45,329 bases of DNA from Pirellulales bacterium (lineage in GTDB: Bacteria; Planctomycetota; Planctomycetia; Pirellulales; JACPPG01), in the NCBI GenBank assembly GCA_036490175.1, contig DASXEJ010000217.1, forward strand, positions 1 to 45,329, read 5' to 3'. Shown piece by piece: positions 1-45,329 of the stretch. Numbering within the stretch: the first letter of the stretch is position 1; each line of letters opens with the position of its first letter. The position numbers were made by a program, and so were the translations under genes. The notes under the pieces were generated by a model. That model saw nothing but the letters and a program-made list of their open reading frames with translations. It searched no databases and had not been told where the DNA came from.

Positions 1-324
1 TTCGATCAGGCTGACCCTAATCTGATCGTGCCGCAACGCGACGTCACCGGTACGCCCCCCCAAGCGCTCTACCTGATGAACAGCACGTTCATGCTCGAAA
101 ACGCCGAGCAACTGGCCACGCGGTTGCTTACCGAACGATCCGATGCCGAACGGGTCGATCTGTTGTACCGATTAACATTGGGGCGTGCGGCTACCTCGGC
201 CGAGCGGAACCGCATTCTTGTTTTTGTCCGTTCACCGCGCGACGATAATGCGACGCCGCTCGACCTGTGGACTTTGGTGTCGCAGGCCGTGTTGTCGATG
301 CCGGAATTCCGTTTTGTATTTTGA
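1..324 (+). CDS. DUF1553 (PSD1-type) protein, C-terminal end only
   Basis: The frame is already open at base 1, so the gene begins upstream of the window and only about 107 C-terminal residues are visible. They contain the usual end of planctomycete DUF1553 proteins: F-D-x-A-D-P near the edge, then a V-P-Q-R-D-V-T-G-T-P-P-Q-A-L-Y-L-M-N segment, and a final L-x-x-A-x-L-x-x-P-E-F-R-F-V-F. Family knowledge: these large secreted proteins usually carry an N-terminal cytochrome c domain plus DUF1549 and DUF1553, and they are nearly always followed by a DUF1501 gene, as here 71 bp downstream on the same strand. Their biochemical role is not established; links to polysaccharide breakdown are inferred from genome context. 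The N-terminal domains cannot be checked here. Confidence 0.85.
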   Translation, partial: FDQADPNLIVPQRDVTGTPPQALYLMNSTFMLENAEQLATRLLTERSDAERVDLLYRLTLGRAATSAERNRILVFVRSPRDDNATPLDLWTLVSQAVLSMPEFRFVF

Positions 325-395
325 GCGCTAGGGACAATCGCGCACGACTGTAGCACCGGCGGGTACTGCCCCGTTCGAAGTGAGAACATGACGCC

Positions 396-1829
<1,434 letters not shown>

Positions 1830-1910
1830 CCACCCCGCGTGGAAAACATTCGGCGAATCGATAGCGATCCGACCCGCATAACGAAAAACACCGCGAGCCA
1901 GCACCACCAG

Positions 1911-1953
1911 TCAGCTCCCCTCGGTGAGGAGGTAAAACTCGCCGAGGGGCTGA
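1911..1953. terminator. Hairpin between convergent genes, probable bidirectional terminator
   Basis: The arms TCAGC(TC)CCCTCGGTGAG and CTCGCCGAGGGGCTGA pair over about 16 bp, with a two-base bulge and one G-T pair, around a nine-base loop. It lies between the end of the DUF1501 gene (+) and the end of the VOC gene (-), as expected for a shared terminator. There is no long T run after either arm, so intrinsic termination is not certain. Confidence 0.5.
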
Positions 1954-2012
1954 CTGCGTTTCTCATTCCCGGCCGGCCGAGTCGCACCGGACCCAGGGCC
2001 GTCGTGTTCAGG

Positions 2013-2489
2013 TCAGCCCCGCCGGGCAGCCTCGCTGGTGGCAATGTCGATCTTCTTCATTTTCATCATCGCCTCGAAAGCACGCTTTGCCTCATTGCCG
2101 CCAGCCGCCATCGCATCGGTGAGCGTGCGGGGAGTGATCTGCCAGGAGAGGCCCCAGCGATCCTCGCACCAACCGCAAGCTTTTTCCTTGCCGCCATTGC
2201 CGACGATCGCGTTCCAATAGCGGTCCGTTTCTTCCTGATTATCGGTGGCGATCTGAAAAGAAAAGGCCTCGCTGTGCTTGAACGCCGGGCCGCCGTTGAG
2301 GCCGAGACAAGGAATGCCCAGTACGGTGAACTCCACCGTCAGCACATCCCCCATCCTGCCGCCGGGGAAGTCGCTGGGGGATTTGTGTACGGCAGTCACT
2401 TTGCTATCCGGAAAGGTGGCGGCGTAAAAGCGCGCCGCCTCGTGGCCGTCCTTGTCGAACCAGAGGCAGAGGGTGTTCTTTGGCTTCAT
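2013..2489 (-). CDS. VOC superfamily protein (PhnB/glyoxalase-like)
   Basis: A 158-residue protein of the PhnB-like vicinal oxygen chelate group, often annotated '3-demethylubiquinone-9 3-methyltransferase'. That name is misleading and methyltransferase activity should not be assumed. Family features are the N-terminal L-W-F-D-K-D-G-H-E-A-A-R-F-Y segment, the F-P-D-S-K-V strand, F-T-V-L-G-I-P-C-L-G-L-N-G-G-P, S-F-Q-I-A-T-D-N-Q-E-E-T-D-R-Y-W and the C-terminal W-G-L-S-W-Q-I-T-P. Glyoxalase-fold proteins of this type are cytosolic, and most have no assigned substrate. It stands alone, convergent with the DUF1501 gene. The final 20 residues (Lys/Met-rich, then Ala/Arg) may be disordered. Confidence 0.9.
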   Translation of the reverse strand: MKPKNTLCLWFDKDGHEAARFYAATFPDSKVTAVHKSPSDFPGGRMGDVLTVEFTVLGIPCLGLNGGPAFKHSEAFSFQIATDNQEETDRYWNAIVGNGGKEKACGWCEDRWGLSWQITPRTLTDAMAAGGNEAKRAFEAMMKMKKIDIATSEAARRG

Positions 2490-2830
2490 GATTGTGTGCT
2501 ACTTGTGTTTAGAGCAGGGCAAACGTCGTGTGGTCTGGACACCGACTGCAAACTATCAGGAAACTTGGCTTATGCGAAGCGCTCTCCAAAATTCTTGATC
2601 TCGGCGCAAAAACGCCGCAATGGTTCATGTGGTGGATTGTCGCCCGTGGAAAGGCCAGAATCCGTTACCAATGCACAAGCACCGGACCATCGCCTTGCTC
2701 GCAGAGCCAAAGATCCGGGCTTTGCGATGCGGTTGTGCGAGCGATCGGATCGTCGAAAAGATCGTTACAGTGGAATTGGCCGCAACGAGGAGTCCAAAAC
2801 GGCTTGAGGGGAACATAGGGAGTTGGCGCG
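2490..2830. other. Intergenic stretch, no gene recognised
   Basis: About 340 bp between the kinase stop and the VOC start, both on minus. It must hold the VOC promoter and possibly the kinase terminator. Open frames here on the plus strand have no recognisable protein features. The only structure seen is a weak CGGCG/CGCCG stem around 2611-2627. Confidence 0.5.
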
Positions 2831-5131
2831 TCACGTCTTAAGAGGCCAGGTCTTTGGTAATTCGATGGTTACGCTGGTGCCCTTTCCGGGCGTCGTTTGA
2901 AATCGCAACGTGCCGTTGTGGTCGGTGACGATGCTGTTTGCGATGCTAAGACCCAGGCCCGTCCCCCCTCGATTGCGGCGCGTGGTAAAGAATGGCTCGC
3001 GAATGCGCCGCAACGCATCGGGTGCAATTCCCGCTCCCTGGTCCCGCACGACGATGAGTATGCTCTTGTCGTGTGCTTCCGTGAGGACGTCAATCATTCC
3101 ACCTGCCGTCGAGGCCTCGGCCGCATTTCGCACCAGGTTTTCTACCACTTGCTCGATCCCGCGCGCGTTTATCTCTAGCTGCGGCAAGCCGGCATCGAGC
3201 GCGACGTGCAGCAAGCATTCATGGCCGCGCACGTAGTCGGCGACAGCATTGCACGCCGCGCTGACGGCGGCATTCAAATCCGCCGGCTGCCTTTCCATCG
3301 TTTCTCCGCGGGCGAACTGTAATACGTTGCGTACGATCTCGCCGCATCGTCTCGCGTCGGCTGCGATATCCGTCAATGCCTGACGTGCACGCTCGTCCGA
3401 CGCCAGACCCATTTCAGCCGCCAGCAGGATGGTCCCGACAGGATTGTTGATCTCGTGCGCGATCCCGGCGGCCAACGTTGCCAACGACGACAACCGATCC
3501 TGCTGGCGTCGACGATCCGACTCTTCCAGCGCCCGTCTCTCGGTGACATCAATGCAAGTGGCAATGCCGCCCCGCACGTTGCCGGCATTGTCGAAAAGTG
3601 GCACAGCATCGGCGTATATATGGCGTACTGAACCGTCGGCGCGAACGAGTTCGAATTCGGCATCGCGCACAGGAAGCCGGGCTGTCACCGCCCTCTGCAT
3701 GGGTAGCTCGGCTGGCGACAATTCGCTGCCATTCAATAATGCGCGGAAGTCGGCCGGTACCTCATCCGGCATCGTCGTTCGCGAGAGATTCATGCCTGGA
3801 TGCAAACGCATGAGCTCATAGGCTGCGCTGTTGCCGGTGATCGTGTGGCAGGCTGGATCATGCGCAATGCACACAGCGATCGGCAAAATATCCATCAGGG
3901 CCTCGATTTCCTCGGCACGTTCGCATAGTCGCCCCGCTGCAATGGCATGCTCTCGGACCTCGCGCTGCAATACTTCGTTGACACTCGTTAGCTCTGTAGT
4001 GCGCTGCTCAACGCGCATTTCTAGCTCGTCGTGAGCCTGCTGCAGCTTTTTCTCGGCCTGCTTCATGCGGCCGATATCCAGGTTGATGCCAGCCCAGCAA
4101 ACCAGCCGGCCCTCCTCGTCTTCGACGGGCACGCCCCGCGCCAGCACCGGATGCCACGCGCCGTCACGGCCGCGAAAACGGTTTTCTCTGTCCCACATAC
4201 TGCGCGCCCGAACACACTCCTTCCAGGCCTCGATCGTGCGCTCTGCATCGTCAGGGTGTAGAACCGCTCCCCAGCCGAATTCGGAACATTGCTGCTGCGT
4301 CAAGCCGACCAGCCGCAAGAACGACGGACTGGTGTAGGTGTTTTTGCCGTCGGGATCGCACAGCCAGATGCCGTAGTCGATCGATTCTCCGATAGCTCGA
4401 TAGATTCGTTCGCTCTCCCGCAGAGCTTGCTCGGCGTGGCTGCGCTCGCGCATTTCCGCCTGCAACTTTTGGTGCGCGCTCTGAATGGCCTCGGTATGGC
4501 TCTGCCTGGCCGCCAGGCTACGATTGAGCAATACGACGTAGGTCAAAAAAATTATCAGTGCCGCAATGGCGGTCACCAGATTCGTCAGAATGGCAAATTG
4601 ATAAGTACTGTTGGAACGAACGTTGCGCTCGGTCAACAGCGCTGTTTCCTCGTCTTTCATCTCGCCAATGAGACTGCGAATGGCGTCCAGCTGCTCCTTG
4701 CCCTGAGTGCCTACGACAGACAGTTGCGCCAGCCGTTCGTCTTGCCTACGCAATTCGATGGCGGTCTTCAACCTGGAAAGGTGAGCGTCTATAAGATCCC
4801 CCAGCATGGCAATGCGCTGTTGCTGCCGTGGATTGTCCTGCGTCGCGTCCGAGAGCTGCTGCAGGCGAGTGTCGACACGAGTCAGGGCAGCCTGATAGGG
4901 CTGTAGCGACGTATCGCTGCCTGTAATCAAGAAATCGCGTTGTCCAGATTCCGCATCAAGGACCGCCGTCAATACGTCTGAGGTAAGATCCAACACGTGG
5001 TGAGTATGCGCTACCTCTTTCAGGTCATCGTTCAATCGCTCGATGTTGCGATGGGCGAACAGCCGGTTGACAACGAGCACCGCCAGGATCGATACGACGA
5101 TGAGGGTGCGGAATTTGAAGAGTCGCTTCAT
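2831..5131 (-). CDS. Membrane sensor histidine kinase, CHASE3-PAS-PAS-HisKA-HATPase
   Basis: A 766-residue two-component sensor. Residues 10-26 are a first membrane segment. Residues 30-175 match a periplasmic CHASE3 domain (L-D-A-E-S-G-Q-R-D-F-L-I-T-G). Residues 178-202 are the second membrane segment. A PAS fold with Trp-rich PAS_3 features lies at about 243-358, a coiled coil at 358-410 and a second PAS at about 412-530. The dimerisation/phosphoacceptor helix has His559 in I-A-H-E-I-N-N-P. The ATPase domain has N-L-V-R-N-A-A-E-A near 665-673, D-Q-G-A-G-I near 697-702 and G-G-T-G-L-G-L near 722-728. All catalytic boxes are present, so it should be active. No receiver domain or response regulator gene is next to it, so it is an orphan kinase with an unknown partner and signal. 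Confidence 0.93.
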   Translation of the reverse strand: MKRLFKFRTLIVVSILAVLVVNRLFAHRNIERLNDDLKEVAHTHHVLDLTSDVLTAVLDAESGQRDFLITGSDTSLQPYQAALTRVDTRLQQLSDATQDNPRQQQRIAMLGDLIDAHLSRLKTAIELRRQDERLAQLSVVGTQGKEQLDAIRSLIGEMKDEETALLTERNVRSNSTYQFAILTNLVTAIAALIIFLTYVVLLNRSLAARQSHTEAIQSAHQKLQAEMRERSHAEQALRESERIYRAIGESIDYGIWLCDPDGKNTYTSPSFLRLVGLTQQQCSEFGWGAVLHPDDAERTIEAWKECVRARSMWDRENRFRGRDGAWHPVLARGVPVEDEEGRLVCWAGINLDIGRMKQAEKKLQQAHDELEMRVEQRTTELTSVNEVLQREVREHAIAAGRLCERAEEIEALMDILPIAVCIAHDPACHTITGNSAAYELMRLHPGMNLSRTTMPDEVPADFRALLNGSELSPAELPMQRAVTARLPVRDAEFELVRADGSVRHIYADAVPLFDNAGNVRGGIATCIDVTERRALEESDRRRQQDRLSSLATLAAGIAHEINNPVGTILLAAEMGLASDERARQALTDIAADARRCGEIVRNVLQFARGETMERQPADLNAAVSAACNAVADYVRGHECLLHVALDAGLPQLEINARGIEQVVENLVRNAAEASTAGGMIDVLTEAHDKSILIVVRDQGAGIAPDALRRIREPFFTTRRNRGGTGLGLSIANSIVTDHNGTLRFQTTPGKGTSVTIELPKTWPLKT

Positions 5132-5254
5132 GGGGCTACCCTGCCGGTTGCGCGCGATACAGCGCGAAATATAACTTGGCGAGACTGGGTTCTGGAAGAT
5201 TAGCGCGGGATCGTTACTCCATGCCGCGCCAAAATGGGCTCGTGAATCGCGGTT

Positions 5255-6454
5255 TCAGATTATGCCCTGCTTCGCCAATGCGTCGATCTCCACGTCATTC
5301 ATTTCCAGCACCTCCCGCAGTGCCACCCGCGTATGCTCGCCCAGACGGGGCGCAGGCATGAGGGGAACGGGCGGGCTATCTGGGAACTTGATGGGGTCGC
5401 CGGTAACTCGTGTGCTTCCCTGGCCGCAAGATACGCTCGGGAACATGTCGCGATGTTCGCTCTGTGGAGCTTCAACCACTTCGGCAAAATCGCGCACCAA
5501 AGAACAGGGGATGCCGCTGCCGCGAAGTACCTGCAACCAATGCTCGGCAGGCCGCTGGAGAAATATGTCCTCCAGCAGACGTTCCAGCGTTTGGCGGTTT
5601 TTAACCCGGAGGGCGTTCGTGGCGTAATCCTGGTGAGACTGCCAGTCGTCGCGGCCAATTGCGCGACAAAATGCCGACCACAGCTTCTCGCTCCCCACCG
5701 CCATCGTGAAAGTTCGGTCGCTGGCGAGAAAGGCCCGATACGGCACCACGGCGGCAAAGGCGGTGCCCAGCGGACGAGGAACGACCCCGGAGCCCAGATA
5801 GTTCATAAAGTTCGAAGTCATGGCCGATATCATCGCGTCGTACATGGCCACATCGACCCACTGCCCCAGGCCAGATTGGTCTCGCGCGCGGAGGGCCGTC
5901 AGAGCACCGATCGTGGCCATCATCCCGGCCGTGACGTCGACCACGGAATAGCCACAGCGGACCGGCTCGGCCCCATCGGGCGAGCCCGTGACGCTTAACA
6001 ATCCGCTCGAGGCTTGCACGATCAGGTCCATAGCGGCTTCGTCACGCGCGGGACCGGTCTGGCCATTCCCCGAGATCGACACATAGACCAGACGAGGATT
6101 GCGCGCGTGCAAGGCCGCATAGCCAAGGCCCAAACGGTCCATGGTTCCGGGCCGAAAGTTTTCTACTAGCACGTCCATCTTATCGGCTAGCCGTTGGCAA
6201 AGTTCAATCCCCTCGGGACGTTTCAGATCGATCGACAGGCCGAGTTTTCCACGATTGTGCGCAATAAAATAGTTGGCCTCGTCGCCCACGAAGGGCGGCC
6301 CCCACTGACGTCCCATGTCCCCGGTGGGTGACTCGACCTTATATACCGTGGCACCGTGCAACGCGAAGAGCATCGTGCAGTAGGGGCCGGCCAAGGCGTG
6401 GGAAAAATCCAGAATCTGCAGGCCATCGAGCAGCGGGCGGTGGTGGGATTGCAC
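5255..6454 (-). CDS. Class III CoA-transferase (CaiB/BaiF/formyl-CoA transferase type)
   Basis: About 399 residues, typical for family III CoA transferases, which move CoA between carboxylic acids through an aspartyl-CoA intermediate. The N-terminus reads L-D-F-S-H-A-L-A-G-P-Y-C-T-M-L, followed by V-E-S-P-x-G-D and the R-P-G-T-M-D-R-L-G-L-G-Y motif. The likely catalytic Asp is in A-A-M-D-L-I-V-Q-A-S-S-G-L. I chose the GTG at 6454 because GAGG lies six bases upstream. The GTG at 6466 in the same frame is an alternative adding four residues, but it has no ribosome-binding site. Neighbours give no pathway clue, so the acyl substrate is unknown. The gene is on the same strand as the kinase, with a gap of about 120 bp. 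Confidence 0.88.
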   Translation of the reverse strand: MQSHHRPLLDGLQILDFSHALAGPYCTMLFALHGATVYKVESPTGDMGRQWGPPFVGDEANYFIAHNRGKLGLSIDLKRPEGIELCQRLADKMDVLVENFRPGTMDRLGLGYAALHARNPRLVYVSISGNGQTGPARDEAAMDLIVQASSGLLSVTGSPDGAEPVRCGYSVVDVTAGMMATIGALTALRARDQSGLGQWVDVAMYDAMISAMTSNFMNYLGSGVVPRPLGTAFAAVVPYRAFLASDRTFTMAVGSEKLWSAFCRAIGRDDWQSHQDYATNALRVKNRQTLERLLEDIFLQRPAEHWLQVLRGSGIPCSLVRDFAEVVEAPQSEHRDMFPSVSCGQGSTRVTGDPIKFPDSPPVPLMPAPRLGEHTRVALREVLEMNDVEIDALAKQGII

Positions 6455-6799
6455 TCTGTGCCTCACAAGGCCGACGCGTTATTCGCGGCCAAGACGGTTC
6501 GCCCCGATCCAACAATGTCCGCCATCGTATGTGAAATGACCGTCCGCGAACATTCATGGTCGTTTACCGCCGCGCAGCCGTAGCGGCCCGAGGGTAGCGA
6601 CAGACAAGCGTGGCAGTCCAAATGACAGTCGAAAATGACAGTCGAGAGCGACGTTCAAGAACTGCCTAACACTATGTCGTTGCCGGCTTGTCCCCGCCGG
6701 CCTATTGAGATCGCGGCATCTTCGTGGCCTAGACTGGCCCGGCGAGGGGACGCGGGAACGGTCAACGTGGGCTTCCCCGTTTCGGGTGGCGGCGAGCGC
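6455..6799. other. Intergenic stretch with a short tandem repeat and weak hairpin
   Basis: About 345 bp between the CoA transferase start and the permease stop. It contains a perfect 13-bp tandem duplication at 6620-6645 and a GCCGGC/GCCGGC stem with an eight-base loop at 6682-6701 that could end the ABC operon. No credible gene is seen. Confidence 0.45.
6620..6645. repeat. Perfect 13-bp tandem duplication
   Basis: Two adjacent copies of AAATGACAGTCGA (6620-6632 and 6633-6645). Probably a replication-slippage product in non-coding DNA; no function is evident. Confidence 0.7.
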
Positions 6800-8371
6800 T
6801 CAGCTGTGGCGATTCGTATAGACCGCCAGCGGCGCCGCAGCGAGCGGCATGGAAAACACACCGCAGGCACAGAGGACGGGCAGCAGGTATTTCGATTCAT
6901 GCGTCAGGCCGCCCAGCTGCGCCATGAGCAGCGCAGCAACCACGATGCCTGCCGCCAAACAGAGGATAGGCAGGGAAATCAAGCGGAGACGCCAGCTTGC
7001 CATGAATGTCGCGGCAACGACGATCAGGCAGACCACCAGACAAACACACAAATATGTCTGGGTGAACACGGGGCGAGCGTCATGGCGCAGACACAGTGGG
7101 ATCAAGGCTCCCGCCATTGCCGCGGCAATGACCAGGCCAAACCCAACGGCAAACACGCGCGTGCCCGCCAGTACCAGGGATGTAACGAACCCAATAGCGC
7201 TCCATATTGCGGTCGCGCCCAGCACAACGCGGGCTAGCGTGCCGACGATGCCGAGTTGGCTAAGAACCTGGTAAGCCTTTGACGTCTCTGCATTCTCGCT
7301 GAAGAGCAAAATGACGACGGCCATGCATACGCCCCAAACCATGGCCGACAAGACCAGGCCCAGCGTCGCACTCTTGAGTACCGCGTTGGCCAGTTGGCTG
7401 TCCGAGAGGGGACGCGAGCCATTGAAGTTTCCAAATTCGCCTTGTGTTGAGCGCAGCCCCCAAAAAATCCCGATCGCGAACAGGGGCGCAAGATTGAAAC
7501 CAGAAACTCCGCGGACGAAATCGGCCCGTTCACTCGGAGAAATGAACCAGCCCAAGGGCAACGTCGCGATTCCGAGCGACGCTACCGTCAGGGGCAAGAC
7601 ATAGCCGCGCTCTGTCCATTCCAGCCAGAATTGGGCCGTGGTAGCGGACGAAAAGGAGGCCGTACGGGCCGACGTCCAATAACGAAAGCCGTCGCTCAAC
7701 CAGTCGGCCATTCGTTTCATATCGATTTCCGAACCATGCCGGCGGTTGGCAAAGCCCAATGCACCGACGACAACACAGACGATCGCCGCCAGGCCGAACG
7801 ACAAGATGTGCCAACCGCTGGCGTTGAATAGCTCGTCAATCGCTAAACCCGCGGGGGACGTCCATCGCTTGATGACAAACAGCAGCGGCAAGAAGCCAGC
7901 GAGGCCGAACAGGGGGTGCCACCACAGGACCGCCTGGCACCAGGCAATCAGTAGTGCGGCCAGCAAGCCAGGTCCCCAAATCAGCCAGCCGGCATCGAAC
8001 AATGCGTTGAGGATCAGCGCCACAAGCGCGTATTCAACAAACAGGGTCACCATCGCGCACGCCATTGGCACCGCAGCCAGCACCAGACTCGAGGCGGGCA
8101 GGGCATAGCGTCGTGCGGGATTTCCCACGGCAGCAAGTACCGGCGCCCCGAGAAGCACCAGGGTTATCCAATAGAAACTGAATTCCAGAAGATCGGCGGT
8201 CCCCGTGTCGCGAATCGGCACGCCGTGTTCCCACGACAGCATGCCGAAGATGAAGCCTGGCAGTGCAATCGCACCCAAGGGCGCGGGCACAATGGCGCGC
8301 CAGCCCTGCGCCCAGAACTCCCAAGTCAGCGCGACGGCGATTTTGACCGTATTGCTTCGCGTGCGGTTCAT
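6800..8371 (-). CDS. ABC transporter membrane (permease) subunit
   Basis: A 523-residue, strongly hydrophobic protein with roughly a dozen membrane segments (for example in the 60-80, 95-160, 170-205, 255-275, 335-360 and 385-500 regions). It lies third in a unit with a GntR-type regulator and an ABC ATPase, 46 bp after the ATPase, so the natural reading is the membrane partner of that ATPase in an ABC-2-like system. The N-terminus (M-N-R-T-R-S-N-T-V-K-I-A-V-A-L-T-W-E-F-W) is amphipathic before the first segment. Such gntR-linked systems (YtrA-type) respond to envelope stress or cell-wall antibiotics in Firmicutes; what this one moves is unknown. No close family could be named from sequence alone. 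Confidence 0.72.
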   Translation of the reverse strand: MNRTRSNTVKIAVALTWEFWAQGWRAIVPAPLGAIALPGFIFGMLSWEHGVPIRDTGTADLLEFSFYWITLVLLGAPVLAAVGNPARRYALPASSLVLAAVPMACAMVTLFVEYALVALILNALFDAGWLIWGPGLLAALLIAWCQAVLWWHPLFGLAGFLPLLFVIKRWTSPAGLAIDELFNASGWHILSFGLAAIVCVVVGALGFANRRHGSEIDMKRMADWLSDGFRYWTSARTASFSSATTAQFWLEWTERGYVLPLTVASLGIATLPLGWFISPSERADFVRGVSGFNLAPLFAIGIFWGLRSTQGEFGNFNGSRPLSDSQLANAVLKSATLGLVLSAMVWGVCMAVVILLFSENAETSKAYQVLSQLGIVGTLARVVLGATAIWSAIGFVTSLVLAGTRVFAVGFGLVIAAAMAGALIPLCLRHDARPVFTQTYLCVCLVVCLIVVAATFMASWRLRLISLPILCLAAGIVVAALLMAQLGGLTHESKYLLPVLCACGVFSMPLAAAPLAVYTNRHS

Positions 8372-8417
8372 GGGTGTATTCCCGGGCGATTAACCCGCCT
8401 TCGCGTGGAAACGGAAA

Positions 8418-9308
8418 CTACGAGCGCATCGCAGTTGCCCTGGCCAGAAAGATCTCGTCCAGCGTCGGACTTTCTTCCTCGACCACTTGGGCGCCCGATT
8501 GCTTCGCGGCCGCCCGCAGCTCTTCCAGACCGCCGTTGCACAACACAGTCCACTCTCGACCTTCGCCTTGGCACGAGAGGATGCCAGGCAGATTGGGACG
8601 GGTGGATTGAAATGCCTCGAATCGCAAAACAAGCCGTCGATGACTGTTGAGGATTTCGTGCAAAGGGGCGCTCAAAGCAACGCGGCCTTTATGCAGGACC
8701 GCCACAAAATCCGCGACACGTTCGACTTCGTCGAGTAAATGCGAGGAAAACAGCACCGTTCGACCCTCATCGGCGACCGTACGAATAACAGCCGACAAGA
8801 TATCGTTCCGAACGACGGGATCCAGGCCCGAAGAAGGTTCGTCCAAAATCAGCAGATCGGGTCGGTGAGCCAAGGCGATCAGCAGTCCGGCACGGGCGCG
8901 TTGCCCTCGCGAAAGCCGTTTGATCCGTTGCTGAGGGTCCAGCTCGAACTGGTCCTGCAATTGATCGGCAAATCTTTGATCCCATCCTGGAAAAAAAGAC
9001 TGGTTGTAGCGCATCAATTGCGCGACCGTCATCCAGTCCGGCAGATCTCGATCTTCCGACAAGTATCCGATCCGGCCGAGCACACCGACGGGGTCCAGCA
9101 CTGGGCTCAATTGAAAGACGCGCACCGAACCGTGCGTAGCCTTGAGCAATCCCAGGATATGTTTGATTAATGTCGTTTTTCCGGCGCCGTTCTCACCCAC
9201 CAAACCAAACACACTTCCCCGCTCGATGCGCAGTGCCACATCGTCGAGAGCCTGCTTCCGGCCGAAGTGTCGCGAGAGGTGATCGATTTCGACGATGGCG
9301 TCTGACAT
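8418..9308 (-). CDS. ABC transporter ATP-binding subunit (ABC-2 type)
   Basis: A 296-residue ATPase with complete motifs: Walker A G-E-N-G-A-G-K-T-T near residue 39, signature L-S-R-G-Q, Walker B L-L-I-L-D-E-P with S-S-G-L-D-P, and switch His in S-S-H-L-L-D-E-V-E-R. The last 75 residues form the variable C-terminal extension seen in drug/lipid exporter ATPases. The start ATG at 9308 has GGAG seven bases upstream. That site overlaps the regulator's TAG stop, so the two genes are probably translationally coupled. It should energise the permease encoded just downstream. Expression is likely controlled by the GntR protein through the operator near 9734-9757. Confidence 0.94.
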   Translation of the reverse strand: MSDAIVEIDHLSRHFGRKQALDDVALRIERGSVFGLVGENGAGKTTLIKHILGLLKATHGSVRVFQLSPVLDPVGVLGRIGYLSEDRDLPDWMTVAQLMRYNQSFFPGWDQRFADQLQDQFELDPQQRIKRLSRGQRARAGLLIALAHRPDLLILDEPSSGLDPVVRNDILSAVIRTVADEGRTVLFSSHLLDEVERVADFVAVLHKGRVALSAPLHEILNSHRRLVLRFEAFQSTRPNLPGILSCQGEGREWTVLCNGGLEELRAAAKQSGAQVVEEESPTLDEIFLARATAMRS

Positions 9309-9312
9309 GGCG

Positions 9313-9696
9313 CTACTCCGATTGGATTCTGCGGCTGCGATCGCGCACCATTTTGATCACGGTCGATACGTCGACATTCAAGTGATTGGCCTCGGCCAGC
9401 AAAACGTCGATGCGCTCTTGCAGCAACTTTTGCTTATCGCGATGGGCAAAAGGCGAACCATTGCCGGCGACGAACGCGCCGGATCCTTGTCGAGATGTGA
9501 TCACACCGGCGGATTCCAGTTCCCGGTAGGCGCGCGCCACGGTATTTGGATTCACGACCAACTGCTCGGCGAGCGCGCGCACCGTCGGCAACTGCTCGCC
9601 GACCGACAGACGACCCACCGCGACCAGGTACTTCACCTGGTTGGCAATCTGCCGATAGATCGGCACACCGTCGCTCTTGGACAGGCGGAATTGCAT
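9313..9696 (-). CDS. GntR-family transcriptional regulator, YtrA subfamily
   Basis: A 127-residue regulator. Residues 1-75 form the winged helix (P-I-Y-R-Q-I-A-N-Q-V, then G-E-Q-L-P-T-V-R-A-L-A, V-N-P-N-T-V-A-R-A-Y-R-E-L-E, and the wing G-S-G-A-F-V). A short helical tail follows, too small for a ligand-binding domain, which is the YtrA hallmark. The frame stays open upstream to 9774. However, the probable promoter (-35 at 9769-9774, -10 at 9745-9750) puts transcription start near 9738, so I take the ATG at 9696. Its ribosome-binding site is weak. The protein most likely represses its own operon with the ABC genes by binding the inverted repeat in its promoter. Confidence 0.9.
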   Translation of the reverse strand: MQFRLSKSDGVPIYRQIANQVKYLVAVGRLSVGEQLPTVRALAEQLVVNPNTVARAYRELESAGVITSRQGSGAFVAGNGSPFAHRDKQKLLQERIDVLLAEANHLNVDVSTVIKMVRDRSRRIQSE

Positions 9697-9733
9697 CGCT
9701 TGCTGATACGCTTCTAAAAACGCTGATTGCACT

Positions 9734-9757
9734 ATTGTATTAGTGTTATAATACAAT
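9734..9757. promoter_or_regulatory. Perfect inverted repeat, probable GntR/YtrA operator
   Basis: Arms ATTGTATTA (9734-9742) and TAATACAAT (9749-9757) are exact reverse complements around a six-base spacer. The site is AT-rich in a GC-rich surround and overlaps the probable -10 element of the gntR operon. That is the expected position for an autorepressor operator. Confidence 0.7.
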
Positions 9758-9774
9758 TGGAAGCCGTCAGTCAA
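9745..9774 (-). promoter_or_regulatory. Probable sigma70-like promoter of the gntR-ABC operon
   Basis: On the minus strand, TTGACT (9774-9769) is followed after 18 bases by TATAAC (9750-9745). Transcription would begin near 9738, giving a leader of about 40 bases to the ATG at 9696. The -10 element lies inside the inverted repeat. Confidence 0.5.
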
Positions 9775-10169
9775 GCAGCATTCGACAGACGGTGACGACC
9801 GGCGCCGTTCCCGTAAGCCGGGATGAGGGCGGATACTGAAACGCCCGAAGCCAGGATGGTCAGACCACGCGCGCCAGCTTAACGCTGTTCGGACGACCTA
9901 AGGGGCCGGCACGCGCGCCGTGAGATCCGACGGCAAAGCGCACGACAAAAACCAAGACTGCCCAGGTTCCGCCGTGGCCAGGACAGTTGGCCCCGCGCTG
10001 CGTAGCATCGCAGGCATGAGCGACAGCATCTCGGGCCCCCGGCCACGTTCTCGCTCGCCTGAGAAACCGTGGCTAAACGGGCCGTTCAGCAATCGTGGCG
10101 ATTCACACGTGTTCCGCGTACGGTCTGACGCGGGGATACGTCGGTTTGTCGTTTTTCCTGGGGCGGGAC
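9775..10169. other. Intergenic stretch, no gene recognised
   Basis: About 395 GC-rich bases between the gntR promoter and the 3' end of the trypsin-like gene. Short open frames exist on both strands, but none has a start with a ribosome-binding site or a recognisable motif. Confidence 0.5.
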
Positions 10170-10997
10170 TCAGGTCGTTGCGACCTGACAGCGCTGCGGG
10201 ATCACCTCGGCAAATCGCAACAGTTCCTGGGACTTGATGACGTACGTCAGATGGATCGCATAATCCTCGCGCGAGCGGATCGCCATCGACGTCGGCGGAG
10301 CAGCGATTTGTCCGCCCGAGCCGATGGTCGCCGAACCATGGACGACTCCGAGCAAAAGGTTTTGCGGTTCGCCGCAGCGAACGTTCCCGCGATCGTCGGT
10401 ATGGCCCTTGGCATTGAGCACGAACACCGGTGAACCCGTCGAGCCTGGTAGGCAGGCAATGTCGATGAGTATTTCGGGCTTTTCACAGAAATCGATTTCC
10501 GGATGGCTGGCCGTAATGCCGCGACAATAGATCGGCAGATTGTGCGACTTGTCCCACAGACCATTTGGATAGCCAAGCATGAGAACATCCTCGACGGCGC
10601 TCAGGGCCACAAGCCGAGCCGCAGAAGGGACCATGACCGACTCGATCGTCATCCAGTGGGCCTCGCGTCCGATGCGCGCCGCCGCATCGTCGATAACCTT
10701 GCACGGCAGTGCCACGAGATCGATCGATTCTTCGGGATGCTTGATCCAAAGATTCTCGAAGTTGTTGAGTTCTATTTCGAACGTCGGCGATTCGTCGTGG
10801 CAGTTATCTTTCCAGAAAGCATTGTGCAGTCGCAGTAATCCGTACGATGCACCATCGACGACGTGCCGGCTTGTGATGAGGAGATCGCTTTTCCCCTTTT
10901 GACACCCAAAGAAGAACCCGGTGGCGGTACCATGCTCCGTCTCAATGCAGACAGTGCTCAGCAAGAATTGCTCGTCTTGGGTACGCGGCTTGAACAT
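10170..10997 (-). CDS. Trypsin-fold (S1/HtrA-like) protein with Thr in place of catalytic Ser
   Basis: A 275-residue cytosolic-looking protein without a signal peptide. The fold is recognised from the catalytic landmarks: His45 in L-L-I-T-S-R-H-V-V-D-G, Asp93 in S-I-D-L-V-A-L-P, the G-Y-P-N-G-L-W-D loop at 142-149, and the nucleophile loop L-P-G-S-T-G-S-P-V-F at 183-192. In relatives this loop reads P-G-S-S-G-S-P; here the nucleophile is Thr187 (codon ACG). Thr is rarely tolerated in this fold, so the protein may be catalytically dead or slow and act as a binding or regulatory module. The start ATG at 10997 has AAGGA eight bases upstream and is preferred over the ATG at 11039. The gene is single, with no partner evident. 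Confidence 0.82.
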   Translation of the reverse strand: MFKPRTQDEQFLLSTVCIETEHGTATGFFFGCQKGKSDLLITSRHVVDGASYGLLRLHNAFWKDNCHDESPTFEIELNNFENLWIKHPEESIDLVALPCKVIDDAAARIGREAHWMTIESVMVPSAARLVALSAVEDVLMLGYPNGLWDKSHNLPIYCRGITASHPEIDFCEKPEILIDIACLPGSTGSPVFVLNAKGHTDDRGNVRCGEPQNLLLGVVHGSATIGSGGQIAAPPTSMAIRSREDYAIHLTYVIKSQELLRFAEVIPQRCQVATT

Positions 10998-11369
10998 CCT
11001 AAAAATCCTTACGCAGCTGGTCCAATGTGGCATCCCCACGCGCTATTGTACTTTTTAGTCGGTTACGCGCGAATTCGACTTGCCTCACTATCGCTTTGCT
11101 AACACAGCATGGTGCTAAACGCCGTCAATAATTGACCAATCTTACCCAATTCCTTGCCTAATTTATCCTGACGAATCGAGACCTTTCCAATTCGCAAGGG
11201 AACAAAGGCCAAGCGATTTCTCCGTCCTTGCGGAACTCTTAAAAACTAGCAAGCCAAAGAGACGACCAAGTCGCACTAACGCCGCGCCAAGGACGGCGGC
11301 ATGTGGACAACGGCGATGCCAAGCGGACCCTATAACCTTCTCACCGCGCTCGTCCGCGAGGCATTCACG
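10998..11369. other. Intergenic stretch, no gene recognised
   Basis: About 370 bp, locally more AT-rich (11041-11280) than its surroundings. It presumably holds the promoter of the trypsin-like gene. No convincing promoter pair, hairpin or open frame was found. Confidence 0.5.
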
Positions 11370-11627
11370 TCACGTCCGAGGTCGTGTATCCGCCCATCGA
11401 GCGCGGCGCAGTCGCCACGCCAACAACACGAATCCGCCGAGCCCGGCGAGTACCGTTGATGATGGCTCGGGAACAGCGACGAGTCGAAAGCCGATGCCAT
11501 ATTGATTCGTCGCAACTGGCGGTCCCCACGCCGAGGATGAAGCGGCCACCAGGTGATCGGAAGGACGGCCAGCGTTTCCACCGCGACCGTGGCGTGTGGG
11601 TGCCCCTCTCTGCCAACGAAGTAAGCG
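11370..11627 (-). pseudogene. Remnant of a SUMF1-domain PEP-CTERM protein (C-terminal fragment)
   Basis: Eighty-five codons before the TGA at 11372-11370 read R-G-G-N-A-G-R-P-S-D-H, then S-S-S-A-W-G-P-P-V-A-T-N-Q-Y-G-I-G-F-R-L, then V-A-V-P-E-P-S-S-T-V-L-A-G-L-G-G-F-V-L-L-A-W and a basic tail R-L-R-R-A-R. The first part matches the end of the formylglycine-generating-enzyme-like (SUMF1) fold (R-G-G-x...I-G-F-R). The second is a full PEP-CTERM sorting signal with its membrane helix and Arg tail. Upstream, the frame is closed by two consecutive stops (TGA TAG, 11633-11628), and no SUMF1 core is seen in the roughly 200 bp before the next gene. This looks like the decayed 3' end of a surface protein gene, not a working sulfatase-maturing enzyme. 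Confidence 0.65.
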
Positions 11628-11827
11628 CTATCATCGCCCAGGGCCGCAGGGATCCATCCGACATAGCAGGACAAACCGGTAGCCAGCAGCGCTAAGGCGT
11701 CGGAGTGTGCCGGTGCGAGCGCCCAAGGAACCTATGGCTGGCGACGAACGCCTCTCGACCCGAAGGTGCCGACCTCGGTAGCTCGTCAACGCGGCGGATC
11801 TTGCGAATACCGCCATCCGTTCGGTTT

Positions 11828-12514
11828 CTAGTTCCTCTCGGAAACCGTCGTGCGGTGCGCTCCTGCGCGTGTCAGGTGGCGACCTTTGCGATAAGTCACT
11901 AGCGCCATACCGACGGCACCGAGGCAGCAAAGAATCAGGCTGCCCGGTTCCGGTGCGGCCGAGATCGTCACGGTGGCATTAGAGGCTGTGGAATTCAGTT
12001 GCAAAAACCCGCCACTGCTGGTTGCAAATTCATAGCCGACACTGATCCCCGCATGTCCCGAGACGCTCCCGGTCCCCACCAGCGCGGTGGCATAATTCGC
12101 CGAGCTATCGCTGGCGGAGAGAATCAAAACTTCGGCTTCCAGTCCGACGTCGGCGCCCATGAAGGTGGTGCTGGTTTCGGACAAGGCGGTGCTATTAAGT
12201 GCAAAGGGACCATTGAACAACGAGCCATTGGCCGGGTTTACGCTACGCCCCGTCAGCGTGTCCGAAACACCTCCCACGGCGACCGTCGCGTTTCCCGTGA
12301 GAGAGATCGCAGCAAATCCGTCCGGAGGATTGTCGACGTCGAGCGTGCTGGAATCGATCGTGCCTGTTAGCGTGACCAAAACATCGTTGAAGCTCTGTCC
12401 ATCAAAAACGCCCGACCCGATCACGGTTTCCGTCGCGACCAAGACCTCGGCAGCGGCTTGATTACAAATCCCGGCACACAAGACCATCGCGAAACACACA
12501 GGCAAGCGCAACAT
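11828..12514 (-). CDS. PEP-CTERM sorting-signal protein, exported
   Basis: A 228-residue secreted protein. Residues 1-22 are a signal peptide (M-L-R-L-P-V-C-F-A-M-V-L-C-A-G with an A-A-A-type cleavage site near A-A-A-E). The middle is rich in Thr, Ser, Val and Gly, consistent with a beta-sandwich extracellular protein. The C-terminus has A-P-E-P-G-S followed by a hydrophobic helix (L-I-L-C-C-L-G-A-V-G-M-A-L-V) and a basic tail, the PEP-CTERM signal recognised by exosortase. The start at 12514 is chosen because the signal peptide begins there, with AGAGA about eight bases upstream; the frame is open further upstream without similarity. The function of the body is unknown. No exosortase gene is in the window. 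Confidence 0.87.
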   Translation of the reverse strand: MLRLPVCFAMVLCAGICNQAAAEVLVATETVIGSGVFDGQSFNDVLVTLTGTIDSSTLDVDNPPDGFAAISLTGNATVAVGGVSDTLTGRSVNPANGSLFNGPFALNSTALSETSTTFMGADVGLEAEVLILSASDSSANYATALVGTGSVSGHAGISVGYEFATSSGGFLQLNSTASNATVTISAAPEPGSLILCCLGAVGMALVTYRKGRHLTRAGAHRTTVSERN

Positions 12515-13030
12515 GATATTAGTCTCTTCGTAGGCGTATGTTGTTATCAGCAAATGCCGCGTGAGCATAACTTTCGCGCGATTATCGACTAACCCCATGC
12601 GTGAACCGCGCCGTCGATCGTGGACAAAGCTTGCAGGAGAGCACGGGCGCCAAAACGATCTGACGGCCGAAAACGCCCGGGGCAAGTGACGCTGAAGTAA
12701 CGCGATGCACGCCGTACCGAATCAGTGCGGCGAGTGTGGCATCAACGTCGAGGGACTCTGGTCAGTAGCGGACCCTTGAGAAATAAGGGGAGTCGGCCCA
12801 GTGAGCTAGCGGCAAATTGGTGTGAACCTCGGATGAATTGGAAAGCCAGGACTGGCCGCCCGGTTGGGGCTTATTCGATACCCCAAGTTAATGTTGGCCC
12901 CGTGCGAGTCAAGAAATTATCCCTTAAGAATTCGTGAGGCCTTCGGCACTTAGCCGGGGCGTGTCGACCTCGCCCAGGTCTATAACAAGCCGGGCGATGC
13001 GACCGAAGCATTCGCAAGACTCGGTTCGCT
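12515..13030. other. Long intergenic stretch upstream of the PEP-CTERM gene
   Basis: About 515 bp between the PEP-CTERM start and the hybrid kinase stop, both on minus. The first 100 bp are relatively AT-rich and should hold the PEP-CTERM promoter. A 70-codon plus-strand frame at 12725-12937 has no ribosome-binding site or recognisable motif and is not called. Confidence 0.5.
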
Positions 13031-16000
13031 TCAACTCTTCGTTGTCATGATCAGCGCATTCAGCGCCGCGGCATCAAGCGGTTTCGCGAAATGGTCGTCG
13101 AAGCCTGCCTCTCGCGATCGTCGACGATCCTCGTCCTGTGCATAACCTGAATAGGCCACCAGACGAACCTGGTCAAACTCTACCTGCTCGCGTATCTTGC
13201 CCGCAACTTCGTAGCCGTTCATGCCTGGCAGGCCGATATCGATCAGAGCAATATCGGGTTTTAGCTTCTCAATCAAACCCAGCGCCTGGTGCCCATCGAA
13301 AGCGGCGTGTACTTCATGCCCCATCATGCGGAGCAGGCGCGTGAGTGATTCAGCCGCGTCCCGATTGTCGTCGACAATGACGACCTTGCGGGCCTGATCG
13401 CCCTGTGTAGCCGTGGGCACAGTGGCAGGTTGTTCCTGTATGCCATCGACATTGATGGGCATCCGCACCACAAACTCGCTCCCGGCGCCTCGCCCCGCGC
13501 TATGCGCTTCAACCGTGCCTCCTTGCAATTCGATCAGACTTTTCACCAGCGTGAGACCGACACCGAGTCCGCCGCGATTTCGATCGAGCGTGCAATCCCC
13601 TTGTGCGAACAGATCGAAAATTCGCGGCAGCAGCTCGGCCGGAATTCCTTGTCCGCTATCTCGCACACGAATGCTGATCTGCTCGTCGCCTTGGGACGCG
13701 TGCGTCATGCGCTCCGCGGTCAGGCTAATCTTGCCACCCGGGTCAGTAAATTTCGCGGCATTGCCCAATAAGTTCGACAGCACCTGCACAAAACGGTTTC
13801 TGTCGACGAACAGGCGAACGGGATCGTCGGGCAGCTTCACGGTTAGCTGATGCTGGGAATTTTGCATCTGAGAACGGACCGTGTCGGTCGCCGCCGCGAC
13901 TAGATCCGCCAACCAGACGGGCTCCTTCCTGATTTCGACTTTCCCTTCGGCGATCCGCGAGATGTCGAGCAAATCGCCGACCAATCGCACCATCTGATCG
14001 ACCTGGCGGCCGAGAATCTCGCGTAGCTCGACGGTCTGTTGCCAATCGTCGCCTGCCAGGCGCATGATTTCGACGGCACTCTTGACGGCCGCCAACGGAT
14101 TGCGCAACTCGTGCGCAAGCATGGCCAGGAACTCATCTTTGCGCCGATTCGCCTCGCGCAACTTCTCTTCAGCCTCTTTGCGGGCGGTAATGTCGACCAG
14201 CGACATCAGAATCAGAGGGGGCCGCTCCGGACGTTCCACGCTACGGCCGCTCACCAAGACGGTTTGGCCGATGTCGGCCGTCTCCAGATTTTCGAAGGGG
14301 CGCTTCTCAGCCACGATGGCGGCCAGGCTCTCTTGCAACGACGGGTTGTTCCACAGATCCGGCCAGACCTCGCCGAAGGTCCGAGCTTTGACGTCGGACA
14401 GCACATTTCCCGACCTTTCAGAACAGGCGGCGTTAATCGTCTGCACACGCAAGTCTTCATCAAGAACGATCAAGGGGACTCGGGCAGACTGCACGATGGC
14501 TTCGGCGAACTCCGCCGACTCACGAACCCTGGCTTCGCTCCGTTTGAGCTCGTCGATGTCGACCAGGACCAGCACCCCTCCGTCGATGCGCCGGTCGGCC
14601 GTCACATACGGATGGATGCGCAGGCTGTACCAATGCCCGTCCCGGCCTTGACACTCGACCCGGTGCTGCTGCATCTTTTCGATGCTGTGAAGCAGTAACG
14701 ATTCGATATCCGGCACATTGATATTCAGCTTCAGATCGCCAATCGACCTGCCGACGTCCGTGGGCAACAGCTTCAATGTCGCTTGCGCCGGGGGCGTGAT
14801 GCGACGAATCCGCAGATCGTTGCCCACCATGACAATGGCGATGCTGGTACTGGCAAAGATATTGGTCAAATCATTGTTGATGCCATTGAGGTCGGCATTT
14901 TGTTTCTGCAGTTGCTCATTGACGGTAGTCAGCTCCTCGTTGACTGATTGCAGCTCCTCCTTGGCGGTTTCCAATTCCTCGTTCGTGCTTTGCAGTTCTT
15001 CGTTGCTGGAAAGAATTTCCTCGTTCGCGGAGCGCAGCTCCTCGTTGCTGGCGTCTTGTTGCTCCACCAGCGACTGCAAGTATTCCTTGGTAGCCGCCAG
15101 CTCGTGCCGTAATTGTTCCGCTCCTTGCCGGGGCGACTGATTGGACGTCGCGGCGCTTTCGGATTGGGCACGCTCGCCTGGCCTTGCGAGCCCCCCTGGC
15201 GCCGCGCGCATGCCTTTCCAGAGCGAAGATAAGAGGCCGCTGGCAGACACCCGCTCGGCACCTTGCCGACTCTCGTCGGACTCTTCGAAGACCACCAAAA
15301 AACAACTTTCCGATCCTTGTGGCGACAGCACCGGCAAGACGCGCAACGCAATCTCGCGGAAGCCGACATCGCCGTAGACTTGTAAACCTTCGCGACGAAC
15401 TATTTTATTGGTCGACTTCGCTTCACTCAGAGCGGAGCGCAACTCGAGAAACAAGCCCTCGCGCGCCATCTTGAGAATGTTTGAGGTAGGCTCACCCAGG
15501 GGCGGGGCCAGAAAGTTGCTCGTTTGGCCGCGAAATTGAATGATGTCGAAGTTGTCGTTCACCAGTACCGACGGCGGGGCATATTGGCCCAGCGCCAGTC
15601 GATCGGCCTCGCGCTGAAAGTCCATTGCCGCCGGATTGGGAACCGGGTGGCGCCCTGGAAAGATCAACGATCGCTTGAAATCGTCGAGCGAAAACGAGAA
15701 CGCGGGGCGCATAACGGCCGCTTTCTTCACGTAAATCTTGTGCGCCCGATCCACGAGCTCGAATAAATCGCCAAACCCGCCGACAGTCTCCGCAGTGCCC
15801 AGGGCCAAGTAGCCTGCCGGGCTCAAGGCAAAATGAAAGGTCGGTATCACCCGCTGCTGCAGTGCGGACGACATATAGATCAACACGTTGCGGCAACTGA
15901 CCAGGTCGACGTGGGAAAAGGGGGGATCGGCCAAGATGTTCTGTCGCGCGAAGACGCACATTTCGCGAATGGATTTATCAATCCGGTAGCGATGGTCCTC

Positions 16001-17206
16001 CTTGACGAAAAAACGTCGCAAGCGTTCGGGCGAGACTTCCGACTCGATGCTTTCCGGATAAAGGCCTCCGCGAGCCTTCTCCAACGTGGCGTGATCGCTC
16101 AGGTCAGTCGCGAAGATTTGGATGGGGGGCCGCAGCGGCTTATCGTCAATGAATTCCAGCAGGGCCATCGCCAAGGAATAGGGCTCTTGGCCCGTGGAAC
16201 AGCCGGGCACCCAAATCCGAATCGGCGTGGTTGTTGTTTTCGTCTTGATAATCTCTGGAAACACGACTCGCTTGAGCGTCTCGAACAATTCGGGGTCGCG
16301 AAAGAAGCTGGTGACGTTGATCAGCAGGTCCCGGTACAAAGCTTCGATCTCTTCGGGCTCGGCCCGCAGCATCTCTGCATAATCTTTGAGCGTATGGCGG
16401 GCGTGCAGCGCCATGCGGCGCACGATCCGGCGCCGAATCGTGGTGTCGCGATATTGGCTGAAGTCGACACCGGTTGCGTTTTGGATGACGCTTATGATGC
16501 TCTTGTAGTATTTGTCCGCTTCGGCCGTGCCATCCAAAACATTGGTGGAAGCCAAATAAGGATGACCCGCGATTTCCGCCAGGCGGGCCGCCATGTCTGC
16601 CGGCGCCAGAATGAAGTCGACACAACCGCTTTCGATCGCGCTGTGCGGCATACCGGTGTGCGTCGCGGTTTTTTCATCCTGGGCGAAGGTTATCCCGCCG
16701 ATGGCCTTGATTTCGCAAAGACCTAGAGTGCCATCAGAGCCGGTGCCAGAGAGGACTATGCCAATCGCGCGCTCGGACTTTTCCGCGGCCAGCGAACGAA
16801 ACAAATGGTCCACCGGCAAATGCGGGCCTGGCGCGTCGCTGCGCGGGGTGACGATCAGCTGCCCTTGGCCGAGAGCGACGTTGGCGTTAGGGGGAATGAC
16901 ATACAGATGATCAGGCTGTACTGGCGCGCCATGCACGGCTTCGAGCACCGGCATGCGGGTCGCCCGTCCCAGCAATTCCGCCAGGTGACTTTGATAATTG
17001 GGGTCCAGGTGTTGGACAATCACAAAAGCCATACCGGTGTGGTCCGATAACGCCGCTAGCAACTGCTTGAGCGCATCTAATCCACCCGCAGAGGCCCCGA
17101 TGCCTACTACCGAAAACTCGTTGTGGGCGCCCCCCACACTTGGCGGTGCTGCCGCATCGTCCGGACTGCAACCGGCGGATGCATCGTCGACATTCATGAC
17201 CACCAC
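13031..17206 (-). CDS. CheB-CheR-PAS-histidine kinase-receiver hybrid
   Basis: A 1391-residue signalling protein. Residues 30-215 are a CheB-type methylesterase with Ser39 (G-A-S-A-G-G), His66 (Q-H-L-D-P) and Asp158 (G-T-G-S-D-G). Residues about 225-495 are a CheR-type methyltransferase with SAM motif V-P-G-C-S-T-G-Q-E-P-Y-S. A linker/PAS region leads to a heptad-rich coiled coil near 700-785, built on repeats of N-E-E-L. Two PAS domains follow, then HisKA with His1032 (A-H-E-L-R-N-P), an ATPase domain (N-L-L-G-N-A-A-K; G-G-L-G-V-G-L) and a receiver with Asp1323 and Lys1375. All key residues are intact. No chemoreceptor, CheA or flagellar gene is nearby, so this is a stand-alone sensor, probably of intracellular signals. 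The start is one of two close Met codons (17206 or 17197). Confidence 0.95.
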   Translation of the reverse strand: MVVMNVDDASAGCSPDDAAAPPSVGGAHNEFSVVGIGASAGGLDALKQLLAALSDHTGMAFVIVQHLDPNYQSHLAELLGRATRMPVLEAVHGAPVQPDHLYVIPPNANVALGQGQLIVTPRSDAPGPHLPVDHLFRSLAAEKSERAIGIVLSGTGSDGTLGLCEIKAIGGITFAQDEKTATHTGMPHSAIESGCVDFILAPADMAARLAEIAGHPYLASTNVLDGTAEADKYYKSIISVIQNATGVDFSQYRDTTIRRRIVRRMALHARHTLKDYAEMLRAEPEEIEALYRDLLINVTSFFRDPELFETLKRVVFPEIIKTKTTTTPIRIWVPGCSTGQEPYSLAMALLEFIDDKPLRPPIQIFATDLSDHATLEKARGGLYPESIESEVSPERLRRFFVKEDHRYRIDKSIREMCVFARQNILADPPFSHVDLVSCRNVLIYMSSALQQRVIPTFHFALSPAGYLALGTAETVGGFGDLFELVDRAHKIYVKKAAVMRPAFSFSLDDFKRSLIFPGRHPVPNPAAMDFQREADRLALGQYAPPSVLVNDNFDIIQFRGQTSNFLAPPLGEPTSNILKMAREGLFLELRSALSEAKSTNKIVRREGLQVYGDVGFREIALRVLPVLSPQGSESCFLVVFEESDESRQGAERVSASGLLSSLWKGMRAAPGGLARPGERAQSESAATSNQSPRQGAEQLRHELAATKEYLQSLVEQQDASNEELRSANEEILSSNEELQSTNEELETAKEELQSVNEELTTVNEQLQKQNADLNGINNDLTNIFASTSIAIVMVGNDLRIRRITPPAQATLKLLPTDVGRSIGDLKLNINVPDIESLLLHSIEKMQQHRVECQGRDGHWYSLRIHPYVTADRRIDGGVLVLVDIDELKRSEARVRESAEFAEAIVQSARVPLIVLDEDLRVQTINAACSERSGNVLSDVKARTFGEVWPDLWNNPSLQESLAAIVAEKRPFENLETADIGQTVLVSGRSVERPERPPLILMSLVDITARKEAEEKLREANRRKDEFLAMLAHELRNPLAAVKSAVEIMRLAGDDWQQTVELREILGRQVDQMVRLVGDLLDISRIAEGKVEIRKEPVWLADLVAAATDTVRSQMQNSQHQLTVKLPDDPVRLFVDRNRFVQVLSNLLGNAAKFTDPGGKISLTAERMTHASQGDEQISIRVRDSGQGIPAELLPRIFDLFAQGDCTLDRNRGGLGVGLTLVKSLIELQGGTVEAHSAGRGAGSEFVVRMPINVDGIQEQPATVPTATQGDQARKVVIVDDNRDAAESLTRLLRMMGHEVHAAFDGHQALGLIEKLKPDIALIDIGLPGMNGYEVAGKIREQVEFDQVRLVAYSGYAQDEDRRRSREAGFDDHFAKPLDAAALNALIMTTKS

Positions 17207-17562
17207 GGCCCAATACCGTCTCCCGACAAGCTAGAGGCGATCCCGTGTCCAATTTGCCTTCCCCGCCCATGTTGTACTGCAAATCGAGAGCCGAATCCAC
17301 CTGCTGCAACTAGGTTAGTTCTTATGTATTTCGGGCGAATCGATGAACCTTCCATGACATATCCGCAAGCCATCGAACAACGTGCTGCTGCGGATGCAGC
17401 CATCCCGGCAATTTCGAGTTCACAGGTGTCCGCACCGCGCGCGTCCTATCGACAGGGACGGTCTGCGACGCGGCTGAGGCGATTGCGACACGAAATCGTT
17501 TCGCGTCGCACGGCACAGAGCATTAAAATGCTGATTCGCTACTCGCTCACGGAAGCTCAAGC
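17207..17562. other. Divergent intergenic region
   Basis: About 355 bp between the hybrid kinase (-) and a small membrane protein (+), so it should hold two promoters. A strong hairpin lies at 17485-17509; nothing else is recognised. Confidence 0.5.
17485..17509. promoter_or_regulatory. 25-bp imperfect palindrome ahead of small membrane protein gene
   Basis: Arms GCGACACGAAA (17485-17495) and TTTCGCGTCGC (17499-17509) pair with one mismatch around a three-base centre. It sits 53 bp before the ATG at 17563. It could be a protein-binding operator or an RNA hairpin in the leader; the sequence does not decide. Confidence 0.4.
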
Positions 17563-17877
17563 ATGCGCTGGTATCACGACGTTAGCTACTTCTTTGGGGG
17601 CGCGTTTCTGGTGAACGCGATTCCACATTTCGTCAGCGGCCTGATGGGGCATCCGTTTCAGAGCCCATTCGCAAGTCCGCCCGGCGAGGGATTGTCGCCG
17701 GCCTGGGTCAATGTGTCGTGGGGCGCGGCGAATCTGGTCTTTGCGTACTTATTGTTGGCGCGAGTCGGGACCTTCGAGTTTCGCCGCTGGCGCCATGTGC
17801 TGGTCGCGGCGGTAGGGGGTATGGTCATGGCGCTACAGCTGGCCCATCACTTCGGGCAGTTTTACGACGGTCAGTAA
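17563..17877 (+). CDS. Small conserved-looking membrane protein
   Basis: A 104-residue protein with about three hydrophobic segments: residues 8-27, 50-67 and 78-95. The N-terminus (M-R-W-Y-H-D-V-S-Y-F-F-G-G-A-F-L-V-N-A-I-P-H-F) is followed by a loop with H-P-F-Q-S-P-F-A-S-P-P-G-E-G-L-S-P. Short proteins with the pattern N-A-I-P-H-F...G-x-P-F-x-S-P-F-A-x-P-P-G occur in many bacteria, but I know no function for them. GGAAG lies seven bases before the ATG. It is divergent from the CheB-CheR hybrid and convergent with a secreted hypothetical protein, so neighbours give no role. Confidence 0.8.
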   Translation: MRWYHDVSYFFGGAFLVNAIPHFVSGLMGHPFQSPFASPPGEGLSPAWVNVSWGAANLVFAYLLLARVGTFEFRRWRHVLVAAVGGMVMALQLAHHFGQFYDGQ

Positions 17878-17878
17878 A

Positions 17879-17926
17879 GCGAGCCTCGCCACGGCGAAGT
17901 TCTACGCGGAGCGAAAGCCGGCTCGC
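17879..17926. terminator. Structured inverted repeat between convergent genes
   Basis: Arms GCGAGCC (17879-17885) and GGCTCGC (17920-17926) are perfect complements and enclose a second stem, TCGCC/GGCGA (17886-17897). It starts two bases after the stop of the small membrane protein gene and faces a convergent gene, fitting a terminator. There is no T run. Confidence 0.35.
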
Positions 17927-18065
17927 CGCTCATCGTGCGCTTCGGACTCGCCGGCGGACTCGACAACAAACCGATCCGCCCGATCACGGTTTGCACGTCC
18001 GCCATCATCTCGCTCGCCTCGGCCCCGACGCCCGGAAAGCCCAGAATGCGATCGGGGGAGCCCAA

Positions 18066-18662
18066 TCAACGCTTGGTCGAATCCGCGGTTTGCGCCTTCG
18101 CCTGCTTGCGTTTGAGGATTCCGTGAGGACGTTGATCCGGCTTGCCGTCTGAATAGCCAACGAACGAAGATTCCACCGTGTTGGCGTCCTTGACACGCAT
18201 AACCCCTTCGTGAACGTGGGCATCGACCTGGGGATCAAAGTTTGTGCCGCCTTGGAAGACGAACTTGATCTCGCCCGGCTTGTCGCACTTCTCAAAGCGC
18301 ATGATCGGGGCGTTTTGCAGAGCGCAGTAATGCGTCAGCAACAGCTTGTCACCGTCCATGTGATAGATCGAGATCATCTCCATCGGCTCACCCTCAAAGA
18401 TCGTTTCCATCACGGCGCTGCCGGCCGCGGTCGGCCTGAAGGCGACGGAGTGCGAACCGCCGCCGTGGTCGTGTTCGTCGCCAGAGCGTTCCCATTCGCC
18501 CGTCATTGTCTTCAGGAATTCAAACGCGGACTGCTCATCGTAGACGACCGACTCGGGACTCTTGCTCGCCGTGGTTCCAGGCTCGGATCTGTCAGCCCCC
18601 AGGCACGAAACCGACAACGAAAGAAGCGTAAGAGTCGAGGCAACAAAGCTCGTTTTTCTCAT
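18066..18662 (-). CDS. Secreted hypothetical protein, lipocalin-like (DUF1579-type) fold suspected
   Basis: A 198-residue exported protein. Residues 1-22 are a signal peptide ending near S-C-L-G-A, with a possible lipobox-like Cys at 20. The mature part starts with an F-E-F-L-K-T-M-T-G-E-W-E helix/strand, as in small lipocalin-like 'integron gene cassette'/DUF1579-type proteins. Further landmarks are T-A-A-G-S-A-V-M-E-T-I-F-E-G, I-Y-H-M-D-G-D-K-L-L-L-T-H-Y-C and a second half with V-F-Q-G-G-T-N-F-D. A His/Asp-rich turn (D-E-H-D-H-G-G-G-S-H, about residues 58-67) could bind a metal. The start at 18662 has AAGGAG six bases upstream. Function is unknown; the 141-bp gap to the upstream SGNH gene suggests possible co-expression but does not prove it. 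Confidence 0.8.
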   Translation of the reverse strand: MRKTSFVASTLTLLSLSVSCLGADRSEPGTTASKSPESVVYDEQSAFEFLKTMTGEWERSGDEHDHGGGSHSVAFRPTAAGSAVMETIFEGEPMEMISIYHMDGDKLLLTHYCALQNAPIMRFEKCDKPGEIKFVFQGGTNFDPQVDAHVHEGVMRVKDANTVESSFVGYSDGKPDQRPHGILKRKQAKAQTADSTKR

Positions 18663-18802
18663 GATCTTCTCCTTGGCGAGAAATGATTGGGCGCAGAAAA
18701 TGAACGTCAATGTCCATTAGTTGATGTCTGTTAGTTATCGACGCCCTCGGGACGCGTTTCAAGTCCCAAGACGTACCAATAAGTTGCCTTGGATCAGAGC
18801 GC

Positions 18803-19480
18803 TTAAGCCTTCTTTCTCTTCTTGGCCTGGGTAGCTCCAAACTGCTCCCATGCGGCTGATTGCAGCACTGCCATGTCACGCGGGTCGAGGCCTGGCAGTT
18901 GGCAGTCGATGCCGACGGGGTTCTTTTTCAGTAGCGCCGCCGAGAACACGCAGGCGGCCAGGTACGAACCGGCGAGCGTGGGATGGCTGTGGTCGCGATC
19001 GTGCAATACAGGCCGCTCATGTTTGGTCAGAAATCGCTTCCAGACAAGGCCGACGGGCACGACGATCGCACCGAGTTCGTCTCCCACCGTGTTGTACGCG
19101 TCCGTGATAGCCTGCTGCGTCTCGGGCGTGTTGCGCCGCGCCCAGGTCATGTACAGAACCGACTTCGCGCCGGCCAGCTTGATGGAATTGTCGAACAGCC
19201 GCACGTTCTCGGCCATTCGCTGGGCATTTTTGACAGGCAGCGTGCTTTGCTCTTGAAGTACCACGTAGTCGTAGCTGCCGGACGCGATCGCCTGGGCGGC
19301 CCGCCCCGCATTCCAATGCGTTCGCAACGATGCACCCCCCACGCTGATCAAATCGTGAGCAATGTGCAAATCGCGCGCAGCGGCCAGCTGGGCCAACAAT
19401 CCCGGCAAGTCGTTGCGCTGTGTGAAGCTGTTGCCAATGAACAGCATCCTGATCGATGGCGGTCGCGAAGACTTGGGCAT
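18803..19480 (-). CDS. SGNH/GDSL-type hydrolase (DUF4886-like)
   Basis: A 225-residue protein of the SGNH hydrolase fold, without a clear signal peptide. The nucleophile block is L-F-I-G-N-S-F-T (Ser near residue 18). The oxyanion Gly is in S-V-G-G-A-S-L, followed by Y-D-Y-V-V-L-Q-E-Q-S. The C-terminal catalytic pair is in D-R-D-H-S-H-P-T-L-A-G-S-Y-L-A-A (D-x-x-H). This C-terminal layout matches DUF4886-like esterases, which probably remove acyl groups from carbohydrates. The last residues (A-K-K-R-K-K-A) are strongly basic. It is on the same strand as the secreted hypothetical protein downstream and divergent from the SDR gene. Confidence 0.88.
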   Translation of the reverse strand: MPKSSRPPSIRMLFIGNSFTQRNDLPGLLAQLAAARDLHIAHDLISVGGASLRTHWNAGRAAQAIASGSYDYVVLQEQSTLPVKNAQRMAENVRLFDNSIKLAGAKSVLYMTWARRNTPETQQAITDAYNTVGDELGAIVVPVGLVWKRFLTKHERPVLHDRDHSHPTLAGSYLAACVFSAALLKKNPVGIDCQLPGLDPRDMAVLQSAAWEQFGATQAKKRKKA

Positions 19481-19618
19481 GAAACGATTGGGCTCCCGTC
19501 TTGAGACGTCAGAACAAAGCGACGCCTTATTTTAGAGAGTTTAAAGCTTTGTCGTCGGGATCGCGCCTGGGGTATCATGCCGGTTCTGGTTCCACGACGA
19601 TCCGAGGAGATGGCATCA

Positions 19619-20374
19619 ATGAGCGTGCGCAAGAGAGTGGCGATTGTAACCGGCGCGGGAAGCGGCATTGGCCGGGCGAGCGCCTTGGCGCTGCTGCGGG
19701 ACGGCTATTGCGTCGTTCTCGCCGGGCGCCGCCAGGAAGCGCTCGAAGAGACCGCCACCGAGTCTGGCGCCCGCGAGCGCGCCCTGCCGATTTCCACCGA
19801 CGTGGGTAATCCGGATTCGGTGCACCGGCTGTTCACCGCCGCAAAGGAAACATTCGGTCGCTTGGATGTGCTGTTCAACAATGCCGGCATCAGCGCGCCG
19901 GCAGTGCCGCTTGAGGAGCTTAGCTGCGAACAGTGGAACGCAGTGCTCGCAACGAATCTGACCGGCCCGTTTCTGTGTACGCAGCAGGCGATTCTGCTGA
20001 TGAAATCGCAGGATCCGATGGGTGGGCGGATCATCAACAACGGATCCGTTTCCGCACACGCGCCGCGCCCCAATTCTGCACCCTATACGGCAACCAAGCA
20101 TGCCATTACCGGATTGACCAAATCCACGTCGCTCGATGGCAGAAAGTACAACATCGCCTGCGGGCAGATCGACATCGGGAACGCCCTCACCGAAATGGCG
20201 CAGCGCATGACCAAGGGAGTGCCGCAAGCGGACGGCTCGATCAAGGTCGAGCCGGTGATGGACGTGAATCACGTCGCCAATATGGTGTTGCACATGGCGA
20301 ACTTGCCTTTGGAAACCAACGTGCAGTTCGTGACGATCATGGCCACCGCGATGCCGCTCGTGGGCCGCGGCTAA
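19619..20374 (+). CDS. Short-chain dehydrogenase/reductase (classical SDR)
   Basis: A 251-residue NAD(P)-dependent oxidoreductase. The nucleotide-binding motif T-G-A-G-S-G-I-G is at 11-18, N-N-A-G at 87-90, the catalytic Ser at 143-145 (G-S-V-S), and Tyr156/Lys160 in Y-T-A-T-K. The start ATG at 19619 has GAGGAG nine bases upstream. The ATG at 19610 would directly abut that site, so it is rejected. After the active site comes C-G-Q-I-D-I-G-N-A rather than the usual P-G; the substrate cannot be deduced. The basic residues after the first strand (A-G-R-R-Q-E) suggest NADP(H) use. It lies between the divergent SGNH gene and the convergent YebC-like gene. Confidence 0.93.
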
Positions 20375-20378
20375 GACA

Positions 20379-20406
20379 AATCGGCTTTGGCCTAACTGGC
20401 CCGATT
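20379..20406. terminator. Short hairpin between convergent genes
   Basis: AATCG...GGCC pairs with GGCCCGATT across a five-base loop, with a bulge in the left arm. It lies five bases after the SDR stop and faces the YebC-like gene, so it may serve both; no T run. Confidence 0.3.
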
Positions 20407-20449
20407 GCGCGCCCCCATGCAACTGGGCATACCAGCACGATGCGCCGCG

Positions 20450-21172
20450 TTAGCTGGCCAATTCCACGTTGTGATAGATGTCCTGCACATCGTCGCAATC
20501 GTTCAGCATGTTGACAAACTTTTCGAACATGGGCAAATCGTCCGCATTCATTGTGATGCTCGTCTGAGGCAGGAAGGTGATCTCTTGGACTTCCAACTCC
20601 ACCTCGGGAAACGCCTGCAACAAGGCCGTTTTGGCTTTGAAAAACTCGTTTGGCGGCGTGAATATCGTGACGTTGCCCCCTTTGCACTCCGTCTCGTCAA
20701 CGTCGACGTCGGCATTCAACATTGCTTCTAGCACTTGCTCTTCGTTGTCTCCTTTGAAGGACAAAATCGCCAAGCGGTCGAACGATAGTGTCACCGAGCC
20801 CGTCGCAGCCAACTTGGAACCGGTCTTTGTGAAACAACTGCGGACTTCGGAAATCGTACGTTGATAGTTATCCGTCAAACAATCGACGATGAACAACGAA
20901 CCCCCGGGGCCAAAACCTTCGTAGCGGGCAGTTACAAAGTCCTCGCCGCCGACGCCACGGGCTTTTTGAATCGCTTTTTCGATCACGTGGGCGGGAACCT
21001 GGTCGCGCTTGGCTTTCTCGATCATGCTTCGCAAACCGGGATTGGCATCCGGGTCGGCAACGCCGTTCTTAGCAGCGACGTACAGCTGCTTTCCGTACTT
21101 GGAATACAGCTTCGATTTCTGAGCAGCCGTCTTGAAGATCGCGTTCTTGCGATTTTCGAAATTTCTTCCCAT
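20450..21172 (-). CDS. YebC/PmpR-family protein (YeeN-like)
   Basis: A 240-residue cytosolic protein with the three-domain YebC/TACO1 layout. Family motifs are the N-terminal M-G-R-N-F-E-N-R-K, then K-L-Y-S-K-Y-G-K-Q-L-Y-V-A-A-K-N-G-V-A-D-P, the R-D-Q-V-P-A-H-V-I-E-K-A-I-Q-K-A hinge and the Y-E-G-F-G-P-G-G loop at about 104-111. The N-terminus resembles the YeeN branch rather than the M-A-G-H-S-K-W form of canonical YebC. Members have been described as transcription regulators and, more recently, as translation factors that relieve stalling at proline runs; which applies here is open. No ruvABC genes are nearby, unlike many yebC loci. Confidence 0.93.
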   Translation of the reverse strand: MGRNFENRKNAIFKTAAQKSKLYSKYGKQLYVAAKNGVADPDANPGLRSMIEKAKRDQVPAHVIEKAIQKARGVGGEDFVTARYEGFGPGGSLFIVDCLTDNYQRTISEVRSCFTKTGSKLAATGSVTLSFDRLAILSFKGDNEEQVLEAMLNADVDVDETECKGGNVTIFTPPNEFFKAKTALLQAFPEVELEVQEITFLPQTSITMNADDLPMFEKFVNMLNDCDDVQDIYHNVELAS

Positions 21173-21431
21173 GAGAATTCTCTTCTTCGTTTTCAGGGCG
21201 GAATGCGCGGGGTCCTAGGATCCATGGAGCCTCTGAAGACCCTGCTTCGGGTGGCGCGGCGACCCGTCTGGCAAGCCTGATCGTCGCAGCAATCACAATT
21301 CTAGCGATTTGCCGGCTCTTTGGGCGGGGGGGCTACGATGTTGCCAGGCCCGAGAAACGGCCCGGATGGACCCGCGCCGATGATTAACACGTCGTTTCGC
21401 TGCGCCCTATTCTCCCGGTGCGGCGTCGATT

Positions 21432-22124
21432 TTAAAGCTGGAGCGCGGCTTGTGGCGACGACGCAGGCAAATTACGCAGGTTGAATTCCGGCGGAGGAAC
21501 GCAATCGGGATTAACCCATTGAATGACCACGGCCCAGCCGGCGCTCTCTTCGTCATGCTGCAAATAGCCCTGGATGGGTCTGACAACCGTCCAGCCATCT
21601 TTAAGGTGGAGACTGAGCACCGGATCAAACTGCGCGCCACTGACAACCATATCGACATAACCCTCTACGGTCATCGTTGCGCTCTGTTTAGCGTAGCCAG
21701 GCAAGCGGCTGGCACCCACCATCCGCCAAAGACGCTCCTCTTGTACCAGGAAGCGCGTTTGATCGGTCAATGCGCGGGCGAGTCCATGATGCTGATGGCT
21801 GGGATGAACCATGATGTCGGCGCCGTAGAGGGTCGGCCCGGTGGGATCGTGATCGAGAAAGGTACCGCCGCACGTAAGAATATCCCACGGATCATCGATG
21901 TGAAAATCAAACATGCGCAGGCGTAGTGTGAAATGAACGCCCGCTACTTCGTTGCGATCGACATCCGCGGCAACAAACTGCCCTTGTGGGAAAACTTTCC
22001 GATGATCATCCAACTCCTCGAGCGTATAAGGCGTCTCAGTCGGATAGACGAGTTTGCAAATTGCGATAATTGCCTCGTAGTCCGTCGGATCCAGGTGCCG
22101 AATCTGATAGTTGGCTGGCAGCAT
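21432..22124 (-). CDS. GNAT-family N-acetyltransferase
   Basis: About 230 residues. The GNAT core begins at Y-Q-I-R-H-L-D-P-T-D-Y-E-A-I and continues through V-A-G-V-H-F-T-L-R-L. The acetyl-CoA loop region is around M-V-H-P-S-H-Q-H-H-G-L-A-R-A-L. A further conserved-looking block is G-Y-V-D-M-V-V-S-G followed by D-P-V-L-S-L-H-L-K-D-G-W-T-V-V-R. That block resembles GNAT domains fused to carbon-nitrogen hydrolases in other bacteria; here the GNAT stands alone. The frame is open up to 22466, but the earlier part would overlap the next gene and has no similarity. The ATG at 22124, with AAAGG nearby, is therefore preferred. The acceptor is unknown. Confidence 0.82.
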   Translation of the reverse strand: MLPANYQIRHLDPTDYEAIIAICKLVYPTETPYTLEELDDHRKVFPQGQFVAADVDRNEVAGVHFTLRLRMFDFHIDDPWDILTCGGTFLDHDPTGPTLYGADIMVHPSHQHHGLARALTDQTRFLVQEERLWRMVGASRLPGYAKQSATMTVEGYVDMVVSGAQFDPVLSLHLKDGWTVVRPIQGYLQHDEESAGWAVVIQWVNPDCVPPPEFNLRNLPASSPQAALQL

Positions 22125-22425
22125 GACGGACGCCTTTCGTGAGTTTGGAAGTCCGCTTGGGAAGCAGAGAATAATCGCCGACATTCGTCGCCCCGGCGCA
22201 GAACTCCGATGGGGGGTCGAATGCGGCTGCATAACTGTACCATTCTCCTGAGATGCGTGAAGAAAGGCAGGAATCCGCAAAAACGGCCGCGCACAAGGAA
22301 ACTTCCTACAGCCCGTCGAAGTCGATTGAAGGCAGATTTTAAGTACTGAAATCGACGAGGCGGCGTCCGCCCATATTCGGTGGCGAAGTCCGCGCGGTCG
22401 TTTGGATTGGTGTTTTGCGGCCGCG
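22125..22425. other. Intergenic stretch between cytochrome gene and GNAT gene
   Basis: About 300 bp. GTCGATT (22321-22327) and AATCGAC (22350-22356) form a 7-bp inverted repeat with a 22-base loop, some 70 bp after the stop of the cytochrome gene. It is a weak terminator candidate. Nothing else is recognised. Confidence 0.4.
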
Positions 22426-24312
22426 TCACCCGCGCCCAGCCGGTTTGTGGCGCAGCCAAAGCTCAAGCAGCGCGCGGGCGTCGTGGCGATAGATGGCCGT
22501 CAACGACTCGTCGAAATCCTGTTCTTGATCCAAGATGGCCACCAGCGATTGCAACAACGGCAGCTTCTGCGTCATGCCCCGCACAAAAGCATAACATCGC
22601 GCAGTGGTTTCGGGATCGAATGCCGTAGCAGACAGGAATGAGTCCGCAGCCTCGGCCGGCGGCAGGTTCTGAACCTCGGCTTCCCATTTTTTGACCAGCG
22701 GATTCTTTGGCTCGACGCGGGCGGCGATCGTGCGTGCAGCGCCAGCGGCGAACCACGCCGGCACGCTGCCGAAACTTAACAGAAAGCCCCCGGCCACTTG
22801 CTCCGCCGCCAAGGCCGGCAAGATTTCGTCCTTGCCGGACGATGCCACGAAGCAGGCGTACATGTCCGATCCTGTCGATTGGGCATGCCCCACTGTGCCG
22901 CGCGGCGCCTCGCGTTGCTCGACGATGCGGACAAACTCGTCATAGTCAGACGATTTTTGGAGGACGAACAGAATCAGGCTTCCCTTCACCAGCGGCGCCG
23001 CGCCGTCGAGCTTGAGCAGCCTGACAATCTTGGCTCGCTCGGTCTCGGCCAGCTTGGCAACTTCCGCCAGTCGTTCCGCCGAGACGTTGCCAAGCAGTAT
23101 AAAATTCGCGGACTGAAGCGGTTTCGTCCGACCTTCCGGAGCCACGCCTGCCCAAATCTTTTCGGCGCGTGCGACGCGCTTGCTGGTCAGTTCGTCGTGG
23201 GCCAAGAGCTTGTCCTCGGCCCTCTCGATCGCCACGGTCAAGGGCAAGGCGGCGTCGGAGCCATCGAACTTCGCCCCGGCATTGATCCAGGCCTCGAAGC
23301 GTGCGATCGTCTCGGACGAAACTGGGGGCTTGTCCTTCGGCATGCGATCGCCGTCGATGCCGCGCAGTCGCTTCACGAGCAAACTGTCTCTTGCCTTATT
23401 CGGCACAACCGCGTTGCCCGACGTGCCTCCCTCGAGCAGCGCGGCAAATGTCTCCAGCCTAAGCTGGCCGGCCGGCTTCTCACCGCTGTGGCAGGCAGTG
23501 CATTGCGCCACCAGCACCGGCGCCAGATCGCGGACGAACTGCGCGCTCTGCGGGCCGTTACCTTTGGCAAGTGCGTCGGGGGGCGTCACCGGCGGTTGCT
23601 GCCCTAAGGGGGCGGAGGGGTCGCCACCGTCGAAGCGCGCTCCGGCGTCGATCCACAGCGAAATCACCATCAATTCTTCGGGACTGACGGGATCTCCGCC
23701 GCGCGGCATCGCGCCTGTGAACATCACCTCGACCAGGCGGCTGGCTTGGCTTGCTCCGGGACTAATGATCGGTCCGTTGCGAGATCCTTTTGCCAATGCG
23801 GCAAAGCTCGCCATGCTCAGTCCACCTTGCGCGTTGCGGATGTGGCAGTTGCCGCACCGGCCGATCAGAATCGGCGCCACGTCGGCCGTAAAACCAGGAG
23901 GGGGCGGCGCCGCACCCATGGGCTGTTTGGCCTTGCCCGACTTCTTGGCTTTGGTGGTTTGCTTGGACGCGGGCGCTTTCTTCTTGGCAGCAGTCTTCGA
24001 TTTGGCCGACGCGGCTTGTTGCTTGGCGACCGCTCGTGCGGCGGCGACCAGCCGCTGTTGGATCGCCTCGACCTGCGGACGCAAAGATTCCGGGATCTCC
24101 ATCGCGCCGAGCGCATCGAAGCTCGCTTGCGCTTCTTCGAGCGCCGCAGCCGCCTCGTCCGTATTCTTGTCGCGAAAGAACTTGCCCGCCGTCACCAGCG
24201 ACTGCTCGATCGACTTGATCACAGTGCCAGCATCGTCAGCGGTGGCAGCCGTTGGCACGGCACAGCACACGATTGTGGTGACGATGGCCCCGATGTTGAA
24301 TGCCGTACGCAT
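22426..24312 (-). CDS. Secreted di-haem protein with two planctomycete-type cytochrome c domains and a peptidase-like tail
   Basis: A 628-residue exported protein. Residues 1-25 are a signal peptide. Residues 30-105 are helical. Residues 107-130 form a Lys/Ala-rich linker resembling histone H1 tails. Two PSCyt1-type cytochrome domains follow: the haem site C-G-N-C-H at 153-157 has its likely Met ligand near 202 (M-P-R-G-G), and C-T-A-C-H at 271-275 has Met near 324 (M-P-K-D-K). Each domain ends with a W-I-x-A-G-A-x-F-D-G motif. The remaining 270 residues resemble a gluzincin-type peptidase region (W-F-A-A-G-A-A-R-T-I at 520-529), but the position where H-E-x-x-H is expected reads A-A-E-Q-V-A-G, so it is probably inactive. 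The role may be periplasmic electron transfer or binding; the peptidase reading is tentative. Confidence 0.88.
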   Translation of the reverse strand: MRTAFNIGAIVTTIVCCAVPTAATADDAGTVIKSIEQSLVTAGKFFRDKNTDEAAAALEEAQASFDALGAMEIPESLRPQVEAIQQRLVAAARAVAKQQAASAKSKTAAKKKAPASKQTTKAKKSGKAKQPMGAAPPPPGFTADVAPILIGRCGNCHIRNAQGGLSMASFAALAKGSRNGPIISPGASQASRLVEVMFTGAMPRGGDPVSPEELMVISLWIDAGARFDGGDPSAPLGQQPPVTPPDALAKGNGPQSAQFVRDLAPVLVAQCTACHSGEKPAGQLRLETFAALLEGGTSGNAVVPNKARDSLLVKRLRGIDGDRMPKDKPPVSSETIARFEAWINAGAKFDGSDAALPLTVAIERAEDKLLAHDELTSKRVARAEKIWAGVAPEGRTKPLQSANFILLGNVSAERLAEVAKLAETERAKIVRLLKLDGAAPLVKGSLILFVLQKSSDYDEFVRIVEQREAPRGTVGHAQSTGSDMYACFVASSGKDEILPALAAEQVAGGFLLSFGSVPAWFAAGAARTIAARVEPKNPLVKKWEAEVQNLPPAEAADSFLSATAFDPETTARCYAFVRGMTQKLPLLQSLVAILDQEQDFDESLTAIYRHDARALLELWLRHKPAGRG

Positions 24313-24726
24313 ACAGAAAGCCGGTGCCGAGGTCTATCTTTCGTACGGCCGGAGGGCTCCAAAGCGCCCACGGCAACCGGCCCCGTCGCAAGTCAAACGC
24401 GCCCCTGCCTGTATCACATTTTGCCCTATTGTTGCGCAATCCACCACGCACTGGCACATTAACAGTACGTGCGCGACCGCTGAACAGATTGCTTGGCTAG
24501 GCCATCGCGGCTGTGACGCCAGCAAGACGCTTGGGCCGAATCGCCGATGGGCCCCCGCGAAACGTGTCGGATGCACGTCTGACGGCGACTGATTCTATTG
24601 TGCCCGCCGGGTCAGGATCTCGGCCCGCATGGCCGCGATCCTGACCATTTCCGTCTGGCCCCACGGGGGATGCACGTGCGCTCGCCTTGTCGGTCGTCCT
24701 CGATGACGATTTAGCTGTCGATCCGT
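24313..24726. other. Intergenic stretch, 414 bp
   Basis: Holds the promoter region of the di-haem gene and the 3' region of the membrane glycosyltransferase-like gene. Apart from the hairpin at 24610-24646, nothing is recognised; short open frames have no support. Confidence 0.5.
24610..24646. terminator. Strong hairpin downstream of the GT-C-like gene
   Basis: GGTCAGGATC (24610-24619) and GATCCTGACC (24637-24646) are perfect 10-bp arms with an inner GGCC/GGCC stem. It lies 80 bp past the stop of the minus-strand gene. No U tract follows, so it could be a processing or stability element instead. Confidence 0.45.
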
Positions 24727-26634
24727 CTATTCTGGCGAATCGCTCGCGGCATCCGAGGGAGGATCGGATCGCTGTCCTGGTATCGCATCCTGCGGGACCA
24801 TGTTGCGCGCGAACAATATGGCGCGCAGCGATCCCGGCGCGGGGACCGGCTCTTTACCGAACCGGTGATAGTGGGAATACAGCCACTGGAACAACTGCTC
24901 GGTGTACCCTTGCCCAAAGTAATGAAAGCCGTAGACCTTCATTTCCTGGTCCGACAATACCAGAAAATCTGGGGGGTGCTGTTGAAACGCTTCCAGAATG
25001 CGCTGCTCACCAAACATCATGACTTCCACCGGCATCAATGTGACGTACGGAGTGGGATTCACACGCCGCGAGAGGTAGTTGAGCATAATGCCTTCGGGAG
25101 CAACCGCGAGCGTAGCATCTACAGGTGCGAGGTCGTCGATTTCTTCGAGAATTCGATTCACTTCATTGCCACGCGCATCAGCCCAGAAGGCGTCGGCGCC
25201 GGAGCCCACCTGCACGGAGAGGATGCCAAACAATCCTGCCGTCAGATTCATGCAATAAGCGACCAAGACGGACAACGTCCCCAAAAACGCGCCGCGCAGT
25301 GGATACCCACACCCGCCAAACCGCTGCATAAACTGCGGAACCCAATCCCATACCGCTACGATCAACAACATGACTCCCGGCATCGCCAGGGAAAAACCGT
25401 AATGGGTGATGCGGACAAATAAAATAATTTTCCCCAGCAGCAGCAACGAAAACAGCAGCAGTGAAATCGGCAGCACGAGTCCCGCGCGCTGCTGCGGATC
25501 TGTTTGCCGCAACCAGCGCACGCCTACGCCGCCGAGCGCGGCGAGCAGGCACACCGGCAGCGGACACACGGCGTCTGTTATCGGAAAGGACTTGAAGTAC
25601 CAGCCAAGTCCGCCCGCGATCGCCACAAAGCACGCAGTGGCGGCAGCTATCTGGGCGTCGCGTTTCTGCCCCCAAGCAAATCCGATGGCAGCCGGGATCC
25701 CCCACAGGATTCCGTACCAAATTGTGATTCCCAACAGCTTTCCCGTCTGCACGGCCGGATCCAGCAGTCCCATGGTCTGGCGATAAAACGGCATGGCGAC
25801 AATCTCGGCGGAAAACATCCACCGAAATCCGCCCAGCGTCCCTAACACCGCCTCGCGCATAGGGAGCGCCAGCGACAACAGAGCAACTGCCATCACCGCG
25901 GGCAGCAGCAGGGGTCCGATATACACGGCCGCCGTAACAGGCAGTCTCGCAGCAGGCTGCTTTTGCGCCCAGAACGCCAACGCGATTCCCACGGGCGCGG
26001 CGCAGCCGATGGCGACGAAAAACTCGGGCTTAGTTAGGAATACGAGTCCGCTACACAATCCGCACCAGGCGACGTCCCACAGCCGGCCGCCGCGCGCGTA
26101 CCGCCCAATGAAAAACATCGCGGCCAGTGATAACACCAGCCCATGCGTCATCTCGTGCGAGTAGGGACAGATATAGTTGTAGTTGCCGACGATGCTATAT
26201 CGTGAGAAACCGAAGATAAGCACGAACGTTAGACACCCAACGAATGCCGACGTGCGACTACCGACCTGCATTAACAAGGAATAGAGTATCGCCAGCAACA
26301 CGCCCAGGATGGCAAAGTTCGCGAGCGCCAGCACGCGCAGACTGACCCCGAACAGGCCAAACCAAACGGCGTTCACGTAGGGTGATAACGGACCGTTGAA
26401 GTATGCCAGGTCGCGATACAACACCTCCCCCTCGGTCAATCGCCACGGGGTGTACAGCTCGCGGCCGAAATCGACCACCGCATCAGGCCACCGACCCCAG
26501 GTCCAATACATCATGGCGATCGCCGCCAGCCCGATCACGGTCGGCGCAGCCCAACGCGCGACCCCGACGGCCCGCTCGTCAGGCGGCGGTGCCGGCGGGG
26601 GATCGGGTTTCTTTTGCGGTTTGGCCTTCTTCAT
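24727..26634 (-). CDS. Polytopic membrane protein, GT-C-fold glycosyltransferase-like
   Basis: A 635-residue protein with about twelve membrane segments between residues 30 and 480 and a soluble C-terminal domain of about 140 residues. The first extracytoplasmic loop carries D-F-G-R-E-L-Y-T-P-W-R-L and E-G-E-V-L-Y-R-D-L-A-Y-F-N-G-P-L-S-P-Y, with acidic residues placed as in the catalytic loop of GT39/GT83-like enzymes (PMT, ArnT) that use polyprenyl-phosphate sugars. The C-terminal part includes an L-V-L-S-D-Q-E-M-K-V-Y-G-F-H-Y-F-G segment. The N- and C-termini are Lys/Pro- and Ser/Asp-rich. Substrate and acceptor are unknown; a role in modifying exported proteins or envelope glycans is inference from fold. 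The gene stands alone. Confidence 0.7.
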   Translation of the reverse strand: MKKAKPQKKPDPPPAPPPDERAVGVARWAAPTVIGLAAIAMMYWTWGRWPDAVVDFGRELYTPWRLTEGEVLYRDLAYFNGPLSPYVNAVWFGLFGVSLRVLALANFAILGVLLAILYSLLMQVGSRTSAFVGCLTFVLIFGFSRYSIVGNYNYICPYSHEMTHGLVLSLAAMFFIGRYARGGRLWDVAWCGLCSGLVFLTKPEFFVAIGCAAPVGIALAFWAQKQPAARLPVTAAVYIGPLLLPAVMAVALLSLALPMREAVLGTLGGFRWMFSAEIVAMPFYRQTMGLLDPAVQTGKLLGITIWYGILWGIPAAIGFAWGQKRDAQIAAATACFVAIAGGLGWYFKSFPITDAVCPLPVCLLAALGGVGVRWLRQTDPQQRAGLVLPISLLLFSLLLLGKIILFVRITHYGFSLAMPGVMLLIVAVWDWVPQFMQRFGGCGYPLRGAFLGTLSVLVAYCMNLTAGLFGILSVQVGSGADAFWADARGNEVNRILEEIDDLAPVDATLAVAPEGIMLNYLSRRVNPTPYVTLMPVEVMMFGEQRILEAFQQHPPDFLVLSDQEMKVYGFHYFGQGYTEQLFQWLYSHYHRFGKEPVPAPGSLRAILFARNMVPQDAIPGQRSDPPSDAASDSPE

Positions 26635-26809
26635 CGCCGTGCCACTGGTCGCGTTGGTTCAATGCCGGCAGTTCCGCAATCTCGTGCCTGCGACGAGCAA
26701 CGTGACAGACGTGTCGTTTTCGATAAATCGCCGATGTCGACCGCCGCGCTATTAATGCGAAGGCAAACACGAACGAGGCAACGATTTGTCGCCGGGGGGC
26801 GCAGGTTCG

Positions 26810-29338
26810 CTAGGGGGTTTTTGTCTTCGGCGGGGAGGCCGGCTGCAGCGGGATTAACTTCACTGTCAGATTCGTGAGCTTGCCGGTGAAGCGGAATGGC
26901 ACCTGATAATCGTCGTCGTCGACCGGCGTGCCCGTATCGGCGCCAATGTCGAACGTTTCATCCCATTGCAGCGTGAGCGGAATCGTACGCGCCATTTTCT
27001 TGCTGGCCACTTCGCGGCCGTCGACCTTCAGGCTGCCGGTGCCCCCCTTGGCCCGGGCCGCGATGCCGGCCAGTAGGCCGACAGCCACCCCGGGAGCCTC
27101 GTGCTTGAATTCGAAAGTCAAAGTGTGTTTGCCCGGTGTCAGGGCTTCGGCCCCTTCCCACCGCAGGCGCTCGAGATCCAACAAGTTCCAAAGGAAAACC
27201 GGCTTTCCCTTGAGAAGATAAAAACCGAAACCGGCGAATCGTCCGCCGCCGGTCACGAGCATCCCCTCGGCGCCCGAGCTGGGAATCTCAACGTCGGCCG
27301 AGATCGTGTACGACTTGCCCAGCAGACTCGGCGCGTCGCCGTGAGGAATGCCGGTCAACTCGCCGGCGTAGCTAAAAGTCGTCCGATCGGCAATGAGATT
27401 CGGTCGTGGTGCCATTAATCGCACGGCTACCGCAGCATCGAGCGGCAGCACCTGGTATTTGGCCGCTTCCACCCACAGCAGTTCTTGCAGTTCCTTGAGT
27501 TTATCGGGATTGGTCGCGGCCAGGTCGTTGCTTTGCGTCCAATCCTTCGTCAGATCGTACAGTTCCCATTCAAAGCCGTTGGCGGGATCATTCGTCGTGG
27601 CGCCGATTAGATTCCACGGTGCCCGTAGCGGCGTGGTGCTGGCGATCCAGCCGTCGTCATAGATCGCTCGATCCCCCATCATCTCGAAGTATTGCGTCTT
27701 GTGCCGCGACGGCTCCTTGGCCGTGGCCTTGTCGAAGGTATATGCCAGGCTTACCCCTTCGATCGGCTTCTGCGGTGTGCCGTTGACCGATTCGGGTTCA
27801 GCGATATTGCAGGCCTCGAGTAGCGTCGGCACGATGTCGATCACGTGATGAAACTGCCAGCGCAGGCCCCCCGCGTCCTTGATCCGCTTCGGCCAGGCGA
27901 TGGCCATGCCTTGCCGCGTCCCCCCAAAGTGCGATGCCACCTGCTTGGTCCATTGAAAGGGCGTGCTGAACGCCCAGGCCCAGGGGACGGCCATGTGATT
28001 GTAGGTGCGCTCCGACCCCCACGCGTCGTAGAACTTCTGCAATTGCACATCGACCGGAACGTTCAAGCCGTTGAAGCAGGCAACTTCGTTAGGCGTGCCC
28101 AGTTGCGTTCCTTCGGCACTGGCGCCGTTGTCGCCGCTGATGTAGATCACGATCGTATTGTCGAGCTTGCCCAAATCCTGCACGGCCTGAATGACGCGGC
28201 CAATTTCGTTGTCGGTATAGGCCAGGTAAGCGGCGTATACTTCGACTTGCCTGGTGTAGAGTTTCTTCTGGTCGGCGTTGAGTGAGTCCCATTCAGGCAA
28301 CAATTCCTTCGGCCACGGCGTGAGCTGCGCGTCCGGCGGTATCACGCCGAGTTTTTTCTGGTTGGCAAAAATCTGCTCGCGCAGGGCATTCCAGCCCATG
28401 TCGAACTTGCCCTTGAATTTCGCAACCCATTCGGGCGTGGGATGATGTGGCGCATGCGTTCCGCCCGGCACGTACTGACAAAAAAACGGCTTATCAGGCG
28501 CGATCTCGTCGAGTTGCTTGATCCAGCCGATCGCGTCGTCGGCCATGGCCGTGATCAAGTTCCAGCCCGGCTTGCCGACGTAGGGGTAAATCGCCGTCGT
28601 GTTGCGAAACAAGTTCGGCTGCCACTGGCTGGTATCGCCGCCAAGGAAGCCATAGAAATACTCGAAGCCCAGGCCGGTGGGCCAGCGATCAAAGGGGCCC
28701 ACCTGGCTGGCCTGAAATTCCGGCGTGTTGTGCGCTTTGCCAAACCACGATGTGCTGTAGCCGTTCTGCTTCAGGATCTCGCCGATCGTGGCCGAGTCCT
28801 TGCCGATCAAGCTGTTGTAGCCCGGGTAGCCGGTAGATTGCTCGGCCACCACGCCGAAGCCGACCGAGTGATGATTGCGTCCTGTCAGCAGCGCGGCGCG
28901 CGTGGGTGAACAGAGCGCGGTGGAATGAAACATCGTGTAGCGCAGGCCGGCCTTGGCCACGCGATCGAGCGCCGGCGTGGGGATCACGCCGCCGAAGGTG
29001 CTGGGGGCGCCGAAGCCGACGTCGTCGGTCATGATCAAGAGCACGTTCGGCGCGCCCTTAGGGGGCACGATTCGTGGCGGCCACGAGGGTTTCGATTGCT
29101 CTGCGTTGAGATTGATGACGCCGCCAAATTTTGCCGGCGGTGGTGGCAGATAGCGGCCGTCGATCGTTTGGGTCGCGTTCGCCGTGGCCGCGGCAACGGC
29201 CTGCGCCTGTTTGGCCTCGGCCGCACTGTCGGCAGCCTGGGCGCGCTCGAGTGATAATGCCTCGCCCGCAATCGCCAGGCAGCACAGCAGCAAGCCGTGC
29301 CGCGCCAAGGCGCAGACTCGTCGATGCGACGATTTCAT
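26810..29338 (-). CDS. Secreted arylsulfatase, Cys-type (large form)
   Basis: An 842-residue sulfatase. Residues 1-36 are a signal peptide ending near A-Q-A-A-D. The metal-binding D-D pair is at 105-106 (L-I-M-T-D-D-V-G-F-G). The active-site Cys143 is in C-S-P-T-R-A-A-L-L-T-G-R, the C-x-P/A-x-R signature converted to formylglycine. H-H-S-V-G-F-G and later Y-I-S-G-D-N-G-A-S-A-E-G add conserved active-site residues. The length and C-terminal beta-rich extension match the large arylsulfatases of planctomycetes and mycobacteria. The start at 29338 is chosen for GGAGGG seven bases upstream. It should act in the periplasm on sulfated substrates such as polysaccharide or aryl sulfates; the substrate is not deducible. 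It needs a formylglycine-generating enzyme encoded elsewhere. Confidence 0.94.
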   Translation of the reverse strand: MKSSHRRVCALARHGLLLCCLAIAGEALSLERAQAADSAAEAKQAQAVAAATANATQTIDGRYLPPPPAKFGGVINLNAEQSKPSWPPRIVPPKGAPNVLLIMTDDVGFGAPSTFGGVIPTPALDRVAKAGLRYTMFHSTALCSPTRAALLTGRNHHSVGFGVVAEQSTGYPGYNSLIGKDSATIGEILKQNGYSTSWFGKAHNTPEFQASQVGPFDRWPTGLGFEYFYGFLGGDTSQWQPNLFRNTTAIYPYVGKPGWNLITAMADDAIGWIKQLDEIAPDKPFFCQYVPGGTHAPHHPTPEWVAKFKGKFDMGWNALREQIFANQKKLGVIPPDAQLTPWPKELLPEWDSLNADQKKLYTRQVEVYAAYLAYTDNEIGRVIQAVQDLGKLDNTIVIYISGDNGASAEGTQLGTPNEVACFNGLNVPVDVQLQKFYDAWGSERTYNHMAVPWAWAFSTPFQWTKQVASHFGGTRQGMAIAWPKRIKDAGGLRWQFHHVIDIVPTLLEACNIAEPESVNGTPQKPIEGVSLAYTFDKATAKEPSRHKTQYFEMMGDRAIYDDGWIASTTPLRAPWNLIGATTNDPANGFEWELYDLTKDWTQSNDLAATNPDKLKELQELLWVEAAKYQVLPLDAAVAVRLMAPRPNLIADRTTFSYAGELTGIPHGDAPSLLGKSYTISADVEIPSSGAEGMLVTGGGRFAGFGFYLLKGKPVFLWNLLDLERLRWEGAEALTPGKHTLTFEFKHEAPGVAVGLLAGIAARAKGGTGSLKVDGREVASKKMARTIPLTLQWDETFDIGADTGTPVDDDDYQVPFRFTGKLTNLTVKLIPLQPASPPKTKTP

Positions 29339-29743
29339 ATCGGTTCCCTCCAATGGTTAATCCTGTCGCGCGTGCGTGATCCGCTCCGCGTCAATCGTAG
29401 CGATAGTTACCCTCGCCAGCGAGACCGCGTCTTCGCGCGTGGCTATTCTAGCAACGTGTCGACGTCGTGCGGCAAGGACGATTACATCCCTCACGCGTAA
29501 AGCTGGGTCGCGGTGTTGCCGTTCGTCGGGATTGCGGCCTCCTTGCGGCCTCGGCGAGTCCCTCGGCACCGGTTCATGTCGTCAGAAATGCAAGTTAGGG
29601 GGCTTGTAATGCCGAACCGTTAGCAGACCATGCGGTAAGGGGGAAAAGTGCCATTTCCACGGTTCGTATCGTCTCTCGACGCTAACCAATAATGTTGTAA
29701 GAACCATTAGCGGCTTTTCTTAAGTCTTCGCGGAAGGAAAAAC
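29339..29743. other. Divergent promoter region between sulfatase and repeat protein
   Basis: About 400 bp serving the sulfatase (-) and the repeat protein (+). The segment just before the plus gene is AT-rich and contains a GCTAA...TTAGC inverted repeat around 29680-29712. GGAAGGA precedes the ATG at 29744. No regulator site could be identified. Confidence 0.45.
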
Positions 29744-31027
29744 ATGTCTCGACTACTGACACCTGTCGCGCTGGTAACCACGCTGTGCTTGGCGGTTTCG
29801 ATTACGGACGCCGCCCAGCGCGGCCGCGGCGGTGCCAAGGAAGGTGGCGAGCGCAATGCAGCATCGCGCGAGGGCAGCTCGCGCAAGACGCAAGGCGAGG
29901 GCTCAAAATCGGCAGGTAATAAAGCGCCCGGAGGAGAATGGTCCGAGCGTTCGCACAGCGGCCCGACGAATCATGCACAAACGGGCGGCCAGGGAGAACA
30001 CTCGGCCGCCGCCGGGGCCGCAGCAACCAATCGAAACGGGACGTCGGCCACAGGCAAGCAAGGCGCTGCCGCAGGCGCAGCGGCCGCGAATCGCAATGCG
30101 CCGGCAGCGACAGGCGCGCAAGGTGCAGCAGCCGGTGCTGCGGCCGTAAACCGAAATAACCCGACAGCCACGGGCGCACAGGGCGCCGCCGCAGGAGCAG
30201 CAGCCGCGAACCGCAATTCACCTCCAGTCTCTGGCGCCCAAGGTGCCGCGGCCGGCGCCGCTGCGGCCAATCGTAATTCCCCGCAGTTATCCGGCGCGCA
30301 GGGCGCTGCCGCAGGCGCCGCCGTAGCAAATCGTAACTCGCCCGAGATTTCCGGCGCCGCCGGATACGCCGCGGTGAGAAACTCGGCGAACACCTCGGGC
30401 TTCTACGGCTCTGGATGGTACGGCGCTCATCCGAACGCTTGGGTCGGCACGGGCTGGGGCGCTGGGGGCATCTGGGCACCGACTGCCTGGGGCACCTTTG
30501 CCGGGATGTACGGATACGGCAACAACACACCGCTGTCGTATAACTACGGCGGCAACGTGGCCTACCAGAATGGCAATGTGGTCATGAACGGCCAGTCCCT
30601 CGGCACGGCCAGCGCATTCAGCCAACAAGCGGCTGATTTGGCCGAGACCGGCGCACAGGCCGATGTCGCAGGCACCGAGAAATGGCTTCCCCTGGGCGTC
30701 TTTGCCATGGTACGCAACGAGCAACAGCACCCCCAGCTCATCCTGCAAATGGCAGTCAACGAGCAAGGCATTTTGCGTGGCAACTATACCGACGAAGTGT
30801 CGGGCCATACGGCGCCGATTCACGGCGCTGTCGACAAGCAAACGCAACGCGCTGCCTGGACCGTGGGCGACAACAAGTCCACCGTCATGGAAGCCGGCCT
30901 GAACAATCTCACCCAGAACGAAGCGCCGGCGCTGATCCACAAGAACGGCAAGACCGACCATTGGATCCTGGTGCGCCTCGAGCAGCCGAAAGAAGTCGGC
31001 GCCGCGCCAACCGAATCCGGGCGATAA
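29744..31027 (+). CDS. Exported repeat protein, planctomycete 'mu-protocadherin-like'
   Basis: A 427-residue secreted protein. Residues 1-24 are a signal peptide (L-L-T-P-V-A-L-V-T-T-L-C-L-A-V-S). Residues 25-83 are a Gly/Arg/Ser/Lys-rich basic region. Six 20-residue repeats with core Q-G-A-A-A-G-A-A-A-A-N-R-N follow at 84-203. A Gly/Tyr/Trp-rich stretch (about 210-265) leads into a C-terminal domain with W-L-P-L-G-V-F-A-M-V-R-N-E, G-N-Y-T-D-E-V-S-G, Q-R-A-A-W-T-V-G-D-N-K and H-K-N-G-K-T-D-H-W-I-L-V-R-L. That last domain is common in planctomycete proteins labelled 'mu-protocadherin'; there is no real homology to animal protocadherin. Role is unknown, possibly cell surface or matrix. Confidence 0.83.
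   Translation: MSRLLTPVALVTTLCLAVSITDAAQRGRGGAKEGGERNAASREGSSRKTQGEGSKSAGNKAPGGEWSERSHSGPTNHAQTGGQGEHSAAAGAAATNRNGTSATGKQGAAAGAAAANRNAPAATGAQGAAAGAAAVNRNNPTATGAQGAAAGAAAANRNSPPVSGAQGAAAGAAAANRNSPQLSGAQGAAAGAAVANRNSPEISGAAGYAAVRNSANTSGFYGSGWYGAHPNAWVGTGWGAGGIWAPTAWGTFAGMYGYGNNTPLSYNYGGNVAYQNGNVVMNGQSLGTASAFSQQAADLAETGAQADVAGTEKWLPLGVFAMVRNEQQHPQLILQMAVNEQGILRGNYTDEVSGHTAPIHGAVDKQTQRAAWTVGDNKSTVMEAGLNNLTQNEAPALIHKNGKTDHWILVRLEQPKEVGAAPTESGR
29993..30352 (+). repeat. Six 60-bp in-frame tandem repeats
   Basis: Units start at 29993, 30053, 30113, 30173, 30233 and 30293, each coding 20 residues around Q-G-A-A-A-G-A-A-A-A-N-R-N followed by a variable five-residue tail. Amino acids are much better conserved than third codon positions, so the array is old enough to have diverged silently and is held by selection on the protein. 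Confidence 0.9.
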
Positions 31028-31107
31028 TACAGCCAGACGATTTGCCACCGCCGAGCCGCAGGGGCAAGCGCGCTTTGCTCGCCCTCGCGTTCGAGCAATC
31101 GAACAGC

Positions 31108-32124
31108 CTAACGGTCAAACGCGAAAATCCGCTTCCAGTCGTTCTTCATGCTGATCACGCTCCATCCCTGCTTGTGGGCTTCGGCCGCCAGGTCGGCGGA
31201 GAATGTGCCGACTATGGACTGTGCCCCGTAGGCGTACTCGCGCTCGGCATCGTCGTGATGTACCAGCATCATCAGCCGCGCGCCTTCGCCCGCCTGCGTC
31301 CATTCCAGCATCTGCTGGTCTCCGGTGGAATTACCGAACGCCGCGTACGGCCGTAGCCCAATAAAAAGATTTATCGCTTCCGGCTTTCCACCACGATCGT
31401 CTATCAGCAATACCTCGGGCAGCTTTGCCAAGCGCGGTTTGCCGTCCGGACCCGTTTCATATTTCACTTTGGCGGCCGAACCCACGACTTGCTCGGGCGG
31501 AATTCCATACACCTTCTCCGCGTACACGCGCACGAATTCCTGGCCCCCGCCCGTAACGATGTAGGTTTTGAAACCTTTGTCGCGCAGATACCGGATGACT
31601 TCCACCATGGGCTGATAGACCAGCTCGGTGTAAGGTCGCTTGAAGCGTGGGTGAATGGCCGTGGCCAGCCAGTTCCTGGCCATTTCCTGAAACTCCTGCA
31701 CCGTCATACCGGCGTGAGTCTCGGCCATGACGCGTTCGAAGTCCTGAATCGTAAATCGCTGCATCGCGTCGCGATCACCCGACAGAATCGACCGAAACGG
31801 TTCCTGTGTTTTCCATTCCGGATGCCGCGGCGCGAGTGCCTCGACGCGATCGAATGCGAAGGTCACCTGCGTGTAGATCGGTTGCTCGACCCACAGCGTG
31901 CCATCCTGGTCGAACGTGGCGATGCGTTTGTCCGGCGCCACATAACGCGGGTTACCCTCGGTCGTAGTCGCTTGCGCGAACTCGACGATGGCCCGTTTGG
32001 CAGGACAATCGTTCCACGAGGCAAGCGGATCCGTCTGCGCACGCAAGGACGCAGTGCCCAACAGCAGGCCACAAATCGCCAACAGCGGCGCGCGCCGAAA
32101 CGCAGAAAGAACAAGCATGCTCAT
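31108..32124 (-). CDS. Exported HAD-superfamily phosphatase
   Basis: A 338-residue protein with a signal peptide (residues 1-30, ending near L-R-A-Q). HAD motif I is F-D-Q-D-G-T-L-W-V-E-Q-P with Asp72 and Asp74. The cap region follows. Motif II is around Y-I-V-T-G-G-G-Q-E-F. Motif III lies near K-P-R-L-A-K, and motif IV is L-I-D-D-R-G-G-K-P-E-A, followed by A-F-G-N-S-T-G-D-Q-Q-M-L. Exported HAD proteins of this type remove phosphate from small molecules; the substrate is unknown. It starts 47 bp after the stop of the second sulfatase on the same strand, so the two are probably co-transcribed and could act on the same periplasmic substrate pool. That pairing is inference. Confidence 0.9.
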   Translation of the reverse strand: MSMLVLSAFRRAPLLAICGLLLGTASLRAQTDPLASWNDCPAKRAIVEFAQATTTEGNPRYVAPDKRIATFDQDGTLWVEQPIYTQVTFAFDRVEALAPRHPEWKTQEPFRSILSGDRDAMQRFTIQDFERVMAETHAGMTVQEFQEMARNWLATAIHPRFKRPYTELVYQPMVEVIRYLRDKGFKTYIVTGGGQEFVRVYAEKVYGIPPEQVVGSAAKVKYETGPDGKPRLAKLPEVLLIDDRGGKPEAINLFIGLRPYAAFGNSTGDQQMLEWTQAGEGARLMMLVHHDDAEREYAYGAQSIVGTFSADLAAEAHKQGWSVISMKNDWKRIFAFDR

Positions 32125-32171
32125 CGTCTCACAGGGCAGGTCGCGTAATTTCAGGCGCAGCTTTCAAAGTG

Positions 32172-33794
32172 CTATTTTCCTTTTTGGCCCTGAATGGCTT
32201 TCAGGATTTGCTCCTTCACCGCTTCCATATTGAAGCTGGCGCCTTTTTGCATTGGCGGAAAATCGATAAAACTTTGCGCCCCCTTCGCCACCTCTTGTTG
32301 CACGAAGACAAAACGCCAGAACTCGTAGACGAACCAGTTGTAGAAGCTGAGCGAACCGCCCTTGCCGTCGGGCATGCCTGTTCGCTCGAACGGGTCCAAT
32401 CGCAGGTTGACCAGGATCGGCCAATCCACCTTCTCGGTCGCGCCTAGCCAGCCGTTCGGCTGATTGGTGAAGCGATACTTAAAGTCGTCGATCCGCACGG
32501 CGCTGAGCGTGCTCTCGGTGAAGTAGTAGATCTCGTGCCGCTTCGAAGGGCCCTTTCCCGTGATCAAGTCCATCTGGTTGTAACCATCGAGATGAACCTT
32601 GTAGGTGGTATCGCCGAGCTGCTTGCCCTTGGTCAGCTCTTCGGCGATATTCGGATTGCCTGCCGCGGCGCAGAAGGTCGGGAACCAATCGAGACCCGAG
32701 ACAATGCTGTTCTCGACCTTGCCGGCCGGTACCTGGCCGGGCCAGCGAATGATCATCGGCGCGCGAAAGCCACCTTCCATTGCCGTCCCCTTGCCGCCGG
32801 CGAACGGCGTCTGGCCGCCGTCGGGCCAGGTGAAGTTTTCACAGCCGTTATCGCTGCTAAAGGCCACGATCGTATCGTTCTCCATGCCTTCGTCGGCCAG
32901 CTTCTTCATCACCGCCCCCACGATGTCATCCAGTTGTGCCATGCCGGCCTCCTGGATCGACCAGCCATTTTGCGAGTTGCGCATCTTCTGGTACTTGTCC
33001 GACAGGTGAGTCACCACGTGCATGCGCGTGGGATTCAGCCACACGAAGAACGGTTTGCCATCCTTCTTGGTCTTGTCGATGAACTTCACGGTGGCCTCGA
33101 GAATCTCGTCGTCGACCGTTTCCATCCGCTTGGGATACAACTCGCCGGCGTCCTCGATCTTTTGCTTGCCAATCTTGCCCCACCGCGGCTGCACGGTCGC
33201 ATCGTCCTTGTCCGTGGCCCAACTATGGAGCATGTTGCGCGGCCCGACTTTGTCTTTAAGCTCCTGCGGGTAGTTGGGGTGCGCGGGATCCTCCATCGCA
33301 TCCAGGTGATACAGGTAGCCAAAGAACTCGTCGAACCCGTGGACGGTGGGAAGAAACTCGTTCTTATCCCCCAAGTGATTCTTGCCGAATTGACCCGTGG
33401 CGTAGCCCATGCTGCGCAGTGCCGTGGCAATCGTGGGGGCCTGCGCTGGCATGCCCAGCGATGCTCCGGCTTGTCCCACCGTGGTCAGGCCAGTGCGAAT
33501 GGGCAGCTCGCCGGTGATGAAGTTGGCCCGGCCGGCAGTGCAACTCGCCTCGGCATAGTAATCGGTGAAAATCATCCCCTGCGCGGCCAGGCGGTCGAGA
33601 TTGGGCGTGCGTCCGGCCATCATCCCGCGGTGATAGGCGCCGACGTTAAACCAGCCGATATCATCCCCCATGATGAAGATGATGTTCGGCTTTTTAGCTG
33701 GTTTCTGCGCCAATGCCGGCGTGGCCGCCAACAGCGGCGTGAACATCGCCAAGATTATTGCGCCGTAAAGTGTGCCACGATTTCCGAATCTCAT
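32172..33794 (-). CDS. Secreted arylsulfatase, Cys-type
   Basis: A 540-residue sulfatase of usual length. Residues 1-30 are a signal peptide ending near A-L-A-Q. The metal-binding Asp pair is at 44-45 (I-I-F-I-M-G-D-D-I-G-W). Active-site Cys85 is in A-S-C-T-A-G-R-A-N-F-I-T-G, where C-T-A-G-R fits the C-x-A/P-x-R formylglycine signature. F-S-S-D-N-G-C-E-N supplies the later metal ligands. The start at 33794 has GGAG eight bases upstream; the open frame further up has no similarity. It is likely periplasmic or surface-located and is followed by the HAD phosphatase gene. It is clearly diverged from the larger sulfatase at 26810-29338, so the two are not a recent duplication. Confidence 0.94.
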   Translation of the reverse strand: MRFGNRGTLYGAIILAMFTPLLAATPALAQKPAKKPNIIFIMGDDIGWFNVGAYHRGMMAGRTPNLDRLAAQGMIFTDYYAEASCTAGRANFITGELPIRTGLTTVGQAGASLGMPAQAPTIATALRSMGYATGQFGKNHLGDKNEFLPTVHGFDEFFGYLYHLDAMEDPAHPNYPQELKDKVGPRNMLHSWATDKDDATVQPRWGKIGKQKIEDAGELYPKRMETVDDEILEATVKFIDKTKKDGKPFFVWLNPTRMHVVTHLSDKYQKMRNSQNGWSIQEAGMAQLDDIVGAVMKKLADEGMENDTIVAFSSDNGCENFTWPDGGQTPFAGGKGTAMEGGFRAPMIIRWPGQVPAGKVENSIVSGLDWFPTFCAAAGNPNIAEELTKGKQLGDTTYKVHLDGYNQMDLITGKGPSKRHEIYYFTESTLSAVRIDDFKYRFTNQPNGWLGATEKVDWPILVNLRLDPFERTGMPDGKGGSLSFYNWFVYEFWRFVFVQQEVAKGAQSFIDFPPMQKGASFNMEAVKEQILKAIQGQKGK

Positions 33795-33965
33795 CGGTAT
33801 GTCTCCAGAAGGGAGGACGTGTTTTGTCAATCGCGTGGTCCATCGCACGATCGTTCGTCATGCGTACGAAAGCGATCAGCCCTCGATTCCGAATGGAATG
33901 GAAAAGCCACGCCCAGTATAGAACTCGACCAAGCGATTGCAACGAAAGTCTGATCCGCGATCAAA

Positions 33966-35552
33966 CTACGATTGGTTGCGGATCATGTCTGACGCTTTTT
34001 CCGCAATCATGATCACCGGCGCGTTGGTATTCCCACCGACAATGCTTGGCATGACCGCGGCATCAATCACGCGCAAACCCGCTACGCCGCGCACACGGAG
34101 CTGCGGATCGACGACCGACGTTTCATCCTGCCCCATGCGGCACGTGCCCACCGGGTGGTAAACCGTTTGCGCGTTCTGTCGGATATGGTCGGCAATCTCC
34201 TCGTCGCTTTGCGCGCTTGAGCCCGGGCAGAACTCGGGTCCGCAATAGGGTGCCAGAGCGCGGGCTGCGGCAATCCGCCGCGCCAATTTCACGCCGTCAA
34301 CCAACACCTGCAAGTCGTCGGCCGCGGCCAGATAGTTTGGCTCGATGCGCGGCGCGTGCAGCGGATCATTATCGACTAAAGCGATGCTACCCCGGCTCTG
34401 CGGCCGCAACAGCGTCGGACCGATCGTAAATCCATGCCCGGCCGGCCGCACGAATCCATGATCCAGATAATAGGCGGGTCCGAAGTGCAGCTGCAAATCG
34501 GCCTCGGGCAATTCGGGCTGCGTCCGCGCAAAGCCGCCCGCCTCGCCTACGTTAGACGTAAACGCTCCGCGCCTCAGCAGCAGATACTTCAGTAAGTTCA
34601 GCAGCGTCTCGGCGCTGGCCAGCGAAATCGGCTCAGTGCACTCGAACGCCACGGGCACAATCAGATGATCTTGTAGGTTCTGCCCCACGCCGGGCAAGTC
34701 CACCATGACGGGGATGCCTAGCGACGCGAGATGCCCGGCCGGCCCGATGCCCGACAGCAGCAACAATTGCGGCGAATTGATCGCCCCGCCGCACAGCAAT
34801 ACCTCGCGCGCAGCGCGCACCCGTTCTAACTTACCGCCGCGGCTGAATTCGACTCCGGCGGCGCGGCCCCCCTCGATCAGTACACGTGTCGCATGCGCGT
34901 GGGTCAGAACTTTCAGATTGCCGCGCTTCAGCACGGGCTTCAGGTAAGCGGCCGCGGTGCTATGCCGCGCCCCTCGTCGCTGCGTGACTTGAAAAATGCC
35001 CACGCCCGGTTGACTGGCGCCGTTGAAATCGTCATTGGCCGGCAAGCCGCTTTCGACGCCTGCGGCGACAAACGCCCTCGACAGCGGATGCACATGGCGC
35101 AAGTCCGAGACCCACAACGGGCCGCCGGTGCCATGCCACGTGTTCGCGCCGCGCTCCTGATTCTCGGCGCGCTTGAAGTAGGGTAGCACGTCACGGTAGC
35201 CCCACCCCGTGGCGCCCGCTGCTTGCCAATCGTCGTAGTCGCGTCCGGCGCCGCGCATATAGATCATGGCATTGATCGAACTGCACCCTCCCAGCACCTT
35301 GCCGCGCGGCCAATAGAGCGTGCGTCCGGCCAGCTGTGGTTGCGGCTCGGTCTGATAATCCCAGTCGAGCGGCGTTTTGAATAACTTCGAAAAGGCGATA
35401 GGAATATGTATGTCCGCCCGGCGGTCCGGGCCGCCCGCTTCGAGCAACAGCACCCGCGCCGCGGAGCTCTCGCTGAGCCGGTTGGCTAGCACGCAGCCGG
35501 CCGAACCTGCGCCGACAATTACATAGTCGAATTCTGTTGCCGACGAGCTCAA
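33966..35552 (-). CDS. GMC-family FAD oxidoreductase (choline dehydrogenase-like)
   Basis: A 528-residue flavoprotein starting at TTG. That codon has GGGAGG six bases upstream and is followed at once by the FAD-binding strand [18 protein letters not shown], so it fits better than any upstream ATG. GMC signature 1 is at [16 protein letters not shown]. Signature 2 is at [16 protein letters not shown]. The catalytic His is in [10 protein letters not shown], and the partner Asn in G-G-N-T-N-A-P-V. It oxidises an alcohol to aldehyde or ketone; choline is only one possibility, and no betaine genes are nearby. No signal peptide. Confidence 0.93.
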
Positions 35553-36193
35553 TCGAGTCCTCCCGCCGCACTTTCGAGAGTCGCATTGCCGAACGGCCGA
35601 GCCGACCACGGGAATCGTGTCGAGAACCCGGCGAACGATACCGCCGTCAGGCGAAATTACAGTCGCGAAATACCACAGTCGCGTGCAATCGCGGGGCGCG
35701 ACATCTATATAGCGGTGTTGGCCAACTATTCGACGCGGACTAAGTGCCGCGATGCTATCACGCGAGCACCCTATCCAGCTACTAAATCCGGCCTGATCGT
35801 GCGTTACTGCGGGCGCCAAGCCGCAAAAGTCCGTTGCGCCCTATCGGGTTAGCTCGCTATCAACCCCGCGGTCGACCGCATTCCATTCCTGCGCCGGAGA
35901 TCGCTCTTTGTAGACCGGCCTATCCGCCACAAAGTATTTCTGGTATGATTCTTACGGTTTGCCTTGCCCGAGGATCGTCGGCATAGTTTGGACCTTGGGC
36001 CCCCCGACGCAGCGGCAGACTACAAGCCCGGCGGCGACCGCCGGCTCGCCCGTGCCAGTGCCGCCCTCGCGGGGCACCCGTTTGTTGCCTTTGGGCGGAC
36101 GTTCCCTACTTGCTGGCCCGTACACGCTGGCTGCGATCGAGCAACTTGCCGGTCGAGCTGCCTACCACCCGGTTCATCCGGGACTTAGGACCA
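35553..36193. other. Long divergent intergenic region ahead of typA
   Basis: About 640 bp between the GMC gene (-) and typA (+). Possible -10-like TATGAT at 35944-35949 would give a leader of nearly 240 bases, but no matching -35 is seen. A perfect 7-bp hairpin CCGGCGG-CGA-CCGCCGG at 36029-36045 lies in that leader. The frame upstream of the typA ATG is open but has no similarity and no ribosome-binding site. Confidence 0.45.
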
Positions 36194-38008
<1,815 letters not shown>

Positions 38009-38283
38009 GCCAGGGCGCATCGCGACGACGGAAATTAGCCGCGTCACAAACATCTTAAATCGCGCGAAGTTGGCACGTCAGAAGATCGTGCCGCGCCACG
38101 GCTAACTTGATGTTGCTTCGTCGGCTTGGCGCGCTTCGCGGCTCCCTCTCGCCGCATTTCTTGGGGCGACTTACCGCGGCCGGCTTCACGGCCTGCGGCG
38201 TTCGCTGCCATGCCGTAGAATTCGAGGCATGCGAACAGACCCCCCATTGACGTTGCGCGGACAGAAATCCGCTCGAAACTGCA

Positions 38284-38299
38284 TATTTCCCGGGAAATA
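38284..38299. promoter_or_regulatory. Perfect 16-bp palindrome, candidate regulator site
   Basis: TATTTCCCGGGAAATA is an exact palindrome; two more base pairs match outside it after one mismatch (38281-38302). It lies about 330 bp ahead of the glycosyltransferase ATG. Its symmetry suggests a dimeric DNA-binding protein. Confidence 0.45.
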
Positions 38300-38339
38300 C
38301 GCACTTGTCCGTACGTCAATGGTCAATTGTTGTAGTGGT

Positions 38340-38366
38340 GAATAATTCCATAAATTGAATAATTCC
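38340..38366. repeat. Direct repeat pair of an odd palindrome
   Basis: GAATAATTCC occurs at 38340-38349 and again at 38357-38366, 17 bp start to start. The core GAATAATTC is itself symmetric. The pair may be two half-sites of an operator. Confidence 0.5.
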
Positions 38367-38388
38367 CCCCGGACGGCAGGCAGTTTTT

Positions 38389-38404
38389 TGGGGTATTCAC
38401 CCCA
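38389..38404. promoter_or_regulatory. Compact hairpin TGGGGT-ATTC-ACCCCA
   Basis: Perfect 6-bp stem with a four-base loop, preceded by five T residues. TATTCACC here (38394-38401) is the reverse complement of GGTGAATA at 38337-38344, linking it to the GAATAATTCC repeats. On the minus strand it would be a hairpin followed by A-to-U-rich transcript, so a minus-strand terminator is also possible. Confidence 0.4.
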
Positions 38405-38632
38405 TACGCAACCACGCGTCATATGCCCAAGGTGTAACGCCGTCGATTCGCGCCTGATCCCACCACCGCTACACTTAACGCTGCCGTGGTCGTGAATCGG
38501 GTCGCAGCAGGCCACGAAAGGTAGCGGATACCGATCAAGACCTCGCACGCTGGGGGAATCGGTTGTTCGCCACTAGAGACCCATCTCAAGCTAGACAAAT
38601 CGAGAACAACCATCGGGTAGGAGACGTTTTCC

Positions 38633-39805
38633 ATGCAGACTCGGGTGCTGGTCCTATCGGCCTCGGTGGGGGCGGGGCACTTGCGCGCGGCCGAGGCCGT
38701 GGAATTGGCTCTTCGCCAGATTGCCCCCCACATCGAAGTTCAAAACGGCGACGTGCTGGAATTCACCAACGCTGTGTTTCGCCGCATGTACGGCACGGCG
38801 TATCTCGATCTGGTGAACTACTTTCCGCACTTCGTCGGCTACTTCTATGATTGGCTGGAAGGAGACGGCGATACACGCACCCGCAAGCGCGACCGCCTGC
38901 GGCAAGCCGTGCAAAAGCTGAATCTGGGGGCTTTCGAGCGATTCTTGACCGACCAGCAATGGAACCTGGTCATCAATACCCACTTTCTGCCGGCCGACCT
39001 GATCGCCACGCTGCGCACGCGCGGCAAGTTGGGCCTGCCCCAAGTCACGGTCTGCACCGATTTCGACACTCATCGCTTGTGGATCAATCAGCCCTGCGAA
39101 CGCTACTTTTGCGCGACCGACGAAGGCTCGCTCCACCTGCAGCATTACGGCGTGCCGGCCAGCGATATCGACGTCACGGGCATTCCCATCCATCCGGTCT
39201 TTGCCGAACCTGCCGATCGGGCCAAGTGTCTGGCCCAGCAGGGACTCGTGGGCGATCGCCCCGTGCTCTTACAACTCTGTGGAGGCTTTGGCGTCGGTCC
39301 GGTGGAAGCCGTCTTCCAGGGTTTGCTGCACGTGGAACGGCCCTGCGAAATTGTCGCCGTGTGCGGGCGTAATGCCGAGCTCAAAGAGGCGCTCGAAAAG
39401 CTGCCCACGCCGGAGCGTCATCGCGTGAAGATCCTGGGACTGTCTCGAGAAATCGACCAATTGATGGGCTGCGCCGACCTGTTGATCTCGAAGCCGGGCG
39501 GGCTGACAACGTCTGAAGCCCTGGCACGCGGTCTGCCGATGGTGATCGTCAATCCGATTCCCGGCCAAGAGAGCCGCAACAGCGACTACTTGCTGGAAAG
39601 CGGCGCAGCAGTGAAGGTGAATCACGTCTGCACGCTGACCGCCAAAATCAATGAACTGCTGGCACAACCAGATCGACTGCAGCAACTGCGCGCCAAAGCC
39701 CGGGCGATCGGGCATCCAACGGCGGCGTTCGACGTCGCGCGGCGCAGCCTGGCCGTGATCGGCATAAAGTCCGAGGTTGCCGCGCCCTCGGCGGCCCACG
39801 CGTAA
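38633..39805 (+). CDS. Glycosyltransferase family 28, MGDG synthase/processive diacylglycerol glucosyltransferase-like
   Basis: A 390-residue GT-B enzyme. The N-terminal domain has the L-S-A-S-V-G-A-G-H-L-R-A-A-E-A motif of MGDG synthases and UgtP, followed by Y-L-D-L-V-N-Y-F-P-H-F. The C-terminal domain begins near residue 190 with L-L-Q-L-C-G-G-F-G-V-G and binds the UDP-sugar through I-S-K-P-G-G-L-T-T-S-E-A-L-A-R-G-L-P-M. Relatives add glucose or galactose from UDP-sugar to diacylglycerol at the inner membrane face, so a glycolipid product is the best guess. The start has AGGAG nine bases upstream. It follows an unusually structured 620-bp leader region. The MFS gene downstream is on the same strand after 122 bp, without an evident functional link. 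Confidence 0.88.
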   Translation: MQTRVLVLSASVGAGHLRAAEAVELALRQIAPHIEVQNGDVLEFTNAVFRRMYGTAYLDLVNYFPHFVGYFYDWLEGDGDTRTRKRDRLRQAVQKLNLGAFERFLTDQQWNLVINTHFLPADLIATLRTRGKLGLPQVTVCTDFDTHRLWINQPCERYFCATDEGSLHLQHYGVPASDIDVTGIPIHPVFAEPADRAKCLAQQGLVGDRPVLLQLCGGFGVGPVEAVFQGLLHVERPCEIVAVCGRNAELKEALEKLPTPERHRVKILGLSREIDQLMGCADLLISKPGGLTTSEALARGLPMVIVNPIPGQESRNSDYLLESGAAVKVNHVCTLTAKINELLAQPDRLQQLRAKARAIGHPTAAFDVARRSLAVIGIKSEVAAPSAAHA

Positions 39806-39927
39806 TTCGCCTTGAAGAAAAGGCCGCGCCCTGTTGTCGACAGCACGCGGCACGCTTGCCATGACCGCACTCCGTTCGTGCCGCGGGGCATTTAAACCCC
39901 ATTTCTTGCATCCGAAGTCGTGCCGCC

Positions 39928-41160
39928 TTGGACCCATCGACCGAAAAACTCGCATCCCCGGCGCCCGCTAATCCGCGACCGCCGCTGCCGGCCAACGTCA
40001 AGCTGCTGGGCCTGACGAGCCTGGTGAACGACATCGCCAGCGAAATGATTTATCCGCTGCTGCCCGATCTCTTAAAGGGGATCATGGGCGTCGGTTACGG
40101 CCAAATCGCAATTGTGCTCGGCGTTATCGAAGGCATCGCCGAGGCCGTTTCGAGCATTCTGAAACTTTTCGCTGGCAGTTGGTCCGACCGCACCGGTCGC
40201 CGCAAAAGTTGGATCGTGACCGGTTACAGCATGGCGGCCGTCGCGCGACCGCTGCTCGGTTTGGTCGTTCTGCCGTGGCAAGTGCTTGCCTGCCGCGTCG
40301 GCGACCGGCTAGGCAAGGGACTACGCACCAGCGCCCGCGACGCCGTCATCGCCGAGAGCACGCCGCCGGCCATTCGGGGCTGGGCCTTTGGGTTTCATCG
40401 CGCTATGGACCATCTGGGCGCCGCGATTGGCCCCGTGATTGCCACCTTGTTCTTGTGGTGCTGGCCCGGTCATGTGCAGACGCTGTTCATGCTGACGATT
40501 ATTCCGGGCGCGGTCGTGGTGGGCATCTTGTTTTTCGGGCTGCGCGAGCCGCCGCGATCGGTCGTGGCCGCGCAGCCATTCGTTTGGTCGCTCGCGCCGT
40601 TTGATCGCAACTTTCGCTTGTATTTGTTGTCGCTCGCCGTGTTCACGCTAGGCAACTCCAGCGATTTGTTCTTGCTCGCCCGCAGCGGCCAATTGGGCGT
40701 GCCCGAAGCGCTGCTCCCCATCATGTGGTTTGTCTTCCACGTGGCGAAAAGCGCCGGCAATATGATCGTGGGCCGGCTGGTCGAGCGGGTGGGAGCCCGT
40801 CGATTGATCGTGGCAGGTTGGACTGCTTATGCGGCCGTGTACCTGGGATTTGCCCTGGCTAGCGAAGCCTGGCACGCTTGGGCGTTATTCATGGCCTACG
40901 CGGTGTTCTATTCACTTACCGAACCCCCCGAGAAGACACTGGTGGCCCAGCTTGTACCAGGGGAACGCAAGGGACTGGCCTACGGCTGGTACAACTTTGC
41001 GATTGGCGTGGCGGCGATGCCGGCCAGCGTGTTATTCGGGTTCTTATACACGCAGTTTGGCGACTACGGCGCGCTCGTGGCGTTTAGCACCGGCGCTGGC
41101 CTGGCCCTCGTGGCGACCGTGTTGTTGTTGGGAGTGAAGCACGAGCGACATACGGGCTAA
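39928..41160 (+). CDS. Major facilitator superfamily transporter
   Basis: A 410-residue membrane protein with about twelve segments. The first helix region has L-G-L-T-S-L-V-N-D-I-A-S-E-M-I-Y-P-L-L-P. The loop between helices 2 and 3 has the MFS signature G-S-W-S-D-R-T-G-R-R-K. The next loop region has R-V-G-D-R-L-G-K-G-L-R-T-S-A-R-D-A-V-I-A. These patterns occur in a bacterial MFS branch often labelled as drug or tetracycline exporters, but the substrate is unknown. No ATG exists before the first helix, so the TTG at 39928 is taken. It has no good ribosome-binding site and the true N-terminus is uncertain by a few residues. The tail ends with a His/Arg-rich cytosolic stretch. Confidence 0.88.
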   Translation: MDPSTEKLASPAPANPRPPLPANVKLLGLTSLVNDIASEMIYPLLPDLLKGIMGVGYGQIAIVLGVIEGIAEAVSSILKLFAGSWSDRTGRRKSWIVTGYSMAAVARPLLGLVVLPWQVLACRVGDRLGKGLRTSARDAVIAESTPPAIRGWAFGFHRAMDHLGAAIGPVIATLFLWCWPGHVQTLFMLTIIPGAVVVGILFFGLREPPRSVVAAQPFVWSLAPFDRNFRLYLLSLAVFTLGNSSDLFLLARSGQLGVPEALLPIMWFVFHVAKSAGNMIVGRLVERVGARRLIVAGWTAYAAVYLGFALASEAWHAWALFMAYAVFYSLTEPPEKTLVAQLVPGERKGLAYGWYNFAIGVAAMPASVLFGFLYTQFGDYGALVAFSTGAGLALVATVLLLGVKHERHTG

Positions 41161-41202
41161 ACAGTCTGTTGCGAAGGGCCGGTACGGCGGCACCGCCAGC
41201 GT

Positions 41203-41616
41203 CTAGTCGCGGACGATTTCAAACGCACTGGCCACTTCGGGCGGAATGCGCGCTAATGCAAAGGTCTTGAAGCTGACGAAGGCCCATTCCGTGGCGGCAG
41301 TGGCTAGCACCACGTCGTCGCGGCGGCGGATCATCTTGTAGCGTCGCAGGCAGGAAAGCCGGCGAAAATCAGCGACCCAGGTGCGCACGTTGACCTCGTC
41401 ACCCTCAAAGGCCGATTGCTGGTACTTGATCTCGTGCGACCGCACGACGAACCCGGCCCCCATTTGCTCGTACGCCTCGGTCGGCCATCCCTGCGCCGCG
41501 GAATGCGCAATCGCCGCCGCCAGCGCCCAACGGAGATACTCCAGATTATTGACATGCCCAAGCCGATCGATGTGTTCGGGCGTGACGGTGAGCAGATGTT
41601 CGTAGATGGCAGGCAT
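41203..41616 (-). CDS. Acyl-CoA thioesterase, 4-hydroxybenzoyl-CoA thioesterase family
   Basis: A 137-residue single hot-dog domain. The active-site motif is in H-I-D-R-L-G-H-V-N-N-L-E-Y-L-R-W (Asp at residue 17), as in the YbgC/4HBT group. It is followed by G-A-G-F-V-V-R-S-H-E-I-K-Y and a strand ending T-E-W-A-F-V. Members cleave acyl-CoA or acyl-ACP thioesters, typically as tetramers in the cytosol. Chain specificity cannot be read from sequence. The gene is convergent with the MFS gene (42-bp gap) and divergent from the SRPBCC gene (242-bp gap). Confidence 0.9.
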   Translation of the reverse strand: MPAIYEHLLTVTPEHIDRLGHVNNLEYLRWALAAAIAHSAAQGWPTEAYEQMGAGFVVRSHEIKYQQSAFEGDEVNVRTWVADFRRLSCLRRYKMIRRRDDVVLATAATEWAFVSFKTFALARIPPEVASAFEIVRD

Positions 41617-41858
41617 GGGGTACTTGTTCTATTTCGCGGGCCGATGGTTCGGATCGACCCTGTTTGTATCGAGGTGTATAGATCTCGGCGAGGCACGAGG
41701 GTTTGTATAGGCGGGCCGGCCGGTGTCGCGAGGTGCGATAAGTCTACCGCGATGCACCGCTGGCGACGATCTAATAGCCGTGTTGTGAAGAGCCGCCAAC
41801 CTGGAATAGGATATTCGAACCAAGTTGAGAAGCTTCTCCCCGCAACAGGTCAACTCCG

Positions 41859-42302
41859 ATGCGGATCGAACACTCGCTCGATATAAAGGCGCCTGCCGAC
41901 ATCGTCTGGTCTGTCACGACGGATGTCGAGCGTTGGCCGGAGTGGACGCCGACAATGCACAGCGTCCAACGTCTGGATGCAGGTCCGTTCCAGATCGGCA
42001 GTTCCGCCCGCATCAAGCAGCCACGGCTCGCCGAAGCCATTTGGCGTGTCACGTCGCTGACGCCGGGCAAGCGGTTCACCTGGGAAACGCAGAACCGCGG
42101 AATGCGCATGGTCGCCTCCCACGAAATCCTTCCGCAGGGCGGTGGCTGCACGAGCCACCTTAGTTTGGACATCTCGGGATGGCTGTCCATGCTGCTCGCA
42201 CCGCTGATTCTTCGCTCGGCAGCCAGTGCCATGGCCATTGAAAACAATCGACTCCGCGAATTTTGCCAACAACTGTCGCGCCAGGGCGAGACGACCGACT
42301 AG
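41859..42302 (+). CDS. SRPBCC-fold (START/polyketide cyclase-like) protein
   Basis: A 147-residue protein with the helix-grip fold: an N-terminal strand M-R-I-E-H-S-L-D-I-K-A-P, then A-D-I-V-W-S-V-T-T-D-V-E-R-W-P-E-W-T, the mark of the SRPBCC 'polyketide cyclase/dehydrase' group. A central R-F-T-W-E-T strand follows, and a long C-terminal helix ends with E-N-N-R-L-R-E-F-C-Q-Q. Such proteins bind hydrophobic ligands in a cavity; most bacterial members have no known ligand. No strong ribosome-binding site is seen at the ATG. It precedes the hemX-hemA pair by 258 bp and is probably transcribed separately. Confidence 0.87.
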   Translation: MRIEHSLDIKAPADIVWSVTTDVERWPEWTPTMHSVQRLDAGPFQIGSSARIKQPRLAEAIWRVTSLTPGKRFTWETQNRGMRMVASHEILPQGGGCTSHLSLDISGWLSMLLAPLILRSAASAMAIENNRLREFCQQLSRQGETTD

Positions 42303-42560
42303 GTGCGGGGACGATGCGCTAATTTTCGCCCCAGACTGTTGTCGGAACAATCTGACTCCGTCGGCGGCATTTGGCCGAATTTCATTGGGTTTAGGCTCTC
42401 CGCTAGGATACTGGCGGGTAGACATATCGGGCGGTGCCACGTAGCCTGGAACTAGGCCGTCCACCGCTGCCGGTCGGTCGACAACACCCCCCTTTTGCCA
42501 GGTTCGGCCTGGGATCTTGGCAGCCTGTTCCGCCCGCCGTGCGTTTTTTGGTTGCCCCAT

Positions 42561-43472
42561 ATGCTCGCGGGAATCAGCACCCTCTGTTTTGGCGCAAGCT
42601 ACGCGGTGGCGCTGTCACTGGAAGTGTCACGGCTGTGGTTTCGTAGCGGCCTGCGCGGCGCCTTGCTGGTGCTGTTCGCCTCGGCCGGCCTGTTGGCGCA
42701 CACTTTGTTCCTGGTTTACCGCGCGACGACCGCCACCAGCACGCCGCTATCGAGCCAGTTCGACTGGTTTCTGGTGGCGGCCTGGGTGCTGGCGGCGACG
42801 TACTTGTACCTGAACTTCTACCATCCCCGCACCGCGGTCGGTTTGTTCATCCTGCCACTGGTCTTGGTGTTGGTGGGGGTGGCGCAGTTCTTTGCAAGCC
42901 ACGAGCCGTTTGCCGAGCGCCGCGCCTCGCAAGTCTGGGGCGCGATTCACGGTGTGTTCATTCTGCTCGGCACCGTGGCCGTGATGGTCGGCTTTGTCGC
43001 AGGTGTAATGTACCTCTTGCAGGCCTACCGGCTGAAACACAAGAAGCTGCCGCCACAAGGTTTCCGCCTGCCGAATCTGGAATGGCTTGAACATCTCAAC
43101 ACCCGGGCGATCGTGGTTTCGGCCCTGATGTTGGCCGCCGGTTTTCTGTCAGGCACGGTGCTGAACCTGGTCAACCACCGGTTGCAAATCGACGAATTGC
43201 CCTGGACCGATCCGGTGATTTGGACCTCCAGCCTGTTGTTGGTTTGGGTCGCCACGGCCGCCACGTTCAGCGTCGCGTATCGCCCGGCGCGGCAGGGTCG
43301 CAAGGTGGCTTACCTGACGGTGGCCAGTTTCCTGTTTCTGGTGTTGGCCGTCAGCCTGCGGTTGTTTCTGCCGAGCGGCCATTCGGCGGCGCGCGACAAC
43401 CAACTGGGCCGAGAATCAACGCTGAGCACGAGCACGCACGTCCGTACGCCCGGCGGCCGAGGTGCCGCATGA
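42561..43472 (+). CDS. CcsA/HemX-like cytochrome c assembly membrane protein
   Basis: About 303 residues with eight membrane segments, typical of the HemX/CcsA (ResC-like) family. These proteins are placed next to hemA and affect haem handling or cytochrome c maturation. Landmarks are the first helix L-A-G-I-S-T-L-C-F-G-A-S-Y-A-V, the loop G-A-I-H-G-V-F-I-L-L-G-T-V-A with a probable haem-ligand His, and W-T-D-P-V-I-W-T-S-S-L-L-L-V-W in the sixth helix region. I take the ATG at 42561 because similarity starts there; the ATG at 42495 would add 22 non-hydrophobic residues. No clear ribosome-binding site is seen. The stop overlaps the hemA ATG by four bases. The C-terminal 35 residues are hydrophilic and Arg/Ser-rich. 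Confidence 0.82.
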   Translation: MLAGISTLCFGASYAVALSLEVSRLWFRSGLRGALLVLFASAGLLAHTLFLVYRATTATSTPLSSQFDWFLVAAWVLAATYLYLNFYHPRTAVGLFILPLVLVLVGVAQFFASHEPFAERRASQVWGAIHGVFILLGTVAVMVGFVAGVMYLLQAYRLKHKKLPPQGFRLPNLEWLEHLNTRAIVVSALMLAAGFLSGTVLNLVNHRLQIDELPWTDPVIWTSSLLLVWVATAATFSVAYRPARQGRKVAYLTVASFLFLVLAVSLRLFLPSGHSAARDNQLGRESTLSTSTHVRTPGGRGAA

Positions 43473-44743
43473 AGTATCAGATGTGCGGTCTCAGCCATCA
43501 TACGGCGAGTGTCGAAGTGCGGGGCCGCGTGGCCTTTAGCGCCGAGCAGGCCCGCAAGGCATTGAGTTCGCTGCGGGCCCGTTTTCCGGCGGTCGAAGCT
43601 GTCGTGCTGTCGACGTGCAACCGCGTCGAAATCTACACAGCCGGAGATACCCCGGCCGGCGTCCCCAGCCACCAGCAAGTTGCAGAGTTTCTGGCCGACT
43701 TTCACGGCCTGAATCTGCAGGAGATTTTCGACGATCTATTCGAGCGCACCGGCGAGGACGTGGTGCGGCATCTGTTCCATGTCGCCGCCAGTCTCGACAG
43801 CATGGTCGTCGGCGAGCCGCATATCGTGGTCCAGATCAAACAGGCCTACGAACTGGCGTGCGAGCGCGACAGCACCGGACCGCTGACGAACCAGGCATTT
43901 CAGGGGGCACTGCGGGTGGCCAAGCGCGTGGCCAGTGAGACCTCGATCAACGAGAAGCGCGTGAGCATCCCCAGCGTGGCCATCGCTGATTTCGCCAAGC
44001 AAATCTTCGAGCGGTTCGACGACAAACGGGTGCTGGTGATCGGGGCCGGTGAAATGGCCGAAGAGACACTCCGCTACCTACAAGACGAAGGGGCACGCGA
44101 CGTGCGCGTCTTGAACCGGAACTACGAGCGGGCGGAACAGTTGGCCCATGCCTGGCAGGGAAAACCAGCGCACTGGGAGCAACTAGAGACTGAGTTGGCT
44201 GCGGCTGATCTAGTGATCAGTACGACCGCCAGCAGCGAACCAATCATGACCGCCCAGCGGTTTCAGCCTATCGAGGCGGCCCGCTATCAGCGCCCCCTCT
44301 TCATCCTCGATTTGGCGCTACCACGCGATTTCGATCCGGCGATCGGACAATCGCTGGGCGTCTACCTGTATTCGATCGACGACTTGCGCGAGGCCTGCGA
44401 CCGCAACCGCAAGGAGCGTGAGAAGGAATGGCCGGCTGCGCTGCGGATCGTCGAGCAGGAGACAGCCCGTTTCATGGCGGACTTGAATCACCGGGCCACC
44501 GGCCCGATTATCAAGCGCTTGAAGCAGGGCTGGCAGCAAACCACGCAAGACGAACTGCGCCGGCTGCTGAATAAATTGCCGGACCTTAGCGAGCGCGAGC
44601 AACTCGAGATTAACCAGTCGTTCGATCGACTAATCAATAAGCTGCTGCACCCCCCGCTCGAATCGCTGCGCGACGAAGCGGCCCATGGGATGCCGCACGC
44701 GCTGCTCGACGCATTCAAGCGACTGTTTCAGCTCAAAGACTGA
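43469..44743 (+). CDS. hemA: Glutamyl-tRNA reductase
   Basis: A 424-residue enzyme that reduces glutamyl-tRNA to glutamate-1-semialdehyde, the first committed step of C5-pathway haem synthesis. The N-terminal G-L-S-H-H-T-A-S-V-E-V-R is followed by catalytic Cys50 in L-S-T-C-N-R-V-E-I-Y. The tRNA/substrate region has H-L-F-H-V-A-A-S-L-D-S-M-V-V-G-E-P. The NADPH domain begins with V-L-V-I-G-A-G-E-M-A-E. The C-terminal half is the long helical dimerisation domain. The start ATG overlaps the stop of the hemX-like gene (ATGA), so translation is probably coupled. The frame is open further upstream inside the hemX-like gene, but the family start is unambiguous. Confidence 0.96.
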   Translation: MKYQMCGLSHHTASVEVRGRVAFSAEQARKALSSLRARFPAVEAVVLSTCNRVEIYTAGDTPAGVPSHQQVAEFLADFHGLNLQEIFDDLFERTGEDVVRHLFHVAASLDSMVVGEPHIVVQIKQAYELACERDSTGPLTNQAFQGALRVAKRVASETSINEKRVSIPSVAIADFAKQIFERFDDKRVLVIGAGEMAEETLRYLQDEGARDVRVLNRNYERAEQLAHAWQGKPAHWEQLETELAAADLVISTTASSEPIMTAQRFQPIEAARYQRPLFILDLALPRDFDPAIGQSLGVYLYSIDDLREACDRNRKEREKEWPAALRIVEQETARFMADLNHRATGPIIKRLKQGWQQTTQDELRRLLNKLPDLSEREQLEINQSFDRLINKLLHPPLESLRDEAAHGMPHALLDAFKRLFQLKD

Positions 44744-44781
44744 CCGCACTCTCGGTACGGTCCGCCGGCGCGAGTCCGCGC

Positions 44782-45132
44782 TCACTCGCCTTCTTCCCAC
44801 TCCTCTTCCTCCTCTTCATCATCATCGTCCTCGTCCTCATCATCGTCTTCCCAATCGTCGTCGTCTTCGTCGTCTTCGTCTTCCCAATCTTCATCGTCCT
44901 CGTCGTCAACTTCTTCCCAGTCGTCGTCGAAGTCGTCGTCGTCGGCCTCCTCATCCTCCTCATCGTCTTCGTCCTCATCATCGTCGTCGAGCTCTTCGTC
45001 CTCGTCTTCGTCCAACTCCTCTTCTTCGTCCTCGTCCGTCTTCTTGGCGAGTGCGCGCACGTCGAGCGCCGCCATGACGGCCGACAAAGACCGCCTCTCG
45101 GTGTCGAACTCCTGTTCGAGGGAAATCGTCAC
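44782..45132 (-). CDS. Hyperacidic Asp/Glu-rich protein coupled to scpB
   Basis: A 116-residue protein of two parts. Residues 1-31 (I-S-L-E-Q-E-F-D-T-E-R-R-S-L-S-A-V-M-A-A-L-D-V-R) are ordinary and probably helical. Residues 33-116 are extreme: 74 of 84 are Asp or Glu. Aromatic residues punctuate the tail (Phe68, Trp72, Trp83, Trp94, Trp112), the first three Trp exactly 11 apart. The start is GTG, overlapping the stop of scpB by four bases (GTGA), with AGAGGAG eight bases upstream. A real gene is supported by that start signal, the shared frame with scpB and the regular Trp spacing. I recognise no family. It could mimic DNA, bind basic proteins or ribosomes, or buffer metal; all of this is inference. 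Confidence 0.78.
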   Translation of the reverse strand: MTISLEQEFDTERRSLSAVMAALDVRALAKKTDEDEEEELDEDEDEELDDDDEDEDDEEDEEADDDDFDDDWEEVDDEDDEDWEDEDDEDDDDWEDDDEDEDDDDEEEEEEWEEGE

Positions 45133-45329
45133 GTGTTTTGCTCCTCTTTCAGATCGTAGTTCAGTCCGGGTAAATCCTGATCCCGGTGATCACCGGGGAT
45201 AGCTTCGTTGATAGCGGTTTGCGTAGCAAGATTTTGCAGCGGCCGCAATTGCGCGGCGCGCGGCAAGTCGTCCAATGTACGTAAACCAAAAGTCCGCAGG
45301 AACCGGGGAGTAGTACCATACAAGAAGGG
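45129..45329 (-). CDS. scpB: Segregation and condensation protein B, C-terminal part only
   Basis: Sixty-six or so residues running off the right edge; the N-terminal part lies outside the window. The visible end has L-(Y/V)-G-T-T-P-R-F-L-R-T-F-G-L-R-T-L-D-D-L-P, the hallmark second winged-helix end of ScpB. ScpB dimers join ScpA and the SMC ATPase in the condensin-like complex that organises and separates chromosomes. After the motif there is an extra tail of about 40 residues (Q-L-R-P-L-Q-N-L-A-T-Q-T-A-I-N-E-A-I-P-G-D) beyond the conserved core. Its stop overlaps the GTG of the hyperacidic gene. An scpA gene is not visible. Confidence 0.85.
   Translation of the reverse strand, partial: PFLYGTTPRFLRTFGLRTLDDLPRAAQLRPLQNLATQTAINEAIPGDHRDQDLPGLNYDLKEEQNT

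Follow-up and report, generated by a model that had tools for sequence, protein, structure and literature searches.

Can a bacterial protein with the fold of trypsin use threonine as its nucleophile? The question is raised by a gene of a Pirellulales bacterium, located in a stretch of 45,329 nucleotides from contig DASXEJ010000217.1, here called the window. The encoded protein has the histidine (His45, in TSRHVV) and the aspartic acid (Asp93, in SIDLVA) of a catalytic triad, while the serine of the G-x-S-G-x-P motif is absent and Thr187 is found in its place, in the codon context TCG-ACG-GGT (Table 1). An earlier, sequence-only reading had pointed to the threonine in the loop LPGSTGSPVF and to the intact His45 and Asp93. 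The threonine is confirmed by the sequence, by profile alignment and by the family alignment described below, and His45 and Asp93 are invariant across the aligned rows. The sequence given for the loop was also right, but the positions assigned to it, 10425-10455, are a few bases off.

Table 1. Positions in the window of the gene, the nucleophile loop and the codons discussed in the text.
Feature	Positions	Strand	Remarks
PDC-S45-family trypsin-fold protein gene	10173-10997	-	ORF, 275 aa, ATG start, no internal stop
Stop codon of the Thr187 gene	10170-10172	-	
Nucleophile loop L183-P-G-S-T-G-S-P-V-F192 (residues 183-192), with oxyanion Gly185	10422-10451	-	
Thr187 codon (ACG), catalytic Ser position (Ser195 in chymotrypsin numbering)	10437-10439	-	
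His45 codon (general base)	10863-10865	-	Invariant in 14/14 and 98/98 aligned rows; on the TNxHV His of HtrA
Asp93 codon (third triad residue)	10719-10721	-	Invariant in 14/14 and 98/98 aligned rows
Ala25 codon, trypsin Cys42 position	10923-10925	-	Equivalence by motif comparison, not coordinates
Val46 codon, trypsin Cys58 position	10860-10862	-	Equivalence by motif comparison

The ATG at 10997 is supported as the start because MFKPRT is common to three species and the sequence upstream of it is not. The protein, a stand-alone member of the PDC-S45 family with the trypsin fold, consists of a single domain; no signal peptide is apparent by eye, and it is probably cytoplasmic. Its own genome holds no second copy; the profile of the family alignment finds one gene only, and the other match at E <= 1 is at chance level (E 0.48, 21% identity). 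Matches to a promoter or terminator of its own near the gene are also at the level expected by chance (one vs 0.8 expected, and two vs 2.1 expected).

The match to the PADLOC profile of PDC-S45 (PDLC05022) covers residues 6-269 of the 275 with 243.4 bits and an E-value of 5.7e-73, PADLOC system thresholds not being applied, and the phage family phrog_7688 (PHROGs, unknown function) is matched with an E-value of 1.9e-50. The window protein belongs over nearly its full length to this family, whose trypsin-fold members occur in bacterial genomes, plasmids and viral contigs, but has threonine in place of the serine nucleophile. We take the name PDC-S45 to mean phage defence candidate, single gene 45. 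An anti-phage role of the window protein is a candidate label that comes from membership in PDC-S45 only. A single paper was found that uses this name, in a list of PADLOC matches in Sinorhizobium prophages.

The trypsin fold proposed in the sequence-only reading is borne out by structure prediction and profile comparison. An AlphaFold2 model made with the family alignment (pLDDT 89.5, pTM 0.88) shows the double β-barrel trypsin (chymotrypsin) fold; it superimposes on DegQ with a VIA-align Z of 18.7 over 186 residues (2.4 Å, 18% identity), and its Foldseek matches are Rv3671c, ESP/V8 and Deg proteases. When aligned by hhalign with a set of 11 HtrA-type and three classical trypsin proteins of the same class, the family gives a probability of 96.1 and an E-value of 3.7e-9, although the comparison is confident only once the 11 HtrA-type rows are added, the probability with the three classical trypsins alone being 11.8. 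In the alignment PGSTGSP falls on PGNSGGP and TSRHVV matches TNAHVV, and by this comparison Thr187 is placed at the catalytic serine position of the HtrA and trypsin proteases, with no serine from another loop at that position.

The likeness to the known HtrA/DegQ-type and V8/Spl-type proteases lies in the fold and the order of the triad; the window protein differs from them in its lack of a PDZ domain, its lack of a significant sequence match and its threonine at the nucleophile position. The C-terminal PDZ domain typical of HtrA and Deg proteins is not found in the 275 residues, as Pfam at E-values up to 1 returns only Trypsin_2 (PF13365), at 22.5 bits (E 2e-4) and below the cut-off of 27.6. 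This cut-off is passed by three relatives (L115, L035, and L038), while the serine-bearing sister protein from the same genus fails it. Among solved structures no significant match was found by sequence (best E 0.77 with the protein alone, and 0.013 with the profile of the family alignment), and a search of NCBIfam gave no match.

How unusual the threonine is was judged from several samples of the family. The family alignment, A2, comprises 98 proteins, namely the window protein and 97 relatives drawn from 160 collection loci and selected from 131 non-redundant rows. The genome and viral collections were scanned with motifs admitting either serine or threonine. Serine occupies the column of residue 187 in all the 97 other rows of A2, at all 80 loci from the genome collection (the best 80 of 393 relatives), at all 80 from the viral collection (80 of 88 relatives), and at six of six plasmid and phage loci; eight of 232 matched rows have a gap there and were not counted. 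Another 54 loci from a genome search gave 49 with serine, four with threonine, and one with alanine, where the four with threonine represent only two genes, each retrieved twice, that of the window and a sister from the same genus, and some of the serine loci are duplicates or near-duplicates. The earlier statement that relatives carry PGSSGSP agrees with these counts, serine being present at nearly all loci examined. A DNA pattern for the threonine loop gave three matches in 382 Planctomycetota genomes (the own genome, G091 and G204; the genome of the threonine-bearing sister is not among the 382), and the reversed control gave as many (G133, G152, and G367); the ORFs hit in G091 and G204 are only 43 and 94 residues long, and the family profile matches neither. 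Searches of the genome collection with the window protein alone, and of the viral collection with the sister protein, gave no match. It is possible that rare threonine-bearing members outside the genus occur among the relatives beyond the 80 and 80 examined. The alanine belongs to a distant relative from the same phylum (L008 in G305, ORF 1135-2280 on the minus strand) that reads SGLAGSPV and keeps the histidine and the aspartic acid, apparently a separate loss of the serine.

Five genomes of the same genus were available, and the gene is present in three; one of the two without it is only 77% complete. The sister protein in G394 (L024) is 69% identical to that of the window and has threonine with the same ACG codon, while the one in G392 (L025), with 61% identity, has serine at position 187 (codon TCG) and a leucine just before it. 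His45, Asp93, Gly185, Gly188, Ser189, and Pro190 are kept in all three. Comparison of the window gene with that of G394 (NG86) gives a dS of 1.02 and a dN of 0.18, and the dN/dS of 0.18 is approximate with dS near 1. Within this pair the ratio is 0.17 for the first third of the gene, 0.11 for the second (codons 101-200, where the loop lies) and 0.34 for the last, while the two pairs that include G392 have 0.31 and 0.25. Selection clearly maintains the gene, and the triad and loop residues are unchanged.

In protein trees the three proteins of the genus group as a clade with support 100/100 (100/99 in a second tree), on a long branch of 0.84 and 0.98 changes per column in the two trees. Inside the clade a grouping of G394 with G392 is weakly favoured (98/38, and 79/59 in the second tree), but a clade of the two threonine proteins is not rejected (p-AU 0.416). 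The RpoB identities are 94.0% between the own genome and G394, 94.3% between the own genome and G392, and 95.2% between G394 and G392, and the RpoB tree is weak. The threonine may thus have been gained once, gained twice, or gained and later replaced by serine again.

The clade has also diverged elsewhere. Among 42 strongly conserved columns of A2, the window protein departs at nine, the G394 protein at 14 and the serine-bearing G392 protein at 12, against a median of zero and a maximum of four within A2, a contrast that is exaggerated as A2 was picked by motif. Of the other rows, mostly distant, 23 have at least nine departures, and 22 of these have serine and one alanine (L008). Near-invariant glycine, asparagine, arginine and glycine residues of the family are Ala25, Ser43, Cys158, and Thr251 in the window protein; positions 43, 158, and 251 are among those changed in the clade, and Asp179 is changed in the two sisters. 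These changes suggest that the whole genus clade may have changed its job or substrate, before or apart from the change to threonine. Asn43 and Arg158 do not vary in any of the 97 A2 relatives, but all three genus members have serine and cysteine there; that both have changed hints that the two residues work together, perhaps to bind the substrate.

Several explanations of Thr187 can be weighed against these data, and three of them carry little probability. The genome is a draft of 393 contigs in which an error at codon 187 could be suspected, but the separate assembly of G394 carries the same ACG codon; an error is refuted unless it is common to both, and hardly deserves any credence. A recent loss of activity, one of the possibilities raised in the sequence-only reading, would here mean neutral change in a decaying gene. 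The patchy presence of the gene, in three of the five genomes of the genus, and the lack of shared gene order in the stretches compared fit such decay; the intact ORFs, the low dN/dS, and the identical codon in two species largely refute it. Indeed, both sequencing error and recent decay are unlikely because G394 keeps ACG at a dS of about 1 and with a dN/dS of 0.18, and decay is accordingly given a small probability. It is even less probable that Ser186 has taken over as nucleophile. This serine is kept in both threonine proteins, but it stands beside Ser187 in 97 of 97 A2 relatives and is therefore not new, and in the serine-bearing sister it is leucine. It is merely the neighbouring residue, which we take to correspond to Asp194 of chymotrypsin and to point away from the cleft, and this also counts against it.

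A much stronger competitor, in line with the binding module also suggested in the sequence-only reading, is that the protein is a pseudoprotease. The genus clade would have been turned to binding or regulation, with Thr187 a tolerated near-isostere that keeps the fold but gives no meaningful catalysis. The clade-wide loss of family-conserved residues, the serine-bearing sister included, and the long branch leading to the clade both favour it, and the alanine of L008, with histidine and aspartic acid kept, shows that catalytic loss does occur nearby. Engineered S195T enzymes are also strongly impaired, with a substrate clash (PMC8695361). It is harder to reconcile with repurposing that His45 and Asp93 are unchanged in both threonine proteins at a dS of about 1, that no other substitution preserves a hydroxyl nucleophile as well as threonine does, and that the G392 sister still has His-Asp-Ser. 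Selection on fold residues fits a binding protein equally well. The pseudoprotease is given a considerable probability, somewhat short of even, and slightly ahead of it is the reading, likewise raised from the sequence alone, in which Thr187 is still the nucleophile of a trypsin-fold protein of the PDC-S45 family, for which the chances, as judged from sequence comparison, seem close to even. The points for activity are the hydroxyl nucleophile, the His-Asp pair, the oxyanion Gly185, selection and a disulfide-free site.

If Thr187 acts as nucleophile it would be activated by His45 and Asp93; the protease could then be slow or very selective, or its acyl-enzyme could be stable. No disulfide is possible at the site because Ala25 and Val46 stand at the positions of trypsin Cys42 and Cys58, and without it the extra methyl group of threonine may be better tolerated. 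The column of Ala25 is glycine in 96 of the 97 A2 relatives (with one gap) and alanine in all three gene-carrying genus members, while residue 46 is valine in the window protein and alanine in both sisters. Such changes do not track the threonine, because the serine-bearing sister has the same two alanines as G394, and with position equivalence drawn from motifs the disulfide-free site would be permissive, not diagnostic. In defence against phage, a function suggested by family membership, a protease that is slow and under tight gating could be preferable to a fast enzyme. A more far-reaching reading makes the protein a natural threonine protease of bacteria with the trypsin fold: one planctomycete lineage of a candidate phage-defence family would have exchanged the near-universal serine for threonine at a disulfide-free site, and selection would have retained the threonine as a nucleophile that is slow or limits itself. 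This reading is tentative and, taken in all its parts, rather unlikely.

Replacement of Ser195 by threonine has been studied in thrombin and trypsin, where it greatly reduces activity but need not abolish it (PMC8695361). A clash of Thr195 with the Cys42-Cys58 disulfide was proposed, and when the disulfide was removed S195T trypsin became marginally better and the deficit of thrombin was partly corrected (PMC8695361). In the structure of S195T thrombin the methyl group clashes with the incoming substrate, while with inhibitor bound Thr195 had turned without hindrance, and the disulfide clash was therefore questioned (PMC8695361). This free turning weakens the disulfide argument for the window protein as well. 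The C42A/C58A forms of these S195T enzymes resemble the genus proteins in having threonine and no 42-58 disulfide, with alanine at both positions in G394 and alanine and valine in the window protein, but they are laboratory mutants.

According to PMC8695361, threonine is "not documented" in the active sites of the trypsin family, a statement that is too strong because both TSP50 and antigen 5 (Ag5) carry it. Human TSP50 (PRSS50), a testis protein with the trypsin fold and a His-Asp-Thr triad like that of the window protein, has been reported to be a threonine protease whose T310A mutant is protease-dead (PMC3344824), although it has also been counted among "not-peptidase paralogues" (PMC4070553); unlike the window protein, it is an animal protein of cell proliferation. 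In Ag5 of cestodes (tapeworms) the catalytic serine is likewise changed to threonine and only marginal proteolytic activity is reported (PMC5931690), but Ag5 is a secreted protein of an animal parasite. Threonine at this position is thus already known in animals; no bacterial precedent for a threonine nucleophile in the trypsin fold was found in the open-licence literature, which is weak evidence of absence. Two threonine orthologues and one serine orthologue within a single genus, disulfide-free and of 275 residues, form a natural set for testing threonine in this fold. If the protein is active, it would also point to a way in which the activity of a candidate anti-phage protease is lowered without being lost.

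The genomic context agrees with the single-gene nature of PDC-S45, as no conserved neighbour is present in the stretches compared. In the window the gene stands alone, flanked by a GntR/ABC pair on one side and on the other by an ORF for which Pfam gives no match. Alignment of the window with 67 kb of the contig of G394 and 52 kb of that of G392 reveals no shared neighbours; only the gene itself aligns, the other alignments being at the level of paralogues (ABC ATPase and receiver domain). A search for partners with PADLOC on ten ORFs of the window matched only the ABC ATPase ORF, with 11 models (best mad3, 4e-28), and these were taken for cross-matches of the ATPase domain. The stretch 6803-9774 on the minus strand holds the GntR-type regulator followed by an ABC ATPase, and the next ORF, 6803-8371, which has no Pfam match, may at a guess encode a partner permease. 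Further along, at 13034-17206 on the minus strand, lies an ORF of 1391 residues in which domains of CheB methylesterase, CheR methyltransferase, PAS, histidine kinase and receiver type are fused.

Relatives of the gene are found on plasmids (17 records), in viral contigs and in Shigella phage SfII. At five plasmid loci that were inspected, a recombinase-family gene was seen in three and a RelE/ParE toxin gene in one. The family member on the Legionella longbeachae plasmid pLLO (L026, 4992-5842) is spread over two frames with only its first part annotated, and it looks interrupted. On the Exiguobacterium plasmid p4 (L027, 2825-4813) two adjacent, divergent family members are found in tandem, both with serine.
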